Of a DNA stretch of 64,000 nucleotides, positions 1 to 64,000 are shown in pieces. Under the pieces are notes generated by a model that was not told the DNA's origin, ran no database searches, and was given only the letters and a program-made list of their open reading frames with translations. How positions within the stretch are numbered: the first letter of the stretch is position 1; each line of letters starts with the position of its first letter. The position numbers and the translations under genes were made by a program. This DNA is from Thermoanaerobacterium sp. RBIITD (lineage in GTDB: Bacteria; Bacillota; Thermoanaerobacteria; Thermoanaerobacterales; Thermoanaerobacteraceae): positions 992,001 to 1,056,000 of the forward strand of contig NZ_LT906662.1 in NCBI RefSeq assembly GCF_900205865.1, given 5' to 3'.

Positions 1-363
1 ATTCAGCCCTATATTTCCTAAATGAAACCTGTGAGGATTAACCCTGAGCCAATCAAATATTTCCTCCTGATTATCTCTCAATGTCGCATATCCCACTTTT
101 CGTCCGTATGTATTGTAATATTTAAGCTTTAAATCCTTTATGGTGTAAAATCCCTCTTCATTCTTAGCAGGAATTGTATGAAATCCCCACTGTACCATGG
201 TACACAAGGGCACTACCTTATATTCATCAGAGAATGTTTGCATACCTGTTATATCAGCAGTAAATGCAATTTCCCCATTTCCTATCGATAGAGGAGATAG
301 GATATCAACTTTGTTGAGAACTACATTGTGCCTATTTACTAATTCATATCGATTTATTGTCAT
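1..363 (-). CDS. N-terminal 121 codons of a large glycosidase-like enzyme (runs off window)
   Basis: Reading leftward from an ATG at 363 there are 121 open codons to the window edge. The start is well supported: a perfect AAAGGAGGT ribosome site lies five bases upstream. The N-terminus begins MTINRYELVNRHNVVL and continues with an SIGNGEIAFTADITGMQTF segment, a pattern I associate with bacterial (alpha/alpha)6 'six-hairpin' glycosidases, but the catalytic region lies outside the window. No signal peptide is seen, so a cytoplasmic enzyme acting on imported oligosaccharide fits. The start overlaps the last 20 bases of the sensor-kinase gene, so the two are probably translationally coupled, and the enzyme is likely controlled with the YesMN pair and the divergent sugar importer. 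The exact GH family and substrate cannot be assigned. Confidence 0.6.
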   Translation of the reverse strand, partial: MTINRYELVNRHNVVLNKVDILSPLSIGNGEIAFTADITGMQTFSDEYKVVPLCTMVQWGFHTIPAKNEEGFYTIKDLKLKYYNTYGRKVGYATLRDNQEEIFDWLRVNPHRFHLGNIGLN

Positions 364-2110
364 GAGAAACCTCCTTTGATTTATATGGAAAGGTTATATA
401 AACAGCAGTCCCCATTCCAAATTTGCTTCTAATTATTATATTATATTTATCATCATATAAGAGCTTCAGCCTTTCTTTTGTATTCATTAGGCCTATATGC
501 TCTTGAAAATCAAAATCTGATTTAAGCTGCTCCCTTATCTGACTCAGTTTTTCCTTGCTTATTCCAAGGCCGTTATCTACAACTGCGATTTTTATTTCAC
601 CATCACGCTTGTGTTTTATCCTGATTTTAATAACTCCCCTCCCTTCCTTTTCCTTTAAGCCATGATAAATAGAATTTTCAATAAGGTGTTGAAGCATAAG
701 CTTCATTACCTTACATGGCAGCAGGCTCTCATCATAGTCCCACATTACTTCAAACTTGTCCCTATAACGTACTTTTAGTATATCAATATAGGATTTTGTG
801 TTATCAATTTCCTCTTTTAAAGTTACAGTCTCATTTGGATTGCTAAGTAAATACTTTAAAATCTGGGACAAGTTTTCTATCATTTTTGTTACATTATTAG
901 GCCCCCCTGTGAGTGCCAAAGTTTTTAAATAGATTGTTTCCATAGTATTAAACAAAAAATGTGGACTAATCTGAGACTGCAGAGCTAAAAGCTCCATGGC
1001 CTGCATCTTGTATTTTTTCTCAGACAGCTGCAATTTTAAATAATTTTGTTCCATGTAATTTGTAAGTATATTGTATGTTATATAGCTGTAATCATCCTTA
1101 TACTCTGGCGGTAAAGGCGGGAAAGCATTGGTAGATTTTGCAGAGTCTATAATGTCGATAATTTTCCTTATATTGGTATAATTCCTTTTGGTAATATTGT
1201 ACGTGAGGAATATCACAAATAAAATTGATAAGGCAAGCAATAATAAAGTAATCTTCAATAGCATTATAGGAACTCTATAAAGATATTCCCTCGGTACGAT
1301 GGATATATATTTTATATTGTAGTCTGCTGACTTTAATTCTGATATTATGTTGTTATCTTTATATTTATTGATATCCACAATGCTTGGGAAATTGCCGCTG
1401 CTATTTTGGCATATTAAGCGGTTATTTTCATCGAGAATAAGTACCTTTTGCTCGGGAATTATTGTCGAAGCATTGAGAAACCTTTCAATGTAGTCAAGGT
1501 ATATATTTAGCACCAATACTCCATCGCTTTTACCATTGTAAAGGTCGTTAACTTTCTTAAATATGCTAAGAACTCTTATTCCTTTTTCATTAAAGTTGTA
1601 TAATTTCAAATCTCTAACTTCTACCCATGACAGCTTGTCATCTGGAGAATTTAAAAAACTGTCAAACCATTTCTTGTCATAAAACCTATCAAGTGATGTA
1701 ATCCCATCTGAAGAAGCTAAAAAGTTTTTATTTGGGTTCTTGAAATAAAGATAGATAGATTGAATATATGGTTTTGAGAACGAAGTTGAATTAAGAAGGC
1801 TTTCAATCATATTAAGGCGCCATGTATCCTCAAGGGAATACTCAGAAGTATTTAAGATTCTTTTTAAATACATAGTCACATCTTTATTTGTACCAAAGGT
1901 TAAATAAATTTGATTAATCTCATTTAATAAAAACTCTACGTCCTCACTATTCCGCTTTAACGTTTCATTACTATTTTTATTTATTTCTTCGCTTACATAC
2001 CGCTCTGTAATGATGATTGAAAGCGATCCAAGTATTATAACGATGACAAGAAGGGGGATTGATAAAATTAATAGATTTTTATAAAAAAACTTCTGACTGA
2101 TTTTCTTCAT
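344..2110 (-). CDS. YesM-type sensor histidine kinase
   Basis: A 588-residue sensor kinase. A membrane segment at about residues 12-34, an extracytoplasmic region to about 285 and a second membrane segment near 284-306 give the usual double-pass sensor with a large outer domain. A HAMP-like linker follows. The phospho-acceptor region QSQISPHFLFNTMETI places the histidine near residue 384, typical of the YesM (His_kinase, PF06580) family, and the ATPase domain carries the N box NSIYHG and the VVDNGLGIS G1 box. The ATG follows a GGGAGGTGGGAT ribosome site. It lies 20 bp below a YesN-type regulator gene and overlaps the glycosidase start by 20 bp. Such pairs normally sense a sugar or its binding protein outside the cell and activate the neighbouring importer; the ligand is unknown here. 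Confidence 0.93.
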   Translation of the reverse strand: MKKISQKFFYKNLLILSIPLLVIVIILGSLSIIITERYVSEEINKNSNETLKRNSEDVEFLLNEINQIYLTFGTNKDVTMYLKRILNTSEYSLEDTWRLNMIESLLNSTSFSKPYIQSIYLYFKNPNKNFLASSDGITSLDRFYDKKWFDSFLNSPDDKLSWVEVRDLKLYNFNEKGIRVLSIFKKVNDLYNGKSDGVLVLNIYLDYIERFLNASTIIPEQKVLILDENNRLICQNSSGNFPSIVDINKYKDNNIISELKSADYNIKYISIVPREYLYRVPIMLLKITLLLLALSILFVIFLTYNITKRNYTNIRKIIDIIDSAKSTNAFPPLPPEYKDDYSYITYNILTNYMEQNYLKLQLSEKKYKMQAMELLALQSQISPHFLFNTMETIYLKTLALTGGPNNVTKMIENLSQILKYLLSNPNETVTLKEEIDNTKSYIDILKVRYRDKFEVMWDYDESLLPCKVMKLMLQHLIENSIYHGLKEKEGRGVIKIRIKHKRDGEIKIAVVDNGLGISKEKLSQIREQLKSDFDFQEHIGLMNTKERLKLLYDDKYNIIIRSKFGMGTAVYITFPYKSKEVSHDNKSI

Positions 2111-2130
2111 AATCTTATCCCACCTCCCAA

Positions 2131-2919
2131 TTACTTTTCTGAAATTACATATTCTCTCGGCGATTTCCTATAAAACTTTTTAAATGCCCTTGTAAAGTTT
2201 TTTGGGTTTTTGTACCCCACCATGGAACTAACCTCATATGTTTTATATAAAGGGTTTTTTAAAAAATCTGCTGCTTTTTTCATTTTAACCTCTGTGAGGT
2301 AATCTGAAAAGTTTTTACCTGTCTTTTGCTTAAAAAATTTACTCAAATAATAAGGATTCATGTAAACTATTTTTGCAGCATCTTCCAAGGTTGCATCTTT
2401 ATAATTTTCTTTTATATATTTTTTAATGATTGATATTATATCACCTTGGCCACCACTTTCATAGATAGTTTCATTTTTAGACTGTGCTTTCATCTCATCA
2501 TATTGCTCACTGTCAAGCTCCCTTTTAATTTTATTGAAAACCTCTACAATCTCGCTATACTTTGTTGGTTTAACTATATAGTCCTTCACACCATATCTCA
2601 ATGCCTGCCTTGCATATTCAAACTCAGTGTAACCACTTATAATGACCATTTTAACATTAATATTGCTTTCAGAAATAACTTTTGCAAGTTCAAGGCCAGA
2701 CATAACTGGCATTTTTATATCGCATAAAACAGTATCTACATGATTCTTAGATATATAGTTCAGGCATTCTTTGCCATTTTCAAATTGTCCAACCACCTCA
2801 AAGCCGATGTCTTTCCACGGGAAGTAATTTGCCAAGCCCAGCCTTATTTCGTATTCGTCTTCAACAATAATAAGCTTATATATAAATACCACCTCCATCT
2901 CCAATAATAACTTATCCAT
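2131..2919 (-). CDS. YesN-type response regulator (receiver + AraC DNA-binding domain)
   Basis: The receiver domain has the acidic pair E20-D21 (LIIVEDEYEIRLG) and the phospho-acceptor D67 (VLCDIKMPVMSG); about 100 C-terminal residues form an AraC-type double helix-turn-helix (LEDAAKIVYMNPYYLSKFF, then VSSMVGYKNPKNFTRAFK). It should be phosphorylated by the adjacent YesM-like kinase and activate sugar-uptake genes. The start is uncertain. The furthest ATG (2919) adds residues MDKLLLEMEVVFI that the family lacks. A strong GGAGGTG site sits six bases before an ATA codon at 2883, exactly where the family's usual MYKLIIVEDE begins. Translation may therefore start at GTG 2892, ATG 2898 or the non-standard ATA. 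The gene is divergent from the sugar ABC operon across a 258-bp spacer. Confidence 0.92.
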   Translation of the reverse strand: MDKLLLEMEVVFIYKLIIVEDEYEIRLGLANYFPWKDIGFEVVGQFENGKECLNYISKNHVDTVLCDIKMPVMSGLELAKVISESNINVKMVIISGYTEFEYARQALRYGVKDYIVKPTKYSEIVEVFNKIKRELDSEQYDEMKAQSKNETIYESGGQGDIISIIKKYIKENYKDATLEDAAKIVYMNPYYLSKFFKQKTGKNFSDYLTEVKMKKAADFLKNPLYKTYEVSSMVGYKNPKNFTRAFKKFYRKSPREYVISEK

Positions 2920-3177
2920 TATTTAATCTCGCTATAGTTATTTCTGAATACATTATCAATTTAAATTATAGCATACTAAATAATAAGTTAAAATAATTAA
3001 GCTATGCTAATTAGTATCAATTTTTTATATTGTTGTATAAAATATGATACCATTTAAATTTTAAACCAATCAATGATACTATTTCTAAAATTTTATGTCT
3101 TTTTAATTTCATTAATTGATAGTAATCTATTATTAGGTAAATTAATCAACAATTTTAAAAGTTAAGGAGGTACTTCT
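2920..3177. promoter_or_regulatory. Divergent control region between yesN-like gene and sugar ABC operon
   Basis: This AT-rich spacer must hold promoters in both directions. On the minus strand a TATAAT -10 box is readable at 2965-2970 with only a weak -35. On the plus strand an AAGGAGGT ribosome site precedes the ATG at 3178. Three related half-sites, TAGTATCA (3012-3019), TGATACCA (3045-3052) and TGATACTA (3074-3081), could be binding sites for the AraC-type regulator; this is inference from position and repetition only. Confidence 0.45.
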
Positions 3178-4491
3178 ATGAAGAAGTATAAAAAGCTTAT
3201 TTCTTTAATACTTATTGTAGTTTTAACTATAACGTTGTTAGCTGGCTGTAGTAAACCATTAAATAATGGAAAAGCAGCTAACAGCTCTAAGAAGGTTACA
3301 CTGCGTTTTATGTGGTGGGGCGGAAATGATCGTCATAAAGCTACACTTGATGCAATAAATCTTTATACTAAAGAGCATCCCAATGTAAAGATAGATGCTG
3401 AATACAGTGGTTATGATGGTTACCTGCAAAAATTAGTTACACAGTTAAGTGGAGGAACCGCTCCTGATTTAATGCAAATTGATGTTCCTTGGGTTCCAGA
3501 ACTTATGGCTCAAGGTGATTTCTTCGCCGATTTAAGTCAGCAGAAGAATATTAACACCAAAGCATTTGATGAGAAGTTCTTAAAGAATTATTGCTATGTC
3601 AATAATAAGCTTATTGGCCTACCTACTGGAATAAATAATTCAGCACTTTTTGTTAATAAGGATTTCTTTAATAAATATGGCATAGACGACAAAACTGTAT
3701 GGAACTGGGATAACTTTGCTGAAGCAGCAAAAACTGTCCATCAAAAAGATAAGAACGCATACTTTTTAAATGCTGATGCTACAGTAATTTATTATATGTT
3801 GAAATCGTATGTAATTCAGCAAACTGGTAATCAATGGATTAATGATGATTATACACTTGGATTTGACAAGAAAACCTTAACTGATGGTTTTAAATATTTT
3901 GATAATCTATTTAAAGTAGGTGGTATTCAACCCTTTGCAGAAAGCGCTCCTTTTCAAGGAAAGCCTGAACAAAATACACTATGGATAAATGGTCAAATAG
4001 GTACGTTTTGGGATTGGGCTTCAATATATGCAATAAACAAGTCTAATATTAAGAATTTGTCTATCACTCTACCTCCTGTAGCACCTAACGCAAAACAAAC
4101 TGGTATTGTAGTTAGACCTTCACAATTAATTGCAATAAACAAAAACTCAAAGAATATAGAAGAAGCCTCTAAATTCTTGAATTGGTTTTTCAATGATCCC
4201 GAAGCAATAAAAATATTGAAGGACGTAAGAGGAATTCCTGCAACAGAAAATGCACGTAAAATATTAACAGATCTAAACAAACTGGATCCTGTTCTTAACG
4301 ATTGTACAACTCTTGCATTAAAGAATATGTCAATGCCTGAAAATAGTATAAGCCAGAATCAGGAAATTGAAAAAATAAGCACAGATATTGTACAAGAACT
4401 CGCATACAAACAATTGACTCCTGAACAAGCAGCTGATAAACTAATTAGCAGTTATAAGCAAAAGCTTTCTGAACTTAAAAATCAGAAGTAA
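3178..4491 (+). CDS. Sugar ABC transporter substrate-binding lipoprotein (family 1)
   Basis: A 437-residue extracellular solute-binding protein. The first 23 residues are a lipoprotein signal (KK, hydrophobic stretch, LLAGC lipobox) with lipidated Cys24, so the mature protein is anchored outside the cell. The body (RFMWWGGNDRHKATLDAI, PDLMQIDVPWVPEL) matches the MalE/UgpB-type family that delivers oligosaccharides to CUT1 importers. The ATG follows AAGGAGGT. Two permease genes follow after an 86-bp gap containing a strong hairpin. No ATPase gene is linked; CUT1 systems commonly share an MsmK/MsmX-type ATPase encoded elsewhere. Control by the divergent YesMN pair is likely. The sugar is not known, though the glycosidase-like gene in the opposite operon suggests an oligosaccharide. 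Confidence 0.93.
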   Translation: MKKYKKLISLILIVVLTITLLAGCSKPLNNGKAANSSKKVTLRFMWWGGNDRHKATLDAINLYTKEHPNVKIDAEYSGYDGYLQKLVTQLSGGTAPDLMQIDVPWVPELMAQGDFFADLSQQKNINTKAFDEKFLKNYCYVNNKLIGLPTGINNSALFVNKDFFNKYGIDDKTVWNWDNFAEAAKTVHQKDKNAYFLNADATVIYYMLKSYVIQQTGNQWINDDYTLGFDKKTLTDGFKYFDNLFKVGGIQPFAESAPFQGKPEQNTLWINGQIGTFWDWASIYAINKSNIKNLSITLPPVAPNAKQTGIVVRPSQLIAINKNSKNIEEASKFLNWFFNDPEAIKILKDVRGIPATENARKILTDLNKLDPVLNDCTTLALKNMSMPENSISQNQEIEKISTDIVQELAYKQLTPEQAADKLISSYKQKLSELKNQK

Positions 4492-4518
4492 GCAAAGTGA
4501 GATTTAAGGTAATTTACA

Positions 4519-4546
4519 CAAGGTGTTGGCAATGACCAACACCTTG
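4519..4546 (+). terminator. Stem-loop between binding-protein and permease genes
   Basis: A perfect 11-bp stem, CAAGGTGTTGG with CCAACACCTTG, closes a six-base loop and is not followed by a T-run. Such hairpins after binding-protein genes usually protect the upstream mRNA and lower permease expression; here that is inference from position. Confidence 0.7.
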
Positions 4547-4577
4547 GTTCACAATTTTATAAGAGGTGATTAATAAC

Positions 4578-5471
4578 ATGAAGCGATATAAGAAAAAAGA
4601 TTTTGTAGGGCTCTTATATATAAGCCCATGGATCGTAGGTTTTCTTTTATTTACTCTATATCCGTTTATAATGACATTTACTTATTCATTCACAAATTTC
4701 AGTATTACAAAAGCTCCTGTATTTAATGGTTTAAATAATTATATATACATGTTTACAAAAGACAAACTTTTTTGGCCATCGTTATTAAACACAATAAAAT
4801 ATGTTTTCATGACTGTTCCTTTGAAATTGGCTTTTGCCTTATTAGTAGCTATTTTATTAAATATAAAAATTAGAGGAATTAATGTTTTTAGAACTGTTTA
4901 TTATCTCCCTTCAATATTCGGCGGAAGTGTAGCTGTATCAATATTATGGAGATCCTTATTTATGAAAGAAGGTATCATAAATAAGTTTCTTTCTTATTTT
5001 CATATTATTGGACCTGATTGGCTTGGTAACCCACATATTTCATTATTTACCGTAAGCCTTCTTGCCGTTTGGGAGTTTGGTTCATCAATGGTAATCTTCC
5101 TTGCAGGGCTCAAACAGGTACCAAATGAATTGTATGAGGCAGCCTTGATAGACGGAGCTTCAAAGATCAGAAGATTCTTCTCAATAACGCTCCCTATGAT
5201 TTCCCCTGTTTTATTCTTCAATGTTGTTATGCAAACGATAAATGCATTCCAGGAATTTACAGGACCATATATAGTAACAGGCGGAGGCCCTATGAATTCA
5301 ACTTATGTTTATAGTCTGCTAATATACGATAATGCATTTAAATATTTTAAAATGGGGTATTCTTCAGCCCTTTCATGGATTCTATTTTTATTAATATTGT
5401 TAATTACAGCTATACTATTCAAGTCTTCACCGGCTTGGACATATTATGAAGATGGGGGTAAGTCCATATGA
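4578..5471 (+). CDS. Sugar ABC transporter permease (MalF/UgpA type)
   Basis: About 297 residues with six predicted membrane segments and the BPD_transp_1 EAA loop (YEAALIDGASKIRRFFSITLP) that docks the ATPase. This is the first permease of a CUT1 importer and pairs with the next gene. A GTG at 4566 keeps the frame open, but the AGAGGTGATT ribosome site is best spaced for the ATG at 4578, giving an N-terminus MKRYKKKDFVGLLY. The 3' end overlaps the next permease start by 4 bases (ATGA), so the two are translationally coupled. Confidence 0.92.
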   Translation: MKRYKKKDFVGLLYISPWIVGFLLFTLYPFIMTFTYSFTNFSITKAPVFNGLNNYIYMFTKDKLFWPSLLNTIKYVFMTVPLKLAFALLVAILLNIKIRGINVFRTVYYLPSIFGGSVAVSILWRSLFMKEGIINKFLSYFHIIGPDWLGNPHISLFTVSLLAVWEFGSSMVIFLAGLKQVPNELYEAALIDGASKIRRFFSITLPMISPVLFFNVVMQTINAFQEFTGPYIVTGGGPMNSTYVYSLLIYDNAFKYFKMGYSSALSWILFLLILLITAILFKSSPAWTYYEDGGKSI

Positions 5472-6328
5472 GATCTAAAATTAATCACCATAAAAATGGA
5501 TATATGTTAAAGATATTAACTTATATATTTTTAATTATTTTTGGCATATTTATGATTTATCCTCTTTTGTGGATAGTTGCAGCTTCATTCAAACCAAATG
5601 AAGATATATTTAAGTCTTTGAGCCTTATACCTTCACATCTGGTGGCAGACTCCTACATTAATGGCTGGAAAGGAACGGGTCAGTATGGTTTTGGTAAATT
5701 TATATTGAATACCTTTATAATGGTCATACCTACCGTTATATTTACTGTAATATCATCAACAGTTGTGGCCTACGGCTTTGCAAGATTTAATTTCCCATTA
5801 AAAAAGATTTTATTCGCACTGATGATTTCGACCCTCATGCTGCCAGGATCAGTCATAATTATTCCAAGATATATACTGTTTAATGGGTTTGGATGGCTAA
5901 ACAGTTACAAGCCCTTTATCATTCCAGCTCTATTTGCGTCAACGCCATTTTTCGTATTTATGATGGTGCAATTTTTAAGAGGTCTTCCCAAAGAGCTAGA
6001 AGAATCTGCTATAATAGACGGATGTAACTCATTTCAAACTCTTATAAATATAATAGCTCCACTATGCAAACCGGCGATAATATCCATGGCAATATTTCAG
6101 TTTATATGGACCTGGAATGACTTCCTAAATACATTAATTTATATTAACGGTGTGGAAAAATATACGGTATCACTTGGCCTTAGGATGTCTATTGATGGTA
6201 CATCTGTAATCAATTGGAATCAAATAATGGCAATGACTGTAATTTCAATGCTCCCATGTATTATTATATTCTTCTCAGCACAGAAATACTTTGTGGAAGG
6301 TATCGCAACTACTGGGCTAAAAAGTTAA
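5468..6328 (+). CDS. Sugar ABC transporter permease (MalG/UgpE type)
   Basis: A 286-residue second permease. The N-terminal membrane segment (ILTYIFLIIFGIFMIYPLLW) and the EAA loop (LEESAIIDGCNSFQTLINI) are those of the MalG/LacG/UgpE group. It starts inside the stop of the preceding permease, with GGGGGTAAG as ribosome site, and should form the membrane heterodimer with it. It is the last gene of the operon; a terminator-like hairpin follows at 6430-6504. No nucleotide-binding subunit is encoded nearby. Confidence 0.92.
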   Translation: MRSKINHHKNGYMLKILTYIFLIIFGIFMIYPLLWIVAASFKPNEDIFKSLSLIPSHLVADSYINGWKGTGQYGFGKFILNTFIMVIPTVIFTVISSTVVAYGFARFNFPLKKILFALMISTLMLPGSVIIIPRYILFNGFGWLNSYKPFIIPALFASTPFFVFMMVQFLRGLPKELEESAIIDGCNSFQTLINIIAPLCKPAIISMAIFQFIWTWNDFLNTLIYINGVEKYTVSLGLRMSIDGTSVINWNQIMAMTVISMLPCIIIFFSAQKYFVEGIATTGLKS

Positions 6329-6429
6329 GGAAAAACCTAAGTATTAAGAAGAAAATATTCAGTTATATCAATAAACAAATATTAAAACTGTTAAAAGATT
6401 AATCCAATCAATACAGATAATATATCAAT

Positions 6430-6504
6430 GATAGAATGGTAATATATTATATTTTTTCATCTATAGCTAATAAAATATCGAGTAGCCATTCTATCTTCTT
6501 ATTT
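6430..6504 (+). terminator. Terminator of the sugar ABC operon
   Basis: Outer arms GATAGAATGG (6430-6439) and CCATTCTATC (6486-6495) pair perfectly, an inner ATATTTT/AAAATAT pair shortens the long loop, and a T-rich tail (TTCTTATTTTTTT) follows. Confidence 0.7.
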
Positions 6505-6607
6505 TTTTATACAGATTGCTTTTATCAAGAATGTTTCAATGTCGACAATCTTCACATTTATGCCTCACTATTCCTGTTAATTTTATTTTTTTATGTATTC
6601 CTTTAGG

Positions 6608-6653
6608 GTCAGAATGACATTGGTAGGATTCATCCTAAGTCGGAGATTCTGAC
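6608..6653. repeat. Nested 46-bp imperfect palindrome
   Basis: GTCAGAAT and ATTCTGAC form the outer arms, GAC/GTC pair inside them, and TAGGA-TTCA-TCCTA forms the tip. It lies at the edge of the decayed region. Its CAGAATGA end recurs at 37252-37259, suggesting a dispersed intergenic element, though only two partial copies are in this window. Confidence 0.5.
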
Positions 6654-7288
6654 ATATCCGAAATTATAATGAAATCAAGGTCTTCCTTTTTATATTTCCA
6701 GTATTCCGGATGGGCAGGTTCTGCATATGTTAGAATACCATTTGCATAATTTCCGGTCTATGTTGATATAATTTCCTGTATCTACTTATATTTTTTAATA
6801 GCCTCATGGGTCAATCTTCAACATAAAAACATCTATCGCTAAATGGTATATTTATCAATTTTTCCGGCAACCTCAAATTGGCATTTATAATGTCATAACC
6901 ATAGGCGATAGCTATTTTTCTTAACATGCCTCTTTTATCCGCACTTATTGGCATTACCAACAATATTAACTTGTAATCAATTTTATCACCTCTATCAACT
7001 GCTTAGCATTTGTTTCTGCTATAACATTCATTAGCATTTCATATCTTTATCTTTTTGGTTCTCTGCATAATCTTTTAGTAGCATTCTTATTTCTTCATTT
7101 ATGTTCATTTTCTTTTTAATAATCTTATAAATCTATTTACTTTACTTGGTAACTCAATCTATTACTATTATCTGTGTTTTTATGTCTTCTCTTATATAGT
7201 ATATTCCTTCATTTAGATTTTTTATTGCTACACCTTGATATCTTTTGATATGTTCTATCATTTTTTCAGAATTGCTATTGCTTGCCAT
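6635..7288 (-). pseudogene. Decayed leftward coding sequence(s), function unknown
   Basis: The 1.3 kb between the ABC operon terminator and the PaaK-like gene has no intact gene of normal size. On the minus strand several short open stretches look like protein but are interrupted by stops and frame changes: 7154-7288 (44 codons, starting MASNSNSEKMIEHIKRYQ), 7031-7108 (25 codons, MNINEEIRMLLKDYAENQ), about 6811-6985 (contains MPISADKRGMLRKIAIAYGY, with a GAGGTGAT site just upstream) and about 6635-6752 (contains GILTYAEPAHPEYWKYKKE). Together they look like one or two genes in advanced decay. I do not recognise the family. The 44-codon piece could be an independent small gene, but has no clear ribosome site. 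The rest of the interval to 7647 shows nothing I can support. Confidence 0.45.
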
Positions 7289-7647
7289 CGTTATTGTCAA
7301 ATTATAAATTTTTATTACATCTATATTCTTTATTCCTCAATCACTTCGCCTCGTTACCTTTTTCTATCTTATTTATAACAACTTTTTATATAATCTGTAA
7401 TAGAAATACTCTAAATATTATACTCATTCTATGCTTCACCATAGGCTTTATTCAGACTTTGAGAAGAAATTATATTGACTTAAATATTTATAATAGTAGA
7501 ATATTATTTGTATGTTATAAAGATGAAATGTTAGCAAAAAAATAACAAGCGTAATAGGGTTGAATACCGTCTGCTTAATTTTTATTGACAATTATTCACT
7601 GTAATGAATATAATTATATATATGATTAAATAAAAATGGTGATAATA

Positions 7648-9024
7648 ATGGGATATATTAATATGATATATAATACATTCATCCTTAATAAAAATTATGA
7701 CCTTTCACATGAAGATATTCTAAAAATAAGGGAAAAGAAATTCAGAAAGCTTCTAAGACATGCCTATACACATTCGAAATTTTACCATAATTACTATAAT
7801 GATAACGGCATTAAGAAAAGTGACCTTGCGTATATTCCTATAGAAAATTTGCCACCAATAGATAAAAGCATTTTCATAGAAAACTTTGATGATATTGTTA
7901 CTGATAAGAATCTTAGTAAGCATAATATAGAAGAGTTCATAAAAAACGACGATGTAAGCAATAAGAAATTTCTCGGAAAATATACTATCATTCACTCCTC
8001 TGGAAGCACTGGCACACCTACTATTTTTGTTTACGACAAAAAAGCTTGGGAATATGTATTAGCTGCTGCATTTAGGGCTTGTAAAGGAGAAATTCGCATA
8101 CGTGATGTAATATCTGAAATAGGCGTAAAAAAGTTTTTGATAGAAGGTTTTAGAAATCTCAATGTTTTGTATATCGCAGCAACAGAAGGCAGATTTGCAG
8201 GTGTGATGGCTGCTAGTAGTGGAATAAGTGGTTTTGGTTTTAATCCTATGCTTTTAAATATAAATATTCCCCTCGACGAGTGGTATGACAAAGTCGTAAG
8301 TTTTATGCCAAGGGTTATTATTGGTTACCCTTCTGCAATAAAAATTCTCTGCGATATGATAAGGGAAAACGGACTTTCCTTTGATATATTCCGTGTTGTA
8401 TCATGTGGAGAACCCCTCACAAAAGAACTCAGAGATTATTTTGAGTCCGTCTTTAATACCGATATTTTTGATCTTTATGGTTCATCGGAATCTTTGATAA
8501 TAGGTCTCGGAAGGAAGAAATATGATGGATTTTATATATTCGATGATATAAATTATGTAGAAGCAAATGGTAATTGCATATATTTAACATCTCTATATAA
8601 TTTCACTCAACCTTTGATAAGATATAAGCTTACTGACATTGCATTGGCTAAAGAAAGGAATGCAAATGAATATCTGCCATTTACAAAAATCAATGGGATT
8701 TCCGGGAGAAATGAAGACATGATGTGGTTTATAAATGACAAAGGTAAGAAGGATTTTTTGCATCCCTTAATCATTGATGATATAAATATCGATGGAATCA
8801 TAAAATATCAATTCATACAGCATTCGTATAAGGATTTTGAGGTTGACATTGAAATTAGCAATGGAGCGGATTTTGATACTGTATCAAATAAATTCAGTGA
8901 TAACATCAGGAAAATCCTGAATAAAAAGAGCTTAACGGGCATTAGATATACAATAAAAAGAGTCGACAGAATTCCTATCGACTCTCATAGTGGAAAATGC
9001 AAACTTGTCGTAAGGGACTTTTAG
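7648..9024 (+). CDS. PaaK/CapK-family adenylate-forming enzyme (phenylacetate-CoA ligase-like)
   Basis: About 458 residues of the phenylacetate-CoA ligase/CapK branch of adenylate-forming enzymes. The nucleotide-binding loop HSSGSTGTPTIFVYD (around residues 115-130) and the later DLYGSSES and RYKLTDIA segments are the conserved core motifs; a C-terminal domain ends the protein. These enzymes activate a carboxylic acid with ATP, often to a CoA thioester, and many stand-alone copies belong to polysaccharide or lipid pathways. No aromatic-degradation or capsule genes are linked, so the substrate cannot be named. An upstream in-frame ATG exists at 7636, but GGTGAT is well placed for the ATG at 7648. 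It appears monocistronic. Confidence 0.8.
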   Translation: MGYINMIYNTFILNKNYDLSHEDILKIREKKFRKLLRHAYTHSKFYHNYYNDNGIKKSDLAYIPIENLPPIDKSIFIENFDDIVTDKNLSKHNIEEFIKNDDVSNKKFLGKYTIIHSSGSTGTPTIFVYDKKAWEYVLAAAFRACKGEIRIRDVISEIGVKKFLIEGFRNLNVLYIAATEGRFAGVMAASSGISGFGFNPMLLNINIPLDEWYDKVVSFMPRVIIGYPSAIKILCDMIRENGLSFDIFRVVSCGEPLTKELRDYFESVFNTDIFDLYGSSESLIIGLGRKKYDGFYIFDDINYVEANGNCIYLTSLYNFTQPLIRYKLTDIALAKERNANEYLPFTKINGISGRNEDMMWFINDKGKKDFLHPLIIDDINIDGIIKYQFIQHSYKDFEVDIEISNGADFDTVSNKFSDNIRKILNKKSLTGIRYTIKRVDRIPIDSHSGKCKLVVRDF

Positions 9025-9030
9025 CATATT

Positions 9031-9048
9031 TATTCAGCTCGGGCTGAA
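9031..9048. other. Short hairpin between convergent genes
   Basis: ATTCAGC-TCGG-GCTGAAT forms a compact stem-loop between the PaaK-like gene and the chemoreceptor gene. No T-run adjoins it on either strand, so calling it a terminator is tentative. Confidence 0.35.
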
Positions 9049-9116
9049 TTAAAAAGCCCATAAATGCGCCCATTGAACTGCTAACTGTCAATACTGTACT
9101 TTAATGGTTATGTCAT

Positions 9117-11114
9117 TTATTCTATTCTAAATTTTTTAACAGATTCCATAAGTATGTCTGCATATTCTTTTAATTGATTTGCAATTTTTGCAAGTCCCTC
9201 TACAATTGCCGCTTGCTCTATTGATGTTGCCGATACCTCTTCAATGGACGCGGCTGTTTCCTGAGATACTGCAGCTATATCTTGTATCGTATTGACTATG
9301 GAATTTTTATTTTTCTCAATCCCTTTCAGTGATTTATTAAGCCCATCAATCTTTTCCATTACGAATCTCACCGCTTCTTTTATGCTTTCAAACATCTCTT
9401 TTGTATTATAAACTGAATTACTTTGCTCATTTGCTATAATATTGGAGTATTCAACTTTCTTAACAGTTTCTTCTATATCTTTTTGTATTTCTATAATCAA
9501 TGAAGCTATTCTTTTTGCAGCATCTGATGATTGATATGCTAATTTTCTTACTTCGTCGGCTACAACGGCAAATCCTTTACCACTTTCACCAGCTCTCGCA
9601 GCTTCTATTGCCGCATTTAAAGACAGCAAGTTTGTTTGATCTGCCATGCGTTTTATTGTATCTACTATTTCCCCAATCTGGTTTGACTTTTTCTTTAACA
9701 ATATAGTAGAACTTTTGACATTGTTATTAGAGTCAATGCTAAGGCGTGTTTTATCTGTCAGGTCATTGATAATATCCATTCCTGATTTTGATATCTCATT
9801 TACATTATTTATTTCACCAAATATGTCTTTTACATCATCTATTGATCCGTCTATAAGTTTTCCAAGATTTGATGCGGATTCAGCACTATTTTGTGCATTT
9901 TTCGACTGGCTCGAGGCTCCTTCTGCAATCTGTTGGATAGCTTTTGACACATCCTGCATGGACAGCGATACTTGTCCGGAAGAATTCTCGAGGTTTTTTG
10001 ATATAGTATTTATAGATGATGATATTTTACTTATATTATCTATAAGTGACTTTATTCCATTTATCATTATATTATAGCTTTTTGATAAAGAGCCTATCTC
10101 ATCATTTGATTTGATTGATAACATTTCTGTTAAATCACCTGATGAGGCCTTTCGCATTATTTTATTTAACTTTTCAATATTTAAAGTTATTCTTTTAGTA
10201 AATATTGATGCAAATAGGAGTCCAATAATAATACATACAATACTTATCAGAATTATACTGTATTTTATTTTTGATACATTTTCATTTAATTCCGAAGTAT
10301 TCATATTTATAACAGCTTTCCATCCAAAGTCTTTTAATTTATGTATAGATGCAAACTTTTGCACAGCATTGTCAAAATAATCAATTGTTTTATCATTTAA
10401 TGCCAATAATTTTTTACCGTAACTTAATTTATTTACATTAGTATATAATAGTTTATTATTTTTGTTTGCTATTATATACCCATTATCTGATATTAGAGAT
10501 ACTTCACCTGTCTTTCCTATTTTTATGTTTGAAATAATTGTAGATAATGAATCAAAATTTATATCAATTGCAATAACACCTACTATATCAAACTGTGGGT
10601 TTCTTACAGCTTTTGATAATGTTATTACACCCGCGTTTGTATTATTATCACTGTATGGCCCCGACCATATTACTTTATCTGGATTTTTTATGGCTTCGGT
10701 GAACCATTTTTGCTTAGTGGGATCATAATCTCCACTAATTGGTATATCCGGCGTTCTAATCAATTTTTTATCTGGTGTTGCTAAATATATTAAAGATATT
10801 TTTTTGTTTGTTGTTATTATATTTTGAAAAAACGTTTGTAAATTTTTCTTATCTTGATCAAAATTTCCTTTGTTATAATTTATTATATTATCAGAAGCAG
10901 CTAAAATATTTATCTGTGATTCGGCACTATACTTAAAAATGTTTACATTGTTGTCTATAAGATTAAATATATCATTATTTGCAGAAATTATGTTGTTCTT
11001 AAGTATGGTTTTAGATTTTTCAGTTGATAAATATCCTGCAATAGTTAAAGGGAAAATTATTATTATTAATATAAAGGTTAATAATTTTGAAAAAAGGTTC
11101 TTCGTTAAAAACAT
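9117..11114 (-). CDS. Methyl-accepting chemotaxis protein with a Cache-type sensor domain
   Basis: A 665-residue chemoreceptor. An N-terminal membrane segment (about residues 10-30) is followed by a periplasmic-side dCache-like sensor ([49 protein letters not shown]), a second membrane segment near 285-305, a HAMP linker, and the signalling domain with the canonical hairpin tip, readable as [20 protein letters not shown]. It should pass ligand binding to CheA/CheW. A PDC/Cache domain of this kind usually binds amino or organic acids; the ligand here is unknown. The ATG follows AGAGGAGAG. No other chemotaxis gene is nearby, so it acts with a core system encoded elsewhere. Confidence 0.94.
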
Positions 11115-11217
11115 AATTAACTCTCCTCTTCATTTGTTTACTATTGATTATGCAAATGCTTGCACCAATATTATAACACTTTTAATATAATTTAGAAAGA
11201 TAATCATGTGATAAAAA

Positions 11218-11252
11218 AACAGATGATCATATTTGATTTTAAATCACCTGTT
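11218..11252 (-). terminator. Terminator downstream of larA homologue
   Basis: Read leftward, AACAGGTGAT pairs with ATCATCTGTT (one G-U pair) around a loop of about 15 bases, followed by TTTTTTATC. It ends the leftward FAH/larA transcript. Confidence 0.75.
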
Positions 11253-11319
11253 TACTAGTTGGATTGTATCTAATATAAAATGCTCAGCAGTATATAAGAT
11301 GCACTTCATTAACTTCTAT

Positions 11320-12582
11320 CTATTCTACATATGGCAGTGTCGAATTTGCATATGGTATGACAAGTATTTTTGCGCCATCTTCATGTTTTTTCAGTGCCTC
11401 ATCAAGTGCATCTTGTACAGTTTTGGCATATTTAAAAAATATTTTTTCAGTAAAATCTCGGTCAAGCGATGAAACAAGGTATATTTCAGCTCTTTTTAGC
11501 ACCTCACATATAACAGCTGCTTTATGAGCTCCAAGCCTGAATTCCTCTTTAATCCACTTTAATGGTTCATCAGGGCATGAAGCATTAACCATCCAATCTG
11601 AAAAAAGTTTTTCACCAAGCCCCTCAATGCATTCTGCAACTAAAATGATCGTTCCGCCGTCTTTTACAGAATACGCGGCATTATCAAGGCCTTTTTGTGC
11701 TTGATAGAGGTTTATATCTTTTGGATACCCTCCGCATGAGGCTATTACTATATCCGCCTTTTCAGATATTACCCTCTTATACATTTTATCGATGTATTTA
11801 GCACCTTCTCTATGTGCTCTAACAGGATCACCTGCAACAACCTTTACTATTTCTTTATGGCTGTTTAAAACGGCATTAACTATAAAATCAACACCTGCAA
11901 GTTTGCCACCTTCTTCAATGTCTTCCCTCATTGGATTTCCATCGATTTTACCTGGCATTGCACCATTTGAAAACATCAAGATATGATTTTTCTCAATTGT
12001 GTTTTTGCTGCATACGCCTGGTAACAATGCTTTATAGCCACCGCTATAGCCTGCTTTATAATGTAGCTCGAGGTTACCTGTTGCGATAACAAAGTCTGCA
12101 TCATATACTTCACGAAATACCTCAACAGGCGTTCCCCTTTTTGTTGTTCCTACATATACACAATCATTTATATCATGGTCAATACATCTTACCCTCTTTA
12201 ATATATCTTCACCAACAAGCTTCTTTTTTTCTTCTTCTGTTTGTTTTCTGTGGTATCCTAAACCAAAAACGACCTTTATACTTTCATCAGGTATTCCTGC
12301 TTTATTTAATTCATCAACTATTGGCGGTACCATAATATTTGACGGCGATGGACGTGTTATGTCGCTGGCAAGTATTACTACATCCCTTTTACCCTTTGCC
12401 ATATCTTTAAGCGATGGTGAACCTATAGGATTTTCAATCGAATCAATAACTTCTTTTTGTGGATCATAGACACCTGGTAAATCTTCTGGATAAAGGACAT
12501 TACACATCTCTTTATCGAGTTTTACAGATACTGTTTCTTTGCCATATTTAAGTAAGACATCTTTATATTTATCGTCTTTCAT
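11320..12582 (-). CDS. larA: LarA-family nickel-pincer racemase/epimerase homologue
   Basis: A 420-residue member of the lactate racemase (LarA, DUF2088) family. Conserved points are the SDITRPSPS loop, the GLGYHRKQTEEE histidine, and the ELHYKAGYSGGYKALLPG segment followed by an IEKNHILMF histidine; in characterised LarA these positions hold the lysine that carries the nickel-pincer cofactor and the histidines that position nickel and substrate. It probably interconverts stereoisomers of a 2-hydroxy acid. The cofactor genes larB, larC and larE are not in the window, so they must be elsewhere if the protein is active. It ends a leftward cluster with an FAH-family gene and a disrupted metallo-beta-lactamase gene. 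AGAAAGGATAG precedes the ATG. The LarA family has many non-lactate members, so the substrate is open. Confidence 0.85.
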   Translation of the reverse strand: MKDDKYKDVLLKYGKETVSVKLDKEMCNVLYPEDLPGVYDPQKEVIDSIENPIGSPSLKDMAKGKRDVVILASDITRPSPSNIMVPPIVDELNKAGIPDESIKVVFGLGYHRKQTEEEKKKLVGEDILKRVRCIDHDINDCVYVGTTKRGTPVEVFREVYDADFVIATGNLELHYKAGYSGGYKALLPGVCSKNTIEKNHILMFSNGAMPGKIDGNPMREDIEEGGKLAGVDFIVNAVLNSHKEIVKVVAGDPVRAHREGAKYIDKMYKRVISEKADIVIASCGGYPKDINLYQAQKGLDNAAYSVKDGGTIILVAECIEGLGEKLFSDWMVNASCPDEPLKWIKEEFRLGAHKAAVICEVLKRAEIYLVSSLDRDFTEKIFFKYAKTVQDALDEALKKHEDGAKILVIPYANSTLPYVE

Positions 12583-12610
12583 ATATTACTATCCTTTCTT
12601 GCTATATAAT

Positions 12611-13122
12611 TCATCTTAATTTAAAGCCTGTCATATCATAAAAGCTGTCACTTATTTTGTTTAATGTTGGAACATCCGGCATCAATTTATATAATACATC
12701 ATTTATAGCTGATGTATTGACATTATCATTAATCTTCGCTCTCCAGCCTGTTCTATCTTCAAATTCTTTAAATTTATCAGAATATTTTTCTTTCGCAATA
12801 AAAATTAAAATACAAAAGAACTATCTTACATCAAATCTCGCGCCTTTTTTATAAGCCTTGATTCGGAACTAAAATATTCGTCAATAAGTGATAGCATCTG
12901 ATTAACTTCCATAGCACCGTCATCTTTTGTTTTACTTAGTTCAGATTCCAAAACGGCATGGTATAAAAACATCCTTCTCTTATTAAGTTGAAAATCTAGA
13001 AGATTGTCCTTACTTGAGGACATCCTTATACCACAGTCAAGCAAAATATTTTTACCATATATTTTTATAAGGTAACATAAGGCGCCTACTTCATTTGCTC
13101 CACCACAAAAAATTAGCTTCAT
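12611..13122 (-). pseudogene. Metallo-beta-lactamase-fold gene reduced by internal deletion
   Basis: The first about 40 codons (MKLIFCGGANEVGALCYL, then LLDCGIRMSSSKDNL) are the beginning of a beta-CASP/RNase J-like metallo-beta-lactamase protein. The open frame stops after 98 codons (12826) without any HxHxDH metal site. In another frame, 12611-12820 encodes a protein-like tail containing KFKEFEDRTGWRAKINDNV and DVLYKLMPDVPTL, which I read as the C-terminus of the same large protein. The catalytic middle is missing, and stop codons separate the two ends. This is a dead gene retaining both ends, lying between the FAH-like and larA genes of a leftward cluster. The assignment of the tail is by resemblance and is less certain than the head. 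Confidence 0.65.
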
Positions 13123-13133
13123 GAAAATCTTCT

Positions 13134-13862
13134 TTACTTTACTTTGTTTGTCAATTTTCCTATTCCTTCGATTTCTATAGTGACTTCATCACCAGCATCT
13201 AATGGACCGACACCAGATGGCGTGCCAGTAAGTATTACATCACCTGGATTTAATGTCATAACATGTGATATGAATGATATAAGCTTTGGAACGCTGAAAA
13301 TAAGGTGTTTTGTATTGCTGTGCTGTTTTAATATGCCATTGACATATGTCTTTATTTCAAGGTTTGAAGGATCTAAATCAGTTTCAATCCATGGTCCTAA
13401 AGGTAAAAATGTGTCAAAGGATTTCGCTCTAGTCCACTGTCCATCTTTTGACTGCAAGTCTCTTGCTGTAACATCATTTGCAATAGTATATCCTAATACA
13501 TAGTTTAATGCTCTTTTTTCGGGAACATTTTTTGCAGTGTCTTTTATGACAACCGCAAGTTCTCCTTCATAGTCAACTCTTTCTGACATCTGCGGTCTTA
13601 TTATGTAGTCATTCGGTCCAATAACTGCCGTTGCTGGCTTTATAAATAATGTCGGTTCATCTGGGCGCTTGTCCCCCATTTCTTCGATATGGTCGCCATA
13701 ATTTAAGCCAACACAGACAGCTTTCGTTATTTCACATGGCGATAAAAGTTTTGTTTCTTTAAGTTCTACATTTAGTATTCTATGACCATTAATCATAACT
13801 ACGCTATCTCCAACGATTACACCATACTCTTTAAAAGTGTTGTCTACTCTTACAATCCTCAC
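13134..13862 (-). CDS. Fumarylacetoacetate hydrolase (FAH)-family protein
   Basis: About 242 residues with the FAH catalytic-core sequence: VGLNYGDHIEEMG, the metal-binding acid cluster in RVDYEGELAVVIKD and ANDVTARDLQSKDGQW, and the C-terminal GDVILTGTPSGVGPL. Members are Mg2+/Mn2+ enzymes that hydrolyse or decarboxylate 2-keto acids (hydratases, acylpyruvases, oxaloacetate decarboxylases). The AGAAGGGAG ribosome site best fits a GTG at 13862, giving MRIVRVDNTF; an ATG farther upstream at 13904 would add 14 residues unlike the family. It heads a leftward cluster with the broken metallo-beta-lactamase gene and larA, hinting at hydroxy/keto-acid metabolism. The exact substrate is not determined. 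Confidence 0.85.
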   Translation of the reverse strand: MRIVRVDNTFKEYGVIVGDSVVMINGHRILNVELKETKLLSPCEITKAVCVGLNYGDHIEEMGDKRPDEPTLFIKPATAVIGPNDYIIRPQMSERVDYEGELAVVIKDTAKNVPEKRALNYVLGYTIANDVTARDLQSKDGQWTRAKSFDTFLPLGPWIETDLDPSNLEIKTYVNGILKQHSNTKHLIFSVPKLISFISHVMTLNPGDVILTGTPSGVGPLDAGDEVTIEIEGIGKLTNKVK

Positions 13863-13956
13863 AATCACACACTCCCTTCTAATTCTATAATGATATTTTA
13901 GCATAATATATATTTAATGTAAAAATCATTTTATCGCGTTAAATTGAAAAATTATA

Positions 13957-13985
13957 TTGACATATTGAGATTTTTATTATATTAT
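13957..13985 (+). promoter_or_regulatory. Promoter of the aroF T-box transcript
   Basis: TTGACA (13957-13962) and TATTAT (13980-13985) are separated by 17 bp, an almost ideal sigma-A promoter placed just before the T-box leader. Confidence 0.85.
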
Positions 13986-14009
13986 ATTTACAATAATTTA
14001 GTTAAAAAC

Positions 14010-14252
14010 TATGACAGAGGAAAGTAGATATGCCGTGAATTTTAGCGAGTCCGGGTTGGTGTGAGCCGGATATTTTAAGCATATTGAAGTTCCCTCTTGA
14101 GTTGCAAGCTGAAATTTAAGTAGGTGATGCCGGAAGCTTCTACCGTTAAAAGGAAGGGAGTATGTTAGTACTCTTGAAGTGAACCGATTAAGGTTAATAA
14201 AGGTGGTACCGCGGGAAGTCCCTCGTCCTTTTGGATGAGAGATTTTTTTTAT
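14010..14252 (+). ncRNA. T-box leader controlling aroF
   Basis: All main T-box parts are visible. Stem I begins with AGAGG (14016-14020) pairing with CCTCT, contains the loop-E strand AGTA (14023-14026), and on its 3' side GAA followed by G-TTC; the TTC at 14090-14092 is the likely specifier codon (Phe). The tRNA-acceptor-binding sequence AAAGGTGGTACCGCGG is at 14199-14214. The terminator CTCGTCC (14222-14228)/GGATGAG (14233-14239) plus eight T's follows. Uncharged tRNA should bind, form the antiterminator and allow aroF transcription. A GTT specifier (one base to the left) is the alternative, but Phe makes more sense for an aromatic pathway gene. Confidence 0.93.
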
Positions 14253-14281
14253 CACAAAATATATGTAAAGGGGTTGATTTT

Positions 14282-15286
14282 ATGGTAATTATTATGAAGG
14301 AAACTGCTACAAATGAAGATATCGAAAGAGTTTGTGAATATGTGAAAAAATTTAATTTGACAACACATGTAGTAAATGGTGCTGAGAGGTCCATAATCGG
14401 AGTCATAGGCAATGTTGAAGTCTTAGAGGATAAGCCTATTTCAACAATGGCGGGCGTATATGATGTTGTAAGAATATCATCACCATATAAACTTGTAAGC
14501 AGATCTGCAAAACCGGATAATACAGTTGTAAAAATCAAGGATGTATATGTTGGCGGGGGAGAATTTGTCATTATGGCAGGTCCTTGTGCCGTAGAAAGTT
14601 ATGAACAAATGTTGGAAGCCGCAAAGGCTGTCAAAAAATCGGGTGCAAAAGTATTAAGAGGTGGCGCATACAAGCCAAGAACATCTCCATATTCATTTCA
14701 AGGCCTTGAAGAAGAAGGACTAAAAATTTTGCATGAAGTTGGCAATGAGACGGGAATGGTCACCATTACAGAAATAGTAAGTAGTTCACATATAGAAAAA
14801 GTATCACAGTATGCTGATATATTGCAGGTTGGTTCAAGAAACATGCAAAATTTCGAGCTTTTAAAGGAAATAGGCAAATCAAATATGCCCGTTCTTTTAA
14901 AGCGCGGGTTATCATCTACAATAGAGGAATGGCTTAATGCAGCAGAATATATCATGAAAGAAGGAAATCCCAATATTATATTGTGTGAAAGAGGCATACG
15001 CACTTTTGAGACATATACGAGAAATACACTTGATCTAAATGCCGTTGCAGCGGTTAAGAATCTCTCACATCTCCCTGTCATAGTAGACCCGAGCCATGGA
15101 ACAGGAAGGCGTGACCTTATAGCGCCTTTATCAAGAGCTGCTGCTGCCGTTGGAGCAGACGGCCTTATTGTAGAAGTACATCCACATCCAAATGAAGCAC
15201 TATCAGATGGTGCACAATCACTTACACCTGTTGAATTTGATATGGTATGTAAAGAAGTAAATAAGATTTTGACAGCATTAAAATGA
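14282..15286 (+). CDS. aroF: 3-deoxy-7-phosphoheptulonate (DAHP) synthase
   Basis: A 334-residue type I-beta DAHP synthase. It condenses phosphoenolpyruvate and erythrose 4-phosphate, the first step of the shikimate pathway. The N-terminal ~85 residues (MKETATNEDIERVCEYVKKF) form the ferredoxin-like regulatory domain; the barrel contains GPCAVESYEQ, GGAYKPRTSPYSFQG, ILCERGIRTFE and VDPSHGTGRRDL. An in-frame ATG at 14231 lies inside the T-box terminator; the real start is the ATG at 14282, preceded by AAAGGGG. Expression is governed by the T-box just upstream, and a GTCCC/GGGAC terminator follows, so it is monocistronic and responds to amino-acid starvation. Confidence 0.96.
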   Translation: MVIIMKETATNEDIERVCEYVKKFNLTTHVVNGAERSIIGVIGNVEVLEDKPISTMAGVYDVVRISSPYKLVSRSAKPDNTVVKIKDVYVGGGEFVIMAGPCAVESYEQMLEAAKAVKKSGAKVLRGGAYKPRTSPYSFQGLEEEGLKILHEVGNETGMVTITEIVSSSHIEKVSQYADILQVGSRNMQNFELLKEIGKSNMPVLLKRGLSSTIEEWLNAAEYIMKEGNPNIILCERGIRTFETYTRNTLDLNAVAAVKNLSHLPVIVDPSHGTGRRDLIAPLSRAAAAVGADGLIVEVHPHPNEALSDGAQSLTPVEFDMVCKEVNKILTALK

Positions 15287-15326
15287 AATCGAGAAACAGT
15301 TATTTCATTTGATATTGGATTGAGCC

Positions 15327-15352
15327 GTCCCTTATTTGGGACTTTCTTTTTT
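15327..15352 (+). terminator. Terminator of aroF
   Basis: GTCCC-TTATTT-GGGAC followed by TTTCTTTTTT, located between convergent aroF and trmL. Confidence 0.85.
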
Positions 15353-15821
15353 AATACATGTTTGGGAAGTTGAGCTGCCGAAGTGCTTCATATACCACTA
15401 TTGCTACGGAATTAGAGAGGTTTAGAGATCTATCTGCTTTTACTTCATTCATAGGTATCCTGATGCAGTCATCCGCGTATTCTTCTCTAAGCCATGCTGG
15501 AAGGCCAGCAGATTCCTTTCCGAAAAGTATGTATGAGTTATCCTCATATACTACTTCGTGATAAAAATGTTTTCCCTTTGTAGTCGATAGATAATACTTG
15601 CTGCCTTTTGTCGCCTCAAGGAACTCCTTTATGTTATCATATACTTTTACATCAAGATATGGCCAATAATCAAGTCCAGATCTTTTTAAATATTTTTCTC
15701 TCAGTGAAAATCCAAGTGGTCTAACTAAGTGTAGTTTTGAGCCGGTCAGGACACATGTACGAGCTATATTGCCTGTATTCTGCGGTATCTCAGGTTCAAC
15801 TAATACTATGTTTAATGCCAT
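15351..15821 (-). CDS. trmL: tRNA (cytidine/uridine-34 2'-O)-methyltransferase
   Basis: A 156-residue SPOUT-class methyltransferase of the TrmL (YibK/CspR) type, a typical length. Motif 1 is LVEPEIPQNTGNIARTCVLT, motif 2 LFGKESAGLP, and motif 3 IPMNEVKADRSLNLSNSVAI, which together form the knotted SAM-binding site. It methylates the ribose of the wobble base in tRNA-Leu isoacceptors, in the cytoplasm as a dimer. The gene is last in the leftward run below a DUF6106-like membrane protein (17-bp gap), and its end meets the aroF terminator. Confidence 0.95.
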   Translation of the reverse strand: MALNIVLVEPEIPQNTGNIARTCVLTGSKLHLVRPLGFSLREKYLKRSGLDYWPYLDVKVYDNIKEFLEATKGSKYYLSTTKGKHFYHEVVYEDNSYILFGKESAGLPAWLREEYADDCIRIPMNEVKADRSLNLSNSVAIVVYEALRQLNFPNMY

Positions 15822-15837
15822 TTTATATTCCCCCAGT

Positions 15838-16344
15838 TTATTTGAAAAACTTTCTTGGTATATACCGCCACATTGCGTCTATCATTCTATCATTGGGCTC
15901 AAAAAACAGTATAGTTCTTTTGCCGTTATTTTCAAATACGGCAAAATATACATCTGGTGAACTCATACTGCTCACTGCTTCAATCCTGTTCGGTATATTT
16001 TTGTACTCATTTGTATATTCATCACTATTTAATTTCGCTGCGATTTCAAAATCTTTGCAATCAATACTTAAGATTTTTTTTCTTCTACTTTCTGCAATTA
16101 TCTTATCAACATCTAATTCACCATTTGTAAATGCGTATTCGTATTCTATATTTCTCGATCTTATTACAAAATAAGCAAAAAAAGGTATTGCTAATATAAA
16201 AAATAATATAAAATTTTTAACTATAGGAATCATAGGTATTATAAAAAATACAACTATTATTGCAGCCAAAATTAATCCGACTACAGTCCATGTATCCTTA
16301 GATGTCTTCTGCCTTTTAACAAGCTTTTCAATAAAAATATCCAC
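15838..16344 (-). CDS. DUF6106-like small membrane protein
   Basis: A 168-residue protein with two adjacent hydrophobic segments at about residues 20-40 and 45-62, then a soluble C-terminal domain of about 100 residues ending in FFEPNDRMIDAMWRYIPRKFFK. I recall this arrangement from the clostridial DUF6106 family, whose function is unknown. The two hydrophobic segments place it in the cytoplasmic membrane with the tail probably inside. It lies between a MATE pump gene and trmL, close to both, but nothing in the sequence links the functions. Confidence 0.65.
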   Translation of the reverse strand: MDIFIEKLVKRQKTSKDTWTVVGLILAAIIVVFFIIPMIPIVKNFILFFILAIPFFAYFVIRSRNIEYEYAFTNGELDVDKIIAESRRKKILSIDCKDFEIAAKLNSDEYTNEYKNIPNRIEAVSSMSSPDVYFAVFENNGKRTILFFEPNDRMIDAMWRYIPRKFFK

Positions 16345-16407
16345 AATATTCCACCTCTTTTTATAGCTTAATATTATTATATCACGACGTTATTCATTTA
16401 CAACATT

Positions 16408-17775
16408 TTAAACCTTCATATATTTCCACTTACCCTGTTTAAATCTATATGAATACATGAGAGAACGAGCAACAAAATCAAAGCATATACCGATCCAAAT
16501 TCCGTAGACACCCATTGCAAATATCTTACCAAGCGTATATCCTATTGCTACTCTAAATAACCATAAACCTACAAAGGCTGTCAGCACTATATACAAAAGG
16601 TCTCCTGCAGCTCTTAAAATACCTGATAATACATTCATTATCGCCAGCATAGGCTCAATAGCGGCAAATATCCTGATTACAACAGACCCCATCCTTATAA
16701 CTTCCGGATCTGATGAATATAAAGCAGCAAGTTGCCTTGCAAATATAAACATCAAGATACCGATAACAGTTATTACTTTTACAGCTATCTTATTAGATAA
16801 CTTACCATATGTCTCGGCTAATAATATCCTTCTTGCACCGAGGCTTCTGCCAACAAGGCTTGTTGCAGCTAATTGGAACCCAAATATTGGCATAAAGGCG
16901 AGACTATTTGCATTCATACCTATCTGATATACAGCAATCGATGCAGTACCCATTGTAGATACTATAACTTGCATAACAAGAAAGCCACCTTGCATTATAA
17001 GCTGCTCTAATGAAGCGGGTATTCCGACTCTGATTATGCGCATCATCATACCAAAATCAAGTCTTATCTTTTCCCTTATGTCGAGGTTAATTTTCCTTTT
17101 GCCGAAGTAAAGAACATAAAGCTGTATAAAACCACCTATTACCCTCGCTATTGTGACAGCCAATGCCGATCCTTTTACTCCATATGCCGGTATATATACA
17201 TGGCCACCAAAATGTACGCCAAAAACCAAAAGGCTGTTTAAAATAAGGCTTATTATATTTATTGTTGCCGTTATATACATAGGTGTCCTTGTATCGCCGG
17301 CACCTCTTAATGCACCACCGAGGACTATATCAATTATTACAAAAGGCATACCGAGTAATACAATCCTATAATATAAAAGTCCTAAATCAAATACTTCTTT
17401 TGATACAGTTCCAAAAAATGCCTTTATAAGTGGTACTGCTAAAATATATCCAAATACAGTAAAGCATATAAATATAAAAATGCACATTATAAGTGACTGC
17501 ATAACTGCAAGTCTTGCTTCTTTGTCATCCTCTTCTCCTATAAGTCTTGCAACTATTACTGTAGAACCTGTCGATAACCCCGCAAAAATAGCCTGAAAGA
17601 AAAATACAAGTGAATTTATCATTCCTACTGCTGCTATCGCAGCTGTACTTATATGTCCTACATATATTGTTGATATCATACCAACCATCATTATAAGCAT
17701 CTGTTCTATGATGGAAGGCCATGCTAATTCTAGTACTTCTTTTTGCAAACTTACTCTATGTTCGCCTCTTTCCAT
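16408..17775 (-). CDS. MATE-family efflux transporter
   Basis: About 455 residues with twelve predicted membrane segments in the two-fold repeat of MATE pumps. Recognisable parts are the N-terminal LAWPSIIEQMLIMMVGMIST and the central GIPASLEQLIMQGGFLVMQV, which mark the two halves. MATE proteins export cationic compounds in exchange for Na+ or H+. The coupling ion cannot be read here, but a Na+ decarboxylase subunit lies in the same leftward run. The frame is open to 17790, but the ATG at 17775, after a GGGGGTTAC site, is the sensible start (MERGEHRVSL). It follows dinB by 15 bp and is probably cotranscribed. Confidence 0.92.
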   Translation of the reverse strand: MERGEHRVSLQKEVLELAWPSIIEQMLIMMVGMISTIYVGHISTAAIAAVGMINSLVFFFQAIFAGLSTGSTVIVARLIGEEDDKEARLAVMQSLIMCIFIFICFTVFGYILAVPLIKAFFGTVSKEVFDLGLLYYRIVLLGMPFVIIDIVLGGALRGAGDTRTPMYITATINIISLILNSLLVFGVHFGGHVYIPAYGVKGSALAVTIARVIGGFIQLYVLYFGKRKINLDIREKIRLDFGMMMRIIRVGIPASLEQLIMQGGFLVMQVIVSTMGTASIAVYQIGMNANSLAFMPIFGFQLAATSLVGRSLGARRILLAETYGKLSNKIAVKVITVIGILMFIFARQLAALYSSDPEVIRMGSVVIRIFAAIEPMLAIMNVLSGILRAAGDLLYIVLTAFVGLWLFRVAIGYTLGKIFAMGVYGIWIGICFDFVARSLMYSYRFKQGKWKYMKV

Positions 17776-17790
17776 TTGTAACCCCCACAA

Positions 17791-18933
17791 TTAAATCTCG
17801 CTCCCTTTTTTTATGAAATATCCGCCTAATTTTTTATTAATTTCACTTGCTATTTTATCTATTTTTATATTTTTCATTATATCTTCATCAAAGAGTGATA
17901 ATTGTTTTACCTTGTTTAAGCTTAAGTTTGAAACAGATAAGCCAATTAGTCTTATCGGTTCATAAAGCTTCATTTCTTTTAAAATAAAAAAGGCGACATT
18001 ATATATATCTTTGAATGAATCAATATATTCATTTAAAGTCTTACTTCTTGTATGTGTCATAAAGCTTGCCGTTTTTATTTTCACAGTTACTGTTCTACAA
18101 TACAATTTTTCTTCTTTCAGTTCTGATGATATTGTTTTTGAAAATTCCTTTATATAGTTTAATAAAAGATTTATGTCATTAGTATCTTTTTTAAGCGTCG
18201 TTTCCTTACCTATGGATTTCGTCTCTCTATAGACTTGGACGGGCCTTTCATCAATACCCCTGATTCTTTCAAATATCTCTTTGCCATATTTCCCGAATAT
18301 ATTCTTAAGTTCTTCTTCGCTGAGTTTTAATAAGTCATCAACTTTCTCAATGCCTATTTTTTTAAGCTTTTCTGCAGATTTTTCTCCTATCCCATATACT
18401 TTAGAAACAGGAAGCGGCCTCAATATATCTGGAATCATATCTTCCGTTATAACCATTAAACCATCTGGTTTATTCCAATCAGATGCTATCTTTGCTAAAA
18501 ATTTATTGTATGAAACACCCGCAGATATAGTTAATCCAGTGGTTGTTTTTACTTTTTCTTTTATTTCCTTGGCAATATCTTCTGGATCTTTGTCGATATT
18601 TGAAACGTCCAAGTACGCCTCATCGATCGATAGAGGTTCAATGATATCTGTTACTTCATATAAAATACTAAAAATGTTTTTTGAAACCTCCCTATAGCGT
18701 TCAAACCTAACAGGCATAAATATTCCCTGCGGGCAAAGATTTTTTGCCATATACATCGGCATAGCTGAATGAACACCATATTTTCTCGCTTCATATGAAC
18801 ATGTTGATACAACACCTCTACCAAAAAGCCCACCAATTATTACCGGCTTCCCTTTAAGTTTTGGATTGTCATGCTGTTCTACAGAGGCAAAAAAAGCATC
18901 CATGTCAACATGGATTATTTTTTGGTGTTTCAT
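17791..18933 (-). CDS. dinB: DNA polymerase IV (Y family)
   Basis: A 380-residue Y-family translesion polymerase. Catalytic acidic residues appear in IIHVDMDAFFASVEQ and SIDEAYLDVS; the little-finger domain follows, and the C-terminus carries a beta-clamp-binding motif QLSLF (in NKVKQLSLFDED). It bypasses damaged bases with low fidelity. The ATG at 18933, after TGAGGGAAT, gives the family's MKHQKIIHVDMD start rather than the ATG five codons upstream. It is downstream of the OadB/OadG-like genes and upstream of the MATE gene; no SOS box is evident before it. Confidence 0.96.
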   Translation of the reverse strand: MKHQKIIHVDMDAFFASVEQHDNPKLKGKPVIIGGLFGRGVVSTCSYEARKYGVHSAMPMYMAKNLCPQGIFMPVRFERYREVSKNIFSILYEVTDIIEPLSIDEAYLDVSNIDKDPEDIAKEIKEKVKTTTGLTISAGVSYNKFLAKIASDWNKPDGLMVITEDMIPDILRPLPVSKVYGIGEKSAEKLKKIGIEKVDDLLKLSEEELKNIFGKYGKEIFERIRGIDERPVQVYRETKSIGKETTLKKDTNDINLLLNYIKEFSKTISSELKEEKLYCRTVTVKIKTASFMTHTRSKTLNEYIDSFKDIYNVAFFILKEMKLYEPIRLIGLSVSNLSLNKVKQLSLFDEDIMKNIKIDKIASEINKKLGGYFIKKGSEI

Positions 18934-18997
18934 AATATATTCCCTCATAATTTTTATTATAGCATATTTATAATTAGAACCAAAATCCCCTTAATGG

Positions 18998-19111
18998 TTA
19001 TTTCTCTTCTCCTAAAAATTTCATCATGAATTTTATTACAATATAAAATATGAAAAGCGTAATAAATGTCATTGGCATGCCGTATATCATTAGTTTAAAT
19101 GCTTGAAGCAT
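18998..19111 (-). CDS. Very short OadG-like (decarboxylase gamma subunit-type) membrane peptide
   Basis: A 37-residue gene, starting MLQAFKLMIYGMPMTFITLF, with an AAAGGGGAT ribosome site before its ATG. It is one membrane helix with a short charged tail ending GEEK. Position directly after the oadB-type gene and the N-terminal YGM..TF pattern match OadG-type subunits, which anchor and assemble Na+-pump decarboxylases. Normal gamma subunits are about 80-130 residues with a soluble C-terminal domain, so this is only the anchor helix. It is likely translated given its ribosome site and operon position. Confidence 0.6.
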   Translation of the reverse strand: MLQAFKLMIYGMPMTFITLFIFYIVIKFMMKFLGEEK

Positions 19112-19152
19112 AATTTCATCCCCTTTAGTTATCTTTTTTTTATCAATCTATT

Positions 19153-20262
19153 CTATATCATTGAGCTTACAATAGCTATAACAATTCCACCGGCAATAAC
19201 AGATCCTAATTGTCCTGCCACATTTGCCGCGACTGACTGCATTAGTATGAAATTCGATGGATCCTCTTTTTGCGCCATCTTTTGTATTACACGGGCTGAC
19301 ATCGGAAATGCTGATATACCTGCTGCACCTACCATCGGATTAACTTTTTTCTTCAAAAATATATTGAGTATTTTTGCGAATATAACTCCGCCAGCTGTAT
19401 CAAATATAAACGCAAGTAATCCCATAGCAAAGATAAGCAATGTCATTGGCGTCAAAAATTTATCCGCCGTCATTGTAGCACCTATTGTTATACCGAGCAA
19501 TAATGTGACAAGATTTGCAAGTTCATTCTGAGCTGTTTTTGAAAGCCTCTCAAGTACGCCGCTTTCCCTTATGATATTGCCAAACATCAATGGTCCAATT
19601 AATGAAATACTCATTGGAACTAGTATACCTGATGCAAATGTAACAATAATTGGAAATGCAATTCGTACTTTTTTTGAGACTTTACTTAAGTTTAGATTCA
19701 TACGTATTCTTCGCTCATTTTGAGTTGTTATTAATCTTATAACAAATGGCTGTATTATAGGTACGAGTGCCATGTAAGAATACGCCGCAACAGAAATCGG
19801 TCCTAATAATTTTGGTGCAAAAAGGTTTGATACGTAGATTGAGGTTGGACCGTCGGCAGCACCTATAATTCCGATTGATGCAGCTTCTTTTAAGCTGAAG
19901 CCCGCCCATTCAGCAATAATAATCGTCATAAATATTCCGAATTGTGCTGCAGCACCAAAAAATATCATAAAGGGCTGCTCTAAAAGTGGTGTAAAATCAA
20001 CCATAGCACCAACAGCTATAAATATGAGTATCGGGAATAATTCAGTTTTTATTCCGGCATTATACAATATTGAAAGAAAGCCATCTTTGCCAATGACGGA
20101 GGAAAGGGGCAAATTTGCAAGAATGGTGCCAAAACCTATTGGCAATAAAAGCATAGGCTCATAGTCTTTTTTTATCGCTAAATAGATTAATGCGATGCCT
20201 ATGACATACATTATGATATTTTGCCACGTGATATTTATTATTCCTTGATATAGATAATTCAT
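19153..20262 (-). CDS. oadB: Sodium ion-translocating decarboxylase beta subunit
   Basis: A 369-residue membrane protein of the OadB/GcdB/MmdB family, full length for the GcdB type. The conserved GAADGPTSIYVS loop, which holds the aspartate needed for Na+ transport, and the C-terminal GAAGISAFPMSARV/GQLGSVIAGGI segments are present. The beta subunit couples decarboxylation of a carboxybiotin intermediate to Na+ export. The frame extends upstream to 20439 through the riboswitch, but the ATG at 20262 with a GGGAGGTCT site is the true start. Only a 37-residue gamma-like peptide follows; the alpha carboxyltransferase and biotin carrier are not in the window. Transcription is probably controlled by the riboswitch upstream. 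Confidence 0.92.
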   Translation of the reverse strand: MNYLYQGIINITWQNIIMYVIGIALIYLAIKKDYEPMLLLPIGFGTILANLPLSSVIGKDGFLSILYNAGIKTELFPILIFIAVGAMVDFTPLLEQPFMIFFGAAAQFGIFMTIIIAEWAGFSLKEAASIGIIGAADGPTSIYVSNLFAPKLLGPISVAAYSYMALVPIIQPFVIRLITTQNERRIRMNLNLSKVSKKVRIAFPIIVTFASGILVPMSISLIGPLMFGNIIRESGVLERLSKTAQNELANLVTLLLGITIGATMTADKFLTPMTLLIFAMGLLAFIFDTAGGVIFAKILNIFLKKKVNPMVGAAGISAFPMSARVIQKMAQKEDPSNFILMQSVAANVAGQLGSVIAGGIVIAIVSSMI

Positions 20263-20293
20263 ATTAGACCTCCCATTTTCTTTAGTTAATTGC

Positions 20294-20337
20294 ATAAAAA
20301 AATAAGCAAAACCAAAATAGCACAAAGCTATCAAGGT
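20294..20337 (-). terminator. Riboswitch expression-platform terminator before oadB
   Basis: Read leftward, ACC...ATAGC pairs with GCTAT...GGT around a five-base loop and is followed by TTTGCTTATTTTTTT. The ACC is shared with the 3' strand of the aptamer's closing helix, so ligand binding should prevent the terminator, giving an ON switch. Confidence 0.55.
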
Positions 20338-20415
20338 CTTGCTACTTAAAAAGCCGCCCGGGATTATATCCGTGCTGTCGAACGGCTTAACCATCTTTGG
20401 TAAGCTACTCCCCTT
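20333..20415 (-). ncRNA. yybP-ykoY-type riboswitch upstream of oadB
   Basis: Read leftward, the leader has AAGGGGAGTAGC at its 5' end and GTAGCAAGACCTT at its 3' end, the two diagnostic strands of the yybP-ykoY (Mn2+) aptamer. Between them are a short CTTACC-type hairpin and a GCCG...CGGC helix with internal TTCGACAG, as in that class. The class normally controls Mn2+ exporters and related membrane proteins. Here it precedes a Na+-pump subunit. Structure was folded by eye; the ligand is inferred from class resemblance. Confidence 0.75.
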
Positions 20416-20425
20416 AATATACAAT

Positions 20426-20455
20426 ATTATACTACACAAAAATTTATATAATCAA
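20426..20455 (-). promoter_or_regulatory. Promoter for the oadB riboswitch transcript
   Basis: On the minus strand TTGATT (20450-20455) and TATAAT (20426-20431) are 18 bp apart. The -35 box overlaps the stop codon of the V-ATPase D gene. It would start transcription about ten bases before the riboswitch. Confidence 0.65.
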
Positions 20456-21078
20456 CCTTTTTTCGCGCTTAATTTCCTTTTAACAATCTTCAATCTAAAA
20501 AAGTCTTCCCTGTTTTTTTCTTCCAACACTTCGCTTATCGTCTTTACAATCCCTTTATACTTAGGTATCTGTATATTCTTAAGTGCATTTGCCCTTTTCT
20601 GAGTCTTCTTTATCTCCATCGCAAGTTTGTATGAAGAGTCTTCGACTTCAGCAAGCCTATATAATAGATACTTAACCTCTTGAAATTTTTTAACTGCTAT
20701 ATCAAGGGCTGTATTTGTATGGTAAAAGCTGTAATACAGATCTAAATCTTCCTTTTTGTATCTTATCTGTGGTATCTCAACTCCCATAACACTTCTTGTC
20801 AATATAGTAAAATCGGTTGTATCTGGAATTGATTTTGCCACTTCATATACATTTGTTATACCCATCGTAATATTGGCAATTTGAAGTGCTTCATACGCTT
20901 CTTTAAAGACGACATGGACTTTTAACTGTATTTCCTTGGCTTCGTCCATGAGGGACATCATTTCTCTTATTAAGACATTGCGCTTCTTATCTAGAAGCTC
21001 AAACCCTTTCGTGGAAAATTCCAGTGCATTTTGTGCAGCCATCAGATTTGACCGTGTCGGTGCTATGTTTTCTTCCAT
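20452..21078 (-). CDS. ntpD: V/A-type ATPase subunit D
   Basis: A 208-residue, mostly helical protein beginning MEENIAPTRSNLMAAQNALE, the standard subunit D start. D is the long coiled-coil rotor shaft inside the A3B3 head; it meets subunits F and C to drive or be driven by the membrane ring. AAAGGAATG precedes the ATG. It is the last gene of the nine-gene ATPase operon, separated from B by 131 bp with no gene in it. Its stop codon overlaps the promoter of the next transcript. Confidence 0.95.
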   Translation of the reverse strand: MEENIAPTRSNLMAAQNALEFSTKGFELLDKKRNVLIREMMSLMDEAKEIQLKVHVVFKEAYEALQIANITMGITNVYEVAKSIPDTTDFTILTRSVMGVEIPQIRYKKEDLDLYYSFYHTNTALDIAVKKFQEVKYLLYRLAEVEDSSYKLAMEIKKTQKRANALKNIQIPKYKGIVKTISEVLEEKNREDFFRLKIVKRKLSAKKG

Positions 21079-21209
21079 ATCAGATTACATTCCTTTCCTA
21101 AAGGAGAGTTTTTCCCTTTTATATCATTCTAAGTGCTTGAAGAATCTCTGATATTCTTATATGGTGTCACGTCTTTATCTATGACATTCTTATTAAAACT
21201 TCCCTAACA

Positions 21210-22613
21210 TCAGAAAGACATTGTAGTATATGCATTATAATACTTCTTTATAAAATCTGGATTGACTCTATTAAGCTCTGATTCAGGCAATATTGATAAA
21301 AGCTTCCACATTATATCAAGGGTTTCTATTATGTTTCTATTTTCATCAAAGCCTTGTCTTACAAAATTTTCTTCAAACTGCCGCCCGAATTCCATGTACT
21401 TCTTATCAATTTCTGAAAGCTCATCTTCACCTATTACCTGTGCTAATGCTCTCACTTCCTGTACATATGAATAAGCTGAAAATATCTGATTTGCAACATC
21501 TGAATGGTCTTCTCTAGTGTAGTCCTTTCCTATTCCATCCTTCATGAGCCTTGACAATGATGGAAGAACATTGATAGGCGGATATACTCCCTTTTGAAAT
21601 AGATCCCTGCTTAATACTATCTGACCTTCTGTTATATAGCCTGTAAGGTCTGGGACAGGATGTGTTATATCATCATTTGGCATTGTAAGTATCGGTATCT
21701 GCGTTATACTGCCAGATTTCCCCTCATTTATGTCTTCCTTTAACATTCCTGCCCTTTCGTATAGGCTTGCAAGATCTGAATACATATATCCTGGATAGCC
21801 CTTTCTCGATGGCACTTCCTCCCTTGAGGAAGATATCTCTCTTAATGCCTCACAGTAACTTGTCATATCTGTCATAATTACAAGGACGTGCATACCAAGT
21901 TCAAATGCTAAATATTCCGCCGCCGTAAGTGCACATCTTGGAGTTATTATTCTCTCTACAACAGGGTCATCTGCTAAATTCATGTACATAACAACTCTCT
22001 CAAGAACACCCGATTCCTCAAAGTTCTTCCTAAAGAAATCCGCTTCGTCATGTTTTATTCCCATAGCCGCAAAGACTATTACAAAATTTCCACTTTCTTC
22101 CGAAATACGAGCTTGCCTAACGATCTGCGCTGCAAGCTCATTGTGTGGCAGTCCATCACCAGAGAAAATCGGCAGTTTCTGCCCTCTTATCAACGTCGAT
22201 AAGCCGTCTATTGCGGATATTCCAGTTTCAATATAATTTCTTGGATACTTCCTTGCAACAGGATTCATCGGCCTTCCATTTATATCATATGTAACATCAG
22301 AATAAATCTCACCTGCACCATCGATAGGCTCTGCTATACCATTGAAAACTCTCCCGAGGATGTCCCGTGATAGTTGTATCCTCATGGGTTTCCCAGCAAA
22401 ACTTAATGAACAGTTATCAAGGGAAAAACCTGATGTACCTTCAAAAACCTGAATAATTATCTTATCGCCATCTATTTGCACAACTTTGCCTCTTTTGCGC
22501 CCTTCACCTTCTATATCAAGCTCCACCATTTCGTCATATGCAGCATCATTGACACCATCGATGACTATAAGAGGTCCCCTCACTTCATTTAGCTTGAGAT
22601 ACCTTATCTTCAT
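21210..22613 (-). CDS. ntpB: V/A-type ATPase subunit B (non-catalytic)
   Basis: About 467 residues. This subunit alternates with A in the hexameric head and lacks a proper P-loop: the equivalent is [20 protein letters not shown]. Other family markers are [18 protein letters not shown] and [23 protein letters not shown]. The frame reaches 22631, but GAAGGTG spaced before the ATG at 22613 gives the family's [15 protein letters not shown] start. It overlaps the end of the A gene by about 29 bases, so translation is coupled. Confidence 0.96.
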
Positions 22614-24417
22614 TTTCTGCACCTTCTTCATACATCATTTCAAGGGAATTATAGTAATCATCTATTTCCTTATTCATATTGCTAAAATACTCATCATCGT
22701 CTTCCCTTGCGTTGTACTTCATCATAATGACTTCATTGAATATTTTCTCATTGTGAACCTTTGATAATGGAATTCCCTTCTTGACACATTTTAATGCACT
22801 CTCATACAGAATATCTATGGTTTTAAGCATCTTATACTGTTTTTGTGGTGAAACATAGGTATCCATGCTGTTGTATGCATTTTGCTGTAAGTAACCCACC
22901 TTGATTATTTTCGAAATATCAAGTATTAGCCTTTCACCGTCAGGAAGCACATCTTCGCCTACTAATTTTACTATCTCCATCAATTTATTTTCTTCTTGAA
23001 GTATTCCAAGCATCTTTTCCCTTAATTTTAGCATATCCTCTGATACATTTTCAGTGTACCAGTCTCTCAACATCGATACATATCCACTGTATGATGATAA
23101 CCAGTTTATCGCTGGAAAATGCCTTGCATGGGCTAATTCCCTATCAAGTGCTAAAAATGTCCCTACAACTCTTTTGGTGTTTTGTGTAACAGGTTCCGAA
23201 AAATCACCGCTGGCAGGTGATACAGCACCAATTATTGTTATAGATCCTTCTGTACCATTTAAATTCTTTACATAGCCTGCTCTTTCATAAAATTGTGCTA
23301 ACCTTGAAGCAAGGTATGCAGGATATCCTTCTTCTGCGGGCATTTCCTCAAGCCTTCCGGCTATTTCCCTCAAAGCTTCTGCCCAACGAGAAGTTGAATC
23401 GGCCATCATTGCTATGCTGTACCCCATGTCCCTGAAATACTCCGCAATGGTTATTCCTGTATAAATAGATGCTTCACGGGCCGCAACAGGCATGTTTGAA
23501 GTATTTGCAATTAGTATTGTCCTATCCATTAAAGGATTGCCTGATGAAGGGTCCTTAAGCTCCGGAAAGTCCTCAAGAACTTCTGTCATCTCATTGCCAC
23601 GCTCACCACATCCAATGTATATTATTAAATCTGCATCACTCCACCTTGCCAACTGATGCTGTGTAATTGTCTTACCTGTCCCAAAGCCACCCGGTATTGC
23701 TGCTGTCCCGCCTTTGGCAAGCGGGAAAAATGTGTCAATTATCCTTTGCCCAGTAACAAGCAATTTATTTATAGGTATCCTTCTCTCAATCGGCCTTGGA
23801 GTCCTGACAGGCCATTCCTGATAAAGTTTTAGCTTATATTCTTTGTCATTATCTTTTAAAATAGCTATTACATGCTCAATATTGTATGTGCCGCTTTTTT
23901 CGGCGAAGGTGACTTTTCCACCTATGCCAGGTGGAACCATGAGCATATGTGTAATTAAAGAAGTCTCTTTTATCTTTGCATATATATCGCCTGCTTTTAA
24001 GGCATCACCTTCTTTTATTAAAACCTCAACATTCCATTTTTTCTCTGTATCAAGTGAAATAAGCCCTATGCCTTCCGGTATGAACCCCTTTGATGTCTCA
24101 AAAATCTTTGAAAGGGGTCTTTCGATGCCATCAAAAATATTGCCTATAATTCCGGGACCAAGCTTTACTGAAAGGGGTTTTCCTGTTGATATGACACTTT
24201 CACCGGCTTTTAATCCAGATGTTTCTTCATAGACCTGTATTGTAGCAATATCTCCATCAAGTGATATAATTTCACCAATAAGCTTTTTTTCACCGACTAG
24301 GACCATTTCTCTCATTTTAAAGCCCCTCATATTTTTAGCTTTTATGACTGGTCCATTTATATAAAATATCTTGCCTTCAAGCATTCCCATTTTAACATCA
24401 ATCCTTTCAGCATGCAT
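22585..24417 (-). CDS. ntpA: V/A-type ATPase subunit A (catalytic)
   Basis: A 610-residue catalytic subunit. The P-loop is [17 protein letters not shown], preceded by [20 protein letters not shown]; the non-homologous insert of about 90 residues that distinguishes A from F-type beta is present (residues about 115-200). It hydrolyses or makes ATP at the A/B interface. The frame starts [18 protein letters not shown]; the ATG nine or eleven codons later ([15 protein letters not shown]) could be the true start, since AAAGGA lies before it. The gene begins 8 bp after subunit E and overlaps subunit B. Confidence 0.96.
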
Positions 24418-24424
24418 TATCTAA

Positions 24425-25051
24425 TTACAGCTGCACGCTATCAAGCTTTTCACTAAGCTTTTGGCCGATAAAACTTCTCTTTTCTTCAATCATTGACATA
24501 ATCGTTGCGTCAAACCTTTTTGCCATATCAGTTGTCTCAATATAAAAGCCACCAATTATGTCTATCTTTGCTTCTTCAATATAATAATTTCCACCATAAT
24601 TAGAATTCAATATTGTACCTATTTGGATCCCATGTTTTTCTATATCATCTTTTGTAAAATAGAAATGTGCTTCATTATTAATGTTAAGTGTTTTTATTGC
24701 GTCACTTATAAGGTTAAATAAAAATTTTGTATACTCTTCTGTTTTAACAAACTCACGAGCAGAATCTACAATATATGCAAAAAACCTCTCCTCCAGCTCT
24801 TTTTTCTTTTTTAATAATTTATAATGCCTTTCATATTGGGCTTTAGATATCATCTGCTGCTTTTTTGTCTCTGCCTTTTGTTTAGATGTATTTCTAAGAG
24901 GTTTTTCTATTTTTTCTTTTTCTGCTAATAAAGCAGCTTTCTGATTTTCATAGTTCTTTAATATCGCATTCTTTTTTTCTTCATATTCTTTATTAATATT
25001 TTCATACAATACTCTATTGAAAAGAGCTACTTTATCCTGAATAGACGGCAT
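24425..25051 (-). CDS. ntpE: V/A-type ATPase subunit E
   Basis: A 208-residue protein. The N-terminal half is a long charged helix (EEKKNAILKNYENQKAALL) and the C-terminal half is globular, ending ATIMSMIEEKRSFIGQKLSE. With subunit G/H it makes the peripheral stalk that holds the head against rotation. The ATG follows GTGAGGTGATATT. It lies 9 bp below subunit F and 8 bp above subunit A in the operon. Confidence 0.92.
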   Translation of the reverse strand: MPSIQDKVALFNRVLYENINKEYEEKKNAILKNYENQKAALLAEKEKIEKPLRNTSKQKAETKKQQMISKAQYERHYKLLKKKKELEERFFAYIVDSAREFVKTEEYTKFLFNLISDAIKTLNINNEAHFYFTKDDIEKHGIQIGTILNSNYGGNYYIEEAKIDIIGGFYIETTDMAKRFDATIMSMIEEKRSFIGQKLSEKLDSVQL

Positions 25052-25060
25052 AATATCACC

Positions 25061-25369
25061 TCACATTTTTATCCCTATAGACTCTCTTATATAGCGTGTT
25101 ATAAAGTCTTGCGGCATCCTACTTCCATGTCTATCTGGTATTTCTACAATAATTGGAACAGTTCTTTTAAGCCTTATTTCTTTTATTACATCTTGGATTT
25201 TAGAAGACAGCAGTTCCGTTATTAGAATAATACCTATGTTCTTATCACTTATAAGCCTTTTAAGTTCCTTTAAGACTTCATCCCTTTCATGAAGGACAAT
25301 CCCTTCTATCCCTGCAAGCCTCATACCTGTCAATGTATCAGTATTATCACTCAATAGATAAACTTTCAT
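25061..25369 (-). CDS. ntpF: V/A-type ATPase subunit F
   Basis: About 102 residues beginning MKVYLLSDNTDTLTGMRLAG, the usual subunit F start, with a Rossmann-like fold and the segment NIGIILITELLSSKIQD. F sits on the central shaft with D. The frame is open upstream to 25411 and overlaps the K gene, but the ATG at 25369 after GAAGGGAATG gives the family length. Downstream is subunit E. Confidence 0.9.
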   Translation of the reverse strand: MKVYLLSDNTDTLTGMRLAGIEGIVLHERDEVLKELKRLISDKNIGIILITELLSSKIQDVIKEIRLKRTVPIIVEIPDRHGSRMPQDFITRYIRESIGIKM

Positions 25370-25397
25370 AATTGTTTCATTCCCTTCAAAGTCACAA

Positions 25398-25808
25398 TTA
25401 CAATCTGCCAAATATCATGATAGATACTATGAGACCATATATTGCTATTCCTTCTGCAAGACCTACGAATATAAGTGTCTTTCCGAGTATTTTTGGATCC
25501 TCTGATACTGCGCCAAGTGCAGATGAGCCAACGGAACCAACTGCATAACCGGTGCCAATTGTCGCAAGTCCGGTTGATAAAGCTGCCGCAAGATAACCAA
25601 GACCCTTGCTCTGGTCATTTGGTGTTGCCGCTTTTGCAATACCTGGCACAAGCATTATTAAAAATGCGCCGATCAAGACAGCAAATGAACTAATACTCAA
25701 TTTGAAAAACCTTCTGCCATTGATTAATTTTCCACCCTTGTAGATGTAAATTCCAGCACAAATAGTAATAAGAACGATAAATGCGGCTATATAGACAAAA
25801 CTAAACAT
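25398..25808 (-). CDS. ntpK: V/A-type ATPase proteolipid subunit K
   Basis: A 136-residue proteolipid of the rotating membrane ring. Four hydrophobic segments can be read (about residues 4-24, 38-60, 68-95 and 108-134). The last pair is a normal c-subunit hairpin with the ion-binding glutamate in VGLAEGIAIYGLIV. The first pair is not an obvious duplicate and lacks its own carboxylate. The helix opposite the glutamate (TGLATIGTGYAVGSVG) has no glutamine, a residue usual in Na+-binding rings, so H+ coupling is possible, but I would not call the ion from this alone. AGGAGGAG precedes the ATG at 25808. The gene lies between subunits I and F. Confidence 0.92.
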   Translation of the reverse strand: MFSFVYIAAFIVLITICAGIYIYKGGKLINGRRFFKLSISSFAVLIGAFLIMLVPGIAKAATPNDQSKGLGYLAAALSTGLATIGTGYAVGSVGSSALGAVSEDPKILGKTLIFVGLAEGIAIYGLIVSIMIFGRL

Positions 25809-25841
25809 CAAAATCTCCTCCTCTTATTTTTTATATTTAAG

Positions 25842-27893
25842 CTATGTGAAAGGAATGAAACTCAGCAAACTATATGCCTGTTTCGATAATTTTAGTTTTC
25901 TTGTTTCTCTTTTTGCCCTTCTGTATTCGTAAGTAAAGTTTAAATGAACTGGTTCATATTCTATGCCGTCGCCTATAAAATACTTGCTGAAAAGCTCATA
26001 AAATTCAAGTCTCAATGCCTGTATAAATACTATAAGTCCTTCTAATCCGATAATAACTACGTTGCCGATTATAAGCATCAATATGCTTCCGGCCCTTGTA
26101 TTCATCATGTTGGCCATTGTAGCAAAAGCAACATATAAACCGACGTGATTAAGTGCAAATGCTCCTACCCTTATAAATGATATTGTATTTGATACCATTG
26201 AAAGTATCGTCTCTATTACGCCAAACCCCTCTTCGACATAATAATCTGAAACAGGTTCATTGTATAATTTTTTTGACTTCATCAAGATATTTGAAAGAGG
26301 TTCTTTAAATAGCATCAATATGAGACATACGACCATTATAATAACCTGTAATTCAATATATTTATATGTCCCATTTACAACACATAAAGCCGTTATGAGT
26401 AAGTCCCAATAGAAAACTAGACCTGTTATCCCATTTCTGCCGAATATTCCTTCTTTAATATTTTTATTTAACTTGCTATTGTATATTCCATATACAAAAC
26501 CTATTGTAATGAGGATAATTCCAAGAACGACGGCACTTAATAGCATCGTATTAATATTTAACATAGGTCTTAATAATAGTGCCGGTATAATTTTTTCTGA
26601 GCCAAAGACACTACCATATAGTATACCAAAGATCATCGATGTAAGGCCGAGCCTTTCAAGTATCCCTCCAAAATTTGAATTTTTCATCTTCTTGTTTAGT
26701 AAAAGACCTCCAAGAAATCCGATTAAACCCTGTCCTACGTCTCCAAACATCGCACCAAACAAGAGCATATAAGTTATGGCAAAAAATGGTGTCGGATCTT
26801 TCTCATTGTATGTCGGCACGCCATACATCTTTACTAGGGTTTCAAAGGGCTTAAATAACCAGTTATTTTTTAGATGTGTTGGTGGAGTAATTGCGGGCAT
26901 AAGATTTTTTGCGTCCTCATCAATAAGCAATATGCCGCCACCTATGGAATCATAAAGCATCTTTTTAAGTCCTTCAATCCTATTTACCGGAACATATCCA
27001 AACATGAAGAATAGGTTATTGCCATATGCAATATCTGTTTTCATCTCTTCGATTTTCTTTTCCACGGATAAGCGTGTGTAAGCTGCTTTAACAGTTTTTA
27101 GATATTCTCTTTTAATATCCTTTATAGAGTCTATAATATCATCTATTTCTTTTTTCTTAGCAATTATAATATCGTTTATAATACTTATAACCTGCATAGA
27201 ATTACCGCTATAATCCTTTGGAAGCTCCAGTTCTGTATAATTTAATGATGAAAAAATACGTTCAACAGTCTCATTCAGAACCTTAGGCGTTATAGCATAT
27301 AATATGATATTGCCATCGTGGTCATCGAGCCTTTTTACAATTGCTGGAACATTATCGTAGTTTTTTTGAAGTTTTTTAAAGTTTTCCCTAGACAAACTTA
27401 TAAGCTTAAATGACAAATACTTTAGATTCGTCAGCATATTTATATCTATATTAAAATATTTAAGGTGCTCAAGGTTAGACATATAAGCCTTAAGTTTATC
27501 TATTTCCTTGTTTTTCTTATCCAGTTCATCGACTTTTGACTCAATCTGTTTATAAATCATATTAAGTTCTTCAATATATTTATCATAGTCATAATCCTCT
27601 TCTAAATATTTGAGTTTAAGAGTCTCTTTTAAATCAAATACCTCAAGTAGTTTTTTAATTACCTTTTCGTCATTTGTAAAATCCCTTCTTTTCGTGATAG
27701 GTTTTAAAAACGGCATTTCCTTTAATGCTTCCACATTTTCTTCTGATGGAGGCATCATAAAATTACTAGAATTTAAATAGCTTAGGGCATTTATCATATG
27801 GATGCTGCCATCAATAAGAGCTAATCTTAAAGCTTTATTCATATCTTTAATAGAACCTATCATGCCAAAAACTTTCATCTTTTCAACTGCCAA
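25842..27893 (-). CDS. ntpI: V/A-type ATPase subunit I (a-subunit homologue)
   Basis: A 683-residue stator subunit. The N-terminal about 330 residues are soluble with coiled-coil arms; the C-terminal half carries about seven or eight membrane segments (FFAITYMLLFGAMFGDVGQG; ISFIRVGAFALNHVGLYVAF). The conserved arginine in SFIRVGAF faces the ring glutamate of K. The likely start is TTG at 27893 preceded by a GGGGGGTC ribosome site, giving MAVEKMKVFGMIG. It follows subunit C by 15 bp. Confidence 0.95.
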   Translation of the reverse strand: MAVEKMKVFGMIGSIKDMNKALRLALIDGSIHMINALSYLNSSNFMMPPSEENVEALKEMPFLKPITKRRDFTNDEKVIKKLLEVFDLKETLKLKYLEEDYDYDKYIEELNMIYKQIESKVDELDKKNKEIDKLKAYMSNLEHLKYFNIDINMLTNLKYLSFKLISLSRENFKKLQKNYDNVPAIVKRLDDHDGNIILYAITPKVLNETVERIFSSLNYTELELPKDYSGNSMQVISIINDIIIAKKKEIDDIIDSIKDIKREYLKTVKAAYTRLSVEKKIEEMKTDIAYGNNLFFMFGYVPVNRIEGLKKMLYDSIGGGILLIDEDAKNLMPAITPPTHLKNNWLFKPFETLVKMYGVPTYNEKDPTPFFAITYMLLFGAMFGDVGQGLIGFLGGLLLNKKMKNSNFGGILERLGLTSMIFGILYGSVFGSEKIIPALLLRPMLNINTMLLSAVVLGIILITIGFVYGIYNSKLNKNIKEGIFGRNGITGLVFYWDLLITALCVVNGTYKYIELQVIIMVVCLILMLFKEPLSNILMKSKKLYNEPVSDYYVEEGFGVIETILSMVSNTISFIRVGAFALNHVGLYVAFATMANMMNTRAGSILMLIIGNVVIIGLEGLIVFIQALRLEFYELFSKYFIGDGIEYEPVHLNFTYEYRRAKRETRKLKLSKQAYSLLSFIPFT

Positions 27894-27908
27894 TTTCGAC
27901 CCCCCCTA

Positions 27909-28952
27909 TCATATTTCCCTAATAAGGAATTTTTTTGCTTCATCAAATGGCATGTTATACCTGATACTTTCTGTGATAGATATTATATCTCTTATCTCGA
28001 ATTCTAAAAACAGTATATATGCTACTACATGTATAATATTCATCATCGCTGTTCTTTCGAGTGCTCTAAGTTTGAAGTATATATATCTATTGATTCTTCT
28101 CTCCATATATAAATCAATAATCTCTTTATTAAAGAGGAACGAATATGGTGTTGATTCTTTCGTAAGTGCAAAAAACTCATCAAGACTTTTGGCATAACAT
28201 AGTGCCTTTCTCTCGTTATATGTCAATTTATCTCCAAAATCAATCGTATAATTGAGGATTTCCTCAGGTGATAAACTATAGAACTTCATTCCACGGTAGA
28301 TCCATTGGATATTAAACAAGTCCGCAATTATGCCTTCCATTTTTTCAAGGATTTGCCTGTCACTTTTTGATATCATCTTCCAGTACCTTTGTATTATGCT
28401 GTAATATGCCATGTCGAGGGCCATCTCAAGATAAAATAAACTTTTTCTCTTTCCCTTTAATATAGGTTCTATATATTTGTAAAACTCGGAACCTTCAAAG
28501 GCTCCTATTAAATCACCGATTGTCTTCGATGCGAAAACTTTTTCAGGTTCTACATCACTATACTTTCCAACAAACACAAAAGTTTTTTCATAGGAGTCCA
28601 ATTCTGTACCATTAAATATAAGCCTTGCAAAGCTCTTTAAATCCTCTATTTCATATTTTACGTACAATGATTTTATAAATTTTTTATAATTCCCATTAAA
28701 ATAATGCCTAATCTTTTCTACATTTTTTATTAGATAGTTTCTCAAGATGTTTTCAAGATCTCTTCTACTGATATTTTCTAAATTGATATCTTGTAACATT
28801 TCACCGTAGTATGTATTATCTTTTAAATAATTTGCTACATCTTTTACAGAATTTTTTTCAAGCATGTTTATATAATCTTTGTCTTTTAAAAATTTACCTT
28901 GCAATGAACGTATTTTTGTATTAACCGCAGCAAACCTCGTAACATTTTCCAT
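27909..28952 (-). CDS. ntpC: V/A-type ATPase subunit C
   Basis: A 347-residue helical protein of the V-ATPase d/C family (AVNTKIRSLQGKFLKDKDYI at the N-terminus; RRINRYIYFKLRALERTAMM toward the C-terminus). It is the funnel-shaped connector between the central D-F shaft and the K ring. The gene comes second in the operon, between the small H/G subunit and subunit I; in several described operons C follows I, K and E, so the order differs. GCGGTGATATAG precedes the ATG. Confidence 0.93.
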   Translation of the reverse strand: MENVTRFAAVNTKIRSLQGKFLKDKDYINMLEKNSVKDVANYLKDNTYYGEMLQDINLENISRRDLENILRNYLIKNVEKIRHYFNGNYKKFIKSLYVKYEIEDLKSFARLIFNGTELDSYEKTFVFVGKYSDVEPEKVFASKTIGDLIGAFEGSEFYKYIEPILKGKRKSLFYLEMALDMAYYSIIQRYWKMISKSDRQILEKMEGIIADLFNIQWIYRGMKFYSLSPEEILNYTIDFGDKLTYNERKALCYAKSLDEFFALTKESTPYSFLFNKEIIDLYMERRINRYIYFKLRALERTAMMNIIHVVAYILFLEFEIRDIISITESIRYNMPFDEAKKFLIREI

Positions 28953-28965
28953 CTATATCACCGCT

Positions 28966-29280
28966 TTAACGCATATTAAATAATTGCGCAAAAACATCAC
29001 GTGAAGCATCATAATAGATTTTATTATACTTCATCTCAAGGTCTTCAATCTCTTTTTCTGTTGTTTCTTCGATTTCTTTTACCCTATCTTTACCTTCTTT
29101 AATTATACTTTCATAAATTAACTTTGATTCGTTTAAGATTTCCGTATTAATGCTCTTTTTTATTTCTTCGAGTTCATCATTTAATTTATTCTCTAAATCC
29201 TTTAAATCTTTATCTCTCTTACTGCTTATATCGGTAATCTTAGAATCAAGATTAACAAGTTCGTTTAATATCTCTTCCAT
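28966..29280 (-). CDS. ntpH: V/A-type ATPase subunit H/G (peripheral stalk)
   Basis: A 104-residue, almost wholly charged coiled-coil protein (MEEILNELVNLDSKITDISS; GKDRVKEIEETTEKEIEDLE). Length and composition fit the small partner of subunit E in the peripheral stalk. It is the first gene of the operon, with GAAGAAGGTG before the ATG and a promoter-like TATAAT upstream, and lies 13 bp before subunit C. Sequence alone is low-complexity, so the call leans on operon position. Confidence 0.82.
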   Translation of the reverse strand: MEEILNELVNLDSKITDISSKRDKDLKDLENKLNDELEEIKKSINTEILNESKLIYESIIKEGKDRVKEIEETTEKEIEDLEMKYNKIYYDASRDVFAQLFNMR

Positions 29281-29327
29281 ATCCGCACCTTCTTCAATAT
29301 TTTTTAAGGTACTATCATACTAATTTA

Positions 29328-29356
29328 ATTATACATCTTTTATGCAATAATATAAA
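29328..29356 (-). promoter_or_regulatory. Candidate promoter of the V-ATPase operon
   Basis: On the minus strand TATAAT (29328-29333) lies 17 bp after a weak -35, TTTATA (29351-29356). It is about 50 bp before the first ATPase gene and just after the terminator of the preceding gene. Confidence 0.45.
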
Positions 29357-29363
29357 ATAAAAT

Positions 29364-29414
29364 TTAAAAAGAGACATTTGCTTAAAAATAAATAATGTAA
29401 GCAAATATCTCTTA
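29364..29414 (-). terminator. Terminator of the YhgE/Pip gene
   Basis: Read leftward, AGAGATATTTGCTTA pairs with TAAGCAAATGTCTCT (one G-U pair) and is followed by TTTTTAAATTTT. Confidence 0.8.
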
Positions 29415-29429
29415 TGCATAAAATGAATT

Positions 29430-31643
29430 TTATAAGCTTAATTTCTCATCTATTATATTTGAATCTCCAACCTTTTCTGCGAGTAAAACTGATAAAAGCA
29501 TGAACACAATTCCAAACCCTGCTAATATAAGCAAGTCATTTAACATAAGGCTATAATTGGTTCCGGAAATAGCTTCTCTCAATGCCTGTGTCCCATATGT
29601 CATTGGGAAATACGGGTTAATTATATTGAAAAATCTCGGCACAAGTTCCATTGGAAAAACACCACCTGATGATGTCAGCTGTAACATCAGAAGTACGATA
29701 GCCAGAAACTTTCCAGCCATTCCAAATAGCATAACGAAAAACCCGATTATAGCAACAAAAACTGCTGACATTAATGCATTTATCAGATAATAATAAAATA
29801 GATTATTTACTGGCAGCTTGAGTACCTCAATTAACACGAAGCTTGATACAATTGATTGCAAAATACCCAAGATGCAAAGACTTATGAATTTACCCATAAT
29901 AATAGAAGCATTGCTTTCTTTTGCATACCCTCTTCTATCAAATATATCAATGAGAAAAAATAAGATAAGTGCACCAACCCACAGTGACAAGGGGATAAAA
30001 TATGGTGCAAATCCAATTCCATAATTTGCAACAGGATTTAATCTCCTCGTATCGAGTACTATCGGTTCATTTATCATATTACTTTTTTTATCATTAATAC
30101 TTGTTAAATCTATTTTATTTGAAGCATCATTGAGCTTTTTAGACAACAATTGCTGGCTATCATTTAATTTCTGCATATTGTCTTTGAGATTATTTCCTCC
30201 ATTGCTCAGTGTTGCTAAACCATCGTTGAGCTTAATAGCACCATAATATAATTTCTGTGTACCATCATCTAAACTTTTTAATCCACTATTTAATTCTCCA
30301 AGTCCACCGGAAACTTCTTTCATTTTCTGATTAATTAAAGCAATTCCCCCGGAATATTGTGAAAATCCCTCATTTAAATTATTACCACCATCTTTAAGCT
30401 GAGATGAAACCAGTTGTAGTTGTGATATTCCGCTTGAAAGTTTGTCAAATCCATTTTTTATATCACCTGTTGCCTTATTTAATTCAGCAAGCGAATTGTT
30501 TAGTTTGGTTATGTCGGGCATATTATTGTTTAAATTAGTACTTATTTGTTTTAATCCAATATTCGATTGTGATATTTCCAAAATTGCCTGTTTGAAATCT
30601 GTATCATTCATCGCATCAGGGTGTTTTTTAGCGTAATCATTCATCGCTATTTGCGCATTATTTAATGCAGATGTAATGCTACTGATTCCATTGCCCATCG
30701 TAACAACATTATTTGAAAAAGATGATATTTTCCCGCCAATTTGATTATATCCCTCAGAAACAGTCGCTACACCATTTTTTAAATTATCTATACTTTGTTT
30801 TATAGTATTTAGCCCTTGGTTTACACCGTTTAATCCTTTATTCAAATCACTAATTCCATTCGTAAGTAAATAACTGCTCTTACTAACTTCATCGAGTTTT
30901 TCTGATAACAAGCCAGCACCATTATATAGATTTGAAGCACCATTAGCTGCATTTTGTGTTCCATTTTTTATATTATATAAGCCATCTCTTAGCTGATTTG
31001 AACCGATTAAGGCACTTTCAATACCATTATTTAATTTTTTCATTCCATCATTAATTTTCTCAGTACCTAATGATAATTCATTCTCTGCATCTGAAGCCAA
31101 TCTCAAACCATTACCCATATCCTTTATATTAGTAAAAACAGTATCTATATATCCCTTTCTTATAGTATTAGATATTTTTTGTGTTATATTTTCAATAGCC
31201 TTATTCCCAAGCTGTGTTGCAAGAAAATTCTTTTTATCATTTGTTATATACTGAATGTGAGCTTTTTTAATATTGCTGCTGTCAACGCTTAATATATTTT
31301 TTGTAAAGTTTTCAGGTATTACTATCATAAAATAATACTTATTACCTTTCAAACCATCTATACCATTGCTATAACTTACAAAACTCCATTTGAAATCTTT
31401 GCTTTTCTTTAATTCTTTTATTATATCAACACCAAAGTTTGCACTCTTGCCATTGTAAATAACATCTTTATCCTGATTTACAACGGCAATAGGAAGCTTG
31501 TCTAGTTTTCCATATGGATCCCAAAATGCATATAGATATAGAAAACTATATAGTAGTGGCATAAAAACAATGACAATTACAGCTAACCTGATAAATCGAT
31601 TTTGAATTAATCTTTTTATCTCATTTGCTACTACTTTACCCAT
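29430..31643 (-). CDS. YhgE/Pip-family membrane protein (ABC-2-like exporter)
   Basis: A 737-residue protein. One membrane segment near residues 20-40 is followed by a large outer domain with repeated coiled-coil turns of the form LNxGxxxLxxG (residues about 190-530), and a C-terminal block of five or six membrane helices (FIPLSLWVGALILFFLIDIF onward) of the ABC-2 type. This is the YhgE/Pip ('phage infection protein') architecture; in some Gram-positives these proteins serve as phage receptors or export hydrophobic compounds. It is monocistronic and preceded by a strong promoter with a TetR-type palindrome; the divergently placed regulator candidate is the next gene upstream, transcribed in the same direction. 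Confidence 0.9.
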   Translation of the reverse strand: MGKVVANEIKRLIQNRFIRLAVIVIVFMPLLYSFLYLYAFWDPYGKLDKLPIAVVNQDKDVIYNGKSANFGVDIIKELKKSKDFKWSFVSYSNGIDGLKGNKYYFMIVIPENFTKNILSVDSSNIKKAHIQYITNDKKNFLATQLGNKAIENITQKISNTIRKGYIDTVFTNIKDMGNGLRLASDAENELSLGTEKINDGMKKLNNGIESALIGSNQLRDGLYNIKNGTQNAANGASNLYNGAGLLSEKLDEVSKSSYLLTNGISDLNKGLNGVNQGLNTIKQSIDNLKNGVATVSEGYNQIGGKISSFSNNVVTMGNGISSITSALNNAQIAMNDYAKKHPDAMNDTDFKQAILEISQSNIGLKQISTNLNNNMPDITKLNNSLAELNKATGDIKNGFDKLSSGISQLQLVSSQLKDGGNNLNEGFSQYSGGIALINQKMKEVSGGLGELNSGLKSLDDGTQKLYYGAIKLNDGLATLSNGGNNLKDNMQKLNDSQQLLSKKLNDASNKIDLTSINDKKSNMINEPIVLDTRRLNPVANYGIGFAPYFIPLSLWVGALILFFLIDIFDRRGYAKESNASIIMGKFISLCILGILQSIVSSFVLIEVLKLPVNNLFYYYLINALMSAVFVAIIGFFVMLFGMAGKFLAIVLLMLQLTSSGGVFPMELVPRFFNIINPYFPMTYGTQALREAISGTNYSLMLNDLLILAGFGIVFMLLSVLLAEKVGDSNIIDEKLSL

Positions 31644-31669
31644 GTTTTAAATACCTCCTCACTAATTAT

Positions 31670-31683
31670 ACTGACCGGTCAGT
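31670..31683. promoter_or_regulatory. TetR-type operator before the YhgE/Pip gene
   Basis: ACTGACCGGTCAGT is a perfect 14-bp palindrome placed at the expected transcription start, just downstream of the -10 box. It is a classical TetR-family operator form, presumably bound by the product of 31741-32313. Confidence 0.85.
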
Positions 31684-31691
31684 TTGAATTC

Positions 31692-31720
31692 ATTATAGTA
31701 TCATGTTTTATAATTGTCAA
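31692..31720 (-). promoter_or_regulatory. Promoter of the YhgE/Pip gene
   Basis: On the minus strand TTGACA (31715-31720) and TATAAT (31692-31697) are both perfect consensus boxes with a 17-bp spacer. Such a strong promoter immediately upstream of the palindromic operator implies tight repression. Confidence 0.88.
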
Positions 31721-31740
31721 GAAAAAATCCATTATAGAAA

Positions 31741-32313
31741 TTAATCTCTATAATGGATTCCATTAAACGTGTATTTTATTACATTATCTGCTATATATTC
31801 CGGGTCAATAATGTCATTATTTCTGAGTTGAAAAATAACTAGCGAACTGATCATCCCAAAAAATACTGATGAAACTAATTTTTTATCACATTTCACAATG
31901 AGCTTTTCCTTTATTCCCTCATCAATAATATCTTCGATTATCTTCAAATAATCATATATCTTCTCTCTGAAACTACTTTGTATTTCTTCTTTACCCCACA
32001 GCTGACTTAGCAGTATTAGTACAAAGTCTTTATACTTGCACAAAAAATTTGATTGTACTATAATTATTTCTCTTAATTTTTCTATAGAATTTTTTAATAT
32101 ATTTATATTATCGATTATTTGGTTTCTTAAAAGTGATAGACCTTCCATTATCAAAAATTCTAAAATTTCATCTTTGCTTTTAAAGTGATAATATAATGTA
32201 CCTTTGGCAACACCTGCTTTTTCAGCTATTTCATCCATAGTAGCCTTGTAAAAACCTTTTTTTGAAAATATATCAATTGCAGCATTAAATATTTTTTCCT
32301 TAGTTTTATTCAT
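31741..32313 (-). CDS. TetR-family transcriptional repressor
   Basis: A 190-residue TetR protein. The N-terminal helix-turn-helix is standard: FSKKGFYKATMDEIAEKAGV then KGTLYYHFKSKDEILEFLI. The rest is a helical ligand-binding and dimerisation domain. It lies directly upstream of, and in the same direction as, the YhgE/Pip gene, with the ACTGACCGGTCAGT operator between them, so it very probably represses that gene and releases it when a ligand (possibly a membrane-active compound) binds. The ligand is unknown. Confidence 0.9.
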   Translation of the reverse strand: MNKTKEKIFNAAIDIFSKKGFYKATMDEIAEKAGVAKGTLYYHFKSKDEILEFLIMEGLSLLRNQIIDNINILKNSIEKLREIIIVQSNFLCKYKDFVLILLSQLWGKEEIQSSFREKIYDYLKIIEDIIDEGIKEKLIVKCDKKLVSSVFFGMISSLVIFQLRNNDIIDPEYIADNVIKYTFNGIHYRD

Positions 32314-32467
32314 CTCAAATGCTTCCTTTACATTATTAAAGAACTATCCTCTAATATTATACAGATTATTATAGCAAAATATATTTATTTCCATAATAAT
32401 ATTATAATGCATTTTATAGATTATTGCTATGACGTTTTCTTAATAGATGTTAATTTAAAATAGTTTG

Positions 32468-32496
32468 TTGACATTACTAAATATTAATCATAAAAT
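32468..32496 (+). promoter_or_regulatory. Promoter of the ArsR-CadA operon
   Basis: TTGACA (32468-32473), a 17-bp spacer and TAAAAT (32491-32496). Confidence 0.85.
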
Positions 32497-32520
32497 ATAT
32501 ATGAACGATTATTCATATAT
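32497..32520. promoter_or_regulatory. ArsR/SmtB-type operator
   Basis: A 24-bp imperfect palindrome built on ATATATGAAC and ATTCATATAT sits right after the -10 box. Its TGAA...TTCA arms match the 12-2-12 operators known for CadC/SmtB-type metal repressors. Confidence 0.8.
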
Positions 32521-32540
32521 TCAATTAATGAGGTGTTTTT

Positions 32541-32906
32541 ATGAATGATAATAAAATTAATAATGATGTATGTGAGGTAACTGTTATACATGAAGATGTC
32601 GTAAATAAAGTCAAAAAGATTATGCCTGAGGAAACAAAATTATATGACCTTGCAGAACTTTTCAAAGTATTTGGCGATACAACAAGGATAAAGATATTAT
32701 GTGCCCTATTTGAATCTGAAATGTGCGTCTGTGATATTGCAGCACTTCTTGGTATGAATCAGTCAGCAGTATCACATCAGCTTAGGGTTTTAAAGCAGAG
32801 TAAATTGGTTAAATACAGAAAAGAAGGTAAAATTGTTTACTATTCATTAGCAGATGACCATGTCATAAAGATTTTTGGTGAAGGATTCAATCATATAGAA
32901 GAATAA
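32541..32906 (+). CDS. ArsR/SmtB-family metal-responsive repressor (CadC-like)
   Basis: A 121-residue winged-helix repressor. The metal-sensing ELCVCD-type motif in the recognition region appears as EMCVCDIAALLGMNQSAVSH, with two cysteines as in CadC/ArsR alpha-3 sites; an N-terminal cysteine (residue 11) and a preceding long N-terminus resemble CadC. It should bind the adjacent operator and release on Cd2+, Pb2+ or Zn2+. It precedes a CadA-type ATPase by 21 bp in the same operon, so it is autoregulated. The metal is inferred from family resemblance. Confidence 0.92.
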   Translation: MNDNKINNDVCEVTVIHEDVVNKVKKIMPEETKLYDLAELFKVFGDTTRIKILCALFESEMCVCDIAALLGMNQSAVSHQLRVLKQSKLVKYRKEGKIVYYSLADDHVIKIFGEGFNHIEE

Positions 32907-32927
32907 TTTAGGGGGGGAGTTGTAAAT

Positions 32928-35024
32928 ATGAGCCAAAAAAAAATCTATATATTAGAAGGTCTAGATTGTGCAAGTTGTGCCGCAAAGATAGAAGATAGCG
33001 CTAAAAAAATAGATGATGTAAATAATGCTGTCATAGATTTAGTAAATAACAAACTTTTAATTGAAATAGAAGACGCACAAAAACTAAATAAAATAAGTGA
33101 TAAGATAAGAAAGATCGTAAAAGATATAGAACCTAATGTTGATGTCATTGATTATGAAAATAAAACGGTAACCAATGACAAAAGCAAAATATTAAAAAAA
33201 GTAATCCAATATGGTATGGCGGCAATTTTATTTATAATCCCGATTATATTTAATTTTCCCATATATATAAAGTTTTCATTATTTTTTATAAGCTATATCA
33301 TTTCAGGTGGAGAAATAGTCTTTTTTGCTACTCAAAAAATCTTAAAAGGACAATTATTTGATGAGCATTTTCTCATGAGCGTATCAACAATTGGTGCATT
33401 TGCGATTGGAAGATACTCTGAAGGTGTTGCAGTCATGCTTTTTTATCAAATAGGTATGCTTTTACAAGATTATGCTGTCGATCATTCTAAGAGGTCCATA
33501 AAGGATTTGATGGATATAAGGCCTGATTATGCAAATTTAAAATTAGGCGATGAAATAAAAAGAGTATCACCGGAAGATATCAATATAGGTGATATCATAG
33601 TTGTTAAAGCTGGTGAAAAAATTCCTCTTGATGGTGTGGTAATAGGCGGAAAATCATTTGTAGATACTTCATCATTGACAGGTGAATCTGTCCCAAGAGA
33701 AGTTAATATTGGATCATCAGTATTAAGTGGTTTTATTAATAAAAATGGCCTTCTTACTATTAAAGTAGAAAAAGAATTTAAAGAATCTACAGTATCAAAA
33801 ATTCTCGATTTAGTTGAAAATGCCAACAGCAAAAAAGCTCCTACAGAGAATTTTATAACGAAATTTGCAAGGTATTATACACCAATTGTAACATTATCTG
33901 CATTGGCAATCGCAATTATACCACCTGTCGTTTTACATGAAGGATTTTTAGATTGGATCTATAGAGCTTTAGTATTCCTCGTAATTTCTTGTCCATGCGC
34001 GCTTATGATATCAATACCATTGAGCTTTTTTGGTGGCATTGGTGCTGCATCAAAAAACGGCATACTTGTAAAAGGTGGCAATTATTTAGAAGCATTAAAT
34101 GATGTTGATACAATAGTTTTTGACAAAACAGGAACATTGACAAAAGGCACTTTCAATGTGACAGAAATACACGCAATTGATTCTATAAAAAAAGATGAGC
34201 TATTAAGATATGCCGCATATGCAGAATATTATTCAAACCACCCTATAGCATCATCTATTGTTAAAGCTTATGGAAAAGATATTGATAAAGATAAAATCAA
34301 AGATTATAGTGAAATATCTGGCAGCGGTATAAAGGTCAAAATAGACGACAAAGAGATTCTTGCAGGTAATTCGAGATTTATGGACAGCCTAAATATATCA
34401 TATGACAAGGCAAATTGTTATGGAAGCATAGTGTATATCGCTGTAGATAAAAAATATGCTGGATACATCGTAATATCTGATGAGGTCAAAAAGGATTCTA
34501 AAGAAGCTGTAAAAGCACTCAAGGAAATTGGCATTAATAAACTTGTTATGCTAACTGGTGACAGAAAAGAAGTCGGTGAAAAGATATCCAATGAGCTAGG
34601 TCTTGATGCTGTTTATACAGACCTACTGCCGGATGGAAAAGTAGAAGTCCTCGAAAAACTATCTGCTGAAAAGTCATCAAATGGAAAACTCATATTTGTA
34701 GGCGACGGTATTAATGATGCACCTGTTCTAACTAGAGCAGATGTAGGTGTCGCAATGGGTGGCCTTGGTTCAGATGCCGCAATTGAAGCCGCTGATGTCG
34801 TCTTAATGACAGATGAACCAATAAAACTAGTAGATGCTATAAAAATAGCAAAGAAAACCCACAAAATAGTGTGGGAAAATATAGTCATATCACTTGGAGT
34901 AAAATTAGCAGTTTTAACACTTGGCGCAATAGGTCTTGCTAGCATGTGGGAGGCAGTATTTGCTGACGTTGGTGTCACACTTTTAGCGGTATTTAATGCA
35001 CTAAGAGTGCTTAGGGCAAAATAG
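32928..35024 (+). CDS. cadA: Heavy-metal P1B-type ATPase (CadA/ZntA-like)
   Basis: A 698-residue metal-exporting ATPase. One N-terminal metal-binding domain has the CxxC motif (LDCASCAAKIE); the membrane metal site is CPC (VISCPCALMIS); the actuator TGES, phosphorylation loop DKTGTLTKGT, HP dipeptide (SNHPIASS) and GDGINDAPVL hinge are all intact. CPC with this architecture marks the Zn2+/Cd2+/Pb2+ exporters, acting in the cytoplasmic membrane. Expression is controlled by the ArsR-type gene just upstream. A GGGGGGAG ribosome site precedes the ATG. Confidence 0.95.
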   Translation: MSQKKIYILEGLDCASCAAKIEDSAKKIDDVNNAVIDLVNNKLLIEIEDAQKLNKISDKIRKIVKDIEPNVDVIDYENKTVTNDKSKILKKVIQYGMAAILFIIPIIFNFPIYIKFSLFFISYIISGGEIVFFATQKILKGQLFDEHFLMSVSTIGAFAIGRYSEGVAVMLFYQIGMLLQDYAVDHSKRSIKDLMDIRPDYANLKLGDEIKRVSPEDINIGDIIVVKAGEKIPLDGVVIGGKSFVDTSSLTGESVPREVNIGSSVLSGFINKNGLLTIKVEKEFKESTVSKILDLVENANSKKAPTENFITKFARYYTPIVTLSALAIAIIPPVVLHEGFLDWIYRALVFLVISCPCALMISIPLSFFGGIGAASKNGILVKGGNYLEALNDVDTIVFDKTGTLTKGTFNVTEIHAIDSIKKDELLRYAAYAEYYSNHPIASSIVKAYGKDIDKDKIKDYSEISGSGIKVKIDDKEILAGNSRFMDSLNISYDKANCYGSIVYIAVDKKYAGYIVISDEVKKDSKEAVKALKEIGINKLVMLTGDRKEVGEKISNELGLDAVYTDLLPDGKVEVLEKLSAEKSSNGKLIFVGDGINDAPVLTRADVGVAMGGLGSDAAIEAADVVLMTDEPIKLVDAIKIAKKTHKIVWENIVISLGVKLAVLTLGAIGLASMWEAVFADVGVTLLAVFNALRVLRAK

Positions 35025-35051
35025 AATAATAGAATTAAAAGCTATAAAAAG

Positions 35052-35080
35052 AATAGGTAGTTCAAACTACCTATTTCTTC
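35052..35080 (+). terminator. Terminator of the ArsR-CadA operon
   Basis: AATAGGTAG (35052-35060) and CTACCTATT (35067-35075) pair perfectly around a six-base loop and are followed by TCTTCC. The tail is short, so strength is uncertain. Confidence 0.65.
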
Positions 35081-35193
35081 CATATATTGAAACTTTCCAA
35101 TGTGAGATCTTCTATAGATTACAGCAGATAATTTTAAAAATAAAAGCTTTGTTTACGCCAATAAAGATTATTTATTATGATTAATGAAGATCA

Positions 35194-35973
35194 TTATAAT
35201 TTTATATATTCGTCATATACCATCTTAGATATTTTCCCTATTGTCTTTCTGCCTTCTAAATTTGTCTTCATTTTATTTGTCAGCACGCTTATTATGTATG
35301 TGCAATTCTTAAGATACACAATCCCTACGTCGTGTTCAAGAAAGTCAAGTTCACCTGGTTTATGTGCTATAATTGTATTCTCAGGTAGATATAGATCAAG
35401 CCTGCCTAAATCTTGCTGCCTTTTTAAAATGTCAAGCATCATATTGCTGTACTCTTTATTGATTACTTTTCCATCATTGATAAGCTCTAATATATGTGTC
35501 ATATCTGCTGCACATGTATAATTTTCTTTACCGCATCTAGCAGCTTCGAAATCCATCATCTTTCTCTGAAGCTTTGTATGTGACATTCCAAGACTTACCG
35601 CCATATTATTGACGTTTTTCATGTCCGCTATATCAATAAGAATATTTGTCGCTGTATTGTCGCTTATGATTATCATTAATGTTATGAGCTCTTCTATTGT
35701 AAATTTATGTCCACTATTTAATTCGTGTAAAATGCCGCTTCCACCGGTTTTCATGAAATTTGATAATATTATATTATCATTGAGTCTTATAAACCCTTCC
35801 TTAACCTTTCTCAATATCTCTGCCATAATAACAATTTTAATTGTACTTGCGGATGGAAACACTAAATTTTCATTTATATTTATGGTTTCACCTGTTTTTA
35901 AATTTTTTATAGAAGCACCCACATTTCCTGACGTGCTTTTTATTAAATTTTGAATATTTTCATAAAGCCCCAT
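35194..35973 (-). CDS. Class A beta-lactamase-like serine hydrolase, no signal peptide
   Basis: A 259-residue protein with the serine beta-lactamase/penicillin-binding fold. The active-site STIK tetrad (Ser43-Lys46), the SDN loop (IISDNTATNIL) and an omega-loop-like DFEAARCGKEN are present, and the third box is KPG (IIAHKPGELDF) in place of KTG. Unlike true secreted class A enzymes, it starts MGLYENIQNLIKSTSG with no signal peptide or lipobox, so it would remain in the cytoplasm unless the true start is missed; no better upstream start is visible. It may be a non-lactamase hydrolase. It stands alone, convergent with cadA. Confidence 0.82.
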   Translation of the reverse strand: MGLYENIQNLIKSTSGNVGASIKNLKTGETININENLVFPSASTIKIVIMAEILRKVKEGFIRLNDNIILSNFMKTGGSGILHELNSGHKFTIEELITLMIIISDNTATNILIDIADMKNVNNMAVSLGMSHTKLQRKMMDFEAARCGKENYTCAADMTHILELINDGKVINKEYSNMMLDILKRQQDLGRLDLYLPENTIIAHKPGELDFLEHDVGIVYLKNCTYIISVLTNKMKTNLEGRKTIGKISKMVYDEYIKL

Positions 35974-36062
35974 AATAGCACTTCCTTATCATATATTTAT
36001 ACGATTTAATAATAAACATATTTTTAGAAAAAATCCAGTACAATTTTATTATTGATATTAAT

Positions 36063-36090
36063 TTGTTTTTAATAAATGTTATTGTATAAT
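36063..36090 (+). promoter_or_regulatory. Promoter of the aldo/keto reductase gene
   Basis: TTGTTT (36063-36068), a 16-bp spacer and a consensus TATAAT (36085-36090). Confidence 0.6.
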
Positions 36091-36127
36091 CTAGTTAGGT
36101 AGTAATATTTATTAAGGAGGTTTTTTA

Positions 36128-37045
36128 ATGAAGAATATAAAGATTGCCAATGGAGAGATTAATGCATCAGAGATTGCGCTTGGTTGTATGAGGATTGCAG
36201 ATCTTCCGGTAAAAGATGTTGCTAATCTTATCAGTACTGCTTTTGATGGTGGCATAAACTTTTTTGACCACGCCGATATTTACAGCAATGGCAGAGCCGA
36301 AGAAGTATTCGCAAAAGCTTTTGACACATTAGGAATCAGCAGAGAAAAAATATATCTTCAAACAAAATGCGGTATTCGAAAGGGATATTATGATTTTTCT
36401 AAGGAGCACATTTTAGAAGCTGTCGATGGCAGCCTGAAACGCCTTAACACCGATTACATAGACGTATTGCTTTTACATCGTCCAGATGCACTTGTAGAGC
36501 CTGAAGAAGTTGCTGAAGCATTTGCTATATTACATAGTAGCGGTAAAGTCAGATATTTCGGTGTTAGCAACCACAATCCTATGCAGATAGAATTGCTTAG
36601 CAAATATTTAAATCATAAACTTATCATAAACCAGTTGCAATTGAGTATCAAACATAGTGGTATGATAGACCAAGGTATACACGTAAATACGAAAGTCGAT
36701 GGCTCAACTGACAGGGATGGAAGTATATTGGATTATTGCCGTCTTAAGAATATCACAATTCAAGCATGGTCACCTTTCCAATATGGCTTTTTTGATGGTG
36801 TTTTCTTAAATAATGATAAATTCCCAGAGCTAAATAAAAAAATTGATGAAATAGCAGCGGCAAAAGGTGTGTCAAATTCAGCAATTGCTGTTGCATGGAT
36901 ATTAAGGCATCCGGCTAAAATACAAGTAATTGTTGGTACAACAAAATCAGATCGGTTAAAGGACATATTAAAAGCATCCGATGTAGAACTTACAAGACAA
37001 GAATGGTACGAAATATATAAAGCTGCAGGAAACATGATTCCATAG
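36128..37045 (+). CDS. Aldo/keto reductase
   Basis: A 305-residue (beta/alpha)8 NADPH-dependent reductase close to the YdhF group. Catalytic residues are seen in NFFDHADIYSNGRAEE (Asp, Tyr), LQTKCGIRKG (Lys) and DVLLLHRPD (His). The NADPH-binding end contains QVIVGTTKSDRLKDILKASD. It reduces aldehydes or ketones; no substrate is evident. A TTAAGGAGG site precedes the ATG, and the gene is monocistronic. Confidence 0.93.
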   Translation: MKNIKIANGEINASEIALGCMRIADLPVKDVANLISTAFDGGINFFDHADIYSNGRAEEVFAKAFDTLGISREKIYLQTKCGIRKGYYDFSKEHILEAVDGSLKRLNTDYIDVLLLHRPDALVEPEEVAEAFAILHSSGKVRYFGVSNHNPMQIELLSKYLNHKLIINQLQLSIKHSGMIDQGIHVNTKVDGSTDRDGSILDYCRLKNITIQAWSPFQYGFFDGVFLNNDKFPELNKKIDEIAAAKGVSNSAIAVAWILRHPAKIQVIVGTTKSDRLKDILKASDVELTRQEWYEIYKAAGNMIP

Positions 37046-37099
37046 CTAAAAGCACACTCAGGACTTTTTAGATACTTAGTCCCCATTCGCATTGTGCAA

Positions 37100-37170
37100 T
37101 ATCACCGCAATTGCCATCGTCAAGTGAACTTCTTACTTTTCTTACTGCATCTTACACCATCTGGTTTTTA
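37100..37170 (-). other. Possible coding remnant in the spacer
   Basis: On the minus strand a short stop-free stretch contains VRKVRSSLDDGNCGDIAQCE and ends shortly after at a stop near 37070. It reads like the tail of a protein but has no start or ribosome site. I do not recognise it; the rest of 37046-37178 shows nothing else. Confidence 0.25.
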
Positions 37171-37178
37171 AATGAAAA

Positions 37179-37236
37179 TAGCCATTGTCTATCAATTATT
37201 ATCAAGTAATTATAGAGAGTGGCTAATATCTTTTTA
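37179..37236 (+). terminator. Long imperfect hairpin terminator
   Basis: TAGCCATTGTCTATCAATTA (37179-37198) pairs with TAATTATAGAGAGTGGCTA (37207-37225) with a few mismatches, then comes ATATCTTTTT. It probably ends the aldo/keto reductase transcript. Confidence 0.6.
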
Positions 37237-37262
37237 GATTCTTCGCATCACTCAGAATGATG
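37236..37262. repeat. AGATTCTTCGC...CTCAGAATGA intergenic motif
   Basis: AGATTCTTCGC and CTCAGAATGA flank CATCA. The AGATTCT and AGAATGA ends resemble a short intergenic repeat I have seen in unrelated bacterial genomes, and CAGAATGA is shared with the element at 6608-6653. Only these two partial copies are in this window. Confidence 0.4.
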
Positions 37263-37291
37263 GATTTGCGGCCCCACATCCCCTTGATAAA

Positions 37292-37654
37292 TTACCTTTC
37301 ATAAACACCATATTTTAGCATTTCAATATACTCTTTAAAATCCTCTATAATCTTATCCATATTTGAAATCGCTTCATCAAAGTCTTGTTTATACATTTCC
37401 AAGTATTTATTGCCTATTGCTTCAATAGCAGCGATGATGAAATTTAAAGCTTTATTAACATCAATATCCTTGCGAAAATTGGAATAATCTATGCCATCCA
37501 TTATTATCGGCATCATTTTTGAGGTTATTTCTTCATGCCTGTTCATAATATCTTTCTTTACTTCATCTGGTATATTAATAAATGCAGTAGCAAGGAATCT
37601 ATATTCAACTGGATTCTCAAAGTACACTTGAAGTTTTCTAATAGCCCAATTCAT
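37292..37654 (-). pseudogene. TetR-like C-terminal domain without the DNA-binding half
   Basis: A 120-residue product (starts MNWAIRKLQVYFENPVEYRF) with the helical character of a TetR-family ligand-binding domain and nothing resembling the N-terminal helix-turn-helix. An in-frame stop lies directly upstream of its ATG, yet AGGAAGGGAT is well spaced before it, so the fragment may still be translated. It follows an ABC-2 exporter operon whose first gene is preceded by a TetR-type operator. The likely history is loss of the DNA-binding half of the operon's regulator. Assignment to TetR is by resemblance only. Confidence 0.5.
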
Positions 37655-37714
37655 TTATATCCCTTCCTACACATAAAGCAGCCTATTATGTTTTGCTATA
37701 ATCACTATATCTAT

Positions 37715-38515
37715 TTATATCTTTAAATCCCTTTTTTCATAAAATATATATGTTACACCGAATAATACAACAATAATGACAGCAGACAATATAATATAAA
37801 TAGGCTCAAATCCTTTTCCATATAACAAATTTTTTGCATCAAAGTATTTAAATGGTGTGAAATACTTTAAGTTATCAAGTTTACTATTTATATCAATAGC
37901 CAATGATAGAATATAAGTTACCAGCATAGCACCAGTTGTAGTTGGTAAAGCTATTTTAGGATTTTTACTTACGGCTGCTAATCCCATTCCAAATGACATA
38001 AATATTAATTGTAATATAAACATCCCGATCATTAATTTAGCAATATCACCCGTTACTGCTTCACCTTTGCTAAAATGCTTTACAAATACTATTGAAGATA
38101 GTGATGTAACTACATTGAATACTATTATATTCGTAAAAGCAGCAAGCAGCTTAGATGTTATTATTTTCATTCTCGAAGCAGGTTTTGAAAACAAAAATTC
38201 TGCTGTTTTATCCTCTTCTTCCTTTGAAATAATATTTGCACCAATTATTGATGCATGTATTGTGGCCATTAATATAATATAAATAAATATTACTCCATAA
38301 TATCCAATCGCTTTCGACAAATCAAAGGTACCTGCACCAAACATAGATTGTACCGCTTTCGGCATTTTAGAAATAAGGTCATTCATTGATTGGCCTGATA
38401 CTAAAGAACTTGCAGCATATTTCTCCATAGACGCCGCTATAAGTAAAAAAATGCCTACACACCAAAAAATCAGAGATTTTCTATGAGCTTTCATCTCTCT
38501 AATATATATATTCAT
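37715..38515 (-). CDS. ABC-2 type transporter permease (second)
   Basis: A 266-residue protein with six predicted membrane segments. Its layout matches its upstream neighbour: an N-terminal MNIYIREMKAHRKSLIFW, then a large segment between helices 1 and 2, and TISKEE-like loop IISKEEEDKTAEFLFSKPAS that contacts the ATPase. Together with the 265-residue partner it should form the membrane channel of an exporter, probably for an antibiotic or lipid-like compound. It is last of the three exporter genes; 14 bp separate it from the first permease. Confidence 0.88.
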   Translation of the reverse strand: MNIYIREMKAHRKSLIFWCVGIFLLIAASMEKYAASSLVSGQSMNDLISKMPKAVQSMFGAGTFDLSKAIGYYGVIFIYIILMATIHASIIGANIISKEEEDKTAEFLFSKPASRMKIITSKLLAAFTNIIVFNVVTSLSSIVFVKHFSKGEAVTGDIAKLMIGMFILQLIFMSFGMGLAAVSKNPKIALPTTTGAMLVTYILSLAIDINSKLDNLKYFTPFKYFDAKNLLYGKGFEPIYIILSAVIIVVLFGVTYIFYEKRDLKI

Positions 38516-38529
38516 AACATAAACCTCCT

Positions 38530-39327
38530 CTAAACTGCATGGACATCTTTTTTTGAATAAATCATATAACTTGCAACAATAGAAGCAATTATAATTATAA
38601 TTGATATAATAACAAAAGACATTTCATATGACACATTCTTGATGATATATTCGGTGTCAAAATATTTAAATGGTGTTAAATATTTCATTGTTTTATCATT
38701 TAATGTAGATTGAAATATCCCTATTGTATAAAAAGCAAATACAGTCCCAAGAGAAATTGAGATTGTCGATTTAATTTTTGGTACTATTACCGAAACAATG
38801 ACACCCAATAACAAAAATATAATCTGAATAAAGAACAGTGTAATTGAGATCATAAAAAATGTCTTCACACTAAATGCTTCTGTCGCCACTGCTGTTGCCA
38901 TTACATATGCAGCAATCAAATATACAACATTTGTTATAAGTATAGTTGTCAAAACTGCTAAAAGCTTAGATGTCATGATTTGATTACGTGTAACTGGCTT
39001 TGATAAAAGGAAATCTGCTGTCTTTCCTCGTACTTCCTTTGATATTGTAGAAATACCGAGATTCATCGCCTGTATAGCACCACATAGCACGACATAAGCA
39101 AATACAAATGAGTAAAAACTCATAAATTTAGTAATTTCATCTATGGAAACTCCAAAGGCTCTTCTAACCGGTTCAGGGTAGCCTTCTAGTATCTTCTTAA
39201 CATCGGAAGCACTACTAGCAAAGGAAGGATATAATGAAAGAAAAAGTATTACCAATGCTGCTAATGAGGCACTCCATATGATTGTTGACTTTCTGTATGC
39301 CTTCAATTCATGTAAAAACATATTCAT
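38530..39327 (-). CDS. ABC-2 type transporter permease (first)
   Basis: A 265-residue permease with six membrane segments, starting MNMFLHELKAYRKSTIIWSA and containing TISKEVRGKTADFLLSKPVT between helices 2 and 3. It is clearly paralogous to the next permease, so the pair arose by duplication and makes a heterodimer. The gene starts 3 bp after the ATPase gene ends. Confidence 0.88.
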   Translation of the reverse strand: MNMFLHELKAYRKSTIIWSASLAALVILFLSLYPSFASSASDVKKILEGYPEPVRRAFGVSIDEITKFMSFYSFVFAYVVLCGAIQAMNLGISTISKEVRGKTADFLLSKPVTRNQIMTSKLLAVLTTILITNVVYLIAAYVMATAVATEAFSVKTFFMISITLFFIQIIFLLLGVIVSVIVPKIKSTISISLGTVFAFYTIGIFQSTLNDKTMKYLTPFKYFDTEYIIKNVSYEMSFVIISIIIIIASIVASYMIYSKKDVHAV

Positions 39328-39330
39328 AGC

Positions 39331-40215
39331 TTATTCCCCCTTTGTATAATAGTGCATAAAGATTTCCTCAAGACTTGGTTCTTCAATCATTATATCAGAT
39401 ATTTTTATTTCAGCTATTTTTTTCATGACTAAATTTATATTGCCTTTGAATAAAAAGCTTACAGTATGGTTTTTTACTTCAATATTGCTTACACCATCTA
39501 TTTTAAAGTATTCGCTTCCTATATTAGCTGATGTTTCTACAACAATTCTTTTATAGCTGTTTTCTCTCAATGTACTTATCTTTTCAAGACTAATGATTTT
39601 CCCCTCTTTTATAATCGCAACGCGATTGCATAATCTTTGAACTTCACTTAATATATGTGATGAAAACAGAACAGTTGCACCTTTCTTATTTTCATCCCGT
39701 AATAAATTAAAAAACCTCTGCTGCATTAGTGGATCAAGCCCACTTGTTGGTTCATCAAGTATTATAAGCTTTGGTTCATGTAAAAGTCCTTGAACGATTC
39801 CTACTTTTTTCCTGTTGCCAAATGACAAATCATCTATCTTCTTATAAAGGTCAAGGTCCATTATTTCGGCAAGCTCTCTCATTCTCTTGCTGCAGTCTTT
39901 CTTGTAGAAACTTGCTGAATACTTTAGAAGATCTATGACTCTCATATTATCATAATAAAATACTTCGGATGGCAAATAACCTATTTCTTTCTTTATTTCA
40001 GGTCCGTATTTAATACAGTCTTTCCCGAATATTTTAGCACTACCGCTTGTAGGATAAATAAGCGATAATAAAGTTCTAATCGTTGTTGATTTTCCCGCAC
40101 CATTTGGACCTATGAATCCAAAAATCTCTCCCTCTTCAACATTAAAACTTACATCAATAATGCCTCTTGATTTACCATAATATTTCGTAAGTTTGTTTGT
40201 TTCAATAACATTCAT
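39331..40215 (-). CDS. ABC transporter ATP-binding protein (exporter)
   Basis: About 294 residues. Walker A is GPNGAGKSTTIRTL, the signature region DDLSFGNRKKVGIVQGL, Walker B IILDEPTSGLDPLMQ, followed by the H-loop in VLFSSHILSE. It is of the DrrA/CcmA type that partners with ABC-2 permeases, and the two permease genes follow directly. The ATG at 40215 with AGGAGG is preferred over an upstream in-frame codon at 40221. A TTGAC-N6-GTCAA palindrome lies just before it. Confidence 0.93.
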   Translation of the reverse strand: MNVIETNKLTKYYGKSRGIIDVSFNVEEGEIFGFIGPNGAGKSTTIRTLLSLIYPTSGSAKIFGKDCIKYGPEIKKEIGYLPSEVFYYDNMRVIDLLKYSASFYKKDCSKRMRELAEIMDLDLYKKIDDLSFGNRKKVGIVQGLLHEPKLIILDEPTSGLDPLMQQRFFNLLRDENKKGATVLFSSHILSEVQRLCNRVAIIKEGKIISLEKISTLRENSYKRIVVETSANIGSEYFKIDGVSNIEVKNHTVSFLFKGNINLVMKKIAEIKISDIMIEEPSLEEIFMHYYTKGE

Positions 40216-40232
40216 AATCAATGCCTCCTATT

Positions 40233-40248
40233 TTGACTACATGGTCAA
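40233..40248. promoter_or_regulatory. TetR-type operator before the ABC-2 exporter operon
   Basis: TTGACTACATGGTCAA has perfect TTGAC/GTCAA arms and lies between the ribosome site and the upstream AT-rich region. Its form and location fit a TetR operator. The only TetR-like gene in this operon is the truncated one at 37292-37654. Confidence 0.65.
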
Positions 40249-40389
40249 TTTCCATTAATGCAAAAAAATTAATATTTTATTACAAGTTTTGCATACAATT
40301 GAGATGATTATTGATTTTTTTAAAATATTTATTTTCATCTCAAACCACCTAATCTTTTTATCACCGTACTAGGCCTTTTCCTAAATTCA

Positions 40390-41109
40390 TCAACGCTTTA
40401 TTTCACTTCTTTTTAACACTTCAAATCTCTTAATTTTGCCATAGTACCGTATACCAGCTTCATCATTAAATCCCATCGCTTTTGTTTGAATAATAGCAAC
40501 ATATTTAAAATACTGCAAAGATGATTTAATCTCTGAATACGGTATATGGTAAAATTTATATCTAAGATTTATTTCAAGCTGTTTCCTACTGTGTAGAAAG
40601 CCAACTAAAACTTCTTTGCTGTTAAAATTGATCTTCTCAAGATACTCGTATGTTCCAGATTGAAAAATTGTATTTTCAAATGTAGTTTCAGGTGAATCAT
40701 TTATTACGTCGTCTAATAAGTCTTCTACAAGTTTTGTCGCATTTGGCAAAAAAGGAAGTCCGCCTACGCTTACCTTCTCGATGCTTTTGTAAAATTGATG
40801 ATTTCTGTATTCATCTTCTTTTGAATAAGGAAATAATACAAATGCACCAAAAAACATCCTCTCAAAATTTTGATTATCCTTGTTCTCATACACGATTGCA
40901 TCTCTGTACCTGTGCATCGTATTTATATCATCCTCTTCAGGACCAGGCGTAAAATACTTTTTTAAGTAATCATTGTCATAGCATATCCTATACTTTGCTT
41001 CAAATATATAATTGTATTTGACATTTGATCCTTTTTTCTCCAGAGATAAAGCATTATCAGGCTTCTGAGCTACCGTCGCAGTTTTGTCGTACTTATTATT
41101 GTAAGTCAA
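40390..41109 (-). pseudogene. mcrC-like nuclease C-terminal remnant (DUF2357/PD-(D/E)XK type)
   Basis: The product contains a PD-(D/E)XK nuclease core: PDNALSL, then YIFEAKYRICYD, then DINTMHRYRDAIVYE, as in the nuclease half of McrC-like proteins that carry an N-terminal DUF2357 domain. That N-terminal half (several hundred residues) is missing. The protein-like frame continues upstream of the ATG for about eight more codons (NGERYFL before TYNNKYDK) until it meets the truncated mcrB-like gene in another frame. So a deletion has joined the two genes. The catalytic motif itself is intact, but the partner and substrate-binding part are lost, making function unlikely. It is the last coding piece of the BREX-side cluster. 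Confidence 0.7.
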
Positions 41110-42217
41110 AAAGTATCTTTCGCCATTTCTGGGGTAAAAGCTCTCTATTTAAGAGTTTATCTGTGACAATGCTCTTATCTATTCTATTTCTCGATTCTAT
41201 GATGGACAAGACATCGCTGAAGTAGTACTCTACTCTTGCAAGGTTCATCTCATCTAAGACAAAGAAATACGGCTTTTGAGGATTTTCCATCGCATCTTTT
41301 ACAAAAGTAGTAAGAACTCCCGGGTGAAATCTGCCATTTAGATCCTTATACCCCAATAAGTCTGTAGAGTCAGACCAGTCAGGCCTAACAGGCACAAGCT
41401 TAAAACGACTATTTTCCGCAGTCGCACCGATGGCTTCAGCAAAAAGCCTTGCCAGCTTGCTTTTGCCTGTCCCTGATATACCTGCCAATATCAAAAAAGG
41501 CTTCGTCTTCAAAGACAGGTAGTAGTTTTCAATAAGTTTGTCATCGTATAAAAATCCACGGCTTCTTATGTAGTTTTTAATGTTTGTAATTTCTTCTTTG
41601 ATGTTAAAAGTGTTTGTCATATCTTCCTTTTGCATACTCTCTTCTCTTGAATTTCTAGTAGATAAAATATAATCTATGTAAATATTTATTAAATCGTTGA
41701 GATCAGACTTTAATACTTCATCGCTGGGTATATTGTCTTTTTCATATAATTTATAAAAAATCATTCCCTTTTCATAGAATTCATTGCCAATCGATATATT
41801 ATCATCGGTTTTCCAGCCTTTTGGATTTAACTTATCCCTTATACTAGTCGCAATAGACATCATTTTTTCAATTGCCTTAGCTTTCCCATATTCATCCTTT
41901 AATTTGGTACAGCCTTGATTTAATGTGATATATAGCCTTTTCATATCTGATGAAAATAGATAAACAATATATACGCCTTCCATAGTAGTTTTTGTAACAC
42001 TTTTATGCATAATAGCGACCCATGGGATCTCAGCCCAGTTGCCTTGGCCGCATGATCCCTTTACTATAAAATCTCCACCTATAAAGCTAAATTTTTGTAT
42101 AGCATTTGGAATCTCATTCCGCAAAATTTCGCCCATTCTGTTGCCTTTAAATGGTTGCGAAGTCTTTGCAACTATGTAATTATTCATCACTTCTTCAAAA
42201 AGTTGTTTTAGAGGCAT
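41096..42217 (-). pseudogene. mcrB-like AAA+ GTPase/ATPase, truncated after Walker B
   Basis: 373 codons. The N-terminal ~150 residues match the MrcB N-terminal (DUF3578) domain (GNWAEIPWVAIMHKSVTKTT). The AAA_5 part has Walker A (LAGISGTGKSKLARLF), the VRPDWSDSTDLLGYKD region and Walker B (FVLDEMNLARVEYYFSDVLS). The protein then ends after about 25 more residues (PQKWRKILFDLQ) without sensor motifs, about 150 or more residues short of a normal McrB. Its end overlaps the mcrC-like remnant by 14 bases in another frame. It lies 41 bp after brxL and would restrict modified foreign DNA, complementing BREX, if complete. In this form it is probably non-functional. Confidence 0.7.
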
Positions 42218-42258
42218 ATTATATCACTTCTTCCTACATGCATGTATATTCAAATCAA

Positions 42259-44283
42259 TCATGATACGCCAAGCGCCTTAAATACGGCATCTTTCGGGTC
42301 CTGATAAAATGATATCTGAAACTTTGAAAAAAGCTCTGGAGGGACAGATGGTATATCAACAGCAGAAGACATCGGAAGCAATACTTTTTTTGCACCAGCA
42401 TCAAAGCAGGCTTGTAACATATTAGCCAAATCAGAGACTTTTTTTATCGTCCCACCTATGCTCATAGAGCCAAGAACTACCATTTGCTCTTGTATAGGCT
42501 TTGAAAGGGACTGTGAACATAACGCTATAAAAGCAGGCAATGCCATATCATCTATTGATCCTATGCCTTGCAAGTCTTGTATGTGCATGTAAAAATCCAT
42601 TGTCTTTGTATTTATAGCACTGCTTATGCTCTTTGAATTAGCTCTAAAATAGTTAAAAGCTATATTGATGCTTTCCTTTAATTTACTGCTGTACGCTCCT
42701 GATTTTTCAAGCTTGCCAGAACCAGCCATTGATTCAACTTCTATCTTAAAGACCCCTAACATGCCAGATTCGCCTCGTCCAACAGTATAGACGTGTCCCG
42801 GTTTGTATGCACCTTCTGGTATAAGTTTGCCTCCACCTATCTCAGGAACAGACACGAAATTTTCCTTTAGCGTATCATTGTCTATATACGAAAAATGCAC
42901 ATCATAAAACTCCATACCGCCAATTTTTTTAAGCTGCTCTTTTACCCTTCTTCTTCCAACAAGAGCATACTTAAGCACTTCTTCCACATCTTCCTTATTA
43001 AAATTCTCATCAGGATACAATATCTTTAAAAGACCCGATACAGTTTTTTTGACAGCTATTACGTCTCTTTGATTGAGGTTATTTCCTAATTTAAAATATT
43101 TGTCAATCGCATCAGCGAAAGTCCTCTTCCTCATCTCCCTAAAAAATTCCGATAGATAATCAGTTATAAATCCATACCTATCCGTAAAAAACTCAGGCCT
43201 CATCTTTGGTATCTCCCAACCAGGCAAGTAAAAATGAATTCTATCAAAAAAAGCCGAATCGTTATTCATGGCATCAGGGAACGGCGCAAATAGATGAGAA
43301 GTCTTTAAAAGGTAATCAACACTGTCGTTGATATTCCCCACAAAAACCATCGATGCATTTGCGCTTTTCTCTTCTTTGCCACGGGCAAATGAGCCAGACG
43401 CCATGTAGTCTTTCATAATTTGAACGCCATCTTTATCTTTAAAATTAATGCCGGCCACCTCATCGAAAGCAACAACATCCCAAAGCCCAACGAGGCCAAT
43501 AGATTTAGTCGACATATTGTAGAAAAGATTTGCTACAGTTGTGTGTCCTCCCGAAACTAATATGGCATTAGGCGATATCTCCTTGTACACATGAGACTTG
43601 CCAGTGCCTCTTGGCCCAAGCTCACAAAGGTTATAGTTATTTTCAACAAGCGGTACAAGTCTTTCAATGAGATGCCATTTCTGTATTTCGGAAAACTTCG
43701 TGGGCTCCATTCCTATAGATCGCAATATAACATCCATCCACTCATCTTTTGTAAAATGCTTTCTTCCCTCAAATATCTCATCTATGTCCATTGATGGCAT
43801 TTGTATCGGCTTAAGGCTCCTTATGAAGAAAGGTGAGCCGTTTCGAACATTTTCATCAAAGAAGTATTCCATCTGAAGTATGCACCATATACCGCCTGAT
43901 AAAAGCCTGTCATAATTTTTTACAAAGTAGTCATCTATTTTTATATTCCTAAGGCCAAGGTTAGAAAACTCTGCTTCATAAATATTCTTCTTTTCATTTA
44001 ACTTTACATTTATTTTGTCTATCACATTGTAAACGCCCAGTTCTTTTATCTTTGACTTGACCATTTCTGCTTCATCAGGCCTTACAAAATTATCTGCCAA
44101 TATCTTTTTTACTTTATCAAGTCCATCTCTTATGGCATCTTCGTCATCTGTTGCACAGTACATCCCCAGCAAATACTCTAAAACATATGTTGGTACATTG
44201 GCACCTTCCTTGATTAACTTTGTAAGGTCTTTTCTCACTACTCTTCCTGCAAAGTATTCATTTAATTTTTCATCCAAATCCAT
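42259..44283 (-). CDS. brxL: BREX protein BrxL (Lon-like AAA+ protein)
   Basis: A 674-residue BrxL, full length. It begins MDLDEKLNEYFAGRVVRKDL, a typical start. The AAA+ core has Walker A GPRGTGKSHVYKE and Walker B VVAFDEVAGINFKD; the C-terminal ~200 residues form the Lon protease-like domain, ending DAVFKALGVS with the conserved region GSMSIGGTIKKVSDLANML. BrxL is the sixth core component of type I BREX; it forms ring assemblies on DNA and is required for phage defence in several systems. The gene follows pglZ by 12 bp and is preceded by AGGGGTAATCG. Confidence 0.95.
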   Translation of the reverse strand: MDLDEKLNEYFAGRVVRKDLTKLIKEGANVPTYVLEYLLGMYCATDDEDAIRDGLDKVKKILADNFVRPDEAEMVKSKIKELGVYNVIDKINVKLNEKKNIYEAEFSNLGLRNIKIDDYFVKNYDRLLSGGIWCILQMEYFFDENVRNGSPFFIRSLKPIQMPSMDIDEIFEGRKHFTKDEWMDVILRSIGMEPTKFSEIQKWHLIERLVPLVENNYNLCELGPRGTGKSHVYKEISPNAILVSGGHTTVANLFYNMSTKSIGLVGLWDVVAFDEVAGINFKDKDGVQIMKDYMASGSFARGKEEKSANASMVFVGNINDSVDYLLKTSHLFAPFPDAMNNDSAFFDRIHFYLPGWEIPKMRPEFFTDRYGFITDYLSEFFREMRKRTFADAIDKYFKLGNNLNQRDVIAVKKTVSGLLKILYPDENFNKEDVEEVLKYALVGRRRVKEQLKKIGGMEFYDVHFSYIDNDTLKENFVSVPEIGGGKLIPEGAYKPGHVYTVGRGESGMLGVFKIEVESMAGSGKLEKSGAYSSKLKESINIAFNYFRANSKSISSAINTKTMDFYMHIQDLQGIGSIDDMALPAFIALCSQSLSKPIQEQMVVLGSMSIGGTIKKVSDLANMLQACFDAGAKKVLLPMSSAVDIPSVPPELFSKFQISFYQDPKDAVFKALGVS

Positions 44284-44295
44284 AATCGATTACCC

Positions 44296-46839
44296 CTATA
44301 TCAAATCAAAATCATTTGTTATACCTAGATTTATCTTAAATGGTACCTTGTCTAAAACTTTGCTGTCATCTTCTATAATCAGATAATAATTTTTTGTTTT
44401 ATCGTAATTCCCGCTTTTTAGCGTAAATCTTATCTTAAAGACTCTCTCATCGTAATTTTGCGATTTTTTATCTGCTACAATCGTATTGACATTTGATATA
44501 ACTTCACCAGTATCTAAGTCCTCCATGTATATTTTAAATGTATTTGGAACCACTTTCTCTTCATCATCAACTCTATCAACTTGGAAAAATGTCAAAGTAA
44601 ATGTATTATTTGTTATCTTTTTGTTTTGTGTCGTAAGCACAATATTTGCTTTTGTTATCGCTTCCTCTTTTGACATCTTCAAATTTTTGTAGCGAAGAAG
44701 AGGTATGACTACTTCTTGCAAGCTAGAACCACCATGGACGTAATTTATACCAGAACCAGCCGCCTTAAATATTCCAATGTTTTTAGGCACTAAAACTTGT
44801 GGCTTGTCTTTTAAAAATCTCACATTTATTGCAAATACACCTGGTATGTCAAATCTTTCATTGGTCAATACATATCTTTTGTTGATCTTGCACTCACTTC
44901 CTACTTCAATCTTATCACTTTCCTCCATCTTTTTTCTCTTGTATATAAATCCATGATCTGAAGTTATGATTATATTTGTAACGCTTAAGTTATTAAGCCT
45001 TTCTATAGCCTTTTTTAGCTCTTCCAATGCTTCATCACATGCAACAAATACTTTGCTTTCAGTTATTGCTTTATCGCCAATTGCATCAATCGCATTATGA
45101 TAAATGTATATGACTCTATTTGATTTTATAAACTGCCTTCCTTCCTCTCTGGTCATGCCCATAAAGTCTTCGTAATTTATAGCAGCTGAATTTTTATAAT
45201 TCATCTTCAAAATCTTATCTCTATTCTCTGTGCTGGAAGAATCTATATCATCGACAAATACAAGGCCGTCATCGTTTATATCTATGATATTATGAGGTAG
45301 AAGAGCTGACATACCCATCTTCGTTATAGACGGCACAACGCCAAGCATATATGAAATATCAGCGCTTCCCTTTGTGTCCATATTAAGAAGCTCTTTTAGC
45401 TCCACAGCCACATCGTACCTTAAGGCATCTGATATTATAACGATGATCTTGTCTCTATCATTTTTCGCAAGAACTTTAGCAATTTCATCTTTATAAAAAT
45501 TCTCTTGCAAGCGCACACCATCTATGAGAAATTCACTTGATTCATTTAACATTGAATCATTCCAGCATGGCGTAATACTTTTTAAATACCAATTGTCGTA
45601 AATATTGTCTACATTTTCTTTGAGATCAACAAAAAGGTCAGGATTGTCTACATCATCGTAATTCAAAATAAACTTCCTGTAGCAGTAATCTATTTTGTAG
45701 TACTCATTTGTATATCTTTCTATCATTTCTTTGGCGTCCAAAGCGCCAAAGCCCCTTTGCAGCTTTTTCTTTTCTATGTAAATCTGTATTGCAAAGTAAA
45801 GAGCTTCGTAAATACTTCTGTACCTTCTATACCAGTAAAGGCCCTTTCTCTTGTTTATTGCTTTCAAATAATCATCGTAATTTTCTTCGCCATTTATGAG
45901 AGAATCTATTATCTTGCGAATAAGTGACCTATCAAATATGCTAAATGTCTCTGCTGTAATATACGTATCAATGTCAACCCTTTTTACAATAGAATCTAAA
46001 TCAAGCTCTTCTTCAAGCTCAATAAGCAATTTTTGAAGAATTTCGTAATCATCGTAGTGACTCATCCAATGGTTTATAAATACTGCACAGCTTGAAGGCT
46101 TTTGTGATACATATTTCTTTAGCTTTTCTGGCAGAGTAAATGAGACCTCATTTGCCAACGATGATATAGCGATTGTCATAAATAGACCTTTTAAAGTTGG
46201 ATTATCATCTATATATCCAAACTCCTTTTTCACTCTGTTCCAAAATAATCCTAAATCGAAGAACTCCGACAAATTTTTATAATACTGATTATTTTCTTCA
46301 TCAAATCCAGCTTTAATCAGATTTTTGATAGACCCCTCAAAGTCTAAAATCTTCATATCACATAGAGATGATATCATGCCACATACAAGATCATCTTCAT
46401 TATATTCTTCTATACTGTAAGACTTCAATCTATCTACCATTTTATTATTGTCGAAAAACTTCACGGTTTTTCCCACAATATCTTTTAATGAAAGATCCTT
46501 TATGCCTAAATCGCTCATTATGAGGGATACCTTGTCAGTGCTAAATTGATCTGAATAAAGCTCTATGTCCAAAAGCCAATTGTCTTCATTGGCCGGTCTC
46601 TTAAAATCAGCATATATCAAATAATCAGATTCTTTATCGATTGACTCCAATAGGTATTTTGTCGCGAAGTTATTATTAGGCATAAGTCTCCATATCTTTA
46701 TGTCACCTAAATCAAGCTTATCTATAAACTCGCTAAACTGGCCATCTTCATCGTACCAAAAAACAATGGATCTATCGCAATCCTTCTTTGCCTCATCAAA
46801 TTTTTTTAATATCCTGTCTTGTAATTCTTCCAGATTCAT
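44296..46839 (-). CDS. pglZ: BREX protein PglZ (alkaline phosphatase-superfamily)
   Basis: An 847-residue type A PglZ. The alkaline phosphatase-like core has the metal-binding aspartate region IVIISDALRYDVAVELKEL and the downstream ITSDHGFIYKRKK motif, the hallmark pair of the family. It is the defining component of BREX and works with PglX in modification and in blocking phage replication. AGAGGGCAGG precedes the ATG. The gene is separated from pglX by 70 bp that hold a strong perfect hairpin, and from brxL by 12 bp. Nothing in the sequence suggests truncation. Confidence 0.95.
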   Translation of the reverse strand: MNLEELQDRILKKFDEAKKDCDRSIVFWYDEDGQFSEFIDKLDLGDIKIWRLMPNNNFATKYLLESIDKESDYLIYADFKRPANEDNWLLDIELYSDQFSTDKVSLIMSDLGIKDLSLKDIVGKTVKFFDNNKMVDRLKSYSIEEYNEDDLVCGMISSLCDMKILDFEGSIKNLIKAGFDEENNQYYKNLSEFFDLGLFWNRVKKEFGYIDDNPTLKGLFMTIAISSLANEVSFTLPEKLKKYVSQKPSSCAVFINHWMSHYDDYEILQKLLIELEEELDLDSIVKRVDIDTYITAETFSIFDRSLIRKIIDSLINGEENYDDYLKAINKRKGLYWYRRYRSIYEALYFAIQIYIEKKKLQRGFGALDAKEMIERYTNEYYKIDYCYRKFILNYDDVDNPDLFVDLKENVDNIYDNWYLKSITPCWNDSMLNESSEFLIDGVRLQENFYKDEIAKVLAKNDRDKIIVIISDALRYDVAVELKELLNMDTKGSADISYMLGVVPSITKMGMSALLPHNIIDINDDGLVFVDDIDSSSTENRDKILKMNYKNSAAINYEDFMGMTREEGRQFIKSNRVIYIYHNAIDAIGDKAITESKVFVACDEALEELKKAIERLNNLSVTNIIITSDHGFIYKRKKMEESDKIEVGSECKINKRYVLTNERFDIPGVFAINVRFLKDKPQVLVPKNIGIFKAAGSGINYVHGGSSLQEVVIPLLRYKNLKMSKEEAITKANIVLTTQNKKITNNTFTLTFFQVDRVDDEEKVVPNTFKIYMEDLDTGEVISNVNTIVADKKSQNYDERVFKIRFTLKSGNYDKTKNYYLIIEDDSKVLDKVPFKINLGITNDFDLI

Positions 46840-46862
46840 AAAATTCCTGCCCTCTTCTCTGA

Positions 46863-46896
46863 TTTAAAAGGGCTTGAAAATGCAAGCCCTTTTAAA
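46863..46896 (-). other. Perfect 14-bp hairpin between pglX and pglZ
   Basis: TTTAAAAGGGCTTG (46863-46876) pairs with CAAGCCCTTTTAAA (46883-46896) around a six-base loop. Read leftward the hairpin is followed by TCAGAGAAG, without a T-run. It could be an attenuator, an RNase-processing site or a barrier stabilising the upstream brx mRNA. Confidence 0.8.
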
Positions 46897-46909
46897 GAAT
46901 AAAATATCA

Positions 46910-49900
46910 TCATCGTATATTGGCTAATAAGCCGTCAAACTTAGTATAATTTATTTTTACACCATCATCAAGATCTATTTCGATACCTCTTTCTGCATAG
47001 TGCCGCAGCAATTCATCGTATTTGCCCATCTCTTGAAGTTGCTTATTTAGCTTATCCAAAAGCTTCTCATACTTTCTCTTCTCATCTCTTGGTATGTCAC
47101 TTGCTATTAATGAATTTAATCTATTTATTTCAGAACTAACCTTGTTTATAAGCATGTGGAGGTAATCTGTCCTCATCTTTGCCAATGTATCTTTATTATA
47201 TCTATGAATGTATATAAGAGCATTGAAGGCTTTCTCTTTGCCTGATGTAAAAAGCCAGTATATAGGCCTCTTTTGATATATACTTGTATGATCTTTGTAA
47301 AAACTATTTAAGAAATACCGCCTTATAGCGTCTGCTGCCGTCTCGTTATCATTCCTGCCTATCGCATTTGCTATAAACTCCAAGTTTTGAGAAAGCGTAT
47401 TAGGTCCAAAAACTGTCTTCACAAAATCTATAAACTTTGACACGATGTCATCATGGAAATACTCACTGTCTGTTATAGGAATTATGCCATCTTCATCTGC
47501 TTTATAAGTCTTGTACTTATCAATGTCAAATTCTCCCCCTGCGTATACAAGTCCTTTCTTATCAAGTGAATACCTGCCAAACATGCAACCGACAGCGTAT
47601 GATATAAAGCTTTTTACATCCCTAACCGGATCTGCTTTTCTCACCGTCACATCATTATCATCCACATCTGGCGTAAGCTCATCCTGCAAACCATATATAT
47701 CAATGAATATACGGTTTAGCTCCTCTTCATTTGCTTTTAATGTATTAAACTGATTTTCTGCAAAATCTGCCCAATTATTATATGCCTCTTCAATCGTATC
47801 AGCTCCATTTCTATATTTCAAGAATGGATGCTCTTCAAAGTCCCACGATGTCTCAAATGAATCCCAGTCTGTCTTGGATATAGAGATATTTTGATTTACT
47901 AATTTATCAATTTGAGTTTTAAGTTCTTTCGACATATCTAAAAGGGGTAATCTTTCTATATCTCCAACTAATATATTTAATGTTTGATTTAATATTTTCA
48001 AAATATGCAACGCATATTTTGAATTCAAAAATGATAAGATTAAAAATAAATTATTTTCTGGAAATAATGCACTGCCTCCCCCACCATATATTGAATTTTT
48101 TAAAAGTCGAAATGATAATTTTTTACTTGATATAGCAGACCATGTAATACCTTCTCTAAAATAATAATCCATATTCTGTGGTCTTGAAAGTAATCTACCA
48201 TTTTTATCCCTATAATTTCTTATCTCATATCCATCATCATGCCAATTTACTACATATTCATTATTGCCATACCACTTCCTATATGATCCGCCTTTATTGT
48301 ATGGAAACCACTTAAGTTCACTCTCTTTAGCTTCATCGCGATTTTTAAATCCAAAACCGATCTTATTTATGTCGACTTCATGCCAACACCTCAAAAATTC
48401 ATCATTATTACATGTATCTAAGCCTTTACATATCTTACAAATGTCTCCAAGCCTTTCTCCTTTTACAAACGCTTCTTTCATATTATCGCTTACCCAGTAT
48501 GCAATAGGTGAACCGGGTATAGATTTGAAAGTGCTTTGATCAACATTGTAACGATAAGGAACTTTTGGATTTTCTATTGCTTCTATTACTTTTATAGGTT
48601 GATTATCAGCACCTTTAAAATCTGAAAGCCTTATATAATCTCCTTTATAATTTTCATCTTTGCAATTCTTGATTACATATGTGCAAATTGGAACAGTGGC
48701 TTCTTCAAATGCTCCATATTCCAATTGTATTAAACTACTTATAGTCTTAAAGTCTATTAAATACTCTCTTAACTTTTCATATGATTTAATAAACATCCAC
48801 ACAAATGGTGACATAAATCCAGCAAAACCATTTTCTTTAGTATATTTTAAATTTTTATATATAAAAATAGAAAATAAATCACTATTGTAATCCTTGTAAT
48901 TCTTTATAACATAATCCTTTAATTTAGCTTCCATTTTGTCTTTTCCCATATATGGTGGATTCGTGACAACTACATCGTACTTCATGCTCATTATATGTGC
49001 CTGTTTTACTATATCTGGTAATATTTTTCTTAACTCAACTAATTTGCTATAGTCATAATCAATCATATTTCCTATATTTGAATTTATATAATCTAATCTT
49101 TCCTGCCAAAAATCAAAATCTACATCTTTAACTTCTAAGATTGAGCCATACAGTTTTGCATCATTAAATATATCTAAAAGATTGTTAATCTGATTATCGG
49201 CATATTCTATGTCTTTTACACCTTGCAGTAATATTTTTTTAGCATCATCTGTTCTGATTAGACTATTTGTCTCTTTTATAGAAACAATATTCACTTCTAA
49301 ACCATATTTTTCAATGTATTTAAAAAATAGCCTGTTTTTTTCTCTTGCTTTCATTACTACTGAAAAAGAAGCTAATTGTGCAGCTCTGTCATCTATATCA
49401 AGACCATAAAGGTTATTCTCTATTATAAGAGCTGGTATTTCGCTCTTCATATAACCGTAATTTAAGTATATATCATATAATACTTCAAAAGCATAGACCA
49501 ATATATGCCCCGAGCCACAAGCTGGATCTAATATCTTAATATTTTCAGGTTTTAATCCGCTGAAATCATTATTTTTATTGTCCGATGAATCAATATCAAT
49601 ACATCTATTTAAGTAAAACGTCAATTTGTCTTTAAGGTTTTTATCATTCTTGCCTTCAATCCATAGCTTACCTAAAGAATTGTCCACCATATATTTAACA
49701 ATCCATTCTGGTGTAAATAGCTGTGTAGCAGCTGGGATGTCCTCCCTTTTTATAGTCCCTTTATTAATACCAACGACTTTTTCATGCTTCTCTGATACAT
49801 AGAATTGATAAAGCCAACCTATTATTTCTACTCCTTCTTTAAAGTCAGCTTCATCTATGTCGCTTACAAGCCTTCTAATGACAGAGCCTTCCTTTAATAG

Positions 49901-50443
49901 ATTGTCAGGAAGAAGCAGCTCGGTATAGTCATTTATTTCCTCAAACATAAAAGGAAGTATACGGTTTAACTCATTGCACTGTATTATAAGAAGGTACCTG
50001 TACAATTCCTCTATGTTATTTTTCTCTTTGTATTCTAAGACTTTCTTCTTATCTACTGGCAAGTCGACTGTTAATGCATTGTACACTATATCCGGTTCCC
50101 ATCTACCTTCTTCACTGGATGAAAGCACACGGACACCTGTAGGCAGGTATCCGTTGACCTCCATATATCTCAGTGCTATAAATCTATTGAACCAAGTGTA
50201 TGCAATCTCTTCTATTACTTGATCAAAATCTCCTACTTCCTGTATCCTCTCTATAAGTTTATTGCGCTTATCATATACGTCGTCGCTGTACAGCTTGCCA
50301 TTTAATAAGACTGCATCATTTAACTTTTTCACGTCTTGTATGCTGTCTTTTGTAATCTCGTAAGAATATGCTTTAAACTTTATGTCATTTATCAATTGAT
50401 TTCTTGCCCATACCGCGTAATTTTTTATAGCATTTTTATTCAT
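46910..50443 (-). CDS. pglX: BREX protein PglX (adenine-specific DNA methyltransferase)
   Basis: A 1177-residue methyltransferase. The SAM-binding motif is ILDPACGSGHILVYAFE and the catalytic motif is VVTNPPYMG; long N- and C-terminal parts (specificity and coiled-coil tail, ending INYTKFDGLLANIR) make the usual PglX size of about 1200 residues. In type I BREX it methylates one adenine on a six-base non-palindromic site, marking self DNA. The site recognised here cannot be read from sequence. GGAGGTCTTCAG precedes the ATG. It follows brxC by 30 bp. No frameshift or invertible repeat is visible, so no phase variation is suggested. Confidence 0.95.
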   Translation of the reverse strand: MNKNAIKNYAVWARNQLINDIKFKAYSYEITKDSIQDVKKLNDAVLLNGKLYSDDVYDKRNKLIERIQEVGDFDQVIEEIAYTWFNRFIALRYMEVNGYLPTGVRVLSSSEEGRWEPDIVYNALTVDLPVDKKKVLEYKEKNNIEELYRYLLIIQCNELNRILPFMFEEINDYTELLLPDNLLKEGSVIRRLVSDIDEADFKEGVEIIGWLYQFYVSEKHEKVVGINKGTIKREDIPAATQLFTPEWIVKYMVDNSLGKLWIEGKNDKNLKDKLTFYLNRCIDIDSSDNKNNDFSGLKPENIKILDPACGSGHILVYAFEVLYDIYLNYGYMKSEIPALIIENNLYGLDIDDRAAQLASFSVVMKAREKNRLFFKYIEKYGLEVNIVSIKETNSLIRTDDAKKILLQGVKDIEYADNQINNLLDIFNDAKLYGSILEVKDVDFDFWQERLDYINSNIGNMIDYDYSKLVELRKILPDIVKQAHIMSMKYDVVVTNPPYMGKDKMEAKLKDYVIKNYKDYNSDLFSIFIYKNLKYTKENGFAGFMSPFVWMFIKSYEKLREYLIDFKTISSLIQLEYGAFEEATVPICTYVIKNCKDENYKGDYIRLSDFKGADNQPIKVIEAIENPKVPYRYNVDQSTFKSIPGSPIAYWVSDNMKEAFVKGERLGDICKICKGLDTCNNDEFLRCWHEVDINKIGFGFKNRDEAKESELKWFPYNKGGSYRKWYGNNEYVVNWHDDGYEIRNYRDKNGRLLSRPQNMDYYFREGITWSAISSKKLSFRLLKNSIYGGGGSALFPENNLFLILSFLNSKYALHILKILNQTLNILVGDIERLPLLDMSKELKTQIDKLVNQNISISKTDWDSFETSWDFEEHPFLKYRNGADTIEEAYNNWADFAENQFNTLKANEEELNRIFIDIYGLQDELTPDVDDNDVTVRKADPVRDVKSFISYAVGCMFGRYSLDKKGLVYAGGEFDIDKYKTYKADEDGIIPITDSEYFHDDIVSKFIDFVKTVFGPNTLSQNLEFIANAIGRNDNETAADAIRRYFLNSFYKDHTSIYQKRPIYWLFTSGKEKAFNALIYIHRYNKDTLAKMRTDYLHMLINKVSSEINRLNSLIASDIPRDEKRKYEKLLDKLNKQLQEMGKYDELLRHYAERGIEIDLDDGVKINYTKFDGLLANIR

Positions 50444-50473
50444 CTGAAGACCTCCATCAAAAGTCGATATTCA

Positions 50474-53400
50474 TCATAATAGGCGTATCCTGCCTTCTTT
50501 TAGATTTTCTATAAGTTTCTCTCTCAATTGATTTAAAAATCTATCAACATCATCTTCTGTTTCCAAAATCGTAAGATTACCTATGTAATTTTTTAGTTCT
50601 ACTTGTCTTATAGGTTTCGGTTTTTCATGCTGGTCATTGTCTTTTGCATAATTTTTCTCATTTTGTACTTTATATACCTCTGCATCAATTTCCTTGATAC
50701 ACCCTCTATATCTTTCATCAGAAATGGATTTTAATGCTTCCACGTCCTTAATCTGTGTAATCCTATCTAATTGGCTTAAAAAATCATCGAAGTACAACAG
50801 CAGTCTTTTCTTAAAATCATCTGATAAACATTCAATTTGAAGATTTTCTTCTACGCGTTTTCTGTCATCTAATATCTTCTTCTTTGCTATTTCTTTTCTC
50901 TCGTTTAAGATTTTTTCGTACTCTTTTCCTATCTCATCTACAAGTTCAGGTATTTCTTTTATCATCGCATAAGGTGATGGACTCTCAATTATTCTCCTCA
51001 ATGCAACGGATTTATCTCTTATCACTTGGCTTGAAATGTAGCTTTCGCTATTATCTACCATTTTCAAGCAGTCCAATCCGCTATCAAATATATCTTTTTG
51101 ATGTTCATAAAAGCTTATGACTTTTTCCAGTTCCTCATTTATTTCAATTAAATCATCTTCTTCAGCTATTAATTTATCAAAAAATTCCTTTTCATCCTTC
51201 TTGTGCAGCATTTCACTGTATAAATCAAGTGCAATGTCCAGCTCCTTTTTACCTGGATATCTATTCTTGTATTGTGCTATGTAGCCTTTTATAATTTCAA
51301 TCTTTTTATCGACTAAATTCTTTACTGCTGAATAAAGTTTATCCTCTTCATCAGGCAAATCGAGCTGACCAAAAATCACGTTTGCAACATCTTTTACTTT
51401 CTTTAAAAATTTTGCATCTAATGCTTCTCTATACTCTACTACCGTCTTGTCTATCTCGCTATTTTTTGTAAGATAGTCTACGACATTTTTGTTGTCAATC
51501 GATATATACTCACTATTGTAGCTGATCTTCACCATGCCACCCTTAAACATAGTTGCAATCAAGCCTGCGATGTCTAGTTGATTCCATCCGTACGGCTTGC
51601 TGGAGTATCTATCAATTATGTCTTTTACTGTCAAATAATTGCTTTTTATAAATCTCTGTTCCTCTAAATATTTCTGTAATTCTTTTATGGCCAGCTTATT
51701 GTCGGCTTCTTCTGTAAATGACAGCTTTGTCTCATTTGATTTTATTATCTTCTTTATATCATCAGCACCGGTCGTATGAACATTGATGTAGTTCATTCTT
51801 GTATATACATTTTCTACCAATATTTTTAACCCATTATCGATTTTTTCACGGGGATTGTTTACTTTTATGTCAAACTTCTGACCTTCAATGTACACATCTG
51901 CAGCAGCTATCAAGTTTGCTAGCTGATTTTTTATTCTCTTTTCCCTTCCATCATTTTCGCTCTGTTTTATGTTTATCAATTTTCTAATTTCTTCCGCCGC
52001 ATTATTCAACTTATCATTGATGTATTTCTTTGTCTGTATATACTCTTTCACCTCGTCAAAGCAATCTGTGTCATCTGGCAGTTTTAATATCATTGTGCTG
52101 CTGTCTTTTGACATGAGTAAAAGCTCATAATCGGTCTTTGGTGTTTCAAAGTAAGGTGTAACTATCTTTATCGTTATATCACCTTTCATTGTGCCATAAT
52201 TATAGCCGTCAACTTGCCTTATTATATTAAAGACATTATATGAAGAGTATTTGAAGCTCTTATTATCGTATATATCTGCGAATATCATTTTCATTACTTC
52301 ATCGATTATTTCTCTTTCATCTACATTTACTGATTTTATCTCTCTATTAATATCCTGTTCTACATCAGTTAAAAATATATATTCATCGCCATTTTGCTGG
52401 ATGTAATTTTCTCTCTTTAGACGATCTAATGATTCGACTATGCTGGACCTCAATGAAATCTTGTCTACATCTATATCATCTATCATAAGCGTCGTGAGAT
52501 TTTCCACATTTGCCTTGACTCTATCAACATATTTTAAAAGGAAGAGAAGCTTCAATAGCTTCACATCTTGCTCTTTTATGCTTTCATTCTTCTGTGCCTG
52601 TATGACTGCCCTTTTTACTGATGAATCAAGATGGTCTTCAATTGTATCGTAAAATACATAAAATGGTATTAATATACCAATATTTTTGCCTCTAAACATA
52701 GAAGCTGCCTCTTTAAATGCGCCCAGAAGTGACCTTTCACCTTCTGATATGTGTTTTCCTGCTGCGCCGTGGCTTCTTACGACTTCAAAGACATTCTGAA
52801 GCAAATTAAATTGGTACGGCACAAATGGGTATACTTCTATAAAGTCATTTTCATCTTTGTATGACGTCATGTCAGATGTAGCTGATGAAAAGCTTATTAT
52901 GTTTTTAAGTACGGCGCTTTTTTCAGCGTATAAGCTTCTCAATGTATCTTTAGCAACATCGCTTTTTTCCAATATTCTCTTCTTTATAACCTCATCAGTA
53001 TTTGCACTCGAAAGATTTATCCTTGTAGCAAATCTCCCTTGTATCTTTGAAAAATCGTACTCTTTATTTTTTGTCTCTTTTACAAATCTGTCTATATCCT
53101 GCTGCGATGTCACTACCACCCATGCTTTTCCTCTCAACTTTATGCCAAGATCCTCCACTATCGTCTGCAAGTTTAACATCAGATCTGAATTGTCGCCGAT
53201 AAACTGACCAACTTCATCTACAAAAAACAGTACTCTGTGGTCATTTCCTCTAGATTCACAGTATTCTTTCACAATGTCTGCAAATTTGTCTATCGTAATT
53301 GAATAATTGCTCTCTGCCTTGTCAAATAGCAATTCAGCTGCTTCTTTTGACATGCCTGTAGATAATGTCAAGGCTTTTACTATATTGTCTCTTTCAAAGT

Positions 53401-53995
53401 ATGCAGTATCTCTTCTATCCTCCCATTTTCTGCCTGACACTGCTTCAAATGCTTCCTTAAATTCATCGTACTTGTTGTCTTTATAAAGATTCCTCTCAAA
53501 TTCAGCAATCCACGGTGTAAAACCGTAAAAGCCTTGCATCTCATCGAATACTCTCATAAATGTCTCTACTAGTCCACTTTCTTTTACCTTGCTGTCTGTC
53601 TTTGCTTTTGAGTCTATGTCAAAAAGTATTACATCGCATGAAGAATTGGCAGCTCTTTTCATCTCGCTTAAAAGAAGTGGATCTTTTATCTTATCATCAA
53701 AGAAACTTACTGGTCTCCTACCGTTTACGTCTTGATTATTTAATATGTATGCCAAAATCTTCAAAAGGTGTGATTTACCAGAACCAAAAAAGCCAGAAAT
53801 CCACACACCTATCTTATCAGTCGGCCCATCTAATGATTTACAGTAAGCAGAAAAAAAGTCATTAAAATGCTTTAATAATTCATCTGTAACGACGTATTCA
53901 TCAAGCTCTTGATATATGTCATCAGTCTGCTCTGCTTTTATAACTCCATTTAGATCTCTATCTATATCTTTTACAAACAAATCCTTTATAATCAT
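50474..53995 (-). CDS. brxC: BREX protein BrxC (P-loop ATPase)
   Basis: A 1173-residue AAA+-type ATPase of the BrxC/PglY group, full length. Walker A is VWISGFFGSGKSHLLKI and Walker B is RVLFFVDEVGQFIGDN; the C-terminal half is long helices with coiled coil. BrxC is essential in type I BREX and is thought to assemble with BrxB, PglX and PglZ on DNA. AAGGGGGACATGCA precedes the ATG. It lies 12 bp after brxB. Confidence 0.95.
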   Translation of the reverse strand: MIIKDLFVKDIDRDLNGVIKAEQTDDIYQELDEYVVTDELLKHFNDFFSAYCKSLDGPTDKIGVWISGFFGSGKSHLLKILAYILNNQDVNGRRPVSFFDDKIKDPLLLSEMKRAANSSCDVILFDIDSKAKTDSKVKESGLVETFMRVFDEMQGFYGFTPWIAEFERNLYKDNKYDEFKEAFEAVSGRKWEDRRDTAYFERDNIVKALTLSTGMSKEAAELLFDKAESNYSITIDKFADIVKEYCESRGNDHRVLFFVDEVGQFIGDNSDLMLNLQTIVEDLGIKLRGKAWVVVTSQQDIDRFVKETKNKEYDFSKIQGRFATRINLSSANTDEVIKKRILEKSDVAKDTLRSLYAEKSAVLKNIISFSSATSDMTSYKDENDFIEVYPFVPYQFNLLQNVFEVVRSHGAAGKHISEGERSLLGAFKEAASMFRGKNIGILIPFYVFYDTIEDHLDSSVKRAVIQAQKNESIKEQDVKLLKLLFLLKYVDRVKANVENLTTLMIDDIDVDKISLRSSIVESLDRLKRENYIQQNGDEYIFLTDVEQDINREIKSVNVDEREIIDEVMKMIFADIYDNKSFKYSSYNVFNIIRQVDGYNYGTMKGDITIKIVTPYFETPKTDYELLLMSKDSSTMILKLPDDTDCFDEVKEYIQTKKYINDKLNNAAEEIRKLINIKQSENDGREKRIKNQLANLIAAADVYIEGQKFDIKVNNPREKIDNGLKILVENVYTRMNYINVHTTGADDIKKIIKSNETKLSFTEEADNKLAIKELQKYLEEQRFIKSNYLTVKDIIDRYSSKPYGWNQLDIAGLIATMFKGGMVKISYNSEYISIDNKNVVDYLTKNSEIDKTVVEYREALDAKFLKKVKDVANVIFGQLDLPDEEDKLYSAVKNLVDKKIEIIKGYIAQYKNRYPGKKELDIALDLYSEMLHKKDEKEFFDKLIAEEDDLIEINEELEKVISFYEHQKDIFDSGLDCLKMVDNSESYISSQVIRDKSVALRRIIESPSPYAMIKEIPELVDEIGKEYEKILNERKEIAKKKILDDRKRVEENLQIECLSDDFKKRLLLYFDDFLSQLDRITQIKDVEALKSISDERYRGCIKEIDAEVYKVQNEKNYAKDNDQHEKPKPIRQVELKNYIGNLTILETEDDVDRFLNQLREKLIENLKEGRIRLL

Positions 53996-54007
53996 TGCAT
54001 GTCCCCC

Positions 54008-54571
54008 TTATGATATTTTAAACCCTCTATAATAATTTTTATCTTCAAATATAGAAAAGAGCTTAACTGATGTACCACTAAAAGTGCCAGGGAAAAACAG
54101 TATTGTAGCCGTTTTGTCAATATGATTTTTTAAATTATTCAGAATAATATGCGCCCTCATAAAGGGCCATACCTTTCCAACTCCTGTAATCAAAATTAGA
54201 TTGTGTCCTTCTGCTTGCTTTGTTATTACATTTATAAAATTTTCAGGTTTTGAAACAGACTCTAAAGCTCTAAACATTTTGTCTTTTCCCATGCTTTTTT
54301 CATATTCCTCTATAACGTCGAAAATGTTTTTTTCTTTAAGAATATCTAGAAATACTTCATATAAGTCAATTTCTACTGGATTTATTTCTGATCCGTCATA
54401 GCCAAAATTTTTCATAATCAATTTAACAAAATTCCTTATCTTAAGCTCGTCATGCGGATCGTAATCAAATATATAGTAAGGTATTTCATTACCTAACCCT
54501 TTTCTTGAAATTATCTCTTTTGATTTTATTTTTTCATATACCATTTGCAATCTTTTATCTAACTCACTCAT
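54008..54571 (-). CDS. brxB: BREX protein BrxB (DUF1788)
   Basis: A 187-residue DUF1788 protein (MSELDKRLQMVYEKIKSKEI; then HNLILITGVGKVWPFMRAH and a FFPGTFSGTSVKLF motif), a usual BrxB size. It is a small core subunit of type I BREX that bridges other components. Its start overlaps the end of brxA by 4 bases (ATGA), and brxC begins 12 bp downstream, so the three are translated in step. Confidence 0.93.
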   Translation of the reverse strand: MSELDKRLQMVYEKIKSKEIISRKGLGNEIPYYIFDYDPHDELKIRNFVKLIMKNFGYDGSEINPVEIDLYEVFLDILKEKNIFDVIEEYEKSMGKDKMFRALESVSKPENFINVITKQAEGHNLILITGVGKVWPFMRAHIILNNLKNHIDKTATILFFPGTFSGTSVKLFSIFEDKNYYRGFKIS

Positions 54572-55194
54572 ATAATCATATCTCCCATCATCGCCTTTAT
54601 ATATGCTGCATCTCCTATCTCAATGAAATGATCTATTAATCCTTTATCGATTGAAGGAATTACAATCCTCTTTTCAACTTTATTATTGATAAGTCCCGCT
54701 TCTAAAAGCGTCTTTGTAAAAACCTGCGATAGCTTATTCAATGTATAATCATGCCACTTAGCAACTTTTTCACTTTGCTCTCTTTTGCTATCAAAAAAAG
54801 CCATAATATCCGATTTATTTAGCTTATATGATCTTTCATTGATTTTCTCTCTAAATACTTCATTCATAAACTCAAAAAAAAGTCTGTTTGTTTTCATCAA
54901 GCCATACAAAACGACAATTTTGCTTTCCTGACTGTTGTAATTTGCAACAATATTTAATAAATATTCGTCAAGTACGCAAAGACGCTTATAGACAGCATTA
55001 AATATCTTATCAATGCTTTTTTTCGTTTTATATTGGAATAAATTTTCTTCCTTTATCATGTTTATCATTTTTTCTTTTTCAACTTTATCCTGCATCAGCT
55101 TTGCAACAACTTTTGTCTCAAAATAAAGGTATGGCTCACCTGTCATACGCGCTGTGTAATCTAATTCTTTCAAATATTGTGCACCACCTATCAC
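54568..55194 (-). CDS. brxA: BREX protein BrxA (DUF1819)
   Basis: A 208-residue DUF1819 protein, normal BrxA length, with the segments YKLNKSDIMAFFDSKREQSE and LSQVFTKTLLEAGLI characteristic of the family. BrxA is a small DNA-binding helical protein of type I BREX. It starts with GTG at 55194, four bases inside the end of the helicase gene (GTGA overlap), so its translation depends on the helicase gene. This coupling is unusual, because brxA normally opens the operon. Confidence 0.92.
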   Translation of the reverse strand: MIGGAQYLKELDYTARMTGEPYLYFETKVVAKLMQDKVEKEKMINMIKEENLFQYKTKKSIDKIFNAVYKRLCVLDEYLLNIVANYNSQESKIVVLYGLMKTNRLFFEFMNEVFREKINERSYKLNKSDIMAFFDSKREQSEKVAKWHDYTLNKLSQVFTKTLLEAGLINNKVEKRIVIPSIDKGLIDHFIEIGDAAYIKAMMGDMII

Positions 55195-57674
55195 ATAATC
55201 TCTTTTATATCCTTAGATATAGCAACTTTAGACAACATCCTCTTTAATTTTTCATTGTCGTTTTCTTTCTTTACTGCTATCTCCAGTTCATATGGCACAG
55301 ATCCAAATTTATCTTTAATTGTCTCTATTATCAATTCTTTGATAGTATTAAGCTTTATATTTTTGTCGCGTGCGGATTCCTCTCTATCGTATAAGTCAAA
55401 ATCGATTTTTTCAATTATTGGAGTAAGCTCTCCTTTGCTCAATATGTAGACATTGTGAAGCGCCCTTGTAATCTGCACATACAGCAAGTTGCGGTCCATC
55501 AATATATCAGAGTACGTGTCTTTATCAGCATCTGCAATAATCACTATATCAAACTCTAAGCCTTTTGTTAAATATGCCGGAATTATTGATATTCCGCCTT
55601 TGTACTCCTTCATATCGTCTGATATGAGATTGACAGACATCCTTGATTTTAAATTTTCGTAAAGTCTTTCACAACCATCAACAGTCTTTGAAATTATGGC
55701 TATATTCTCTTTACCATGGTATTTTTCTTTTATTATATCAATAATTCTATCATAAATCTCCTCATCATTTTCTTTCTCAATTACAAGAGGCTTGTCACCC
55801 TTCCTCATTAAAGGCTCTGGCAAATATTCTGATGCACCGTCATTACACTTAATTAGCTCACGGGCAAACATAACTATTTCATAAGTACTTCTATAGCTTC
55901 TTTTGATATTGTATATTTTCAAGTTTTTGCTGTAATCAAATATTTTTTTAACAGTATTTATGTTGTATGTCTGTTTAAATGGCACTATCGATTGATTTAT
56001 GTCACCTACTATCGTAAATGACAAATTGTCAGAAAATAACTTTAGCGTAAATATTTCAAACGGGCTTAAGTCTTGACTCTCATCAATCGCTATATGCTTG
56101 TATTTGAAGCTATCTGTATTATTTAATAAGCTGAAAAGATAAAGTATCCCTGCAACATCTTGTTCTGTAAAGCCTTTTGATGAAAATTCCACTATTCTCT
56201 TTAATGTTTTGTCATCCAGCCTGCCTTCATTTGCCCTTTGCAATAGCTCGATATTAGTAATCAACTCTAAATAGTGTTCAATTGCATCAAATTCTTTTAT
56301 GCTATTTAGATATTCACCGACTATTATGTCAAAATGTCTTTCCATCCTATTGACGTTTTTGTCAATTTCATCTGCAAACATTGATATTTCATCATCAATA
56401 CTTTTATACCCTTCAGCTTGCTTTTTAAATAAATTTAATTGATTCAAAAGCTCTTCTTTATACTTCCCAACCACTTCTTCTTTCTTGTCTTTTAACTGAT
56501 TTTTTAAATACTCTTTAAATCTTTCAATTCTTTCGTTTAATTTATAACCTCCAAATTGTACCATAAACATATTTTGAAGATCTTTATATGTATACAATGT
56601 CTTATCGTATATTGATAAATCCCTAGTTGGTATCGCCTTTATCAATAAACTTTCAGCATATGTATTTATAATCTCTTTAAATTGAAGGCTTCCTTTTATT
56701 TTAAGGACATCTTCATATTGATTGACTTTTTCATTGCTTCTATTCAAATCATACTCAACTGGTATTTTCTCTCCTATTACTTTTTCTGCAAAGTCCTTGT
56801 ATGTGACTTGCAGTGCATTTTCCACATCTAGCTCTGGCAATGTAGTGCTTATATAATTTAGAAATAATTTATTTGGAGCAATTACTAATATATCCTCACC
56901 TTTCAAGTTATAGCTGTATATTAGATACGATATTCTGTGCAAAGCGATAGTGCTTTTCCCGCTTCCGGCACATCCTTGTATGAAAACAACTTTGCTAATG
57001 TCTTCTCTTATAATGTCATTTTGATCTTTTTGTATAGATGCAATGATATTTTTTAATTTAGTATCCGATCCTTTATTTAAAAGTTCAATGAGGTTTTTGT
57101 CTGCAATTATCTTTTCGTCTTCTTTGCTTTTACCAACAACTTCTAGATCTTGAATCCTAGTAATTTGCCCCTTTTCTATCACTATGCTTCGCTTTAAATA
57201 ACTTTTGCCTTTTATCGTCCTTAACTTTCCATTTCTATCTTTTACAACAACCTCACATGGTCCTATGCCGCCTTTATAATATACATCCCCAATTGGAGAC
57301 CGCCAATCGTATATGTTTAGATCTTCAGTATCTGTACCGAAATTGTAAGGCACTTCGCCTATGTAAATTCTCTGTATCTCATCTTCGCCATCATACTGAA
57401 AATCCATTCGTGCACTGTATGGAGAATACTTAAGCTTGTCTAGTTTTATTAAGTTATCGCTTAATAGCTGTAGATAGCTATTACTTACTTCCTCATCAGC
57501 TATTTTTTGATATAGCGGACTTTTTAAATCATTATCCTTTACCTTTTTCTGAAGTTCATCTCCTAGTCTCTTTTCCTCTTCTTTTATAGCATTTTTGACT
57601 TTGCTTAAATGACTATTCTCCTCTTTAAACCTGAGTTCGTCATCTCTATCTAAATAATCAAGATTCAACGCCAT
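55191..57674 (-). CDS. helD: HelD/UvrD-like superfamily 1 helicase fused to the BREX operon
   Basis: About 827 residues. Walker A is FIQGCAGSGKSTIALHRISY and motif II is HIAIDESQDLSPFEIFTL; motif III/IV GDINQSIVPFKQTY and the C-terminal FDIVIIADADKDTYS and LLYVQITRALHNVYIL complete a UvrD/Rep-type core. The N-terminal coiled region with KEEEKRLGDELQKKVKDND resembles HelD, a protein that strips stalled RNA polymerase from DNA, rather than a DNA-repair UvrD. The frame is open to 57734, but AGGGGAGTG before the ATG at 57674 marks the start. Its stop overlaps brxA by four bases, making it the first gene of the BREX transcript. Whether it acts in defence is inference from this coupling. Confidence 0.88.
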   Translation of the reverse strand: MALNLDYLDRDDELRFKEENSHLSKVKNAIKEEEKRLGDELQKKVKDNDLKSPLYQKIADEEVSNSYLQLLSDNLIKLDKLKYSPYSARMDFQYDGEDEIQRIYIGEVPYNFGTDTEDLNIYDWRSPIGDVYYKGGIGPCEVVVKDRNGKLRTIKGKSYLKRSIVIEKGQITRIQDLEVVGKSKEDEKIIADKNLIELLNKGSDTKLKNIIASIQKDQNDIIREDISKVVFIQGCAGSGKSTIALHRISYLIYSYNLKGEDILVIAPNKLFLNYISTTLPELDVENALQVTYKDFAEKVIGEKIPVEYDLNRSNEKVNQYEDVLKIKGSLQFKEIINTYAESLLIKAIPTRDLSIYDKTLYTYKDLQNMFMVQFGGYKLNERIERFKEYLKNQLKDKKEEVVGKYKEELLNQLNLFKKQAEGYKSIDDEISMFADEIDKNVNRMERHFDIIVGEYLNSIKEFDAIEHYLELITNIELLQRANEGRLDDKTLKRIVEFSSKGFTEQDVAGILYLFSLLNNTDSFKYKHIAIDESQDLSPFEIFTLKLFSDNLSFTIVGDINQSIVPFKQTYNINTVKKIFDYSKNLKIYNIKRSYRSTYEIVMFARELIKCNDGASEYLPEPLMRKGDKPLVIEKENDEEIYDRIIDIIKEKYHGKENIAIISKTVDGCERLYENLKSRMSVNLISDDMKEYKGGISIIPAYLTKGLEFDIVIIADADKDTYSDILMDRNLLYVQITRALHNVYILSKGELTPIIEKIDFDLYDREESARDKNIKLNTIKELIIETIKDKFGSVPYELEIAVKKENDNEKLKRMLSKVAISKDIKEIM

Positions 57675-57837
57675 CGCTTGCACTCCCCTATTACACTTAC
57701 ATACAAAATTTATACATAAAACACATCCGTTCAACTTTTATCAGTAAGTATCTACATTTATCTATTCTCCATCCATTCAAATTTTCCTGCATTCTTTGCT
57801 AATAATTTTAATTTTAACACATGTTTATAAAAGCGAA

Positions 57838-57873
57838 CTCGCAGAAATAAAGTTGCTTTAATATTTCTGCGAG
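57838..57873 (-). terminator. Hairpin after the DUF4064-like gene
   Basis: CTCGCAGAAATA and TATTTCTGCGAG form a 12-bp perfect stem with a 12-base loop, followed leftward by TTCGCTTTTAT. It separates the DUF4064-like gene from the helicase/BREX operon, whose promoter should lie between 57735 and 57837. Confidence 0.75.
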
Positions 57874-57944
57874 AGATAAAATTTATATTATATAAAAATG
57901 CAAAGATATTATTAGCATAAAAGTTATAAGCTTTTTAAATACTT

Positions 57945-58298
57945 TTATGACTTTGTACTGTCTTCTGATTCTTTTTTATTTCCAATCAAAACCAGAATTC
58001 CTCCAACAAGCGAAAGCACCATAAAGATTGCAACTAATGTCCCACCTAATATAGCACCTAAAATTGAAGAGATGATTAATAGGATGCCTACAGCTTTACT
58101 CTTTGCCCCAATAGCTATTGCTCCAAATATTACTACTAGAAATGAGAATACAACTCCACCCCAGCCAAGTCCTATTACCGTATTTGCTCCTTCTGCTTGA
58201 AATGCTGAGCCAACTCCACCTACAAGCAGTGTTGCTATAGCTGCAAATATGCTTATAACCCCTGCTATCAATGAAATAATACCGCCTGCTTTTTTCAT
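57945..58298 (-). CDS. DUF4064-like small membrane protein
   Basis: A 117-residue protein with about four membrane segments, glycine-rich (GGIISLIAGVISIFAAIATL at the N-terminus, SSILGAILGGTLVAIFMVLS later), and a short charged tail KKESEDSTKS. This composition fits the DUF4064 family of Firmicutes, function unknown. It lies between the broken NERD gene and the BREX operon, in the same direction, with its own GGGAGATC ribosome site. A role in defence is not supported beyond position. Confidence 0.6.
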   Translation of the reverse strand: MKKAGGIISLIAGVISIFAAIATLLVGGVGSAFQAEGANTVIGLGWGGVVFSFLVVIFGAIAIGAKSKAVGILLIISSILGAILGGTLVAIFMVLSLVGGILVLIGNKKESEDSTKS

Positions 58299-58411
58299 AT
58301 AGATCTCCCTTTCTTTATATGATTATAATAGAATCATTAGGTTGCAATTATTTTATTTGCATATTAATCTTATCACAATGGCTTTCCATGTTGCGTCAGA
58401 AAATGCTTAAA

Positions 58412-58445
58412 ATAAAAAATGTGGCAAAGATACCTAAGCCACATT
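58412..58445 (-). terminator. Terminator of the NERD-domain gene
   Basis: AATGTGGC (58418-58425) and GCCACATT (58438-58445) pair perfectly; read leftward the stem is followed by TTTTTTATTTT. Confidence 0.85.
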
Positions 58446-58507
58446 AATCACATTATCTCTTTAGTTTTTAATTTTGGTTTTTGAAAATTTCTTAAAAATA
58501 CGCATAA

Positions 58508-59419
58508 TTATCTAGAATAATAAAAGAACCATACATCTTTTTCTTTTTTATCTTGCCTTATATCACTTATTGCATAATTTTGATTTTTATATTCAGCAGC
58601 AACTTTTTCAGCATCTTCTTTTGCATCTTTAATTCTTATATACATTTTGCCATTTGAATTTTTACCTTGAAACAGTTGATAATCATTTCTTTCTTTAGAA
58701 TGTTTTTTATTCCACTCTTCATGGCCCAATGGTTTTGCCTTTTTAATAGCTTCTATAATTTTATTAATTTGTTCTTCCGAAATATTATCACCTTTAATTT
58801 TTTTTATTTCACCAACTGCCTCCATACCACCTATAACCACTGGCATATTGCAGTTTTCTGCTTTAACCCATTTTGCTCGTTTAAACACCACAATAGGATA
58901 TATATTTTCTTTCACTTTCTCGTAAATTTCAGGTAAATTTTCTTCCAACCATTTTTTAAATAATTTAATATGTCTCTAATTTTGCTTAGTAGGGCTTTTA
59001 ACTTCGACCCACTTATTGCCTTGTCTCATTCTCCACTTATTTTTTAAGCCTAAAAATACACCATCCCATGATTTTGTCTCTAATACAAATATCCCATTAG
59101 AATTAAGTACAAGATGAACAATCTGTATAAAATCATCAGGCACAGGCTCTAAAACAAGGTCATTTACTATTACTGCATCACTTGGAAGCCAGAAATGCAA
59201 AGCCCAGCTTACTGAATTTTCGCCTGAATTCCCCTGCTCTTTCTCTGAATCGCGTCTCCATGTATATGCAATATCTGCAATAGGTTCTAATAGCCATCCA
59301 AAAAAGCCTTCACTAATTTTATCCAGATGTTTCTGCTTTTCTTTTTCCATTTTTTCTTTAATCTTTTGATAAAAAATTTCCTTAACTTCTTCATCTTGTT
59401 CTACAAAACTGGCAAACAT
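58508..59419 (-). pseudogene. NERD-domain (nuclease-related) protein interrupted by an amber codon
   Basis: Two consecutive open stretches in the same frame (59419-58976 and 58973-58508) are separated by a single TAG at 58976-58978. The first part contains SGENSVSWALHFWLPSDAVI and FVLETKSWDGVFLG, the NERD domain with its (D/E)...ExK-like catalytic ETK. The text around the stop reads KSPTKQN-stop-RHIKLFKKW, matching the expected run of NERD proteins, so a sense codon such as AAG was probably mutated to TAG. The second part could still be started at a TTG nine codons later, but has no ribosome site. Intact length would be 302 residues. NERD proteins occur widely in defence islands; function unknown. 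Confidence 0.72.
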
Positions 59420-59579
59420 GTCACTCCCCCTTTATTTTTAATTCTATAAGCAGTAAATGCAATAATAAAAATGCAAATTCTTGTAGGAAGTGTTTAATTT
59501 TTGTCTATTTATTAATAATTCTATGTAAATTTGTAATTTCCTTCTATTACTTTAAAGTAATAATAAAGCAATAAACGAA

Positions 59580-60377
59580 CTATATTCCTCCTTGCCACAT
59601 GCTGTACTTTACTCTGCTTAAGTCTTCACCATCTTCAGGCTTTCTAAATACAAATAAATGCTCATGCATTATTAAATAAAAATTGTATTTTTCTACTTGA
59701 CTTCTCCAATATGGTGTTGATTTGCAATTATGTTGTACCTTTATAATATCTTCCTTCAATATAAAACCATTTTTTAGAAAAAGTTGCATTACATAAAAAG
59801 CCAATGGAACATAATGTCCGCTTTTTCTAGTGTCACCTATTAATATTGCACAATACCTATTATTCTTTAAAACCCTAAAAAGCTCTAAAACACCCTTTTC
59901 TAACTCACTTAAAAATTTCTTTATTCCTGAAATATTTGATAAATCACCATCTATATTACCATTTGAATATTTTATAATATTTAGATATGGAGGATGCGTT
60001 ATAATTAAATCAATACTGTTGTCATCGATTCCTTTAAGATTTCTAATATCACCTATTTTTACAACAGGTTCAAATTTATATTTACCACTAAAATTAGCAC
60101 CGAAATTCAAATTTCGTTTTGTAATATCGATTGCATCAGGATTAATATCAAAACCAATTCCTCTCCTATTCAATAATTTTGCTTCTACCAAAGTAGTACC
60201 ACTTCCAACCATGGGATCTAATACAACATCATTTTCTTTTGAATAGCGCAATATAATATTTCTTGGAACTTGCGGTGCAAAATTTCCTCTGTATTTACCG
60301 CTATGAGTTGCCCAATCTCCTCTTTCCGGAAATGACCAAACAGTTGTTATTTCTTTCTTGAAATTTATATCCTCCAT
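59580..60377 (-). CDS. DNA N4/N6 methyltransferase, second methylase of the DpnII-type operon
   Basis: A 265-residue methylase. The SAM motif (VLDPMVGSGTTLVEAKLL) precedes the catalytic motif (LIITHPPYLN), a gamma-like order without an obvious large target-recognition domain. This is unlike DpnA, whose DPPY precedes its SAM motif, so it is not a direct DpnA relative even though it fills the same place. It overlaps the restriction gene by 13 bases at its start (60377), so the two are cotranslated. It could methylate the same GATC site, another strand form, or a different base; the sequence does not say. HPPY in place of DPPY/SPPY is a slightly unusual catalytic box. Confidence 0.85.
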   Translation of the reverse strand: MEDINFKKEITTVWSFPERGDWATHSGKYRGNFAPQVPRNIILRYSKENDVVLDPMVGSGTTLVEAKLLNRRGIGFDINPDAIDITKRNLNFGANFSGKYKFEPVVKIGDIRNLKGIDDNSIDLIITHPPYLNIIKYSNGNIDGDLSNISGIKKFLSELEKGVLELFRVLKNNRYCAILIGDTRKSGHYVPLAFYVMQLFLKNGFILKEDIIKVQHNCKSTPYWRSQVEKYNFYLIMHEHLFVFRKPEDGEDLSRVKYSMWQGGI

Positions 60378-61288
60378 AAGATTTCCTCCAATAACCCTTG
60401 GCGTACAAAGTGAAGATTTAATAGATAATTAACTTTTTCAAAGCCTTTATGCAACTGACTCTTTTGTCCTCTCCAACCAATTCCATCGGTTATCCAGATG
60501 AATTCAAAGCCATTTTCTTTTAATTCATTTTGCCTTTCTATATAAGAATCAACTATTTCTTGAGGTTTTGAACCAGTCCCCGAATAAAAATTGACTTCTA
60601 TATTTATAACTTTATTGCCATTTTTTATTATAATAAAATCAGCTTTTCTATTTTTAATTGAAGAATTTACATATATGTTATAATTATCGTCTAAGTACTG
60701 AAACTTTTTTTGAAATAATATATCAAAAGAACTTTTTCCCTTAGATGCTATTTTCTCAATCATCGGTTTTAACATCAATTCCATAGCATCTCCACTTCTG
60801 TTTTTACGTGCATTGGTATCCATACCAACTTCGACACCTAGCACGTAATCTTGTACACTTTTTGAAGATAATTCAAGAAAAAATCTCTTTAAACCAGTTT
60901 TTTCAAAGAACTCAACAATATCGTCAATATCTGTGTTTGTCAAAGTCTTTTTATTAAAATCATAATGAACAATGTTAAAATTCTTATCAATAAAATCATC
61001 AATAACTGTCAGCTTTTGTTTTCGTATTGCTAATAAAATTGGAATAGTAGGAAGAACTTGAGGATAATTTGACAAAATTTTTCTTAAATCGTCATCAAAT
61101 TGCTTATTCCCAATTAATGTGTTTAAAATATTAAACTCAATCTTATACTTATCAACGTGTCTTTTTACTTTGTCCCAATCCACAAAAAATTTATAATTCC
61201 TATTTGTGTCAACCAATGTATTGTGAAATTTTTCTATAACATCTTCTAAATTTTTCATTCCTAAAAAATCAAAATAGATTGAATCCAT
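60365..61288 (-). CDS. dpnB: DpnII-type restriction endonuclease (GATC)
   Basis: A 307-residue DpnII-family endonuclease, full length. Diagnostic segments are VGMDTNARKNRSGDAMELML, the nuclease core NRKADFIIIKNGNKVINIEV (acidic D...ExN-type metal site) and GSKPQEIVDSYIERQNELK with FEFIWITDGIGW. Members cut unmethylated GATC. The gene lies between the Dam-type methylase and the second methylase, in one leftward operon. The family match is strong; the site specificity is inferred from family and from the linked Dam methylase. Confidence 0.93.
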   Translation of the reverse strand: MDSIYFDFLGMKNLEDVIEKFHNTLVDTNRNYKFFVDWDKVKRHVDKYKIEFNILNTLIGNKQFDDDLRKILSNYPQVLPTIPILLAIRKQKLTVIDDFIDKNFNIVHYDFNKKTLTNTDIDDIVEFFEKTGLKRFFLELSSKSVQDYVLGVEVGMDTNARKNRSGDAMELMLKPMIEKIASKGKSSFDILFQKKFQYLDDNYNIYVNSSIKNRKADFIIIKNGNKVINIEVNFYSGTGSKPQEIVDSYIERQNELKENGFEFIWITDGIGWRGQKSQLHKGFEKVNYLLNLHFVRQGLLEEILWRI

Positions 61289-61307
61289 ATAAATCCCCCT
61301 AATAATA

Positions 61308-62267
61308 TTAAAAATTCCTAATTATAAGCTCATTAATTGCTCCCCGTCCATTACCTTTGCTATTAATGTATCTTTTTGCACTAACTCTTTCGATGATAAA
61401 CTCAGAATATAACTTATCAAAAAAATCATCATCTTTATCAATGTTTTTAGGATCTGAATTGCTTAATATTAAATAAGCTCCTTTTTTATCCATCTCTTTA
61501 AAAAACTCAGATAATCTTACTTGATCACAATCATCAAATCCAGATTCATTGTATGATGTGAAATTTGAAGTCGAACTTAAAGGCCGATACGGTGGATCAA
61601 GATATAAAAGGCTACCTTTTTTTACATATTTTTTTGACTCTTCGAAATCTGCACATATTATTTCTGTGTCTATTAATGCTTTACTGACCTCATATAAATT
61701 TTCTTTATCACAAATTTTAGGCTTATTATATTTGCCAAAAGGCACATTAAAATTCCCATTTTTATTTAATCTATATAAGCCATTAAAGCAAGTTTTATTT
61801 AAAAAAATCAAGTAAGAAGCTCTTTTTATCCAATCAGAATTATACATAAAATAATCAAATGTATCTTTTTGAGTGTTATACTCTTCTCTAACATTGTAAT
61901 AAAATTTTTTTCTTTCTTCATCTGATAATTGTAAATATTTGCGTTCAATATTTTCCAATTCGAATATTAAATCTTCTACATTATTTTGTACAGCTGTATA
62001 TCCCACAATTAACTCTTTATTTGAATCTATCAAAAAAGATTCTTTTACGTTATAATTATTTTTTAAAAAAAAGAAAAAGGCTCCTCCACCTACAAAAGGT
62101 TCAATATAACTTTCTATCTCACGTTTCTGTATTATTGGTAATGGTAATCTACTATTTAGCTCGTTTAAAAGTTGAGTTTTGCCTCCAGCCCATTTTAAAA
62201 ATGGTTTTGCATTAACCATAACACATTTCTTATTATCAATGCCATTTATTACAAGTTGCTCATTCAT
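61308..62267 (-). CDS. dpnM: Dam-type adenine methyltransferase (DpnM-like, D12 class)
   Basis: About 319 residues. Motif I is KPFLKWAGGKTQLLNEL, the catalytic box is LLYLDPPYRPLSSTSNFTSY, and FVGGGAFFFFL lies between, in the alpha-class order of Dam/DpnM enzymes, which methylate the adenine of GATC. It protects the cell from the following DpnII enzyme and comes first in the operon, as expected for safe establishment. The frame extends to 62288; GGATGGGAT favours the ATG at 62267, though an ATG 16 codons later, directly before NAKPFLKWAGG, is possible. A promoter and a tandem palindrome array precede it. Confidence 0.94.
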   Translation of the reverse strand: MNEQLVINGIDNKKCVMVNAKPFLKWAGGKTQLLNELNSRLPLPIIQKREIESYIEPFVGGGAFFFFLKNNYNVKESFLIDSNKELIVGYTAVQNNVEDLIFELENIERKYLQLSDEERKKFYYNVREEYNTQKDTFDYFMYNSDWIKRASYLIFLNKTCFNGLYRLNKNGNFNVPFGKYNKPKICDKENLYEVSKALIDTEIICADFEESKKYVKKGSLLYLDPPYRPLSSTSNFTSYNESGFDDCDQVRLSEFFKEMDKKGAYLILSNSDPKNIDKDDDFFDKLYSEFIIERVSAKRYINSKGNGRGAINELIIRNF

Positions 62268-62311
62268 TATAAAATCCCATCCATCCACTAAGTCACAATT
62301 TTTCTTTTTTA

Positions 62312-62339
62312 ATTATACCATCAAATAAATTTTATTCAA
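62312..62339 (-). promoter_or_regulatory. Promoter of the DpnII-type operon
   Basis: On the minus strand TTGAAT (62334-62339) and TATAAT (62312-62317) are 16 bp apart, some 45 bp before the methylase start. Confidence 0.75.
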
Positions 62340-62351
62340 AAAAATATCAAT

Positions 62352-62395
62352 TAACTTGTGAGTTATTAACTTTAAAGTTAGTAACTCATAAGTTA
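62352..62395. promoter_or_regulatory. Three tandem 14-bp palindromes at 15-bp period
   Basis: TAACTTGTGAGTTA (62352-62365), TAACTTTAAAGTTA (62367-62380) and TAACTCATAAGTTA (62382-62395) share TAACT-N4-AGTTA, separated by exactly one base. The array starts 12 bp upstream of the -35 box of the restriction-modification operon, so it looks like a multi-dimer binding site, more likely for an activator than a repressor. Confidence 0.85.
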
Positions 62396-62444
62396 ACAAA
62401 TTACACTTGCTTATAGAAATATTTTTATAAAACCAAATAGACTA

Positions 62445-62855
62445 TCACGTAAAAGACGGAAATATTTTGTCTTTACTAGCTCTGCCTGTCAAAATGTACC
62501 TCTCTAGCTCGTCTATGTTATAGTTCCTCTGAGAATATGAATTAAAATAGTTCCGCGGTACTTCATAATTAGTTTTTTTATTCTGCGTGCTTTCTATTTG
62601 TGAAAACAATTCTTTTTCTTTTACATAATTTTCTGCAACTTTATTTAGAAATTTTGCAGGGTACTTAATCTCTTTTCCCTTCATCCTTGATAAGCAAACT
62701 TTTATATCGTCGTCATTCAATTTGTACTTGCTTTTTATAGCATCAATTATGGCGCTTGATATTATGCTTTCGTTTTTTGATTTAGTAAAATTTGATACTT
62801 CATTTTTTGATTGCCCTATTTTATTGTATTTTTCTGCCTCTTCCTTGAGCTTCAC
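62445..62855 (-). pseudogene. C-terminal remnant of a replication-protein-like gene
   Basis: 136 codons, charged and lysine-rich, containing KGKEIKYPAKFLNKVAENYV and ending RNYNIDELERYILTGRASKD plus a short tail. The form, with a tail of aromatic-arginine followed by DELE, recalls the C-termini of DnaD-like or plasmid/phage replication initiators, which I can only suggest. The nominal start is a GTG without a ribosome site, and the protein-like frame continues further upstream (FNTLESVPSYVKL) until it meets the end of the GNAT gene. It is therefore most likely a fragment of a longer gene, joined to the GNAT gene by rearrangement. Confidence 0.5.
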
Positions 62856-62880
62856 ATACGATGGTACACTTTCTAACGTA

Positions 62881-63447
62881 TTAAAAATTTTTTTCGCTTA
62901 CGATTTTTTTGATATAGACTGATTCATATTCGTCTTCCAATATGTCCATTATTATCTCATCGTATTTTTCTCCTGCTATTGTTTTTGCTTCTCTTATCCT
63001 CCCTGCCTCTTTGAAGCCAACTTTTTTGTAGCAAGATATAGCCGGTTTATTGTAAGAATAAACTCTTAAATAAATATTGTGCATATTAAGAATGCTGAAT
63101 CCAAAATCAAGTGCTAGATTAAGTGCCTCCTGACCATAACCCTTGCTCCAATATTCTTTATTGCCTATAAATAATCCTACTTCAGCAACTCTATTTATGT
63201 AATCTAGTTTAGGAAAGCCTAGATTGCCTATAAGCTCGTCTGTCTTAATGTCTACTATCGCAAAATTGTATTCTCTCGATAATGTTTCTAAAACTTCTTT
63301 TTCTTTAGATGAAGTGATCATTTTTGATGCGAATAACATTCCAGCCGCAACTTCCATGTCGTTTACCCATTCTGTGTACTTTTCGTAGTCATCGACATTC
63401 ATAGGCGATAAGTAACACTTTTCTCCTATTAATTTCTTGTAATACAT
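62881..63447 (-). CDS. GNAT-family N-acetyltransferase (RimJ/RimL type)
   Basis: A 188-residue acetyltransferase. It begins MYYKKLIGEKCYLSPMNVDD, has the acetyl-CoA loop region GLFIGNKEYWSKGYGQEALN with Q/RxxGxG/A-like YGQEA, and ends with AISCYKKVGFKEAGRIREAK, the common C-terminal motif of RimJ/RimL-like proteins. Substrates range from ribosomal-protein N-termini to polyamines and cannot be set here. GGGGGAGAT precedes the ATG. It sits outside the defence island proper, divergent from the germination gene. Confidence 0.9.
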   Translation of the reverse strand: MYYKKLIGEKCYLSPMNVDDYEKYTEWVNDMEVAAGMLFASKMITSSKEKEVLETLSREYNFAIVDIKTDELIGNLGFPKLDYINRVAEVGLFIGNKEYWSKGYGQEALNLALDFGFSILNMHNIYLRVYSYNKPAISCYKKVGFKEAGRIREAKTIAGEKYDEIIMDILEDEYESVYIKKIVSEKNF

Positions 63448-63611
63448 GTATATCTCCCCCAGTCAAATGTAATATTAATACAATTTTATTTTTTCAAACT
63501 CCATATGTCAAGAAATTTCTATCATGCAAATATCTTTACAAATCTTCGAATAATTTGTAATTAACATTTAAAACTAATAATGTCAGTATTGAAATGTGAG
63601 GATGTAAGCAT

Positions 63612-64000
63612 ATGAAAAGCGTCACGCAAAAATAACTTTTATTCTCGATTTTTTTATTTGAAATAGGAAATACTATTTTATTTGCTCATGGAATATCAGC
63701 AAAACAGGATTCATGGATCGCAATCTTATTAGCAATGGCATCAGCACTGCCACTTTTATACTTGTACATTTTTTTGTATCAAAAATATAAGTTAAATTTA
63801 ACAGAAATACTGAAATTAAGTTTTGGAAAAGCAATAGGGAAAATGTTGTCGGCAGTCTATATGTTTTATTTTTTTTATATGGCGTCAAGAGTCACAAGAG
63901 ATTATCTGGAGCTTAGCATTGGCAGTATATATCCAATGTCACCTATTAAAGTAATAGCTATATTGTTATTGGTTGTAGTAACTTATTTTTTACTTTTTAA
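63612..64000 (+). pseudogene. gerKB: GerKB/GerAB-type spore germination permease, stop at codon 8, runs off window
   Basis: ATG at 63612 (GTGAGGATG upstream) opens MKSVTQK, then TAA at 63633-63635, then the same frame stays open to the window end (LLFSIFLFEIGNTILF and RDYLELSIGSIYPMSPIKV). This is the N-terminus of the amino-acid-permease-like membrane subunit of nutrient germinant receptors. In relatives the residue before LLF is commonly Gln, so CAA to TAA is likely. No good start codon follows before helix 1, so expression should fail unless the stop is read through or is a sequencing error. About 120 residues are visible; the rest and its partner genes lie beyond the window. Confidence 0.78.

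What the first reader, a model, noticed from the sequence alone, without database searches (positions are those of the whole stretch)
62352..62395. Three 14-bp palindromes in exact 15-bp register upstream of a DpnII-type operon
TAACT-N4-AGTTA occurs three times with one base between copies, placed 12 bp upstream of the -35 box. Arms are identical in all three while the four-base centres differ (TGTG, TTAA, CATA), so selection appears to act on the arms and spacing. DpnII systems I know of have no dedicated controller, and no C-protein gene is visible in this operon. A 15-bp period places dimers on changing faces of the helix, implying a cooperative filament-like or unusual binder. This may be an undescribed regulator of a restriction-modification system.
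Basis: partly seen in the sequence, partly recalled or inferred. Interest (0 to 1): 0.65.

Follow-up and report, generated by a model that had tools for sequence, protein, structure and literature searches.

The report
Orphan switch of a defence gene
Three evenly spaced DNA palindromes in front of a bacterial restriction system look like a stray copy of a control site that normally sits in front of a little-studied suspected anti-virus gene, and most genes of that family examined here, in bacteria and archaea, carry a site with the same 15-letter spacing.

Summary
The array is real: TAACT-N4-AGTTA x3 at 62352-62395, 15-bp period, the genome's only copies. It is not specific to DpnII: two of nine DpnII operons in the family have it, one degenerate, and at the same site it precedes an MZA-like operon in two relatives. 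Elsewhere in the class it lies at genes, or relics, of an ATPase_2-DUF234 protein, PADLOC candidate PDC-S27: 20 of 25 places; the other five are the window's site. The period recurs across that family: it stands out alone in 24 representatives (21 with Z above 2) and is the best period in 19 of 19 further genes, haloarchaea to Bacteroides. Other genes (6 of 152), DUF4143 sister ATPases (0 of 19) and ten of 17 viral homologues lack it. A model of one relative shows an NLR-like ATPase, a MarR-like winged helix and a nuclease-like domain. Best reading: the protein represses its own promoter through this operator; the window holds an orphan copy, its genome having no such gene. Binding and DpnII control are unproven.

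The parts
62352..62365 (.). palindrome 1, TAACT TGTG AGTTA
   Evidence: exact match
62367..62380 (.). palindrome 2, TAACT TTAA AGTTA
   Evidence: exact match
62382..62395 (.). palindrome 3, TAACT CATA AGTTA
   Evidence: exact match
62334..62339 (-). -35-like TTGAAT of the DpnII operon, 12 bp from the array
   Evidence: consensus match only
62312..62317 (-). -10-like TATAAT, spacer 16
   Evidence: consensus match only
61308..62288 (-). Dam-type D12 methylase (GTG at 62288, or ATG at 62267)
   Evidence: PF02086 E 2e-61; TIGR00571 above cut-off
60365..61288 (-). DpnII endonuclease
   Evidence: PF04556 E 8e-87
59580..60377 (-). second methylase (position of DpnA, recalled)
   Evidence: PF01555 E 6e-31
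62445..62855 (-). truncated gene upstream, whose 3' flank is the hotspot; 136 aa here, 362 aa in L004
   Evidence: no Pfam match

Best explanation
The array is an operator of the kind that sits in the promoters of ATPase_2-winged helix-DUF234 genes (PADLOC candidate PDC-S27). In those genes it lies close to the start of the gene, and the encoded protein most likely binds it through its winged helix as a cooperative oligomer with one unit per 15 bp, repressing its own gene until its NLR-like ATPase is triggered. The copy in the window is an orphan: it stands at a defence hotspot in front of whichever operon occupies the site (DpnII here, MZA-like in relatives), in a genome with no DUF234 protein found. 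It is either the remains of a lost ATPase gene or a site recruited earlier; at present it is probably unbound. Shown: the arrays, their places, the 15-bp period in most of the family sampled, the absence of the gene here. Inferred: self-binding, repression, triggering, lack of present function.
For: (1) In the class, 20 of 25 array places lie at the ATPase gene or its relic, 18 of them about 15-32 bp from the start of the protein match; the other 5 are the window's orthologous site. (2) Period 15 alone is enriched upstream of the family: mean Z 3.68, 21 of 24 representatives above 2. In 19 further genes from plasmid and phage records, Bacteria and Archaea, 15 is the best of periods 8-25 in 19 of 19, Z above 2 in 15. 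(3) Specificity: 152 other ORFs of the same loci mean 0.24, 6 above 2; DUF4143 sister ATPases 0 of 19. (4) Half-sites differ between subfamilies, judged by eye, while the period stays, and operator similarity follows protein similarity (r 0.46-0.52; permutation p 0.0005 for the winged-helix correlation). (5) A model of a relative has a winged helix at 243-305 that aligns with a MarR-family protein (3E6M), Nur, a Pyrococcus heat-shock regulator and HmgR at 1.8-1.9 A over 60-66 residues. (6) G000 has no DUF234 match and no homologue of the ATPase at E 0.001. (7) Arrays outlive the gene elsewhere: G404 keeps an array with a stub of the ATPase start (0 of 300 shuffles as good); G366 has a similar stub by eye, not confirmed by the alignment test.
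Against: No binding data. The covariation does not single out the winged helix over the ATPase domain (partial r 0.05, p 0.20), and among the 1091 pairs of 1225 with ATPase-domain identity under 50% it nearly vanishes (r 0.09 and 0.17). Perfect 5-4-5 palindromes exceed shuffles (p under 0.05) in only 8 of 24 representatives, although longer dyads do so more widely (35 of 50). No trace of ATPase coding sequence is detectable beside the window's array, so a relic origin is not shown. Its position upstream of -35 differs from the ATPase genes: in 6 of 7 TAACT-type representatives the array follows TATAAT. Of 17 viral homologues only 6 exceed Z 2. In relatives at the hotspot the array is no better kept than its downstream flank: a shared 3-bp deletion in three, substitutions in one.
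Confidence: 0.7

Rival explanations
1. The array is a live cross-regulation site: a DUF234-ATPase, when present in the cell, controls whichever defence operon sits at this hotspot, including DpnII. (Shares the operator's identity with the best explanation, so the odds overlap.)
For: Array at the hotspot in 5 of 9 genomes of the genus, before DpnII in two and an MZA-like operon in two; the fifth, G016, ends at a contig end. G012 carries both the site and a full ATPase with its own array. All three palindromes are perfect in the window.
Against: No ATPase match in G000, G014 and G016 (the last only 89% complete), and only the C-terminal part in G018; in G012 the hotspot array is damaged; 4 of 9 genomes carry the same kinds of operon there without an array.
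Confidence: 0.17
2. A third-party regulator, not the ATPase, binds all these arrays.
For: Protein binding is not shown; winged-helix-specific covariation not found. In 4 of 17 annotated plasmid loci a regulator-like gene lies within 400 bp.
Against: Tight cis-linkage to one gene family across Bacteria and Archaea; those four neighbours are annotated differently from one another and the other 13 of 17 loci show none within 400 bp except one cyclic-nucleotide-binding protein; half-sites differ between subfamilies of the ATPase.
Confidence: 0.13
3. A dedicated, undescribed controller of the DpnII operon binds the array.
For: Array 12 bp upstream of the -35-like box.
Against: 7 of 9 DpnII operons in the family lack it; it precedes another operon and ATPase genes.
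Confidence: 0.04
4. It acts as an RNA hairpin or DNA cruciform.
For: The minus strand of 62305-62400 folds as RNA better than shuffles (z -3.1).
Against: In the window it lies upstream of the proposed promoter, so would not be in the operon's RNA; no Rfam match in 62100-62600; some relatives have direct repeats at 15 bp rather than obvious hairpins, e.g. haloarchaeal genes next to the start codon (by eye).
Confidence: 0.03
5. End of a mobile element or dispersed repeat.
For: Presence is patchy at an insertion hotspot.
Against: The segment with its flanks is found only at this locus, in 5 of 24 genomes of the order; elsewhere the array core matches at ATPase promoters, besides a few short A+T-rich matches (which scored at most 35 candidates a genome).
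Confidence: 0.03

Closest known systems
PDC-S27 (PADLOC phage-defence candidate; ATPase_2 PF01637 + DUF234 PF03008)
   Same: the gene behind the array matches PDC-S27 at E 9e-62 over residues 2-409
   Different: in the passages seen of the two listed papers that name PDC-S27 no operator or regulation is described; the window has the operator without the gene
C proteins of type II restriction-modification systems
   Same: operator near the promoter of an R-M operon; autogenous control (review PMC12707154, passages seen)
   Different: no C gene in the operon; arms, spacing and distribution are tied to another gene family
BrxR/CapW, CapH+CapP, CapK+CapS
   Same: repressors with palindromic sites that control varied adjoining immune operons (PMC13373217 and PMC9122589, passages seen)
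   Different: those are separate regulator genes; here the proposed repressor is itself an ATPase with a nuclease-like domain, and the site has repeats at 15 bp
Archaeal ATPases PAB2304 (2QEN) and SSO1545 (2FNA)
   Same: same ATPase plus winged-helix part: 2QEN Z 17.3, 2FNA Z 15.4 over model residues 1-316
   Different: these chains of about 350 residues align only up to model residue 316, so they lack the C-terminal nuclease-like part

Membership tests
DUF234-ATPase (PDC-S27) operator | palindromic half-sites repeated every 15 bp | tested here: met
   exact triple; family period
DUF234-ATPase (PDC-S27) operator | located in the promoter of a DUF234-ATPase gene | tested here: not met
   no such gene found in the window's genome; hence 'orphan copy', not a full member
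DUF234-ATPase (PDC-S27) operator | bound by the ATPase | not testable with these tools
   needs EMSA or footprint
DpnII-type R-M operon | Dam-type methylase, DpnII endonuclease, second methylase side by side on one strand | tested here: met
   co-transcription not tested
C-protein-controlled R-M system | small HTH controller gene in the operon | tested here: not met
   on the operon strand 59580-62288 holds only the three genes among ORFs of 60 aa or more
NLR/STAND-like ATPase (the array's usual gene) | NLR-like ATPase followed by winged helix | tested here: met
   model of relative L212 (pLDDT 77) aligns with 2QEN, CED-4 and plant NLRs over about residues 1-320; the chromosomal proteins themselves were not folded
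PD-(D/E)xK nuclease domain | nuclease fold and D...ExK motif | tested here: met
   D388, E401, K403 nearly invariant in 26 sequences; residues 345-465 align with 1Y88, 2VLD and EndoMS, Z 9.8-10.9, whose fold class is recalled; Pfam Mrr_cat only below cut-off; activity not tested
MZA defence system (operon at the same site in relatives) | MzaA above its curated score | tested here: not met
   G012's protein: NCBIfam MzaA 226 bits against a cut-off of 800; PADLOC MzaA E 1e-45 over part of the model; hence only 'MZA-like'

The most novel reading that the evidence does not exclude
DUF234-ATPases are an ancient class of NLR-like immune nucleases, shared by Bacteria and Archaea, that repress their own genes by assembling on a DNA array with a fixed 15-bp step. 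Other defence operons, such as DpnII in the window, have captured that array and so come under the same switch.
Probability: 0.2. Interest if true: 0.85.

Novelty: new variant of a known kind. Interest (0 to 1): 0.6.

Why it matters
The gene family behind the array is common and little characterised: PMC12988326 counts 3503 PDC-S27 systems in Archaea and 4562 in Bacteria and says validation is pending for most such candidates (passages). A conserved operator gives an immediate handle on it: which DNA it reads, how it is held silent, and what releases it. It also shows how a stray operator can come to lie in front of another defence system.

Tried and rejected
Dedicated DpnII operator: rejected by counts. 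Dispersed repeat or mobile end: rejected. Known RNA: no Rfam match in 62100-62600. Relic of an ATPase gene at the window's site: flanks of G000 and G012 compared with two ATPase leaders and promoters in both orientations, 16 comparisons, the best reached by 9 of 300 shuffles, not convincing. The same test finds a clear relic in L251 (0 of 300) and fails in L250 (214 of 300), where the stub is short. Covariation of operator with the winged helix beyond the rest of the protein: not found. Match G013:C56: looked at and taken as chance beside a transposase-like ORF (label recalled). A single-protein search of viral contigs for the ATPase found no relative; the alignment search found 18. Seventeen of these 18 were used; L228 (48 residues) was dropped. 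In one search, 50 representatives of 77 were used. Of the 24 representatives, drawn from 52, two (L070, L160) are upstreams of truncated or relic copies; without them 19 of 22 exceed Z 2. The 19 genes are 17 of 160 plasmid records and 2 of 8 phage records with a match, chosen for spread before their upstreams were seen; L169-L171 share much of their upstream, so they are not independent. Literature: searches; among the titles and abstract starts listed (capped at 8-25 rows; one search had 2,270 papers, 10 listed) none describes an operator of this family. Only CC0/CC BY/CC BY-SA papers of PubMed Central are held. The SSO1545 structure paper is not held.

Full report
THE OBSERVATION. The window contains TAACT-N4-AGTTA three times at 62352-62395 with exact 15-bp steps. 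The genome, 3,402,993 bases in one contig, has no other copy. The array ends 12 bp upstream of TTGAAT-16-TATAAT, which leads into a methylase, DpnII endonuclease and second methylase on the minus strand. The closest named locus is from Thermoanaerobacterium butyriciformans (L004, methylase 92% identical), so the genome is probably a Thermoanaerobacterium (inference).

IS IT TIED TO DPNII? PF04556 occurs in 9 of 20 genomes of the family. Two have the array: the window and G018, where it has lost register (a 3-bp deletion) and where the endonuclease match comes in two pieces. Seven lack it: G013, G015, G017 of the same genus and G004-G007 of another. Two distant methylase loci (L005, L006), not checked for DpnII, also lack it.

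THE HOTSPOT. The gene just upstream (62445-62855) occurs in 9 of 9 genomes of the genus. After its stop codon come: array then DpnII (G000, G018); array then a sigma-70 gene and a RecQ-like helicase resembling MZA (G012, G014); array then contig end (G016, whose flank matches G012 and G014); DpnII without array (G013, G015, G017); a gene that starts like the sigma-70 gene, without array (G019). Family searches for the MZA-like operon were run on G012's proteins only. So array and operon vary independently.

WHERE THE ARRAY NORMALLY SITS. A two-copy form of the array (Y-N-N-R centres, one mismatch allowed) occurs in 20 of 37 genomes of the class, in 25 distinct places. In 20 places the N-terminus of one 460-residue protein, or its relic, lies beside it: 18 at about 15-32 bp from its first residue, one relic at 63 bp, and one at 3.5 kb beyond a transposase-like ORF (label recalled). 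Among the 18 are truncated or relic copies too (L107, L109, L114). The other five places are the hotspot. In 398 genomes of the phylum the exact form occurs in 17, and its letter-reversed control in none. Of the 18 places there, 13 lie at the ATPase and two (G366, G404) at stubs of it. Three do not: the window, a second array in G208 before an S41-peptidase-like gene, and one in G155 near type III CRISPR-like genes close to a contig end (both labels recalled from the sequence).

THE PROTEIN. It carries ATPase_2 (residues 2-202) and DUF234 (311-408) and matches PADLOC's PDC-S27 (E 9e-62). Winged-helix Pfam models match residues 244-286 only below their cut-offs. A model of a viral-contig relative (465 residues, 8 sequences, pLDDT 77, pTM 0.68) shows three parts. 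Residues 1-316 align with 2QEN (Z 17.3) and 2FNA (15.4), and about the same stretch with NLR and CED-4 proteins (Z 11-13). Residues 241-306 align with MarR-family and other winged helices (1.8-1.9 A over 60-66 residues; an RNA polymerase III subunit at 1.5 A). Residues 345-465 align with 1Y88 and archaeal repair nucleases (Z about 10). All, which warns that middling Z is common. D388, E401 and K403 of the nuclease motif are nearly invariant.

A 15-BP RULE IN THE FAMILY. I collected 52 distinct upstream regions. In 24 representatives the autocorrelation over 105 bp has one outstanding period: 15, mean Z 3.68 against dinucleotide shuffles, 21 of 24 above 2; every other period from 8 to 25 has mean |Z| of 0.64 or less. 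The three below 2 are L094, L095 and L101; two of the 24 are relic or truncated copies. A second set of 19 genes from haloarchaea, Methanocaldococcus, Fusobacteriota, Bacteroides, Vibrio, rhizobia, Rhodothermus and others gave 15 as best period in 19 of 19, Z above 2 in 15, mean 3.57. Controls: 152 other ORFs of 150 aa or more in the same loci, mean 0.24, 6 above 2 and 3 above 3; 19 DUF4143 sister ATPases, mean -0.33, none above 2, though most are near-orthologues of each other and for a few the start is uncertain. Seventeen viral homologues: 6 above 2, all with at least 39% identity, and in two of these six (L213, L214) period 11 scores slightly higher than 15; L217 shows 1.5; L211 (48% identity) and the nine with 29% identity or less do not show it. 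The sites are also dyads (36-37 bp, mean Z 3.45, 35 of 50 above 2), and the best 15-bp window is centred at a median of 40 bp before the start codon. Perfect 5-4-5 palindromes as in the window exceed shuffles in 8 of 24. Half-sites change with the subfamily: TAACT/AGTTA, TATACTT/AAGTATA, CTACTC/GAGTAG, AATC/GATT types (subfamilies judged by eye).

MECHANISM. A site fixed in spacing but variable in letters, at the gene's own promoter, and a winged helix inside the protein, argue for autoregulation. Where the array directly follows TATAAT (6 of 7 TAACT-type representatives), repression is the natural reading. Release on infection is inference from the NLR-like ATPase and the defence label, which rests on a guilt-by-embedding approach (PMC12988326, passages). 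Operator similarity follows protein similarity (r 0.46 for the winged helix, 0.52 for the ATPase domain), but the winged helix adds nothing beyond the rest (partial r 0.05, p 0.20), and among divergent pairs the correlation is weak (0.09 and 0.17). That leaves a third-party binder possible.

THE WINDOW'S COPY. G000 has no DUF234 match and no homologue of the ATPase at E 0.001. Flanks show no ATPase trace. Among the five hotspot arrays, four have lost perfection; the window's is intact, which with so few sequences does not show selection. I therefore call it an orphan operator with no shown function at DpnII, and give live cross-control a probability of 0.17.

NOVELTY. Self-controlled defence operons are known (C proteins, BrxR/CapW, CapH+CapP, CapK+CapS, passages). 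I saw no description of an operator for DUF234-ATPases in the listings and passages of the held papers (lists capped); whole-word DUF234 occurs in one held paper (listing only).

Noticed in passing
L104:3298-3326 and 10730-10758; L105:1440-1468: Two viral contigs of one metagenome carry exact two-copy TAACT arrays among small phage-like ORFs, with no ATPase among the ORFs listed near them; possible decoy or phage operator.
   Followed up: partly
window 62445-62855: Gene upstream of the hotspot is truncated to 136 aa here; 362 aa in L004.
   Followed up: partly
L022/L049 (G018): DpnII endonuclease match is split into two pieces behind a degenerate array.
   Followed up: no
L186-L203, e.g. L192 (G000:C1:825533): DUF4143 ATPase genes share a different upstream stretch (AAAGTATACTTT...), not of period 15.
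   Followed up: partly
L249:4266-4294 (G208): Second, two-copy array 1.2 kb from the ATPase gene, upstream of an S41-peptidase-like gene (label recalled).
   Followed up: partly
L252:4052-4080 (G155): Two-copy array near type III CRISPR-like genes and repeats close to a contig end (label recalled).
   Followed up: partly
L250, L251: Arrays kept beside stubs of the ATPase: a short open frame that begins like the protein, in L250 running on into what looks like its nuclease motif (by eye for L250).
   Followed up: yes
window 58976-59419: NERD-domain ORF of 147 aa; a 306-aa relative lies in L041:2462-3382, so this one may be truncated.
   Followed up: no
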